Origin: a virus
Length of the DNA: 25,662 nucleotides
Reading direction: 5' to 3' (one strand)
Virus record (IMG/VR): IMGVR_UViG_3300042924_006813
Coordinates: 1-25,662 of that record
Shown here: positions 1 to 25,662 of the stretch, piece after piece
How positions within the stretch are numbered: position 1 is the stretch's first letter
Layout of the letters: each line of letters begins with the position of its first letter
Made by a program: the position numbers and the translations under genes
The notes under the pieces: model-generated
Database searches by the model: none
The model's input: only the letters and a program-made list of their open reading frames with translations
Told to the model about the DNA's origin: nothing

Positions 1-194
1 GGCTTACTGTTATTATCTAGTACATCAACAGCATTTGTCACTGATGCCATCTCGTCTTGCCAGTATTTAACAGAATCTTCTGCATTATGCTGTCGTGCAA
101 CAGCCAATTCTCTTTTGATAAACTCAATTCGATGTGACAAAGCAAAGCGCAAAACAAACTTAGTTTCGCTGTCGAGTTCGATTTTGTATTTCAT
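1..194 (-). CDS. Small hypothetical protein, 3' end outside the window
   Basis: The reading frame opens at an ATG at 194 and runs without a stop to the left edge, giving at least 64 residues beginning MKYKIELDSETKF. The protein is charged and probably helical, with no motif I recognise. It lies 27 bases after the stop of the next small minus-strand gene. The gap holds six AAC triplets and then TAACAAC directly before the ATG, with no Shine-Dalgarno sequence. It uses A/T-ending codons more than its three upstream neighbours do. It is probably one of a set of small early genes, which is an inference from size and clustering only. Confidence 0.6.
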   Translation of the reverse strand, partial: MKYKIELDSETKFVLRFALSHRIEFIKRELAVARQHNAEDSVKYWQDEMASVTNAVDVLDNNSK

Positions 195-205
195 GTTGTT
201 ACTGT

Positions 206-223
206 GTTGTTGTTGTTGTTGTT
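206..223 (-). repeat. (AAC)6 microsatellite in an intergenic leader
   Basis: The plus strand reads GTT six times in a row; on the coding minus strand this is six AAC triplets. The repeat overlaps the TAA stop of the 67-residue gene and fills most of the short leader of the gene starting at 194. It may act as an unstructured, A/C-rich translation leader, or it may simply be slippage-prone sequence. Confidence 0.75.
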
Positions 224-425
224 AGATAGTGCCAACCAATTCCATCATCCAAGAGTCACGGCGTTCGTCAAACCAGATGTTCGCCTCGGCCTTTTCGGCC
301 TCAGTGAGTTCCATCGGCTCGCCGCCCCAAGACTCAGGGATCGGTCCCGTGAAGTCTTCGATGCGGAGCGCGATCATGTCGCTCAGGTTGCTCTCGGCGC
401 TGATGTTGGCGAAGTCGTTCGTCAT
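222..425 (-). CDS. Small acidic hypothetical protein, 67 aa
   Basis: This short protein begins MTNDFANISAESN and is rich in Asp and Glu, with a Trp-containing C-terminal half (WGGEP, WFDERRDSWMMEL). I recognise no family. The start is supported by the conserved leader TAACAAC before the ATG and by an A-tract/GTAGACAGAAAA repeat ending exactly 24 bases upstream, the same distance as for the next gene. G+C and G/C-ending codons are much higher than in the rest of the window, suggesting a different origin or different selection. Small acidic proteins in such clusters of tailed phages are often early host-modifying proteins, but nothing here identifies a target. Confidence 0.65.
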   Translation of the reverse strand: MTNDFANISAESNLSDMIALRIEDFTGPIPESWGGEPMELTEAEKAEANIWFDERRDSWMMELVGTI

Positions 426-449
426 GTTGTTAAGTTAGGGTAGAAACTC

Positions 450-480
450 TTTTCTGTCTACTTTTTTTTTACTTTTTTTA
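450..480 (-). promoter_or_regulatory. Intergenic A-tract repeat, copy 1
   Basis: On the minus strand this reads A7-GT-A9-GTAGACAGAAAA. Twenty bases (450-469) are identical to copy 2 at 646-665. It begins in the TAA stop of the 47-residue gene and ends exactly 24 bases before the next ATG (425). The repeat and its fixed distance suggest a phage promoter, an upstream element or an RNA-processing site; which of these cannot be told from sequence. Confidence 0.55.
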
Positions 481-621
481 CCGGACCTTCAGCCTCTCGA
501 AAACGTCCTTGGTCTCGTTCAGAACCTGAGTCAGAACCTTGTCGCAGAACTCGCGCCACTCGGTCTCGGTAATTTGTCCGGTTTGGAACTTGTCGAACTT
601 GATCGCGTATTCGTTTGTCAT
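478..621 (-). CDS. Very small hypothetical protein, 47 aa
   Basis: The frame runs from ATG at 621 to TAA at 478-480 and encodes 47 residues beginning MTNEYAIKFDKFQTG and ending in a Lys/Arg-containing helix. No family is recognised. I support it as a gene because it is flanked on both sides by the same A-tract repeat as its neighbours, has the shared leader TAACACC immediately before the ATG, shares the MTN start with the next gene, and shows the same G/C-ending codon preference (GAC, AAC, GTC, AAG). It is probably co-transcribed with the other small minus-strand genes. Confidence 0.6.
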   Translation of the reverse strand: MTNEYAIKFDKFQTGQITETEWREFCDKVLTQVLNETKDVFERLKVR

Positions 622-645
622 GGTGTTACCTTAGTGGATGCGGCG

Positions 646-676
646 TTTTCTGTCTACTTTTTTTTCAGACTTTTTT
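646..676 (-). promoter_or_regulatory. Intergenic A-tract repeat, copy 2
   Basis: The minus strand reads GAAAAAAGTCTGAAAAAAAA followed by GTAGACAGAAAA. The last 20 bases are identical to copy 1, and again exactly 24 bases separate the element from the ATG (621). It overlaps the stop region of the 79-residue gene. The CTGAAAAAA unit is itself duplicated. Confidence 0.55.
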
Positions 677-915
677 CAGACCTCAACCATCATCCCGTTG
701 TTGTTGCGGAAGTAACTTCCGCTGGTGCTGCGCTTTGCAAGCGGTGCGAAGTCGTAAGACTTCACCTCAACCACCTTGCCGATGTTCGCCATTGCCTCGG
801 CCTCAGTCTTGCCGCTCGCGAAGTCCACCGTGCCGTCCGCCTTGCGATACTTCACCGTAACGAGGGCCACGCTGCTGAACTTGTTTACCTTGATGATCTC
901 GACGTTGTTTTGCAT
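676..915 (-). CDS. Small hypothetical protein, 79 aa
   Basis: The protein begins MQNNVEIIKVNKFSS and ends near NNNGMMVEV. Alternating hydrophobic stretches (VALVTVKYRK, KVVEVKSYDF) suggest a small beta-rich or alpha/beta fold; no family is recognised. Its composition is G+C-rich like the two following genes and unlike the rest of the window. A sigma70-like promoter candidate lies directly upstream, so this may be the first gene of the left-going small-gene operon. There is no Shine-Dalgarno sequence. Function unknown. Confidence 0.6.
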   Translation of the reverse strand: MQNNVEIIKVNKFSSVALVTVKYRKADGTVDFASGKTEAEAMANIGKVVEVKSYDFAPLAKRSTSGSYFRNNNGMMVEV

Positions 916-921
916 GGACAG

Positions 922-950
922 ACTATGGGGGAAAACTCGGTGAGCGTCAA
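922..950 (-). promoter_or_regulatory. Candidate sigma70-type promoter for the small minus-strand genes
   Basis: The minus strand contains TTGACG, a 17-base spacer and CATAGT. The -10-like box ends only 7 bases before the ATG at 915, so transcription would start about at the ATG and give a leaderless or nearly leaderless message. The -35 box is good and the -10 box is weak. Confidence 0.3.
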
Positions 951-952
951 CA

Positions 953-980
953 CTTTCAGATAACTTTTTTTACTTTTTTT
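953..980 (-). promoter_or_regulatory. Intergenic A-tract repeat, diverged copy 3
   Basis: The minus strand reads A7-GT-A7-GTTATCTGAAAG, matching the architecture of copies 1 and 2 with changes in the inner six bases. It lies just upstream of the TTGACG promoter candidate, 37 bases before the ATG at 915, so its spacing differs from the 24 bases of the other two. Confidence 0.45.
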
Positions 981-1055
981 CGATGGCCTGGACGCATCGA
1001 CTTGGCACACATACTGCTTCCAGCAGATACGATGCCAACCAGCCATGGGGGGGGT

Positions 1056-1086
1056 GGGGGGGGGAGCGCAACCCCCCCATTTTTTT
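1056..1086 (+). terminator. Terminator-like hairpin built of G9 and C7 tracts
   Basis: Nine G residues, a seven-base AGCGCAA loop and seven C residues are followed by A and T7, which has the form of an intrinsic terminator reading rightward. A further G8 tract (1047-1054) precedes it. No plus-strand gene ends here, so its role is unclear; it may insulate the left-going small genes, form a G-quadruplex, or be a homopolymer sequencing artefact. Confidence 0.35.
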
Positions 1087-1227
1087 GAAATTTTTTTGCT
1101 TGACAGAGTGCGCGACGAGGTAGGGGGAGGCTATTCTCAATCTCTCATTCAATTTTATCCTATCTTATATAATGTCTAATATACCTAACTAACATATTAA
1201 ACAATGTTATATATCTACCTATAAATA

Positions 1228-1965
1228 TTACGACCAAGTTACAAAATCAAACTCAAACTGACCATCATCTACCAAACCAATGGATACCCCCCCCTGTTTT
1301 TCCGAAATTTTTACCTTTTTATTTGTTTTTTTTCTATTATTTTTCGAAAAAAATACGAACCCATTATTTTTTATAACTTTATTATTATTTTTTTTATCAG
1401 GTCCAAAACCATGCGCAGCCAATTTTAGAACATCAGTTAAACTCGCATCGCTTTTTTGTCTGTTTGCTTTATGAGATATAATTTGCACATTGCCAACAAC
1501 ATATCCTTTGCTGGCGTCTATTCGATCTATTGATATAGAGTTGCTTCTTTTTGCATCCGTTAAACTCATAGATGAATATACTAAATCAATATCATCAAAT
1601 ATCGGACACTTAATTGGTAAAACTGGATATTTTTCTCTAAGATGTTGTATCAAAACAATAGAAGAATCATTTGTTAATTTTACTCTACCTTCTCTAGTTC
1701 TACCACAACAATTAGTAGTCAATCTTTCAACTCTTTTCCAACGTGCCTGTTCAGATGTCGCGCATAACTCGTTTGTCTTGTTTCTTTTTTCTTTTTCAAC
1801 TTTTGTGTCACACGGTCTGCAAATTTTTCTACCTTTTTTATATGAATTTTCATTTATATTGTCGCCGGGAATTAAAATAAGCGAACAAACTATGCACTTT
1901 CTTGGTTCGTTGGATATGTTATCCATAATTATTGTACATACTACATTTTTAGCCGCCGATGTCAA
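1228..1965 (-). CDS. HNH-type (homing-like) endonuclease with paired CxxC motifs
   Basis: The first half has CIVC and CRPC pairs separated by a Tyr/Lys-rich stretch, the usual zinc-binding arrangement at the N-terminus of many phage HNH/endonuclease VII-like proteins. The middle contains SISIDRIDASKGYVVGNVQI and SHKANRQKSD, matching the Asp-Arg-Ile-Asp, Gly-Tyr, Gly-Asn-Val and Ala-Asn-xx-Lys pattern typical of phage HNH nucleases. The C-terminal 60 residues are Lys/Asn-rich and less conserved in character. A second Met at 1926 (14 residues in) lies just before the first Cys pair and may be the true start. It lies between the small-gene region and the glycan cassette, in opposite orientation to the latter. 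A run of eight G in the coding strand (1287-1294) near the 3' end could slip. Likely role: free-standing homing nuclease or DNA nicking. Confidence 0.75.
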   Translation of the reverse strand: MTSAAKNVVCTIIMDNISNEPRKCIVCSLILIPGDNINENSYKKGRKICRPCDTKVEKEKRNKTNELCATSEQARWKRVERLTTNCCGRTREGRVKLTNDSSIVLIQHLREKYPVLPIKCPIFDDIDLVYSSMSLTDAKRSNSISIDRIDASKGYVVGNVQIISHKANRQKSDASLTDVLKLAAHGFGPDKKNNNKVIKNNGFVFFSKNNRKKTNKKVKISEKQGGVSIGLVDDGQFEFDFVTWS

Positions 1966-1987
1966 AAAAAATCTTTATAATACAAGA

Positions 1988-2027
1988 CTATCCGCCACTT
2001 TCAACCGCTATCCGACACTTACCGTCA
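1988..2027. repeat. Imperfect 20-base tandem repeat in a divergent intergenic region
   Basis: CTATCCGCCACTTTCAACC (from 1988) is followed 20 bases later by CTATCCGACACTTACCGTCA (from 2008). It lies between the leftward nuclease gene and the rightward sugar cassette, where an operator could sit. Only two copies are present and they are imperfect, so a regulatory role is speculative. Confidence 0.35.
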
Positions 2028-2063
2028 ACATTCTTTAAAGATTGTTTGTGTCGTTCATATTTT

Positions 2064-2092
2064 TTAGAAATCGATGCATAGATTTTTATAAT
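2064..2092 (+). promoter_or_regulatory. Candidate promoter for the glycan cassette
   Basis: A perfect TATAAT (2087-2092) lies 8 bases before the ATG at 2101, with a weak TTAGAA 17 bases further upstream. The predicted start of transcription falls about two bases before the ATG, so the message would be almost leaderless. An inverted repeat AAATC-GATGCATA-GATTT (2068-2085) overlaps the spacer and could bind a regulator. Confidence 0.35.
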
Positions 2093-2100
2093 TTAAACAT

Positions 2101-2910
2101 ATGCGCGTGTTAGTAACCGGGGGTTCAGGTTTTATCGGTACACATTTAATAAAAAAATTATTATCTGATGGGCATGATGTTTATAATGTAGATAAAATTA
2201 ACAGCCGCGCACTTCCTCCCGATAAACAAAAAACAATAGACATATTAGATATTGATGTTGATGATAGTTTTTTTATTGGTATGGATGCCATTATTCATTT
2301 AGCGGCAATGGTAAGTGTGCCGAAATCATTTGAAGATCCAGTAAATAGCTTTGGTAATAATGCTTTCTTGACTGTAAAGATGTTAAAAATTGCCAAGCAA
2401 CATAATATTAAAAAATTCTTTTTCGCTTCTAGCGCAGCAGTATACGGAGATAAAGAAGGAACAGTTAGTGAAACAGATATTACTGAACCTAATAGTCCAT
2501 ATGGCTTAGATAAATTAGTATCTGAAAAATATATAAGAATGTATACTCAATTATGGAATGTAGATCATATTATTCTTAGATTCTTTAATGTTTTCGGTGA
2601 AGGACAAAATCCTCAATATGCTGGAGTGATAACAGCATTTAATATCGCCGCGCAAAATCAACAACCATTAATTATATATGGAGATGGAGAACAAACTAGG
2701 GATTTTATAAGCGTAAACGATATATGCAATTATATTTCTAAACTGATTTCTATAGATGTTAAAAATGAAACATTCAATATCGGTTCTGGCAAATCTATTT
2801 CTATAAAAACGCTTGCAAAACAATTTGGTAATAATATAATATATAAGGAAGCAAGAAAAGAAGTCCGTCATTCGTGCGCTAATATAGAAAAAATAAAAAA
2901 CTATGAATAA
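2101..2910 (+). CDS. NAD-dependent sugar epimerase/dehydratase, extended SDR, C-terminally short
   Basis: This is a GalE/WbpP-type extended short-chain dehydrogenase acting on a nucleotide sugar in the cytoplasm. The Rossmann motif GGSGFIG is at residues 7-13, the catalytic Ser region FASSAAVYG at 108-116, and Tyr134-x3-Lys138 follows in the correct context. The stretch GDGEQTRDFISVNDI (194-208) is typical of UDP-hexose 4-epimerases and related 4,6-dehydratases. At 269 residues it is shorter than the usual 300-330; it stops right after the conserved VRHSCANIEK segment, so the terminal part of the substrate lobe is missing. Its last 8 bases overlap the next gene. I see no continuation in the other frames, so it is a shortened protein rather than a frameshift. 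It probably supplies the sugar donor for the following glycosyltransferases; the exact substrate cannot be read. Confidence 0.85.
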   Translation: MRVLVTGGSGFIGTHLIKKLLSDGHDVYNVDKINSRALPPDKQKTIDILDIDVDDSFFIGMDAIIHLAAMVSVPKSFEDPVNSFGNNAFLTVKMLKIAKQHNIKKFFFASSAAVYGDKEGTVSETDITEPNSPYGLDKLVSEKYIRMYTQLWNVDHIILRFFNVFGEGQNPQYAGVITAFNIAAQNQQPLIIYGDGEQTRDFISVNDICNYISKLISIDVKNETFNIGSGKSISIKTLAKQFGNNIIYKEARKEVRHSCANIEKIKNYE

Positions 2911-5647
2911 ATACGATTATTTTTCAAAAAACTTAATTGAAATCACTAATTTCGATAAAAATAGAGGAACAGTTTTTTACAAATCGCACAAAAAGATAGA
3001 TTCAAATTTAAAAATAATCATTGCTGACAAACATAATGGTTTTATTATTCATCAAGAATTATTAGGTGTTTTTCCGTCAAATGTAGAGTATTATACTGAT
3101 TTTTCAATTTTTAAAAAATTTATACATCAAGATATTTTAGTTATTTTTAAATCGAATGACGAATTTTTTTTAATAGAAACTCTTAGGCTTTATGACGAGC
3201 CTAATTTCAACCCTTATTCTAATTTTAAATTTAATTTTGATGCAGATTTTTGTAGTTATTATGAAATTTTTGAAAAAGAAATGTATAAGAAGTTTTCAAT
3301 TGATGTGGAAGAAGGTGATGTTGTTGTTGATATAGGTTCTAATGTTGGCGCTTTTATTAAATACGCAAATGATAAAAAAGCTAAAATAATTTATTCATGT
3401 GAACCTAATCCAGCTTGCATAAAAATAATAGAAAAACATTATGCTTTAAATAATGTAATATTAAATAAATACGCAATATCTGATAAAAATGGTATTTCAG
3501 AACTTGAAATACCATTCAATAGTGATACCTCTGGATGTTCAAAAATTACAGAAGCTAATGTAAAAAATACATTTACAGATGTAAAAACAATACAAATTGA
3601 AACAATAACTTTTAAAAATTTTATAGAAAAAAATAATATCTTAAAAATAGATTATTTAAAAGTAGATTGTGAAGGTGGAGAGGCTTTTGTATTTAAAGAT
3701 GAAAACAAAACATTTTTTCAACAAAATGTTAAAAAAATTGTTTTAGAATTTCATAACGAAAGTAAGTTCGATATTATTAAACTTCTTAAATCGATAAATT
3801 ATTCTATTGATATCGTAGATGAAAATCAAAAAACAGGAATGATTTATGCAAAAAATAAAAATTTTTATGATTTAGATATTGTTTTAAGTTTTTTTGTCAG
3901 TAAAAACAGTTTATCAACATTTGATAAAACTATTGAGTCTTTTCACAAGCATTGTAAAAATTTAAGTCTTATAAAAGAATTATTTTTAGTAAATGATAGA
4001 TGTCCAGATATTTATGCTATAAAATGCTTAATAAAAAATTATTTTCCGCAAGTTAAAATCTCTGAGATTAACAAGACAAATGAAGTAAAAAATAATCACG
4101 CTGAAATTTTTGAAACTTTTAGAAAAGAATTGATTACTCGCGATGCAAAATATTGTTTCTTTTTAGAAGATGATTGGCTTTTTATTAAAGATTTTGATCT
4201 ACTTGCTTTGACAAACATTTTAAATAAATCAAATTATTGTCAAATAGTTTTGTCTACGGATTTTAAAAATTTAGATGTAAATAAAAATTTAAATTGGCCT
4301 ACTTCCGAGTTTTTAGGTTTTATTAAAAATGAAAAAAAACCATTTTTTCACATAACTAAAAAGATAGAAGAAGAATTTTTTTGGTCAGAAGTGATTGACT
4401 ATACTTGTTTCTCTTTAAATCCATCGTTAATAAAAATTGATTTTTTTAAAAAAGGTGGATCTATAGAAAACGATCCTGTTTTTGAATTATTATATAATTT
4501 ATCTAACAAAGAACAAACTAATTTATTATCAGAAGAGCATTTTTGCTATCATATTGGTGATTTAAAAAAAATAAAGCTAGAACAACAAAATACTAAATCA
4601 AATTTAAAAATAGGAGTTCTTTTTGCTTCGTATAACTGTGCTGATCATATTGATAGATGTTTTCAACCTTGGTTAAATTTGCGCGAAGAATTGAATTTAG
4701 TTTTAGCTTCTACAAATGGAAGATACGATCTTTCAGATTTAAAATTTGATTATAAAGGTAATGATTCTCTTGTAAAATTATTAGGTAAAAATTTAGATTT
4801 CTTAGTTCATTCAACAAGTGTTAACCATAGATGGAGCGAAGAAGAAAGTAGGACATATATGTTAAATTATATGTTAGATAGAAAAGTTGATTTAATTTTT
4901 GTAGTTGATGCTGATGAATTTTATACAGAAGAACAAATAAAAAATATTTTAAAATACGTTCAAGAAAATTCTAATTACGATGCTTATAACGTGCAGTTTA
5001 AAAATTATGTGATAAAATTACCTTATTGGATTGAAGGTTTTAATAAAAGCGTAGTCTATTGGTGCAATAGGCATGGAGGAATAAAATGCTTTAATTTTGA
5101 TTGTGAAATAGCTTATAATGATGGAACAATAATTCAAAAAAACACTAATGTAAATATTATACCTAAAAATATAGCTTTCGTAGACCATTATTCTTGGTTA
5201 GAGAATGATCCAAGAACTAAAGAAAAGACTGTATTGCAAAATGTTAAATATTTTGGTGAAGAAAATTTAAAATGTTCTTTTTGTTACGATGAAAATGACA
5301 ATTTAATAGTAAATGAAAATTTTTATAAAAAAAGAGTTGGCCTCTTGCCAACTTTCCACAAAACTATAACCAAACATTGTTGCGATTTTGATATATATAT
5401 AAATGAAAATGATAACAGCTTTCACATAAAAAATGTGTTAGTAAATAAAAATTTTATTTTTAGTATTTATAATGGAGAAACTAACGATTTGATTTACGCG
5501 CCATTAATGAATTTAACAGCTAATTTAAATTATTATATAAATTGTGGCATAAATCTGAAAAGCTATAAAAGTTTTAAAATTATTGTTATAGATGTAGAAA
5601 CAAATAAAGAAATTCATGATGAGTTGTTATTTTTAAAATTTAAATAA
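2903..5647 (+). CDS. FkbM methyltransferase fused to two glycosyltransferase-like domains
   Basis: The protein has 914 residues and at least four parts. Residues 1-130 are unrecognised. Residues about 135-290 are an FkbM-type SAM-dependent O-methyltransferase, with VVDIGSNVGA (141-150), CEPNP (166-170) and KVDCEGGE (253-260). Residues about 325-560 look like a GT-A fold, with LVNDR (362-366) and the acidic LEDDW (421-425). Residues about 568-790 are a second GT2-like domain, with ASYNCADHIDRC (575-586), VVDADEF (667-673) and HYSW (762-765). The tail (825-914) is beta-rich and may bind glycan. It would build and O-methylate a glycan. It overlaps the epimerase by 8 bases, so the two are probably translated together. 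There is no signal peptide or membrane segment. Composition is extremely AT-rich, with Asn, Lys and Ile codons dominant. The order of reactions and the acceptor are unknown. Confidence 0.85.
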   Translation: MNKYDYFSKNLIEITNFDKNRGTVFYKSHKKIDSNLKIIIADKHNGFIIHQELLGVFPSNVEYYTDFSIFKKFIHQDILVIFKSNDEFFLIETLRLYDEPNFNPYSNFKFNFDADFCSYYEIFEKEMYKKFSIDVEEGDVVVDIGSNVGAFIKYANDKKAKIIYSCEPNPACIKIIEKHYALNNVILNKYAISDKNGISELEIPFNSDTSGCSKITEANVKNTFTDVKTIQIETITFKNFIEKNNILKIDYLKVDCEGGEAFVFKDENKTFFQQNVKKIVLEFHNESKFDIIKLLKSINYSIDIVDENQKTGMIYAKNKNFYDLDIVLSFFVSKNSLSTFDKTIESFHKHCKNLSLIKELFLVNDRCPDIYAIKCLIKNYFPQVKISEINKTNEVKNNHAEIFETFRKELITRDAKYCFFLEDDWLFIKDFDLLALTNILNKSNYCQIVLSTDFKNLDVNKNLNWPTSEFLGFIKNEKKPFFHITKKIEEEFFWSEVIDYTCFSLNPSLIKIDFFKKGGSIENDPVFELLYNLSNKEQTNLLSEEHFCYHIGDLKKIKLEQQNTKSNLKIGVLFASYNCADHIDRCFQPWLNLREELNLVLASTNGRYDLSDLKFDYKGNDSLVKLLGKNLDFLVHSTSVNHRWSEEESRTYMLNYMLDRKVDLIFVVDADEFYTEEQIKNILKYVQENSNYDAYNVQFKNYVIKLPYWIEGFNKSVVYWCNRHGGIKCFNFDCEIAYNDGTIIQKNTNVNIIPKNIAFVDHYSWLENDPRTKEKTVLQNVKYFGEENLKCSFCYDENDNLIVNENFYKKRVGLLPTFHKTITKHCCDFDIYINENDNSFHIKNVLVNKNFIFSIYNGETNDLIYAPLMNLTANLNYYINCGINLKSYKSFKIIVIDVETNKEIHDELLFLKFK

Positions 5648-5652
5648 ATTTA

Positions 5653-5682
5653 AAGCCTTGGGCTTGAAATTGGGTTTTTTTT
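5653..5682 (+). terminator. Weak hairpin plus T8, possible attenuator or processing site
   Basis: AAGCC-TTG-GGCTT forms a short five-pair stem, followed after nine bases by T8. The stem is short and the T tract is not adjacent, so complete termination is unlikely. It lies in the only sizeable gap (63 bases) inside the first part of the cassette, and could reduce or re-set transcription before the next gene. Confidence 0.3.
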
Positions 5683-5710
5683 GTTGTATTATATTCAACT
5701 TATTCTAAAA

Positions 5711-8700
5711 ATGAAAAAAAAAGAATTGTATCACAAAATCAATCCAAATTCTTTAGGTGATGCTTTAGCAGCCACACCAACTTTAAGAAAAATTTCTAAG
5801 TCTTACGATCAAAAAATAAATGTTGTAACTCATGTTCCTGAATTATTTAAAAATAATCCATATGTTAAAAATATTTATTCTTTTGAACAATTTAATAAAT
5901 TAAAATTATCTGCCGAAACTGAAGTTTTTGAAACTTTTTGTGGTTGTGGAGTAAAAAATAATAATGGTGTTGAAAAAAAACATAACCTTTTTGACATCAG
6001 AAGATTTCATTCTGTTGATTTAGGATTTGATCTATTAGATACAGAAATGCATTATGATTTTGTTCCTGATTTAAATAATAATTATCACATTTCTCAAAAA
6101 TACATTTGCTTGCATGCCGCCACTTCTTGGGAGTCTAGAACATACTCTAAAGAAAATTGGCAAAATCTGATAAATGAACTAGAAAAATTAAATTATTTTA
6201 TAGTTATAGTAGGAAAAAACGCTACAGAACACGGCTTTTGGAATATTGATAAAAAAATTCACTCTTTATCTTTTAAAAATGGATTAGATTTGAGTAATAA
6301 ATTAAACCTATCTGAATTATGGCATGTTTTAAATAATTCTGAATATGTAATAACTATGGATTCAGGTATATTGCATTTTGCTGGTACGACTGATACATTC
6401 ATTATACAGCTAGGATCATCTATAAATAATAAATTACGCGCACCATATAGAAATAATTCTCAAGACTATAAATATAAATATATTTCTGGTCCTTGTGATA
6501 TTTTTTGCGGCTCCGATATGAAATACGGTATAAAAGAATGGGGAACAATAAATAGTGTGCCTCCATTGGTAAAATGTTTAGAAAATAAATCAACTTTCGA
6601 ATGCCATTCTAAAGTAAGCGATGTCGTAGATTTTATCAAAACAAGAAACGTGTTAGTTGAAATAAATAATACTTCCAAAAAATATTTATTTATTGCTGGA
6701 CATTTATCTACTGGTGGAGGTCCAAAATATTTAGAATGGTTAATAAAGAAAATTAAAAATGAAGGAAATACAATTAAAGTTGTTGAATGGAATCTTTATA
6801 GTCCAAATTTTATTGTTCAAAGGAATGAAATAATAGACACAATTGGAAAAGATAATTTTATAAGTGTCGGATCTTATTATGAAGATGATTCTACATTTTA
6901 CGATAAGGAAAAAAATATAAAAAATTATATTAATGATTTTGCGCCTGATTATATTCATTTAAATGATTTACCAGAGGAGTTTGCTATAAAGCCTATGTCT
7001 AAAGATTTTCTTGAGTTTTTATATAAAAAAGATAGATCTTATAAAATATTAGAGACATGCCATACTTCACAATTTGATTTTAATAAAAAAATTTATATAC
7101 CTGATGCTTTTTGGTTTTGTTCTGACTATCATTTAAAATTATCTAAAAATATAAATGTGCCAAAGAAAATTGTCGAAATGGATTTGCCTTTGAATATTCG
7201 TCCAAATAGAGATGATACCTTGAAAGAATTAGGTTTAGACCCTAGTTATTATCATGTTTTACAGGTTGGATTATTTCATAAAAATAAAAATCAAAAATTT
7301 ACATTCGACGTTGCTAAAAATTTCTTGGATGACAAGATTCTTTTTCATTTTGTAGGAAACATGTGTTATATTGATGAATGTGATATAGATAGAAATCAAA
7401 AAAATTGCATGATTTGGGGAGAGCGCGATGATGTGCAAAAATTTATGTCTTGTATGGATTTATTTGTTATGCCATCACTACAAGAATTAAATCCAATTTC
7501 TATAAAAGAGGCACTTTCTTGGAATATGAAGTGCTTCATAAGTGATTTAGATGTATATAGAGATAAGTATAAAGATAATAATAATATTTCTTTTATAAAA
7601 GAACATAATCTTTTACAATATATTGTTAATTTACCTTTATCTAATATTAGTGAATCATATGTAGAAAATTTCTTTTTTGCAGATTTTCGCAAACCAGTAA
7701 GAATAGAAATATCTGGAAATAATTCTTACAAATACGATGTTAAATTTATTAATAAATTAAATAATAAGATTTTTTATGAATCTTTGTTAACTAATAATAT
7801 GTGGGCGGCTTCGGAACAAGAGTCTGCTGAAAATGTTAAAATAATTATGCAAAATCTAACTACAAAACAAATTTTTAATTTTGAAAAATCTAATGATCGA
7901 AAAGTTTGTGTAGCAAATGAATCTGGAAGTCTAGGGGATACATTAGCTTGGACTCCAGTTGTAAATCGTTTTGCTGTAGAAAATAATATTACAATTGATT
8001 ATTTTACGCCTTATAAAAATTTATTTGAAGCTAAATATCCAAATATAAATTTTTATGATTATAGTTATAAAAACAATATTTCTGCTGACAGTCAAATTTA
8101 TGAATTAAAATTTGATTGCGGTAAATTAGATAATACAAAAAATCTACAAGAAATAGCGTCTGATATTTTGAATATTTATCATAAAGAAGAAAGACCACAA
8201 ATAAATATTGCAAAGCCTTTTAAGAAAAACTTTAATAAAAAATATGTTTGTATAGCAACACATTCCACTTCACAATTTAAATATTGGAACAATCCTATTG
8301 GATGGCAACAAACGGTTGATTATTTAAAATCTATTGGTTATGATGTTATCTGTATAGATAAACAAGAATATTTTGGAACTGATAAAAAAATGAATTGCAT
8401 ACCTAAAGGATGTATTAATAAAACTGGTGATATTTCTTTACAAGAAAGAATGAATGATTTACATTTTTGTGATTTCTTCATTGGCTTGACTTCTGGCTTA
8501 TCCTGGTTAGCTTGGTCTTTGGAAAAACCAGTTGTTTTAATTTCAGGAATTTCAAAAGAAAATACAGAATTTTTTACTCCTTATAGAGTTACAAATACTA
8601 ACGTATGTCATGGATGTGCAACTGAAAAAGGTTATGAATTTGATAGAGACGATTGGATGTTTTGTCCTAAAAATAAAAATTTTGAATGCACTTCATCGAT

Positions 8701-8761
8701 AACATTTGAAATGGTAAAAGAACAAATAGATAAATTAATAAAAGATCATAATTTAAAATAA
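5711..8761 (+). CDS. Giant GT9-GT4-BAHT (autotransporter heptosyltransferase-like) fusion
   Basis: I chose the ATG at 5711 (MKKKELYHKI); an in-frame ATG ten codons earlier is less likely. The 1016-residue protein has three glycosyltransferase units. Residues 1-310 are GT9/heptosyltransferase-like: NSLGDALAATP near 13-23, HAATSWESRTY at 135-145, TMDSGILHFAG at 215-225. Residues about 323-640 are a GT4 GT-B domain: STGGGPKY, GLFHKNKNQKF at 520-530 and an E-x7-E motif (E592-E600). Residues about 660-1016 resemble BAHT/TibC protein O-heptosyltransferases: a small beta domain, then GSLGDTLAW (739-747), HSTSQFKYWN (851-860), GLTSGLSWLAW (925-935) and Cys at 966, 969, 985 and 993, placed like the metal-binding Cys of that family. 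BAHT enzymes add heptose from ADP-heptose to Ser in repetitive adhesins. The nearby HldE-like kinase supports a heptose-related donor. Substrate and acceptor are inferred. Confidence 0.85.
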   Translation: MKKKELYHKINPNSLGDALAATPTLRKISKSYDQKINVVTHVPELFKNNPYVKNIYSFEQFNKLKLSAETEVFETFCGCGVKNNNGVEKKHNLFDIRRFHSVDLGFDLLDTEMHYDFVPDLNNNYHISQKYICLHAATSWESRTYSKENWQNLINELEKLNYFIVIVGKNATEHGFWNIDKKIHSLSFKNGLDLSNKLNLSELWHVLNNSEYVITMDSGILHFAGTTDTFIIQLGSSINNKLRAPYRNNSQDYKYKYISGPCDIFCGSDMKYGIKEWGTINSVPPLVKCLENKSTFECHSKVSDVVDFIKTRNVLVEINNTSKKYLFIAGHLSTGGGPKYLEWLIKKIKNEGNTIKVVEWNLYSPNFIVQRNEIIDTIGKDNFISVGSYYEDDSTFYDKEKNIKNYINDFAPDYIHLNDLPEEFAIKPMSKDFLEFLYKKDRSYKILETCHTSQFDFNKKIYIPDAFWFCSDYHLKLSKNINVPKKIVEMDLPLNIRPNRDDTLKELGLDPSYYHVLQVGLFHKNKNQKFTFDVAKNFLDDKILFHFVGNMCYIDECDIDRNQKNCMIWGERDDVQKFMSCMDLFVMPSLQELNPISIKEALSWNMKCFISDLDVYRDKYKDNNNISFIKEHNLLQYIVNLPLSNISESYVENFFFADFRKPVRIEISGNNSYKYDVKFINKLNNKIFYESLLTNNMWAASEQESAENVKIIMQNLTTKQIFNFEKSNDRKVCVANESGSLGDTLAWTPVVNRFAVENNITIDYFTPYKNLFEAKYPNINFYDYSYKNNISADSQIYELKFDCGKLDNTKNLQEIASDILNIYHKEERPQINIAKPFKKNFNKKYVCIATHSTSQFKYWNNPIGWQQTVDYLKSIGYDVICIDKQEYFGTDKKMNCIPKGCINKTGDISLQERMNDLHFCDFFIGLTSGLSWLAWSLEKPVVLISGISKENTEFFTPYRVTNTNVCHGCATEKGYEFDRDDWMFCPKNKNFECTSSITFEMVKEQIDKLIKDHNLK

Positions 8762-8762
8762 G

Positions 8763-9404
8763 ATGAATATTTTATTAACCGGAGCTTCTGGATCTTTAGG
8801 CAAAGAGTTTGTAAAAGAGTTTCAAAAAAGAAATTTTAATTATTACACCCAAACAAATTCTATCGATTTAGGTGAAAAAAATATTTTATGTAATTTTAAT
8901 GATCCTAAAAATTTACTATCAATAAAAGATTATATTAAAAAAAATAATATAACTCATTTAATAAATAATGCAGGTATTTATATTAATGGAGAATTAAACG
9001 ATTTAACTGATCAAAGCGTTGTCGATTTGATAAATATTAATTTACTAAGTCCAATTTTGTTGTCTAAATATTTATACGAACACCTTGCAGAAACCAATCA
9101 ATCAGGAAAAATAATAAACATAAATTCAATAGCTGGAAAACAGCCAAACTATTTAGAATCAGTTTATTCTGCCTCTAAGCATGGTCTTGCCGGTTTTGGG
9201 GCATCGTTATCAATTAATCAAAAAAAATCAAGAATTCAAATTATAGATTGTTTTGTTGGCGGAATAAAAAGTAATATAACTAAAAACAGATCGAATTATG
9301 ATTCTTTAATGCAGCCATCAACCATTTCAAAATTTATTGTTGACTTGTTGCAGTCTAAAGAGGACTATACAGTGTCTTCTATAGATTTAAGAAATAATGT
9401 ATGA
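8763..9404 (+). CDS. Short-chain dehydrogenase/reductase (classical SDR)
   Basis: A compact 213-residue NAD(P)-dependent oxidoreductase. The cofactor motif TGASGSLG is at residues 6-13, NNAG at 68-71, the catalytic Ser at about 122 (ININSIAG) and YSASK at 135-139, so all catalytic residues are present. It is a little shorter than the usual 240-260 residues, the missing part being at the C-terminal substrate lobe. The ATG follows the previous stop by one base, and its own stop overlaps the next start as ATGA, which points to translational coupling with the MDR dehydrogenase. In this context it probably reduces or oxidises a sugar or sugar-derived carbonyl; the substrate is not readable. A small-molecule reductase unrelated to sugars is possible but less consistent with the neighbours. 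Confidence 0.85.
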   Translation: MNILLTGASGSLGKEFVKEFQKRNFNYYTQTNSIDLGEKNILCNFNDPKNLLSIKDYIKKNNITHLINNAGIYINGELNDLTDQSVVDLININLLSPILLSKYLYEHLAETNQSGKIININSIAGKQPNYLESVYSASKHGLAGFGASLSINQKKSRIQIIDCFVGGIKSNITKNRSNYDSLMQPSTISKFIVDLLQSKEDYTVSSIDLRNNV

Positions 9405-10420
9405 AAGCTGTTATTTTAGTTAAAAAAAATGAACCACTGATAGTAGATGATATAAGTTTACCGGAACAACTTTTTTTTGGTCAAGTTAAAGTAAAAAATA
9501 TTATAAGCGGTTTGTGCGGCGCTCAATTGCAAGAAATAGCTGGATTAAAAAATAATGAAAAATTCATGCCTCATTTGTTAGGTCATGAAGGTTGTGGTAT
9601 TGTTGAAGAGATAGGTCAAGGAGTGAACAAAGTTAAAGTCGGAGACAAGGTTATTTTACATTGGCGAAAAAGCTCAGGAATAGAATCTGAATTTCCAATA
9701 TATACTTGGAATGATAAAAAAATATCTGGAGCAAAGTTAACTACGCTTTCAGAATATTCTATTGTTTCAGAAAATAGAATTACAAAAGTAAATAATGATA
9801 TATGTAATAATTTTTGTGCTTTATTGGGATGTGGACTTTCTACGGGACTAAGCGTAGTAAATAATGAGGCTAATATTAAGTTTGGTGAAAGCGTATTAGT
9901 TCTTGGATGTGGTGGAGTTGGTCTTAATTGTATTTTCGCTTCTAAATTATCACATGCTAGTCCAGTTGTTGGGGTAGATATTAGTATTTATAAACAAGCG
10001 CTTACAATAAAAAATGGTGGTGAATTTTATCATATTGATTCTTTAAATCAGTTGTTTGATAAGTATAAAAAATTTGATTGTATCATAGATACGACAGGAA
10101 ATTTAGACTTAGTTTCAAAATGTATTCCTTATTTATCTGAACAAGGAAGATGTATATTTATTTCTCAACCAAAACAAAATTCTTCGTTAATTATAACTAA
10201 TCCAATAAATTTCTTTTCAAGTAAAGGATTATCTTTTAAGACAACTCAAGCTGGGGGTTTTGATCCAGACGTAGATATTCCAAAGTACATAAAATTATAC
10301 TTGAACAAAGTTATAAACATAGATAATATAATCACAGATTTTTACGATTTAGATAGCATAAATGAAGCTGTAGCTAAATTAATGACTGGCACTTCTGGCA
10401 GAATTTTAATAAAAATATGA
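9401..10420 (+). CDS. Zinc-dependent medium-chain dehydrogenase (MDR, Tdh/AdhP-like) lacking the structural-zinc lobe
   Basis: The 339-residue protein belongs to the medium-chain alcohol/polyol dehydrogenases. Catalytic zinc ligands can be assigned: Cys39 (GLCGAQ), His62-Glu63 (LLGHEGCG) and Cys144 (GCGLSTG). The Rossmann motif VLGCGGVG lies at 167-174, followed by GVDIS. The loop after GDKVILHW (about residues 88-105), where relatives usually carry four Cys binding a structural zinc, has none, so that lobe is reduced. Start and stop overlap both neighbours by four bases (ATGA), placing it firmly in an operon with the SDR and the TPP enzyme. It likely oxidises or reduces a sugar or polyol hydroxyl, or a product of the TPP enzyme. 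The relationship to a threonine or sorbitol dehydrogenase is only at family level. Confidence 0.85.
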   Translation: MKAVILVKKNEPLIVDDISLPEQLFFGQVKVKNIISGLCGAQLQEIAGLKNNEKFMPHLLGHEGCGIVEEIGQGVNKVKVGDKVILHWRKSSGIESEFPIYTWNDKKISGAKLTTLSEYSIVSENRITKVNNDICNNFCALLGCGLSTGLSVVNNEANIKFGESVLVLGCGGVGLNCIFASKLSHASPVVGVDISIYKQALTIKNGGEFYHIDSLNQLFDKYKKFDCIIDTTGNLDLVSKCIPYLSEQGRCIFISQPKQNSSLIITNPINFFSSKGLSFKTTQAGGFDPDVDIPKYIKLYLNKVINIDNIITDFYDLDSINEAVAKLMTGTSGRILIKI

Positions 10421-11607
10421 ACTATATCTCTAAACAAGGGTTGATTGATTTTGAAAACGAAATAATTAAACTGTATAAAGATTGCAAGCTTCCGTTCCTT
10501 TTCCATTTATCAGGTGGAAATGAAGATCAGTTAATTGAAATTTTCAAAGAAATTAAAGATGGTGACTATGTAATCTCTAATCACAGAAACCATTATCACG
10601 CTCTTCTCGCTGGAATCCCGGCGGATGAGTTGCGCCAAAGAATCGTGGATGGCAGAAGTATGTTTATTTATGACAGGAAGCGCAATTTCTTTACGTCAGC
10701 GATCATTGGCGGTACTCCAGCTATTGCGGCGGGAATCGCTCTTGCTCTTAAGCGCAAGGGGTCTTCTCAAAAGGTGTGGTGCTTCGTTGGTGACGGCACA
10801 GAAGATTCTGGGCATCTTTTTGAGGCAGCAAGATATGTTTCTGGTTTTGATTTGCCATGCAAATTCATCGTAGAAGATAATAATAGATCTGTTTGTACTC
10901 CAAAGAGCGAAAGATGGGGTCAATCTGTATCACCTCCGATGCCTCCTTGCGTAGAAAGATATCGATACGACATCACTTATCCTCACGCAAGAATTGACGA
11001 GAATATTGATCTAAAGAAAACAAAGCAAAAAACTGATGCTGAATATTTTCCATATTTGCTTCCAGAAAAGATGCCGTCTTTTGATATTGATCCAAATATT
11101 TCATTTAAGAACGCTGTTACTGAAGCTATGACAGAGATTGGTAAAGCAAATTCTGTATTTATTGGATACAATGTTAAGTATGGAAACGCAATGGGTAATC
11201 TTATAAATGTAGAAGATAGCAAAAAAATTGAAACGCCTGTTGCTGAAAATCTTATGGCTGGACTTGCAATCGGAATGTCTTTTGAAGGATTCAAGCCTGT
11301 TGTTTATTATGAACGTCACGATTTCATGTTGGTAGCGGCAGATGCTATCGTTAATCATGCTAATCATATCGAAAGAATTTCTCATGGAGAATATGAGTGT
11401 CCAGTAATATTTAGAACAGTGGTTGCTGATAGCGGTCCTTTCTATTCTGGACCAACTCATTCTCAAAATTTTACAGCAGGATTTAGAAATATGATTTCTT
11501 TTCCAATTTATGTTCCAGATACTGGTGCAGAAGTATTAGATGCTTATAAAAAAGCATTACATTCTAGGAGACCATCTATGGTTGTCGAAAGAAAAAGCAA
11601 ATTCTAA
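10417..11607 (+). CDS. Compact single-chain TPP enzyme (E1 alpha plus E1 beta/transketolase-like)
   Basis: The 396 residues combine two modules normally found on separate E1 subunits. Residues 1-200 resemble the E1-alpha PP domain: SNHRNHYHALLAG (54-66), GGTPAIAAGIALA (98-110) and the TPP motif GDG (125-127) to EDNN (153-156). Residues about 225-396 resemble the E1-beta/transketolase Pyr domain: PVAEN with the cofactor-activating Glu276, and GPTHSQNF with a catalytic-type His348. The C-terminal E1-beta domain and lipoyl-domain partners are absent, so it is unlikely to be part of a dehydrogenase complex. Ketol or acyl transfer is more likely, as in transketolase or the AviB1/AviB2-type enzymes that add two-carbon branches to sugars. 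Part of the gene (about 10570-10960) is visibly more G+C-rich than its neighbours, suggesting separate acquisition. The ATG overlaps the MDR stop. Catalytic residues look intact. Confidence 0.8.
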   Translation: MNYISKQGLIDFENEIIKLYKDCKLPFLFHLSGGNEDQLIEIFKEIKDGDYVISNHRNHYHALLAGIPADELRQRIVDGRSMFIYDRKRNFFTSAIIGGTPAIAAGIALALKRKGSSQKVWCFVGDGTEDSGHLFEAARYVSGFDLPCKFIVEDNNRSVCTPKSERWGQSVSPPMPPCVERYRYDITYPHARIDENIDLKKTKQKTDAEYFPYLLPEKMPSFDIDPNISFKNAVTEAMTEIGKANSVFIGYNVKYGNAMGNLINVEDSKKIETPVAENLMAGLAIGMSFEGFKPVVYYERHDFMLVAADAIVNHANHIERISHGEYECPVIFRTVVADSGPFYSGPTHSQNFTAGFRNMISFPIYVPDTGAEVLDAYKKALHSRRPSMVVERKSKF

Positions 11608-12338
11608 TGAAAAAGAAAATTTTAGTAATAGGTGATAGTTGTAGAGATGTTCATATTTATTGTTCATCTAGCAGAATGTGTCCAGACAAGCCAGTGCCAA
11701 TTTTAAAAATTATTGATCAAAATGATAATCCTGGTATGGCGAAAAATGTTTATAGAAATATAAAATCTATTGTAGAATCTTGTGATTTACTAACGAATAC
11801 AAACTGGCACAACATTACTAAAACTAGATATGTACATAAAACTACAAATCATATGTTTTTTAGAGTAGATTCTGCCGAAGAAATAAAAAGGATAAATATT
11901 GATTCAATAAATTATAATTATGATCATATAGTTATTTCAGATTATGATAAAGGATATTTAACTGAAGAAGATATCATAACAATATCTTCAAATCATAATT
12001 CTGTATTTTTAGACACAAAAAAAATATTAGGTTCGTGGGCTAATAAAGTAAAATTTATAAAAATTAATAATCATGAATATGAAAGATCTAAAAATTTTAT
12101 AACAGAAGAGCTTAACAATAAAATAATAAAAACCTGTGGTGAATATGGATGCTATTATTTAAATGAAAGATTTCCTGTTGAACAGCAAGAAGTTATTGAT
12201 GTGTCTGGTGCTGGAGATTCTTTCTTAGCTGGTTTAATTATTGAATATTCTAAAAATAAGGATATTAGAGCGTCTATAGAATTTGCAAATAAATGTGCTA
12301 GTAAAGTTGTTAGTCAAAAAGGTGTTAGTGTGATATGA
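11607..12338 (+). CDS. PfkB-family sugar kinase, HldE/RfaE kinase-domain-like
   Basis: The 243-residue protein matches the kinase half of HldE (D-glycero-beta-D-manno-heptose-7-phosphate kinase). The start ILVIGDSCRDVHIYCSSSR (5-23) mirrors the HldE entry VVGDxMLDRYxxGxxxR, followed by PDKPVPILKI and NPGMAKNV (41-48) at the sugar-binding loop. Then come ISDYDKGYL (110-118), FLDTKK (134-139) and the PfkB signature DVSGAGDSF (198-206) with the catalytic Asp204. It is about 70 residues shorter than the usual kinase domain and has no nucleotidyltransferase half. The ATG overlaps the previous stop (TAATG). Substrate is probably a heptose phosphate or related sugar; GmhA-, GmhB-, adenylyltransferase- and HldD-like partners are not in this window and might come from the host or elsewhere in the phage. 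Confidence 0.8.
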   Translation: MKKKILVIGDSCRDVHIYCSSSRMCPDKPVPILKIIDQNDNPGMAKNVYRNIKSIVESCDLLTNTNWHNITKTRYVHKTTNHMFFRVDSAEEIKRINIDSINYNYDHIVISDYDKGYLTEEDIITISSNHNSVFLDTKKILGSWANKVKFIKINNHEYERSKNFITEELNNKIIKTCGEYGCYYLNERFPVEQQEVIDVSGAGDSFLAGLIIEYSKNKDIRASIEFANKCASKVVSQKGVSVI

Positions 12339-12359
12339 ATTTTTAATATAAATCTATTT

Positions 12360-13067
12360 ATGAATAATTTTTTAACAGTAGGTGTGGAAAAAAATACTAT
12401 TAATAAAAACTACCGTCAATTAATGAAAAAATTTATTGAAGAGACTGCGGTTGAAATTTTTGATTTTAATCAATATGAATTAAATGTAAAAGTAGAGCCT
12501 AATGATTTAGTCTTAGATTTAGGATGTTCTTTTGGTTATTTTTATTTTAAAAATTTGCGTAAAAATATAACTTATATTGGTGTTGATGGTAGTATTGATT
12601 GTTTAAAAGATTTTTATGAAAACTTAAATAAAGATAACAGACCTATTCTTATAAATAGTTTTATAACAGATGATAAAAAAATTTATGATTGTAAACCGTT
12701 TTTTCATGACGCGCCTTCTAAAGAAGTAGTTAGTATTTCTTTTGCAGATTTAATTAAATTATTAAATAAAAAAATTGATTTTTTAAAATTTGATATTGAA
12801 GGTGCAGAAATGGATTTCTTCGATAATGAATCAAATTATAAATTGTTAAAACAAAATGTTAAAAAATTCTCTGGCGAATTTCATTTATTAAATAGATCTC
12901 ATTCCCGAGAAAAAATAAATGAAGTGTTAAGAAAGCTTTCTGTAGATCCTGAATTAGATTTGAAAATTTATAGTATTAACGCTGTAGATATTACAAATTC
13001 TTATTTTAATAGTGGAGATTATTATTCAGAAATAATTATATCTAGCAAAGTCAACAATAATATATAA
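12360..13067 (+). CDS. FkbM-family methyltransferase
   Basis: A free-standing 235-residue SAM-dependent methyltransferase. Motif I is VLDLGCSFGY (51-60), the second acidic region YIGVDGS (72-78), and KFDIEGAE (143-150) is the FkbM hallmark, followed by GEFHLL (172-177). FkbM enzymes O-methylate hydroxyls of sugars or polyketides. It is clearly different from the FkbM domain of the 914-residue fusion, so the phage carries two. It starts 21 bases after the kinase stop, behind TAATATAAATCTATTT, without a Shine-Dalgarno sequence, and closes the glycan cassette. Expected role: terminal methylation of the phage-made glycan. The stop codon is embedded in a perfect 20-base AT palindrome. Confidence 0.8.
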   Translation: MNNFLTVGVEKNTINKNYRQLMKKFIEETAVEIFDFNQYELNVKVEPNDLVLDLGCSFGYFYFKNLRKNITYIGVDGSIDCLKDFYENLNKDNRPILINSFITDDKKIYDCKPFFHDAPSKEVVSISFADLIKLLNKKIDFLKFDIEGAEMDFFDNESNYKLLKQNVKKFSGEFHLLNRSHSREKINEVLRKLSVDPELDLKIYSINAVDITNSYFNSGDYYSEIIISSKVNNNI

Positions 13068-13079
13068 TATATTATATAT
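13060..13079. promoter_or_regulatory. Perfect 20-base AT palindrome between the glycan and late modules
   Basis: ATATATAATATATTATATAT is its own reverse complement, spans the stop codon of the FkbM gene and precedes the PhoH gene. No T tract follows, so it is not a classical terminator; it could be a promoter or operator. Its core TAATATATTA recurs before the SAP-domain-like gene at 24483-24492. In sequence this AT-rich, both could be chance. Confidence 0.3.
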
Positions 13080-13103
13080 AGTTAAGCATAAGAATATTAA
13101 TAT

Positions 13104-13853
13104 ATGTCAATCAAAAAGAAAAAAATTCAAAAAGAAAAAGACGATTTAAATGAAATTATCGCAGATAATAGTTTCAAATCAGCTAAACTGACTATTAAGA
13201 ATTTTAATTTAACGGATAAGCAAAAAAGTTTTGCTCAAATAGCTTTTGATAAAAATACAAAGATTGTTTTTATTAATGGTCCTGCTGGAAGTTCTAAAAC
13301 ATTTTTAGCTGTTTATTGTGCGCTTCATATGTTAAATATGAATTCAAAGTATGAAATTAAATATATTAGAACAATAGCTGAATCTGGAGAAAGAGGGCTT
13401 GGTTCTTTGCCTGGAACTGTAGATGAAAAATTTAATCCATTTATGATGCCTTTATATGATAAGTTGGATGAGCTTCTTCCTATGGCGCAATCAAAATATT
13501 TAGAAACTAATGGATTTATTGAAGCACTACCAATTAATTTCTTAAGAGGAGCCACATGGAATGAGAAAATTATTATTGCAGATGAATCTCAAAATTATAG
13601 TAGTAAAGAACTTATTACTCTTTTAACTCGTATCGGTGAAAATACAAAAATGTTTATTTGTGGAGATACTATGCAATCAGATATTGGAAACAAGTCTGGT
13701 TTTATTAAAGTTTATGATTTATTTAATAATAAAGAAAGTGAAGAAAAAGGAATTTATTGTTTCCAATTCGATGAAGAAGACATTATGCGAAGTGAAATTC
13801 TAAAATATATTGTTAATGTCTTTAAGAGATTAGATAAATCAAACATTCATTAA
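13104..13853 (+). CDS. phoH: PhoH-like P-loop ATPase
   Basis: The 249-residue protein has the Walker A motif GPAGSSKT (59-66) after a helix beginning LTDKQKSFAQIAF, the PhoH-typical RTIAESGERGLGSLPG (89-104), Walker B IIIADESQN (156-164) and a sensor-like CGDTMQSD (186-193). Phage PhoH proteins are RNA/DNA-associated ATPases, often linked to phosphate stress in name but with unproven roles. About 40 Lys-rich N-terminal residues precede the domain. The gene opens the late/packaging block, 36 bases after the FkbM stop, and ends eleven bases before the zinc-ribbon gene. Confidence 0.92.
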   Translation: MSIKKKKIQKEKDDLNEIIADNSFKSAKLTIKNFNLTDKQKSFAQIAFDKNTKIVFINGPAGSSKTFLAVYCALHMLNMNSKYEIKYIRTIAESGERGLGSLPGTVDEKFNPFMMPLYDKLDELLPMAQSKYLETNGFIEALPINFLRGATWNEKIIIADESQNYSSKELITLLTRIGENTKMFICGDTMQSDIGNKSGFIKVYDLFNNKESEEKGIYCFQFDEEDIMRSEILKYIVNVFKRLDKSNIH

Positions 13854-13863
13854 TATAATAGTC

Positions 13864-14265
13864 ATGAGTAATATTTACTGTTCAAATTGTGGAACTAAAC
13901 ATGTTTTTGGTTCTAAGTTCTGTACTAATTGTGGAAACTCTTTAGGTGGATTCTCTAATATTAGTAAGCCAAAATTGCAGAATCCAATTCAAACAAGAAA
14001 TATTTCTAAACAACAAAATCCAGAAGTTGATGAAGATGGAATTCCAACTGTATTTGTTAGACCATCTAAACTTTCATATGAAATAGAAAAACCATCAGGT
14101 AATAAATATCTAGGAAAAGATCTATTTAATGCTACTCCAGTAGATCCAAATGAAAGAACCAGTTCTAGACTCAATTCGAATTATAAAAAGTTGACAAAAG
14201 AAGAATTCTTAAGCCAATCACTTAAAGAATGTAGTTCTAGACCTATTCAGGATATTGATGAATAA
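13864..14265 (+). CDS. Zinc-ribbon protein, 133 aa
   Basis: The N-terminus carries one four-Cys zinc ribbon, C6-x2-C9 and C20-x2-C23 (YCSNCGTK ... FCTNCGNS). The remainder is hydrophilic, Ser/Asn/Lys-rich and probably partly disordered. It could be a small nucleic-acid- or protein-binding adaptor. It lies between PhoH and the sigma-like factor, and its last codons overlap the start of the latter by 8 bases, so the three are probably co-transcribed and the two small proteins coupled; a transcription accessory role is a reasonable guess. TAATATAATA directly precedes the start region. Confidence 0.75.
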   Translation: MSNIYCSNCGTKHVFGSKFCTNCGNSLGGFSNISKPKLQNPIQTRNISKQQNPEVDEDGIPTVFVRPSKLSYEIEKPSGNKYLGKDLFNATPVDPNERTSSRLNSNYKKLTKEEFLSQSLKECSSRPIQDIDE

Positions 14266-14971
14266 TAAAAAGAAAAAATTTGAAGACATGTATGATACAA
14301 TTGATCAAGTAATTAAAAAACGTAAAAATAAGTGGAAGTTAAAAGCGATTACTTGGTTTGATTTTGAAGATATAGAACAAATTATAAAAGTTCATATATA
14401 TAAAAAGTGGCATTTATGGGATCAAGCGAGAGCTATTGAACCTTGGGTGAATCGTATAGTCACGAATCAAATAAGAAATATAATAAGAAATAATTATACT
14501 AGTTTTGCACGACCATGCTTATCTTGCCCATTTAATCAAAATAAAGAAGGAGATTCTGGAGCAGAAATGTCTTGCGGATTCACTACCAATGGGAAGCAGT
14601 GCAATGAATGTCCATTATTTGCAAAATGGGAAAAAGTTAAAAAATCAGCTTACGATGTTAAAATAACTGTTAGTTTAGAAAATCATAAAAATTATTTTAT
14701 GAATTTTGAGTCTGCTATGAGTTATGATTATAAAAATGCAGAAAATAAACTTCATGAATTAATGAGAGCGCATTTAAATGATAAACATTTTTTAATTTAT
14801 AAAATGTTTTTTATTGATAATTTAACCGACGATCAAGTTGCAAGAATTTTAAAATTTAAAACTACTGAAAAAGGTAGAAAAGCTGGATACAAGCAGATAA
14901 AAAATTTAAAAAAAATGTTATATATTAAAGCTCAGGCATTGCTAAAAGAAAACGATATTTTTTCAATTTAA
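14258..14971 (+). CDS. Phage RNA polymerase sigma-like factor with a Cys-rich insertion
   Basis: I use the ATG at 14258; a TTG one codon earlier is less likely. The 237-residue protein shows an ECF/phage-late sigma layout. Region 2 lies at about 33-84, with WFDFEDIEQIIKVHIYKKW followed by AIEPWVNRIVTNQIRNIIRN. Region 4-like helices lie at about 178-228, with FFIDNLTDDQVARIL and a basic helix. Between them is an unusual insertion with Cys87, Cys90, Cys106, Cys115 and Cys118 (CLSC ... SCGF ... CNEC), likely binding zinc. It probably redirects the host RNA polymerase to late promoters of the head genes that follow. Overlap with the zinc-ribbon gene suggests co-expression. Assignment rests on pattern resemblance, not a decisive motif. 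Confidence 0.65.
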   Translation: MNNKKKKFEDMYDTIDQVIKKRKNKWKLKAITWFDFEDIEQIIKVHIYKKWHLWDQARAIEPWVNRIVTNQIRNIIRNNYTSFARPCLSCPFNQNKEGDSGAEMSCGFTTNGKQCNECPLFAKWEKVKKSAYDVKITVSLENHKNYFMNFESAMSYDYKNAENKLHELMRAHLNDKHFLIYKMFFIDNLTDDQVARILKFKTTEKGRKAGYKQIKNLKKMLYIKAQALLKENDIFSI

Positions 14972-14972
14972 T

Positions 14973-16043
14973 ATGTTAACAGACGAGAATAAAGCGTTTT
15001 TATTAAAGAAAATTAATGAAGGAACTCAAGATTATGTAGTTTTAGCAAATCTGCTTCATAACCGCGAAGATTTAACTGGCAGATCTAAAGAAGCAAAGCT
15101 TATAAGAGATTTTCTAATTACAACTGGTTTTGCTAAAAAGCAAGAAAAACCAAAACCTACACAGACAGTAGAAATATTATCCAAAGAAAATTGTGAATTT
15201 ATTGATCAAAATATTAAAATAGGAATAACGCCAAGACAAGTTACAGAACTGATATTTCATGAAAAATTTGTAGGTCTTGAAAACTTAAATCTTTTTATTA
15301 CGGCAGAATACCGTGCCGTTCAAAAATACATAAAAGAAAAATATCCAGATTATTTAGTAGACAATGAATCTGGAGTTGGGGATAAGTATTCAGTACCTCG
15401 TTCTATTAAAACAGTAATAAATAAAGCTAATAAGTGGTGCGGTCAAAATATATCTGAAGAAAAGTTGTCCTTGCAGCATAGAAAATGCATGGAAAGATTA
15501 TTAACTTATTTATCAAGCCCACGTTTTGTTGGTAATTATGATTCTTATAATAGCTCAACAGATAAAGAGTTATTTGAAGCTGAGTTCGTTAGATCTGTAT
15601 GGGATAAGCCTGACTTAACTATTGATGAAATTAATTTGTATATTAATGTTTGTATGGATTATATTAACTTGCGTCAAATTGATATTAAAAAGAATAAAAT
15701 AAACGACATGTTTAACGAAACGCAAGATCAGAAAGATTTTACTATGCGTCTCACAGAGGTTCTTAAAACAATCTCTGAGGAATATAATCAATGTGCAAGT
15801 CGTATCGATAAGAGTATTCAAAAATTGAACGGTGAACGTTCAAAGAGAGTGGAGCAAACGCATCAAAAGAACGCTTCGATTCTTAATCTTGTAGAGCTTT
15901 TTCAAGACGAACAAGAGCGTAAAATGATGATTCAAATTGCTGATATGCAAAAGCGCACAATTAAAGATGAAGCTGATCGTTTAGAAAATATGTCTTCATG
16001 GAAAGCTAGAATTTTGGGAATTTCTAAAGAAGATGCTATATGA
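14973..16043 (+). CDS. Hypothetical helical protein before the terminase genes; possible small terminase
   Basis: The 356-residue protein is almost entirely charged helix. It starts MLTDENKAFLLKKINEG, has several HTH-like short helices in the first 130 residues, and a long Glu/Lys/Gln coiled-coil-like region at about 240-350. No family is recognised. Position (after the sigma-like factor and two genes before the large terminase), DNA-binding-like N-terminus and coiled-coil C-terminus would suit a terminase small subunit or a packaging accessory. It starts two bases after the previous stop and overlaps the next gene by four bases (ATGA). G+C rises in the last 300 bases, unlike the AT-rich first half. 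Confidence 0.6.
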   Translation: MLTDENKAFLLKKINEGTQDYVVLANLLHNREDLTGRSKEAKLIRDFLITTGFAKKQEKPKPTQTVEILSKENCEFIDQNIKIGITPRQVTELIFHEKFVGLENLNLFITAEYRAVQKYIKEKYPDYLVDNESGVGDKYSVPRSIKTVINKANKWCGQNISEEKLSLQHRKCMERLLTYLSSPRFVGNYDSYNSSTDKELFEAEFVRSVWDKPDLTIDEINLYINVCMDYINLRQIDIKKNKINDMFNETQDQKDFTMRLTEVLKTISEEYNQCASRIDKSIQKLNGERSKRVEQTHQKNASILNLVELFQDEQERKMMIQIADMQKRTIKDEADRLENMSSWKARILGISKEDAI

Positions 16044-16999
16044 TTCAGTGTAAAATCTGTAGCGAGCCTTTTAATAATGATAAATCTTTTCATGCTCATT
16101 TAAAAAAGCATAATCTTTATCAAGCAGAATATTATTGTAAATATTATCCACGACATTCTCTTTATTATCGTCAACAAATACCTTTTAAAAATAAAAAACA
16201 GTATTTTCAAATGGAATTTCTAGATTATACTGAGTTTCTTAAATGGGAAAATTCATCAAATCCAGAAATCGTAAAAGCAAAATGTATTGAGATGCTTAAA
16301 AAAAGAATAGATGAAAAACAATATCATTTTGCTCCGTTTCATAATGAACTCATAACTCTTGATTTGCCAAGTTTAAATATTTATAAGAAACATTTTAATT
16401 CTTATACTGGCGCATGTAAGTTACTAAATATAGAACCATTGTATAATAAAAATTTACCAGACACATTTAATAAAACTAATGTTTCGCATCTTCCTATTCT
16501 AGTTGATACAAGAGAACAAGATCCTTTAGAGTTTTCAAAGTCTAAAGTCGAAAAAATATTTGTGGGAGATTATTTAATAGCTGATAAAAAATATTTTACT
16601 AATACTTTTGTAGATAGAAAGAGCGAATCTGATTTTCTTGGAACTATGGCTTCTGGAATAGAAAGATTTGAAAGAGAAGTGGTGAAAGCTGTTGAATTAA
16701 ATTGTTATTTATTTGTCGTGGTAGAAAGCAGTATCAATAGTATATTAATAAACCAAAAAAAATATAATAGGAAAACAAATTTAGAATATGTTTTTCATAA
16801 TATGCGTACTTTATGTCATAAATATCCAAGGCATATACAGTTTATTTTTACTGGTAGCAGAAATAAATCTTTAGATATTATACCAAAATTACTATATCAT
16901 GGTAAGTCACTGTGGCAAGTAGATATACAATATTTTTTAGACAATGAGTTGGGAGACAGGCAATCAAGTACCAAGGAAATCGCGTTTAATTTCCAATGA
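16040..16999 (+). CDS. ERCC4-type nuclease with an N-terminal C2H2 zinc finger
   Basis: Residues 1-24 form a C2H2 finger (C4, C7, H20, H24). Residues about 152-290 carry an ERCC4/XPF-Mus81-type nuclease core: LVDTREQDPL (154-163), VGDYLI (175-180) and the metal-binding FVDRKSESDFLG (190-201), with Asp192-Arg-Lys in place of the usual Glu-Arg-Lys. Members cut branched or flap DNA. The middle region (40-150) is unrecognised. The 3' end overlaps the terminase gene by 56 bases in another frame, so the two are closely coupled; a role in resolving branched replicative DNA for packaging is plausible. Phage ERCC4 proteins are known, but the finger and tight link with terminase are noteworthy. The catalytic core looks intact. 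Confidence 0.8.
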   Translation: MIQCKICSEPFNNDKSFHAHLKKHNLYQAEYYCKYYPRHSLYYRQQIPFKNKKQYFQMEFLDYTEFLKWENSSNPEIVKAKCIEMLKKRIDEKQYHFAPFHNELITLDLPSLNIYKKHFNSYTGACKLLNIEPLYNKNLPDTFNKTNVSHLPILVDTREQDPLEFSKSKVEKIFVGDYLIADKKYFTNTFVDRKSESDFLGTMASGIERFEREVVKAVELNCYLFVVVESSINSILINQKKYNRKTNLEYVFHNMRTLCHKYPRHIQFIFTGSRNKSLDIIPKLLYHGKSLWQVDIQYFLDNELGDRQSSTKEIAFNFQ

Positions 17000-18809
17000 G
17001 GAGTTAGCGCAGATACCTGGATACATAGAAGAGCGAGAAGCGAAGTTATTGTTTTATCAATTTCTTCGCAATAATACTACTTTTGCTACAGATTTGATAA
17101 CAGGTGTCAAACTTTTTCCTTTTCAACACATGGCTATCAAAGGAATGTTAGAAAGTGATTATTTTTTAGGGGTATGGTCGCGTGGTATGAGTAAATCTTA
17201 TACTACTGGCATTTATGCTGTACTTGATGCTATTTTAAATCAAGGAGTTGAAACAGGTATATTGTCGCGCTCATTTCGTCAGTCAAAAATGATATTTAAA
17301 AAGATTGAAGATATTGCAGCTAAACCTGAAGCCTATCTTCTCAAGCAATGTATTACAAAAGTATCAAAATCTAATGATGAATGGGTGATGGAAATTGGTA
17401 AAAGCCGCATTCGCGCATTGCCTTTGGGTGATGGTGAAAAGCTTCGTGGTTTTCGCTTTCATAGAATTATTATTGATGAGTTTTTATTGATGCCAGAGCG
17501 CATTTATAACGAAGTAATCGTACCGTTCTTGTCTGTAGTTCAGAATCCCACACAGAGAGAAGAGTTGTATAATCTTGAAACACAATTAATTGCTAAAGGA
17601 GAGATGACTGAAGAAGAAAGATACATTTGGCCTAATAATAAATTGATTGCATTGTCTTCAGCATCGTTTAAATTTGAATATTTATATAAGCTTTATGAGC
17701 AGTATGAGAATTTAATATTCAATCCTAAAAACAAAGAAAAGACAAAGCGTTGCGTCATGCAGTTTTCTTATGATTGCGCTCCAGTGCAGTTATACGATCA
17801 GAATTTGATCAATCAGGCGAAAGCTACAATGAGTGAATCACAATTCTTGCGAGAGTTTGGCGCACAATTTAGTGATGATAGTTCTGGATATTTTAAAATA
17901 TCTAAAATGGCATTATGCACAGTGCCTGATGGTGAGCTTCCTGCTGTTGAAGTCGTAGGAAATTCTGAAGATGAATATATATTAGCGGTTGATCCTTCTT
18001 GGTCAGAAACAGAATCATCTGACGATTTCGCTATTCAAGTTTTAAAAATTAATAAAGAAAAACAAATCAACACATTAGTTCATTCTTACGCTCTTTCTGG
18101 GTCTTCATTGAAAGATCATATTAAATATTTCTTATATCTACTACAGAACTTTAATATTGTGGCTATTTGCATGGATTATAACGGTGGCGTTCAGTTTATG
18201 AATTCTTGCAATGAAAGTGAATTATTTAAAGATGCTAAAATCAATTTGAAACCAATGGTAACTGAATTTGAGAGACCAGAAGAGTATGCTCAGAACTTAT
18301 ATTCTGCAAAGAGCGAATATAATAAATCAGATTACAAATATGTTTTCTTAAGAAAGCCTACTTCTGGTTGGATACGATTAGCGAATGAAATGTTGCAAGC
18401 TAATTTCGATCATCGTCGTACATATTTTGCAAGTCGCGCTATTGATGATAACTTCAGAAGTCAAACTAAAAAGCATATAGGTATAACAGATATAAAATTT
18501 TCAAATGCTTTAGATAGTGAAAAAGAAAATGAAGAAGCTAAAATGATTGACTTTGTTGAACATTTATCTGATATGATTTTGCTTACAAAAACAGAATGCG
18601 CTCTTATACAAATAACAACATCTGCTCAAGGTATGCAGAATTTTGATCTTCCTGCAAATCTTAAACGTAAATCTGGACCAGATAAACCTAGAAAAGATAG
18701 TTATTCAGCATTAGTATTAGGTAATTGGTTATCTAAGGTATATTTCGACATGAATAATACTCACGTTGAAGATATGACTGAAACTTTTGAACCAATGTTT
18801 ATTGCTTAA
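16944..18809 (+). CDS. Terminase large subunit
   Basis: The 621-residue packaging motor has both expected domains. The ATPase has a Walker A-like WSRGMSKSYT (78-87), preceded by the adenine/Q-type FPFQHMAIKGML, and Walker B RIIIDEF (174-180). The RNase H-like nuclease shows AVDPSW with Asp350, CMDYNG with Asp411 and RKDSYSAL with Asp585. This is the T4 gp17-like arrangement used for headful packaging. The start lies 56 bases inside the preceding nuclease gene; the next Met is after the Q motif and would remove an essential part, so the overlap is real. Codon use is closer to the head genes than to the glycan cassette. A 47-base gap with inverted repeats separates it from the portal gene. Confidence 0.95.
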   Translation: MSWETGNQVPRKSRLISNEELAQIPGYIEEREAKLLFYQFLRNNTTFATDLITGVKLFPFQHMAIKGMLESDYFLGVWSRGMSKSYTTGIYAVLDAILNQGVETGILSRSFRQSKMIFKKIEDIAAKPEAYLLKQCITKVSKSNDEWVMEIGKSRIRALPLGDGEKLRGFRFHRIIIDEFLLMPERIYNEVIVPFLSVVQNPTQREELYNLETQLIAKGEMTEEERYIWPNNKLIALSSASFKFEYLYKLYEQYENLIFNPKNKEKTKRCVMQFSYDCAPVQLYDQNLINQAKATMSESQFLREFGAQFSDDSSGYFKISKMALCTVPDGELPAVEVVGNSEDEYILAVDPSWSETESSDDFAIQVLKINKEKQINTLVHSYALSGSSLKDHIKYFLYLLQNFNIVAICMDYNGGVQFMNSCNESELFKDAKINLKPMVTEFERPEEYAQNLYSAKSEYNKSDYKYVFLRKPTSGWIRLANEMLQANFDHRRTYFASRAIDDNFRSQTKKHIGITDIKFSNALDSEKENEEAKMIDFVEHLSDMILLTKTECALIQITTSAQGMQNFDLPANLKRKSGPDKPRKDSYSALVLGNWLSKVYFDMNNTHVEDMTETFEPMFIA

Positions 18810-18830
18810 AAGTTAAAAAGTCACTTTTAA

Positions 18831-18847
18831 AGTTACAATGTGTAACT
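18831..18847 (+). promoter_or_regulatory. Inverted repeat before the portal gene
   Basis: AGTTAC-AATGT-GTAACT is a perfect six-pair inverted repeat nine bases before the portal ATG; AAAAG-TCA-CTTTT lies just upstream (18816-18828). There is no T tract for termination. The pair could form an mRNA hairpin controlling portal translation or bind a regulator. Confidence 0.4.
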
Positions 18848-18856
18848 ATTATTAAC

Positions 18857-20893
18857 ATGAGTCGCAAATATAATAAAAGATCAGATTATTGGGATAAATT
18901 CTCTAAAGCTCAAGAAGGTCAATCTGAACCTCTCGACGCTCTTTTAAAAGAAAACTCATCAGAGCCTTCTTTGGTTGGTGATCCATTTTATCAACAAGAA
19001 TCAAAGGCTTCGACTTATGAAAGAGGTGGGGCTGGAGAGTCTACTAATTTGCGAAGAAATTTAGCTTATATAGGACCAAAAATTTATAAATATGGCAATA
19101 TCAGAGAAGGCTTATTGCCTTTCGAATTTTCAATAAATGGATATAATATCCGCGATGCAATTGAGCTTTGTCAAAAGGCTTATGCTAACGTAGCTATTTT
19201 TAGAAACGCAGTAGATATTATGTCTGAATTTGCCAATGCAGAAATATATCTTGAAGGTGGAAGTCAAAAAGCAAAAGATTTTTTTGCAAAATGGATGAAG
19301 TATACAAGAATGTGGAATGTCAAAGATCAGTATTTTCGTGAATACTATCGTAGTGGTAATGTTTTCTTTTATAAAATAAACGCTAAGTTTGAAATCGACG
19401 ATTTTCAAAAGATTTTAGAAACATATGCATCGTATGATGGAGCATCATATAATACAGATATTAAATTATACAATTATCCAACTCCATATGATGTAAAGAA
19501 TTTGATTCCTGTTCAATATATTCTTCTTAATCCATTTTATTTAACAACGAATCACACAAGTTCTTGGAATCAAGTCGTTTATCAAAAGATACTTTCTGAA
19601 TATGAATTAGAAAGACTTCGCTCACCAAAAAACGATCATGATCAAATGGTTTTTAACAGTTTAGACAAAGAGACTCAAGACAAGATTGCCAATGGGCAAT
19701 GGGCAAGAGATGGTCTGAAGATACAAATAAATCCTACAAATATTATATATTCTTTTTATAAGAAGCAGGATTACGAACCTTTTGCTGTTCCTTTTGGATT
19801 TGCAGTTCTTGATGATATCAATTTTAAAATGGAAATGAAAAAGATTGATCAAGCTATTTGTCGCACGATTGAGAATGTAATTCTATTGATTACTATGGGT
19901 ACTGAGCCAACGAAGGGCGGTATCAATCATAAAAATATCAAAGCAATGCAAAGTCTTTTGACCAATCAGTCAGTTGGTCGCGTTCTTGTTGCGGACTATA
20001 CTACTAAAGCTGAATTCGTTATCCCAGACATGAATAAAGTATTGGGATATGAAAAATATAAAGTTGTAAATGAAGATATTAAAGAAGGATTGCAAAATAT
20101 ATTAATTGGATCTGAAAAGTTTGCAAATACAACAGTAAAAGCTCAGGTATTTTTTGAAAGATTAAAAGAAGCTAGAAAAGCTTTCTTGAATGATTTCTTG
20201 CAGCCAGAAATGGAATTAATATTCCGTAATCTAGGATTTAAAGGTAAATGTCCTATTGCTAAATTTGAAGAAGTATCCATTAAAGATGAAACTCAATTTA
20301 ATCGCGTGGTCACGCGCATGATGGAGCTTGGTATATTACCGCCTGAAGAAGGTCTACGAGTTATTGAAACAGGTATTTATCCAACTCAAGAAGAATTGGG
20401 TGCTGCTCAGGCTAAATTTGTAGAAGAAAGAAAGAAGGGATTTTATAATCCAATTGTTGGTGGCGTTCCTGTTATTCCTCCACCAATGCCTGAAGTTTCA
20501 GGAGTCAAACCTCCAATTAAAAAGACTACCACTCCAAATGAAAGGGGTCGTCCAATTGGATCAAAAGCAACTGTTTACGCTAAAGATGCAATTGCTAAAG
20601 TAATGGATAAAACAAAAGATTTATATTCTATTATTGAAGCTGGTTTAAAAAAGAAATATTCTAAAAAATCTTTAAATGCTGAACAAAAGAAACTAGCACA
20701 AGGAATTTCTGAAGCAATTATAATTGGATCTGAATCAGAAAATTGGATCTCTACCGCTACAGATGTTTTGAATAACACTGATAAATTAGACAAGCTAAGT
20801 ATACTTAATGAAGTGCAAACAACTGCAAGCGAACATGATTTAGATACATATGCAGCAGCACTTTTATATCACAGTACTAAATATTCTGTGTAA
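18857..20893 (+). CDS. Portal protein
   Basis: The 678-residue protein sits directly between large terminase and prohead protease, the conserved position of the portal. Internal features fit: an N-terminal disordered stretch, a conserved early helix region (YNIRDAIELCQKAYANVAIFRNAVDIMSEFAN, given here only as the landmark around residues 95-126), the wing/clip-like beta region around 150-300, and a long stem/crown helical region with a Lys/Arg-rich clip near 380-460. It is longer than T4 gp20 owing to a C-terminal extension (about 540-678) with a Pro-rich linker (PPPMPEVSGVKPP) and helices. It forms the dodecameric ring at the unique vertex for DNA entry and exit. The ATG follows an AT-rich leader with inverted repeats and no Shine-Dalgarno sequence. 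No typical deviation indicates inactivation. Confidence 0.88.
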   Translation: MSRKYNKRSDYWDKFSKAQEGQSEPLDALLKENSSEPSLVGDPFYQQESKASTYERGGAGESTNLRRNLAYIGPKIYKYGNIREGLLPFEFSINGYNIRDAIELCQKAYANVAIFRNAVDIMSEFANAEIYLEGGSQKAKDFFAKWMKYTRMWNVKDQYFREYYRSGNVFFYKINAKFEIDDFQKILETYASYDGASYNTDIKLYNYPTPYDVKNLIPVQYILLNPFYLTTNHTSSWNQVVYQKILSEYELERLRSPKNDHDQMVFNSLDKETQDKIANGQWARDGLKIQINPTNIIYSFYKKQDYEPFAVPFGFAVLDDINFKMEMKKIDQAICRTIENVILLITMGTEPTKGGINHKNIKAMQSLLTNQSVGRVLVADYTTKAEFVIPDMNKVLGYEKYKVVNEDIKEGLQNILIGSEKFANTTVKAQVFFERLKEARKAFLNDFLQPEMELIFRNLGFKGKCPIAKFEEVSIKDETQFNRVVTRMMELGILPPEEGLRVIETGIYPTQEELGAAQAKFVEERKKGFYNPIVGGVPVIPPPMPEVSGVKPPIKKTTTPNERGRPIGSKATVYAKDAIAKVMDKTKDLYSIIEAGLKKKYSKKSLNAEQKKLAQGISEAIIIGSESENWISTATDVLNNTDKLDKLSILNEVQTTASEHDLDTYAAALLYHSTKYSV

Positions 20894-20904
20894 AATCTAA
20901 TATT

Positions 20905-22521
20905 ATGTTTCTTTATAGAACTAAATTTGACAATATAGTTACAGCTTCATTGAATTTTGATAATAATGTTTTATTGTCTCAAGCTTCATTAGATTCTCTT
21001 AAGTCAATTATACCTTCTTCAGTTAATTTAGAAAAGAATGTCGATTTAGTCGGCGCTGCATTTAATGCCGCTGTTGTTAATCGTTTTAATAAGAATGGTG
21101 ACGGTATTGATACAAACACAGCTATTGCATTTAAAAAATATTTTATACACAAGCCAACAAATATTGAACACAAAAAGCAAAGAGTAGTTGGTCACATTGT
21201 TAATTCAGCATTTTCTTCTTATGGGGAAAATAAAATTTTATCTGATGACGATGTAAGAGGCACTCTTAGTCCATTTAATATTGCTTTGGCGGCTGTTGTA
21301 TATAAAACAGTTGATCGTCAATTTGCTGATGCGCTTATGGATTCTAACGATCCACAATCAGCATTGTTTGAAAAAATTAGTGCTAGTTGGGAGATTGGAT
21401 TTAACGAATATTATGTTGCAGTTGGAAGTTTAGATTTGAAACAAGCTGAAATCATTACAAAAAAAGAACAAATAGAAGAGTTTAAGAAATATTTAAAAGG
21501 CTTTGATGGTTCTGGTTTTATGAATGATGGTACTCCAGTATATCGTTTAGTTACTGGTCGTATTTATCCTTTAGGTATTGGCTTTACTACTAATCCTGCT
21601 GCTGATGTTCAAGGAGTTGTAATTGACGATGGAACATCTGCTATAGAAACCGAAGATGAAGATGAAAATGAAGATGAAAACGAGATGGAAGAAATGGAAA
21701 CTGAAGAAGCTGAGTCTTACGAAGTAAATTCTATAGAATTACTTAATTTGAATAATAAAATATTTTCACAAACAGAAAAACAACCTGTAAATATTACCAA
21801 AACTAAAATTATGGATTTAGAACAAATACTATCTGCATTAAAAACAGTTCTCGCTGAAAAGCAAGATACTGCAAAGTTTAGTGAAGAAGCTGTAGCTTCT
21901 ATTTCAGCTAAAATCGCTGAAAGCATTAAACTAAAGAACGAAGAAATCAAGCTAGAAATCGAAAAGGCTGAAGTCGCTAAGGCTGAAGCTATCGCTCAAG
22001 CTGAACAATTCAAGAAAGATCTTGAAGAAAATAACAAGAAGCTTTCTGAGACTGCTGCCAAGCTCGCAGAACTCGAAAGCACAATTTCTGCTCAAGCTGC
22101 TCAAGAACTTTATAGTTCAAGAATGAGTTCATTAGATAATGATTACGATCTTGATGAAGTTGATCGTCAATTTCTAGCTAAAGAAGTATCTGCTTTGGCT
22201 AACACAGAAGAAGCTTTCGCTTCTTATAAAGAAAAGCTCGCTGTTCTTTTTAGACATAAGAGCAAAGCTTCAAAGCAAGATCAAGATAAGATTTTCCAAG
22301 AACGTCTAGAAGCCGAATTGGCTAAGAGAATGGGACAAGCAAAGACTCAACAAACTGAAGTTGTCGAAAAGACAGTTGAAGTTGAAACAGCTTTGGCTAA
22401 CGCCAAACGCGAAGAGCCAGCTATACCCACTCAGTCAGTTTCTCCTTCAGATTCAAAAACTTCTTGGAAAGAAAGACTAGGTAAGGCTTTCAGTAAGGAA
22501 AATATAACAGTTAAATTTTAA
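20905..22521 (+). CDS. Prohead maturation protease fused to a coiled-coil scaffold
   Basis: Residues 1-245 look like a phage prohead protease: NIEHKKQRVVGHIV with a candidate catalytic His89 and ISASWEIGF with a candidate Ser161 (158-166), followed by a conserved-looking GRIYPLGIGFT. A strongly acidic linker (EDEDENEDENEMEEMETEE, about 250-269) leads to residues 303-500, a Glu/Lys/Ala-rich coiled coil typical of internal scaffolds. The C-terminal 20 residues (WKERLGKAF) are basic and may bind the capsid protein. An in-frame ATG at 21811 (Met303) begins the scaffold part and could give a separate scaffold product. The protein would assemble inside the prohead, guide capsid formation, cleave itself and capsid proteins, and leave. 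The coiled-coil half is richer in G+C than the protease half. Confidence 0.82.
   Translation: MFLYRTKFDNIVTASLNFDNNVLLSQASLDSLKSIIPSSVNLEKNVDLVGAAFNAAVVNRFNKNGDGIDTNTAIAFKKYFIHKPTNIEHKKQRVVGHIVNSAFSSYGENKILSDDDVRGTLSPFNIALAAVVYKTVDRQFADALMDSNDPQSALFEKISASWEIGFNEYYVAVGSLDLKQAEIITKKEQIEEFKKYLKGFDGSGFMNDGTPVYRLVTGRIYPLGIGFTTNPAADVQGVVIDDGTSAIETEDEDENEDENEMEEMETEEAESYEVNSIELLNLNNKIFSQTEKQPVNITKTKIMDLEQILSALKTVLAEKQDTAKFSEEAVASISAKIAESIKLKNEEIKLEIEKAEVAKAEAIAQAEQFKKDLEENNKKLSETAAKLAELESTISAQAAQELYSSRMSSLDNDYDLDEVDRQFLAKEVSALANTEEAFASYKEKLAVLFRHKSKASKQDQDKIFQERLEAELAKRMGQAKTQQTEVVEKTVEVETALANAKREEPAIPTQSVSPSDSKTSWKERLGKAFSKENITVKF
21811..22521 (+). other. Possible internal start giving a separate scaffold protein
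   Basis: Met303 of the protease/scaffold fusion is preceded by AAAACTAAAATT, an A-rich SD-less context like other starts in this window, and lies exactly at the change from acidic linker to coiled coil. A nested scaffold frame within a protease gene is known in other phages (lambda C/Nu3). The product would be 236 residues. Evidence is positional only. Confidence 0.3.
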
Positions 22522-22526
22522 AATAT

Positions 22527-23204
22527 ATGTCACTAAGATTATATCCATTCAGACAGTATAGCGACGTTGATGTTGTCAACATGTTCGCAAGCGACACTGT
22601 TGATGCCACCCCATCTACAAATGGTAATGGTTCAGCTGGTGTTTTCGTCAGAGTATCAGCTGGTAACTTGGATCTAGATCCAATTCAATACACAGCTACC
22701 GATATTACAAATACACTTGGTAAGGCAGATTATCCTTTCTTGGGTGCTGCTCAATACCCTGCTGTACCTTTGCAGTTCACTGCTGCCACTGCTGGTGTTC
22801 CAGTTCTAGGCATGACTCTTAATCAGACCCTAGCTGCTGATGAAAATGGCGAAAGACTTCTTTATAATCCTGTAAAGAGAGCTGAACTACAAGCTGTTCT
22901 CACTGGACAAGCTGTTCCTGTAGCTACTCGCGGTATCTTTACATTGGCGGACACAGCTATTGACTGGGTTGACGCTAATATGGTTGTTAATAGCCATCTT
23001 GTTATCTCAGCTAATGCTGGTAAAGTTTCTGGCCTATTGGCTAGTGCTGTATCCCCAATCACTGGAACCACAAGTATCATTGGCCGTATTCTCGGCACTG
23101 GTCAACGTGTTTCTCAGAATGGTAAGAGTGATTATTTTGCCGGTACTACTACTGGTAAATACGCTCTCGTTCAGTTCGACTGCACCACATCTTACGTTGT
23201 CTAA
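22527..23204 (+). CDS. Probable capsid decoration (head stabilising) protein
   Basis: This 225-residue protein lies between scaffold and major capsid genes, the usual place for decoration proteins. It is rich in Ala, Gly, Thr and Val with few charges, and is predicted to be beta-rich (for example GVFVRVSAGNLDLD and KYALVQFDCTTSYVV). Gly/Thr turns are frequent and it has no membrane or signal segment. It starts MSLRLYPFRQYSDVD. G/C-ending codons are more frequent than in the earlier genes, matching a highly expressed structural gene. It follows the scaffold stop by five bases. No specific family can be named from sequence; a minor capsid or capsid-fibre protein is the alternative. Confidence 0.65.
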   Translation: MSLRLYPFRQYSDVDVVNMFASDTVDATPSTNGNGSAGVFVRVSAGNLDLDPIQYTATDITNTLGKADYPFLGAAQYPAVPLQFTAATAGVPVLGMTLNQTLAADENGERLLYNPVKRAELQAVLTGQAVPVATRGIFTLADTAIDWVDANMVVNSHLVISANAGKVSGLLASAVSPITGTTSIIGRILGTGQRVSQNGKSDYFAGTTTGKYALVQFDCTTSYVV

Positions 23205-23225
23205 TCTATTTAACTATCAAATAAT

Positions 23226-24404
23226 ATGAAAATCGTTTTAAAGAGAACAGATGAACAAGTTGAGCTAATCAAAGCTCTAGCCTCCAAAAACCGTGAAGTA
23301 GCCTTCGATGCTCAAGTAGCTTTGGCTGAATTCATTGGACCAGTTTTGGCTGAAGTTATTAATAACGCTCCAACTATTTCAAATTTGTTCACTAGTCTTC
23401 AATTCAATGCTGAAGATAATCCCTCAATTCCTCTAGATCTCTATTATGATATCTTCGATGAGGACTATATCAAGGTTTATAGCCAAAGTGTAGCTGGTGG
23501 TCTTCCTCAGAACGTAGTACAACCTTTAGCTTCTGAGCTAAAGATCGCTACTTATCGTCTAGATAGCGCTATCGCTTTCGATAAGAAGTACGCTGCTAAG
23601 AGCCGCTTGGACGTAGTTAGCAAGTCTTTCACTCGTATTGCTCAAGAAGTCATGCTCAAGCAAGAAAGAACTTCTGCTAATCTCGTAATGACTGCTCTAG
23701 CTCAAGCTTCTACAGGTAATGATAGTACTGCTGCTAATAACTATCATACTTTCCGTTCTGCTGCTGCTGGACGTTTCGTTCTTAACGACTTGAACAAGTT
23801 GTTCACAAAGATTAAGCGTATTAACGCTTCGTTCGTTGGTGGAACTCCTTCTGGCGCTCGTAGAGGTCTAACTGATCTTATCGTTTCTCCAGAAATCGTT
23901 GAAGAAATTCGTGGTATGGCTTACAACCCCATTAACACTAAAATCGCTCCAGTAGTTGCTGCAAGCACAAGTAATACTGCTGGTAACGCTCCTGTTGTAG
24001 CTACAGATGCAATTCGTGATCAAATCTTTAATCAAGCTGGTCTACCTGAATTCTATGGTGTTAGTATCATGGAAATTCTAGAGCTAGGAATTGGCAAGAA
24101 GTTTAACACTATCTTCGATACTGTAGCTGGTGCTACAGCTTATGCTGATCACTATAGCATTACTTCTTACGGTGGTACTGCTACAGCTTTCGATGGTGCT
24201 AATGAAGAAATCATTGTTGGTCTCGATAGAAGTCGCGATTCTCTAGTTCGCGCCGTTGCTGTCGATGCTGACAGCGGTTCTGAATTCAACCTCGTCGCTG
24301 ATGATCAATATACACTTCGTCAGGGTAAGATCGGTTATTATGGTGCTTTGGAAGAGGGCCGTATGGTTCTCGACAATCGCGCTCTAGTTGGATTGATTGT
24401 CTAA
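23226..24404 (+). CDS. Major capsid protein
   Basis: The 392-residue protein lies after protease/scaffold and decoration genes and before a strong terminator, as expected for the most abundant virion protein. It begins with a helical N-arm (MKIVLKRTDEQVELIKALASKN), followed by an Ala/Leu-rich core, a candidate E-loop/P-domain region (YRLDSAIAFDKKYAAKSRLD; FTRIAQEVMLKQERTSANLV) and a beta-rich C-terminal half including DNVIVGLDRSRDSLV-like and DQYTLRQGKIGYYGALEEGRM elements seen in many HK97-fold capsid proteins. Codon use is the most G+C-rich and GCT/CTC-biased of the plus-strand genes, which fits very high expression. I assign it by context and overall character rather than a diagnostic motif. 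Whether the N-terminus is cleaved by the protease cannot be seen. Confidence 0.85.
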   Translation: MKIVLKRTDEQVELIKALASKNREVAFDAQVALAEFIGPVLAEVINNAPTISNLFTSLQFNAEDNPSIPLDLYYDIFDEDYIKVYSQSVAGGLPQNVVQPLASELKIATYRLDSAIAFDKKYAAKSRLDVVSKSFTRIAQEVMLKQERTSANLVMTALAQASTGNDSTAANNYHTFRSAAAGRFVLNDLNKLFTKIKRINASFVGGTPSGARRGLTDLIVSPEIVEEIRGMAYNPINTKIAPVVAASTSNTAGNAPVVATDAIRDQIFNQAGLPEFYGVSIMEILELGIGKKFNTIFDTVAGATAYADHYSITSYGGTATAFDGANEEIIVGLDRSRDSLVRAVAVDADSGSEFNLVADDQYTLRQGKIGYYGALEEGRMVLDNRALVGLIV

Positions 24405-24430
24405 TATAATAGTTCGTTCGTCATAAATTA

Positions 24431-24460
24431 GGCGTTATCCGAAAGGGTAACGCCTTTTTT
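24431..24460 (+). terminator. Strong intrinsic terminator after the major capsid gene
   Basis: GGCGTTATCC-GAAA-GGGTAACGCC forms a ten-pair stem with one G-U pair and a GAAA tetraloop, followed directly by T6. It lies 26 bases after the capsid stop, so it ends the high-level head transcript and protects the 3' end. Confidence 0.93.
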
Positions 24461-24493
24461 ATTGAATAATATTAAATTTACTTAATATATTAT

Positions 24494-24913
24494 ATGGCTA
24501 AAAAGTCAATTAAGAAAAATTCAAAAAACGAAAAAAAGCCTGAACCTAAGAAGTCAGAGCTTGATAATTTAACACTTACAGATGGAAAAGCTTATGTTGA
24601 TCCAGATATTGAAAAGGTTAAAAAGTTAGAAGAAATCCTTGGTATTAAAAAAATGAATCCATTTGGAACATCTAATATCGATATATTTAGAGAAAAACTA
24701 AATGAAATGACAATTGTGGATTTGCAACATATGTGCGAAAAAGTTGGTATCTTTGCAAGTGGATCGCGTCAACAAATTAAAGAAAAATTGATGCGCGAAT
24801 TTAAGTCCACAAACAAAGGAACTATTTCAATGCTTGTGCAAAATCCTTCATTGATTTTAGATCCTAATAATCCACAGCATCAAAAAACTATAAAAATCTT
24901 AAGAGAGATATAA
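24494..24913 (+). CDS. SAP-domain-like protein, 139 aa
   Basis: The N-terminal 25 residues are Lys-rich (KKSIKKNSKNEKK). Residues about 63-103 have a SAP-like helix-turn-helix pattern: FREKLNEMTIVDLQHMCEKV and then SRQQIKEKLMREF, characteristic of SAP and Rho-N-type nucleic-acid-binding folds. It follows the capsid terminator, behind TAATATATTATATG, which may be its own promoter region. Small basic SAP proteins in this place could be internal DNA-binding head proteins or head-completion proteins; neither is shown. The last residues (LREI) end 65 bases before the next gene. Confidence 0.7.
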   Translation: MAKKSIKKNSKNEKKPEPKKSELDNLTLTDGKAYVDPDIEKVKKLEEILGIKKMNPFGTSNIDIFREKLNEMTIVDLQHMCEKVGIFASGSRQQIKEKLMREFKSTNKGTISMLVQNPSLILDPNNPQHQKTIKILREI

Positions 24914-24978
24914 TCAAACTTATAGCCATTTATATTTTTTTATCTCTTGCTTATATTAAATGTGTAATATACTAACAA

Positions 24979-25308
24979 ATGGCAACGCAGTTATCAGTTA
25001 TAAGAGGAGATGATCTTGGAACTCAGACGTTAAATTTAACTTCTTCTACTTTAGATTTTTCTAATATAACTTGTACTGGAGAAATCAGACCTCATCCAGA
25101 TGGTAACTTAATATATCGATTTTTACCAGTGGTAGCTACTGCAACTGTTGGAACAGGTATAGTTTATTTTGATATTCCTGGTTCAGTTACAAAAGGTTTT
25201 CCTCCTATTAATTTATATGGAGATATACATTTTTATTCTACAGGTATATCAGATAGAACATTTTTTGAATTTAGATTAGACGTATTGCCAGATGTAACCC
25301 ATTTATAA
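24979..25308 (+). CDS. Small beta-rich protein, probable tail/baseplate or fibre component
   Basis: The 109 residues are dominated by Thr/Ser/Ile/Val beta strands (MATQLSVIRGDDLGTQTLNL; FFEFRLDVLPDVTHL) without catalytic motifs, resembling the compact beta-sandwich N-terminal modules of phage baseplate (BppU-like) and fibre proteins. It lies fourteen bases upstream of the collagen-like fibre gene, which supports a tail attachment or fibre role. No family is certain. The leader is AT-rich with TAATATACTAACAA before the ATG. Confidence 0.6.
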   Translation: MATQLSVIRGDDLGTQTLNLTSSTLDFSNITCTGEIRPHPDGNLIYRFLPVVATATVGTGIVYFDIPGSVTKGFPPINLYGDIHFYSTGISDRTFFEFRLDVLPDVTHL

Positions 25309-25322
25309 TAAAAAAATTATAT

Positions 25323-25662
25323 ATGCCATCTAATGATTTTTCAATAACAATAAGTTCTAATGCAAATAATATAGCTTTATCCACTCAAACTCTAGGTCCA
25401 GTAGGTCCATCTGGAACTTCTGGAACTAGTGGTATAGGTATTCCAGTTGGTGGTACAGTTAATCAAGTTCTTGCCAAAGCGAGTTCAACTAACTATGATG
25501 TGGTTTGGGTGGATCAAACTGGTGGTGGAGGCAGTGGAGGTAGTGCGGGAACTTCAGGTAGCTCAGGTTCATCTGGTACTTCTGGCAGCAGTGGTTCGTC
25601 TGGAACTTCTGGTGGTACAGGTTCATCTGGCACTTCTGGTAGCAGTGGTTCGTCTGGAACTT
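25323..25662 (+). CDS. Collagen-like Gly-Ser/Thr repeat tail fibre, 3' end outside the window
   Basis: The frame starts MPSNDFSITISSNANN and stays open for 113 codons to the right edge. After GPVGPSGTSGTSG comes PVGGTVNQVLAKASSTNYDVVWVDQ-type sequence (about residues 41-64), a module common in phage tail fibres. From residue 65 onward it is a Gly-x-Ser/Thr array (GSGGSAGTSGSSGSSGTSG) with no Pro-Pro. It probably forms an extended fibre or adhesin shaft. Dense Ser/Thr makes it a strong candidate for O-glycosylation by the phage-encoded glycosyltransferases (inference). It follows the small beta-rich protein after fourteen bases. Length and receptor-binding end are unknown because the gene runs out of the window. 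Confidence 0.8.
   Translation, partial: MPSNDFSITISSNANNIALSTQTLGPVGPSGTSGTSGIGIPVGGTVNQVLAKASSTNYDVVWVDQTGGGGSGGSAGTSGSSGSSGTSGSSGSSGTSGGTGSSGTSGSSGSSGT
25566..25662 (+). repeat. 54-base tandem repeat in the fibre gene
   Basis: The stretch from 25566 (GGTTCATCTGGTACTTCTGG) recurs with third-position changes at 25620, a period of 54 bases or 18 residues. Within it are shorter nine-base units encoding Gly-Thr/Ser-Ser. Such arrays expand and contract by recombination or slippage, altering fibre length. The array continues beyond the window. Confidence 0.8.

Follow-up and report, generated by a model that had tools for sequence, protein, structure and literature searches.

A Phage-Encoded GT9-GT4-BAHT Protein Predicted to O-Glycosylate Ser/Thr-Gly Repeat Stalks

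The window analyzed here (the whole of a linear viral contig of 25,662 bases, positions 1-25,662 of IMG/VR record IMGVR_UViG_3300042924_006813) encodes a single protein with three glycosyltransferase units, the last of which is a true TibC-family (BAHT) domain. We predict, with a probability of about 0.68, that this protein is a phage-encoded multi-step O-glycosyltransferase that adds a first sugar to Ser/Thr residues in the collagen-like stalks of tail fibres and then lengthens the glycan. The prediction builds on the domain make-up, the conserved residues and GT4 coupling of the BAHT unit, the missing autotransporter repeat and a genomic link to Ser/Thr-Gly repeats.

Domain architecture

The plus-strand frame is open and gives 1016 residues from the ATG, or 1026 if translation began at a TTG 30 bases upstream. 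Profile searches, phmmer and a structure model bear out the original prediction of three GT-B units in one chain, in the order GT9, GT4, BAHT (Table 1). The GT9 unit matches PF01075 (5.9e-23 over the full protein; the strongest stretch is residues 119-250), and the Asp of its SLGD motif is invariant in 10 relatives. Residues 501-632 of the GT4 unit match PF00534 and PF13692 above the cut-offs (7.6e-10 and 2.1e-8). The TIGR04414 (hepto_Aah_TibC) profile matches residues 658-1008 with 291 bits (1.1e-86), relative to a curated cut-off of 200 bits, and the best PDB match by phmmer is TibC (4rap, E 1.5e-57 over residues 652-1010). The motifs that had first pointed to this family, HSTSQFKYWN and GLTSGLSWLAW, begin at residues 851 and 925. 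An AlphaFold2 monomer model has a mean pLDDT of 83. In a PDB fold search with this model, TibC chains rather than ordinary LPS GT9 enzymes take the first 21 places (E 2e-27, target-length TM 0.73), and GT4 enzymes follow. The architecture recurs in other contigs at 98, 85, 55 and 49% identity, and thus is not a product of chimeric assembly.

Comparison with TibC

Residue mapping by alignment places the catalytic Asp110 of TibC at D743, the donor-site Thr226/Lys230/Arg286/Trp305 at T853/K857/R913/W932, and the iron-finger Cys 339, 342, 358 and 370 at C966, C969, C985 and C993, a putative iron finger (roles in TibC from PMC4358343). Every sequence aligned (87/87 viral and 31/31 genome sequences) has the catalytic Asp, the donor Trp and the full set of four Cys, partly by selection, as the search pattern includes one of the four Cys and the genome-scan pattern includes two. 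The predicted four-Cys signature is present, but it is not specific to BAHT: the GT9 unit has a second such cluster, also invariant in 10 relatives. Shared with TibC and AAH (BAHT, TIGR04414; PDB 4RAP, 4RB4; PMC4358343) are the common fold, the N-terminal beta domain, the catalytic Asp, the Thr/Lys/Arg/Trp contacts and the Cys4. Unlike them, the phage enzyme belongs to a separate clade and is fused to GT9 and GT4 units.

The phage enzyme also differs from TibC at two sites of known importance. Two hydrophobic residues (F265/V266) on the beta-hairpin of the TibC thumb tip build the dodecamer, and charged mutations there give inactive dimers (PMC4358343). The corresponding residues are K892/K893, and the tip is variable across the whole phage clade (the alignment is gapped in places and the placement approximate). 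Given the two Lys and the inactive dimers of charged TibC mutants, a TibC-like ring is unlikely, or is held in another way. The tip residues of the dodecamer interface sought at this site are not conserved; the label "processive", which rests on that dodecamer, is not supported, and the choice of heptose is only predicted. TibC P300 confers selectivity for ADP-D,D-heptose, and AAH, with Ser at that position, takes both epimers (PMC4358343). The phage unit has T927 here, from which relaxed epimer selectivity is a fair guess.

Gene neighborhood and donor sugar

The phage context that had been proposed is confirmed: downstream, the right half of the window encodes PhoH, a sigma-like protein (by eye), an ERCC4-type nuclease and the terminase large subunit, followed by head-region genes. 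Host assignment from the terminase and portal was abandoned, as the terminase matches are only distant, to phages of varied hosts, and the portal had no match. A Shine-Dalgarno-like motif precedes only 1 of 21 gene starts in the window, which may point to a host making weak use of that signal. Positions 1-1000 have a G+C of 0.48 and a strong AT skew (about 0.22-0.41 G+C in the rest of the window) and hold only short minus-strand ORFs that lack a family assignment.

The left half holds an island of sugar genes, from the epimerase through the second FkbM methyltransferase, with the triple glycosyltransferase gene within it. The epimerase (left) and PhoH (right) borders are constant in L003, L004 and L005 and the genes in between vary; thus, glycan genes seem to be exchanged at this site. 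At its left edge is an endonuclease VII-like gene that could drive this exchange, and a similar-looking gene occupies the same place in L003 and L004. The 914-residue FkbM fusion is another multi-domain glycan enzyme of the island, and its GT2-like part (residues 569-811) matches the insert in the L005 BAHT fusion chain (42%). Because both this part and the FkbM methyltransferase at 12360 have counterparts inside other BAHT fusions, the island genes appear to be tied to one pathway.

The order SDR, dehydrogenase, thiamine-pyrophosphate enzyme, carbohydrate kinase is as in cyanophage P-TIM68 (34-64% identity). Searches with tblastn gave no BAHT match in the P-TIM68 and S-SM2 genomes; both have genes annotated as phosphoheptose isomerase and nucleotidyltransferase, which the window lacks. 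ADP-heptose is the favored donor, as judged from the conserved site, and the PfkB kinase is a candidate donor-supply gene; its P-TIM68 counterpart sits near the annotated phosphoheptose isomerase. Absent from the window is a full ADP-heptose pathway, and GmhA was found in 1 of 16 BAHT phage records tested, so the donor would have to come from the host or be a different one. GmhA was discarded as a sign of the phages' own heptose supply (1/18 records): the two cyanophages with annotated isomerases were also negative, and thus the strict GmhA model is of little use here.

Table 1. Features of the window and small Ser/Thr-Gly repeat proteins near bacterial BAHT genes. Borders of the glycosyltransferase units are approximate.
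Feature	Record	Position	Strand	Details
HNH/endonuclease VII-like gene	window	1228-1965	-	phrog_3322, 6.7e-16
NAD-dependent nucleotide-sugar epimerase	window	2101..2910	+	PF01370, phrog_540; conserved in L003, L004, L005; left border of island in relatives
FkbM methyltransferase fused to glycosyltransferase-like domains	window	2903..5647	+	914 aa; profile matches
Triple glycosyltransferase GT9-GT4-BAHT	window	5711..8761	+	1016 aa; profiles, phmmer, structure model
N-terminal GT9 (heptosyltransferase-fold) unit	window	5711..6640	+	residues 1-310; PF01075; SLGD motif (D17); Cys 262/266/289/298
Middle GT4 unit	window	6686..7630	+	residues 326-640; PF00534/PF13692; BshA/WaaG-like fold
BAHT/TibC-type unit	window	7664..8758	+	residues 652-1016; N-terminal beta domain, D743, T853/K857/R913/W932, Cys4 966/969/985/993
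Short-chain dehydrogenase (SDR), sugar cassette	window	8763..9404	+	PF00106; 34% to Prochlorococcus phage P-TIM68
Zinc-dependent dehydrogenase, sugar cassette	window	9401..10420	+	PF08240; 50% to P-TIM68 and Synechococcus phage S-SM2
Thiamine-pyrophosphate E1/transketolase-like enzyme, sugar cassette	window	10417..11607	+	PF00676/PF02779; 64% to P-TIM68, 59% to S-SM2
PfkB kinase	window	11607..12338	+	nearest named family heptose-7-phosphate kinase (rfaE domain I), below cut-off; 54% to P-TIM68 kinase
FkbM methyltransferase	window	12360..13067	+	52% to C-terminal extension of L004 BAHT fusion
Start of collagen-like (Ser/Thr-Gly) repeat protein	window	25323..25661	+	ORF cut by contig end; weak PF01391, below cut-off
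Small Ser/Thr-Gly repeat protein	L097	3596-3931		near BAHT
Small Ser/Thr-Gly repeat protein	L099	11183-11806		near BAHT
Small Ser/Thr-Gly repeat protein	L099	8437-8817		near BAHT
Small Ser/Thr-Gly repeat protein	L101	7760-8967		near BAHT
Small Ser/Thr-Gly repeat protein	L107	8881-9759		near BAHT
Small Ser/Thr-Gly repeat protein	L109	8899-9759		near BAHT
Small Ser/Thr-Gly repeat protein	L110	8915-9883		near BAHT
Small Ser/Thr-Gly repeat protein	L112	11181-11879		near BAHT

Distribution and phylogeny

No described counterpart was originally known for the protein. Relatives are common: at least 581 viral stretches encode them (581 confirmed out of 600 matched in a viral contig scan with a BAHT alignment), and TIGR04414 matches occur in 1 of 42 random viral contigs. 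Genome contigs yielded at least 31 BAHT sequences, by a different search pattern, and no ratio is to be drawn between the viral and genome counts. At least nine other contigs (L002-L005, L013, L015, L017, L023, L033) share the single-chain GT9-GT4-BAHT fusion with the window; in the L005 chain a GT2 is inserted among the units. BAHT is fused to GT4 in 37/87 viral loci and adjacent to GT4 in 36/87 (73/87 together), versus 4/31 genome loci.

BAHT-GT4 chains are also encoded by a 735 kb phage (L008, LR756501) and by Mel-JY01 (L007), an isolated Microcystis phage that could serve as a laboratory model. The Mel-JY01 protein (WWT39291.1, 1226 residues) is annotated for one domain only, as "methyltransferase FkbM". 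It shares a C-terminal BAHT (42% identity) and a GT4 unit with the protein described here, and Ser/Thr-Gly repeat proteins are encoded close by, but it lacks the GT9 unit and has other middle domains.

In a tree of 118 BAHT domains (quick search, midpoint root), TibC and 16 bacterial sequences stand apart from a branch that unites every viral sequence (86) with 15 from genome contigs; the split has an SH-aLRT of 99. The autotransporter acceptor repeat TIGR04415 was found in 6 of 7 TibC-clade genomes tested versus none of 7 phage-clade genomes. None of 15 phage records matched it, the window (a fragment) included, and the repeat was ruled out as the phage acceptor. The proposed link to autotransporter-type glycosylation thus does not extend to the viral members, which have Ser/Thr-Gly repeats instead. 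In the open-access literature (subscription journals being outside the scope) we found no description of a phage BAHT or of a Ser/Thr-Gly repeat as acceptor. The phage branch of the TibC/BAHT protein-glycosylating family is large and apparently undescribed.

Ser/Thr-Gly arrays in phages

Arrays of Ser/Thr-Gly repeats, of the kind searched for in the bacterial genomes below, are present in 31/41 BAHT viral contigs versus 1/42 random viral contigs (Fisher p 5e-13), a contrast somewhat favored by the greater average length of the BAHT contigs. Among contigs of at least 100 kb the counts are 9/9 and 0/3, and when BAHTs are grouped at 60% identity, arrays occur in 23 of 27 groups. In the reverse test, BAHT is present in 23/48 contigs chosen solely for the repeat, versus 1/42 (p 4e-7); some array-bearing contigs, long ones included (402 kb), lack it. 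Of the phage array proteins, eight were tested: all have matches to tail-fibre families and to Pfam collagen, and four also have a Peptidase_S74 chaperone. Ser/Thr-rich Gly-X-Y tracts number 94 in 28/86 BAHT loci, versus 13 in 3/120. Proline-type or mixed tracts number 35 versus 22 (2.6 versus 2.1 per 100 kb); lacking a clear per-kb enrichment, proline-type collagen was dropped as the associated repeat.

An array gene is adjacent to BAHT in 4/86 phage loci, which is not above chance (permutation p 0.58). Direct adjacency in phages was rejected as a signal, and contig-level and bacterial tests were used instead. The truncated repeat ORF of the window lies 16.5 kb from the BAHT gene, and its strict array matches begin between 25554 and 25626. 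The viral association may partly be a lineage effect, the viral contigs sharing ancestry; fragmentary contigs and the choice of pattern also limit how it is to be read.

Ser/Thr-Gly arrays beside bacterial BAHT genes

Among Gammaproteobacteria of the phage clade, seven genomes have a gene for a small Ser/Thr-Gly repeat protein next to the BAHT gene or two genes away (Table 1). These proteins have a signal-peptide-like start, by eye. The hosts of the loci are methanotrophs and other Gammaproteobacteria. A strict DNA pattern of four (S/T)G(S/T) units was searched genome-wide and mapped back to the BAHT loci. All array matches lie less than 6 kb from BAHT in five of eight genomes (L097, 8/8; L099, 32/32; L101, 21/21; L110, 9/9; L106, 10/10), as do 14 of 16 in L112. 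The joint chance under random placement is roughly 1e-14, with genomes taken as independent and the arrays of each genome as one placement. In L107 and L109 (Methylobacter) the repeat of the adjacent gene is looser and escapes the strict pattern, and the strict arrays lie elsewhere. In five TibC-clade genomes, the locus retrieved around BAHT contained no array. The BAHT and the small repeat protein form a possible two-gene glycoprotein system, and the bacterial loci provide the strongest independent support for the repeat as acceptor.

Proposed function and alternatives

Protein O-glycosylation, the role first suggested for this protein, is supported as likely by these sequence comparisons. 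We propose that the BAHT unit would act first: on Ser/Thr of repeats that are collagen-like (Gly-X-Y), rich in Ser/Thr-Gly and free of proline, it would place a sugar, most likely heptose with ADP-heptose as donor. Extension of this sugar would then fall to the other two units of the chain, GT4 and GT9, and the neighboring FkbM methyltransferases may cap the glycan. The phage would direct this enzyme to the repeat stalks of its tail fibres, and 25323 is probably the start of one such fibre; tethering of the units would let one chain complete each site. Sugars on the stalk, which is collagen-like but lacks proline, would stiffen or protect it, or would shield or tune the receptor-binding apparatus. 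O-glycosylated Thr can stabilize collagen helices that lack hydroxyproline; that this operates in phage stalks is a guess. Mycobacteriophage virions are glycosylated, and the likeness lies in the phage-encoded transferases proposed to modify their virion proteins; to our knowledge, these belong to other families, and no collagen-like repeat acceptor is known there. Capsid glycosylation has been suggested for Maravista (PMC11256854).

Both GT9 and GT4 families also make LPS, and the nucleotide-sugar genes of the island resemble those of P-TIM68 and S-SM2. The fusion might thus remodel host surface sugars (LPS core or another polysaccharide), for example against superinfection, with the BAHT fold acting on glycolipids. 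However, the active-site residues and N-terminal beta domain of BAHT are retained, and the association with Ser/Thr-Gly repeat proteins runs both ways and includes closeness at single loci in bacteria; we consider this reading unlikely. Marginally less probable still is O-glycosylation of some other protein (major capsid, head/neck or host surface adhesins), with the repeat link a lineage effect. The next gene downstream encodes a head-closure/neck protein in 12/85 viral BAHT loci, and in phages BAHT and repeat genes are not neighbors more often than chance; yet phage lineage poorly explains the repeat genes by bacterial BAHTs, and arrays accompany most BAHT sequence clusters. A reading in which BAHT survives only as a structural or regulatory remnant, with the GT4 and GT9 units doing the work, seems highly improbable: the unconserved thumb tip would fit, but highly diverged sequences still have the catalytic Asp, the donor Trp and the metal Cys.

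Implications

For the family, and with somewhat less confidence than for the single protein, we think it probable that this phage-dominated TibC branch glycosylates proline-free Ser/Thr-Gly repeats. The targets would be phage tail fibres and, in methanotrophs and other bacteria, small proteins that look secreted; in phages the branch would build the glycan together with GT4 and sometimes GT9, in single-chain form, and glycosylated stalks would be widespread in uncultivated phages. Ser/Thr-Gly stalks recur in the tail fibres of such phages, and we know of no explained chemistry for them. The proposal supplies an acceptor rule that can be tested on an enzyme branch known from sequence alone, with the bacterial two-gene loci as a minimal test system, and, if true, a compact single-chain tool for O-glycosylation. 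If it holds, many phages would have glycoprotein tail fibres, and this would bear on adsorption, stability and recognition.

Follow-up and report, generated by a model that had tools for sequence, protein, structure and literature searches.

A BAHT-family glycosyltransferase and a proline-free collagen-like fibre in aquatic phages: a candidate system for O-glycosylation of the phage's own tail fibre

Introduction

Known glycosyltransferases of the BAHT family modify Ser residues in the strand-loop-strand repeats (TIGR04415) of bacterial autotransporters, which are beta-helical and not collagen-like. The best described pairs, TibC-TibA and AAH-AIDA-I, resemble the phage locus analyzed here in that the enzyme, a member of the same family, has a catalytic Asp, sugar-binding residues and a four-Cys iron finger, and in that its partner is a repetitive, Ser-rich, surface-exposed protein whose gene can adjoin that of the enzyme. 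The partner, however, is a beta-helical autotransporter with TIGR04415 in those pairs and a collagen-like Gly-Ser/Thr fibre in the phage; moreover, both pairs are bacterial, whereas the viral enzyme carries fused GT9 and GT4 domains.

Related processes have been described in viruses and on other collagen-like proteins. Virion proteins of mycobacteriophages are glycosylated and phage-encoded glycosyltransferases have been implicated (Freeman et al. 2023); the acceptors there are the C-termini of capsid and tail tube proteins, and the passage of PMC12619734 that reports them mentions neither a BAHT nor a collagen-like array. Mimivirus L230 offers a parallel to our proposal, being an enzyme by which a virus modifies its own collagen-like protein (PMC9614988), although it hydroxylates Lys and adds glucose, is unrelated to BAHT and belongs to a eukaryotic virus. 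BclA of Bacillus anthracis has a glycosylated collagen-like stalk, a modification thought to aid stability and hydration (PMC8968730), but it is a spore protein and its sugars and enzymes differ from those of the phage system.

A sequence-only reading of this DNA had suggested that a Ser/Thr repeat fibre may be the acceptor of the phage's own glycosyltransferase, and that such a self-contained system would be new. Since phage virion glycosylation and virus-modified collagen are already known, what is new is narrower, namely that a BAHT is paired with a fibre of collagen-like type; a partial search of the open literature returned no description of BAHT in phages.

Results

The fibre gene at the right end of the window

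The window, i.e. the whole 25,662-base stretch analyzed (record G000), is a virus fragment from an aquatic phage. Its right end contains the following features:

23226..24404, plus strand: lineage-marker gene, read as the major capsid protein gene from gene order
24979..25308, plus strand: p109, conserved partner directly 5' of the fibre gene (phrog_1084; AF2 pLDDT 90.6)
25323..>25661, plus strand: 5' portion of the gene for the collagen-like fibre, 113 aa up to the record end, where the frame is still open
25548..25662, plus strand: tandem array of Gly-(Ser/Thr)-Ser triplets with a 54-nt (18-aa) unit, the proposed acceptor stalk (TRF; codon and position statistics)

The fibre ORF starts with MPSNDFSITIS and continues as a Gly-Thr-Ser/Gly-Ser-Ser array up to the record end. 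TRF resolved 2.1 copies of the 54-nt unit (90% matches, score 188), and from residue 67 onwards the fragment is composed of 43% Gly, 43% Ser, 13% Thr and 0% Pro; the DNA pattern for six G-[ST]-[ST] triplets has two matches in the window and the reversed pattern none. Complete versions were found in two near-identical records that extend past the window end, L002 (434 aa) and L003 (530 aa), where the preceding gene is identical to that of the window. The array ORF, of which only the first 113 residues had been visible to the sequence-only reading, is thus borne out by TRF, by composition and by complete relatives. The full fibre begins as in the window, continues with 18-aa repeats that vary in number and ends in a C-terminal domain of 116 residues common to L002 and L003 only. 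The array differs in length between these near-identical phages (L002:9382-10686 and L003:8403-9995, the latter with an internal duplication), reflecting either real copy-number variation or a repeat assembly error.

The full-length L002 fibre matches PF01391 with 65.1 bits, above the gathering cut-off of 27.2, while the window fragment alone scores 17.8 bits, under the same cut-off; the full-length protein also matches tail-fibre PHROGs. We call the fibre "collagen-like" by its Pro-free Gly-X-Y sequence, and a triple helix is not assumed. The AF2 model of p109 has its best PDB matches mostly among T5 tail tip and NF5/DT57C tail-tip or baseplate proteins. The product of the capsid-type gene has 243 related viral stretches and had no match in the PHROG search; in most of the 73 closer relatives that reach that far a Gly-Ser/Thr ORF lies 3' of this gene, one exception being G028, whose array is located elsewhere in the record. 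The complete ORF in L002 and L003, together with the conserved place after the major capsid gene, indicates that the fibre ORF is a gene and not junk. Its conserved position, the PF01391 and PHROG matches and the fold of p109 mark it as a virion fibre that is conserved and probably belongs to the tail.

The 1016-residue enzyme carries a BAHT domain

The enzyme proposed to act on the fibre is encoded about 17 kb from the array gene:

5711..8761, plus strand: 1016-aa glycosyltransferase in three parts, GT9 - GT4 - BAHT (domain profile matches); a TTG at 5681 could serve as an earlier start, giving 1026 aa
7646..8758, plus strand: predicted BAHT (TibC/AAH-type) O-heptosyltransferase domain with iron finger (TIGR04414, 4RAP, key residues)

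That a BAHT shares the record with the array, as had been noted from the sequence, was confirmed by a match of residues 658-1008 to TIGR04414 (E 1.1e-86; 291 bits, curated cut-off 200). The sole solved relatives by sequence are TibC structures (4RAP, E 1.5e-57), and an AF2 model of the domain (24 sequences, pLDDT 86.9) superimposes on 4rap with Z 34.9 and rmsd 7.2 over 353 aligned residues (34% identity), reproducing the TibC fold including its N-terminal beta-barrel; matches to WaaC/WaaF are far lower (Z ~20). In TibC, Asp-110 is catalytic and Thr-226, Lys-230, Arg-286 and Trp-305 bind the sugar (PMC4358343). The window domain keeps all five (D110, T226, K230, R286, W305), as well as the four iron-finger Cys residues (TibC 339, 342, 358 and 370), and these Cys residues, Asp-110 and Trp-305 are each present in 20/20 diverse phage domains. 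The C-terminal domain of the 1016-aa ORF is therefore a genuine member of the BAHT (TibC/AAH) family. Arg-286, which contacts the adenine, is kept in only 10 of these 20 domains, so that the donor may vary among phage BAHTs; at the stereoselectivity position, Pro-300 of TibC, the window enzyme has Thr.

BAHT is encoded in most relatives sharing TerL and MCP that extend more than ~12 kb upstream of the capsid gene, frequently with a second free-standing copy. This ~280-aa copy adjoins the first in many clade members (G005, G019, G023, G028, G032 and others); as it matches the model only from about position 70, it seems to be devoid of the N-terminal beta-barrel. An apparent rarity of BAHT in phages (five viral contigs only, with the whole 1016-aa protein as query) was discarded as a sensitivity artefact after profile search.

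Sugar genes and the donor pathway

The enzyme gene is part of a sugar cluster with these additional members:

2101..2910, plus strand: NAD-dependent sugar epimerase/dehydratase (best HMMs GalE, then HldD, all under cut-off)
2903..5647, plus strand: 914-aa FkbM methyltransferase with a weak GT2-like match (profile matches)
8763..9404, plus strand: SDR oxidoreductase, variable sugar module (profile matches)
9401..10420, plus strand: zinc-type alcohol dehydrogenase, variable sugar module (profile matches)
10417..11607, plus strand: TPP-dependent E1-like enzyme with alpha and beta parts fused (profile matches)
11607..12338, plus strand: PfkB kinase, short (243 aa), nearest to HldE domain I, heptose-7-P kinase (TIGR02198)
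12360..13067, plus strand: second FkbM-like methyltransferase (profile match)

The donor pathway proposed for a self-contained system is not supported. Candidate ADP-heptose genes in the window amount to the short HldE-I-like kinase (TIGR02198 111 bits, far below the cut-off of 345) and the ambiguous epimerase, both under cut-off; GmhA, GmhB and the HldE adenylyltransferase were not recognised by family profiles in this partial record, and ADP-heptose could come from the host. The tailoring genes also vary among relatives: in the close relative L103 (L103:937-4100) a hexapeptide acetyltransferase, a Gfo/Idh-type dehydrogenase and a PseC-like aminotransferase, which point to an amino sugar, replace the SDR, ADH, E1 and PfkB genes of the window. 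A constant transferase core with exchangeable tailoring genes would fit a glycan whose root is conserved and whose outer part varies.

The fused E1-like gene has a homologue in only 1/32 other BAHT regions, and its higher GC content (43% at 10501-11000, ~27% around) suggests a recent acquisition. The left end of the window (1-1140) also departs in composition, with 45-50% GC, poly-G/poly-T runs and short minus-strand frames against 25-30% GC in the body; this part may hold early genes, have been acquired recently or result from an assembly join.

The array and BAHT occur together in many phage lineages

We sampled viral contigs with six Gly-(Ser/Thr)-(Ser/Thr) triplets (DNA pattern), keeping the 50 largest, and a comparison set of 50 contigs obtained likewise with a pattern for Gly-Pro collagen. 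BAHT was detected in 25/50 Gly-Ser/Thr-array contigs and in 0/50 Gly-Pro-array contigs (Fisher p 1e-9), the records being fragments and the controls differing in ecology from the array set, unmatched for habitat. Generic GT2 showed a far weaker contrast (16/50 and 8/50, p 0.10), thus the association goes beyond one with phages rich in sugar genes. Sampling in the reverse direction gave arrays in 19 of 50 BAHT-bearing phage records, mostly fragments, and in one of 50 controls (p 6e-6); these controls include eight of the longer contigs from a random 16-mer sample of 23 mostly short ones.

The sampled BAHT domains are diverse (18 clusters at 50% identity among 35 domains), and the 25 records with both features fall into ~14 lineages by shared neighbouring genes, with a group-collapsed p of 2e-6. 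Among array-bearing records longer than 100 kb, 7 of 9 have a BAHT, compared with 0 of 6 in the control. Each feature also occurs alone in long records: arrays without BAHT in G085 (210 kb) and G069 (148 kb), and BAHT without a strict array in LR756504 (636 kb) and G180 (238 kb). A possible natural contrast, the array-less records L075-L081 plus two long BAHT-less ones, was not counted, as these are fragments of one clade.

In the isolated Microcystis phage Mel-JY01 (PP395634) the strict array pattern had no match, but a lenient scan revealed a 1016-residue collagen-like open frame with 40% Ser/Thr (L087:2-3050, plus strand) that lies 1.7 kb upstream of the BAHT gene. Strict array counts are consequently lower bounds. 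The deposited annotation of Mel-JY01 does not contain this frame, giving instead two opposite-strand and one short same-strand hypothetical genes. TerL relatives of this phage were considered as a neutral control and rejected, as BAHT and array records are among them.

The array gene can lie next to the BAHT gene

In L544 the array and BAHT genes overlap; same-strand gaps are as short as 4 bp in L565, 20 bp in L449 and 28 bp in L442, and in L547 the two genes are 25 bp apart on opposite strands. For the 23 records fetched whole or nearly so, the array nearest to the BAHT gene is at a median of 4.6 kb, compared with 17.5 kb for other genes (Wilcoxon p 0.015; combined p 0.001); an initial test, for which array positions came from the pattern scan only and were incomplete, was not significant (p 0.12). 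An array lies within 10 kb of the BAHT in 13/78 viral loci and in 1/80 bacterial loci. This single bacterial case, L565 (CAJQGZ010000080.1), is a 4.4-kb contig deposited under an uncultured bacterial MAG, with a tail-fibre-like array ORF and a GT4-BAHT ORF; it probably represents phage DNA that was placed in a bacterial bin. The array ORF adjoining the BAHT gene of G058 (L544:10199-19900 and beyond) has more than 800 Gly-Ser/Thr triplets and would be an extraordinarily long fibre.

The acceptor repeat and the constraint on Ser

The canonical acceptor repeat was searched for in both groups of BAHT-bearing genomes. TIGR04415 is above cut-off in 23/40 bacterial ones, which served as a positive control, and at E<=1 it was found in 0/34 BAHT-bearing phage records, among them those of three phages with 190-735 kb, and in 0/19 records comprising the window and its relatives.

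Ser occupies position Y in ~82% of the array triplets and Thr in 1-3%, X being a mix of Ser and Thr; bacterial collagens, by comparison, often have Thr at Y and Pro at X (PMC8968730). TCN and AGY codons for Ser are both used at the same repeat position, which implies that the constraint acts on the protein. TibC modifies Ser and not Thr, and acts on free peptides too (PMC4358343), a specificity that fits the near absence of Thr at Y. The Ser/Thr target named in the sequence-only reading would thus be mainly Ser, if the phage enzyme behaves like TibC. The Ser enrichment expected for arrays in BAHT-bearing records was not seen, as their composition did not differ from that of arrays in BAHT-less records.

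Discussion

The fibre is probably the target of the phage's own BAHT, given that array and BAHT co-occur, sometimes as neighbours, in many unrelated phages; the absence of TIGR04415 from the phage records searched and the Ser-only Y position also favour the acceptor proposed for this locus, which we regard as likely though well short of certain. With the same degree of confidence we propose from these sequences a phage-encoded fibre-glycosylation module, by which the phage would O-glycosylate its own fibre stalk. The BAHT domain of the 1016-aa enzyme would transfer a sugar to Ser, mainly at position Y, in the tail-fibre stalk with its Pro-less Gly-(Ser/Thr)-Ser triplets. This sugar would most likely be D/L-glycero-D-manno-heptose, with host-supplied ADP-heptose as the donor; the GT9 and GT4 domains of the same protein, together with the FkbM methyltransferases, may then extend and cap the glycan, and the exchangeable sugar genes may vary its outer part. 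Such a glycan would make the stalk stiffer or more soluble, or would shield it.

The BAHT-fused enzyme might instead act on another phage protein (the capsid, the tail tube or some other adhesin), the array being a common stalk of large aquatic phages that merely travels along. Arrays and BAHTs are each also found alone, LR756504 having a BAHT without a strict array; arrays do not differ in composition between records with and without BAHT, and in mycobacteriophages the capsid and the tail tube carry glycans (Freeman 2023, as cited in PMC12619734). Yet such co-travelling accords poorly with a two-way association over ~14 lineages that is stronger than that of generic GT2, and with the adjacency of array and BAHT within genomes, and we consider it unlikely. 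More doubtful still is that the cluster alters the host surface (LPS/O-antigen or a glycoprotein) against superinfection while the fibre binds the host unmodified. This is the usual reading of phage sugar genes, e.g. in pelagimyophages (PMC7029224), and the GT9, GT4, FkbM and sugar-nucleotide genes do resemble LPS genes; but the BAHT family modifies Ser of proteins, the iron finger is kept and the enzyme tracks the array, whose adjacency to the BAHT gene would be left unexplained.

Many phage glycosyltransferases act on DNA (Pyle 2024, as cited in PMC12619734), and the cluster could make a glycan for hypermodified phage DNA with no relation to the fibre. We find this very improbable, as fold and residues of the BAHT are those of a protein O-heptosyltransferase; in addition, no base-modification gene was recognised among that part of the window's proteins that was searched.

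Beyond this locus, we lean slightly towards a wider reading of the fibre-glycosylation proposal, according to which many unrelated aquatic phages would have recruited the heptosyltransferase family of bacterial autotransporters and turned it to collagen-like tail fibres with Pro-less Gly-(Ser/Thr)-Ser repeats, yielding a dense brush of Y-Ser glycans extended by the fused GT domains, i.e. a dedicated phage protein O-glycosylation system. If true, it would assign a concrete role to some of the many sugar genes that aquatic phages carry and that are usually ascribed to modification of host LPS or DNA, would provide the BAHT family with a second class of acceptors, and would hint at how a Pro-free collagen-like stalk becomes stable or shielded.
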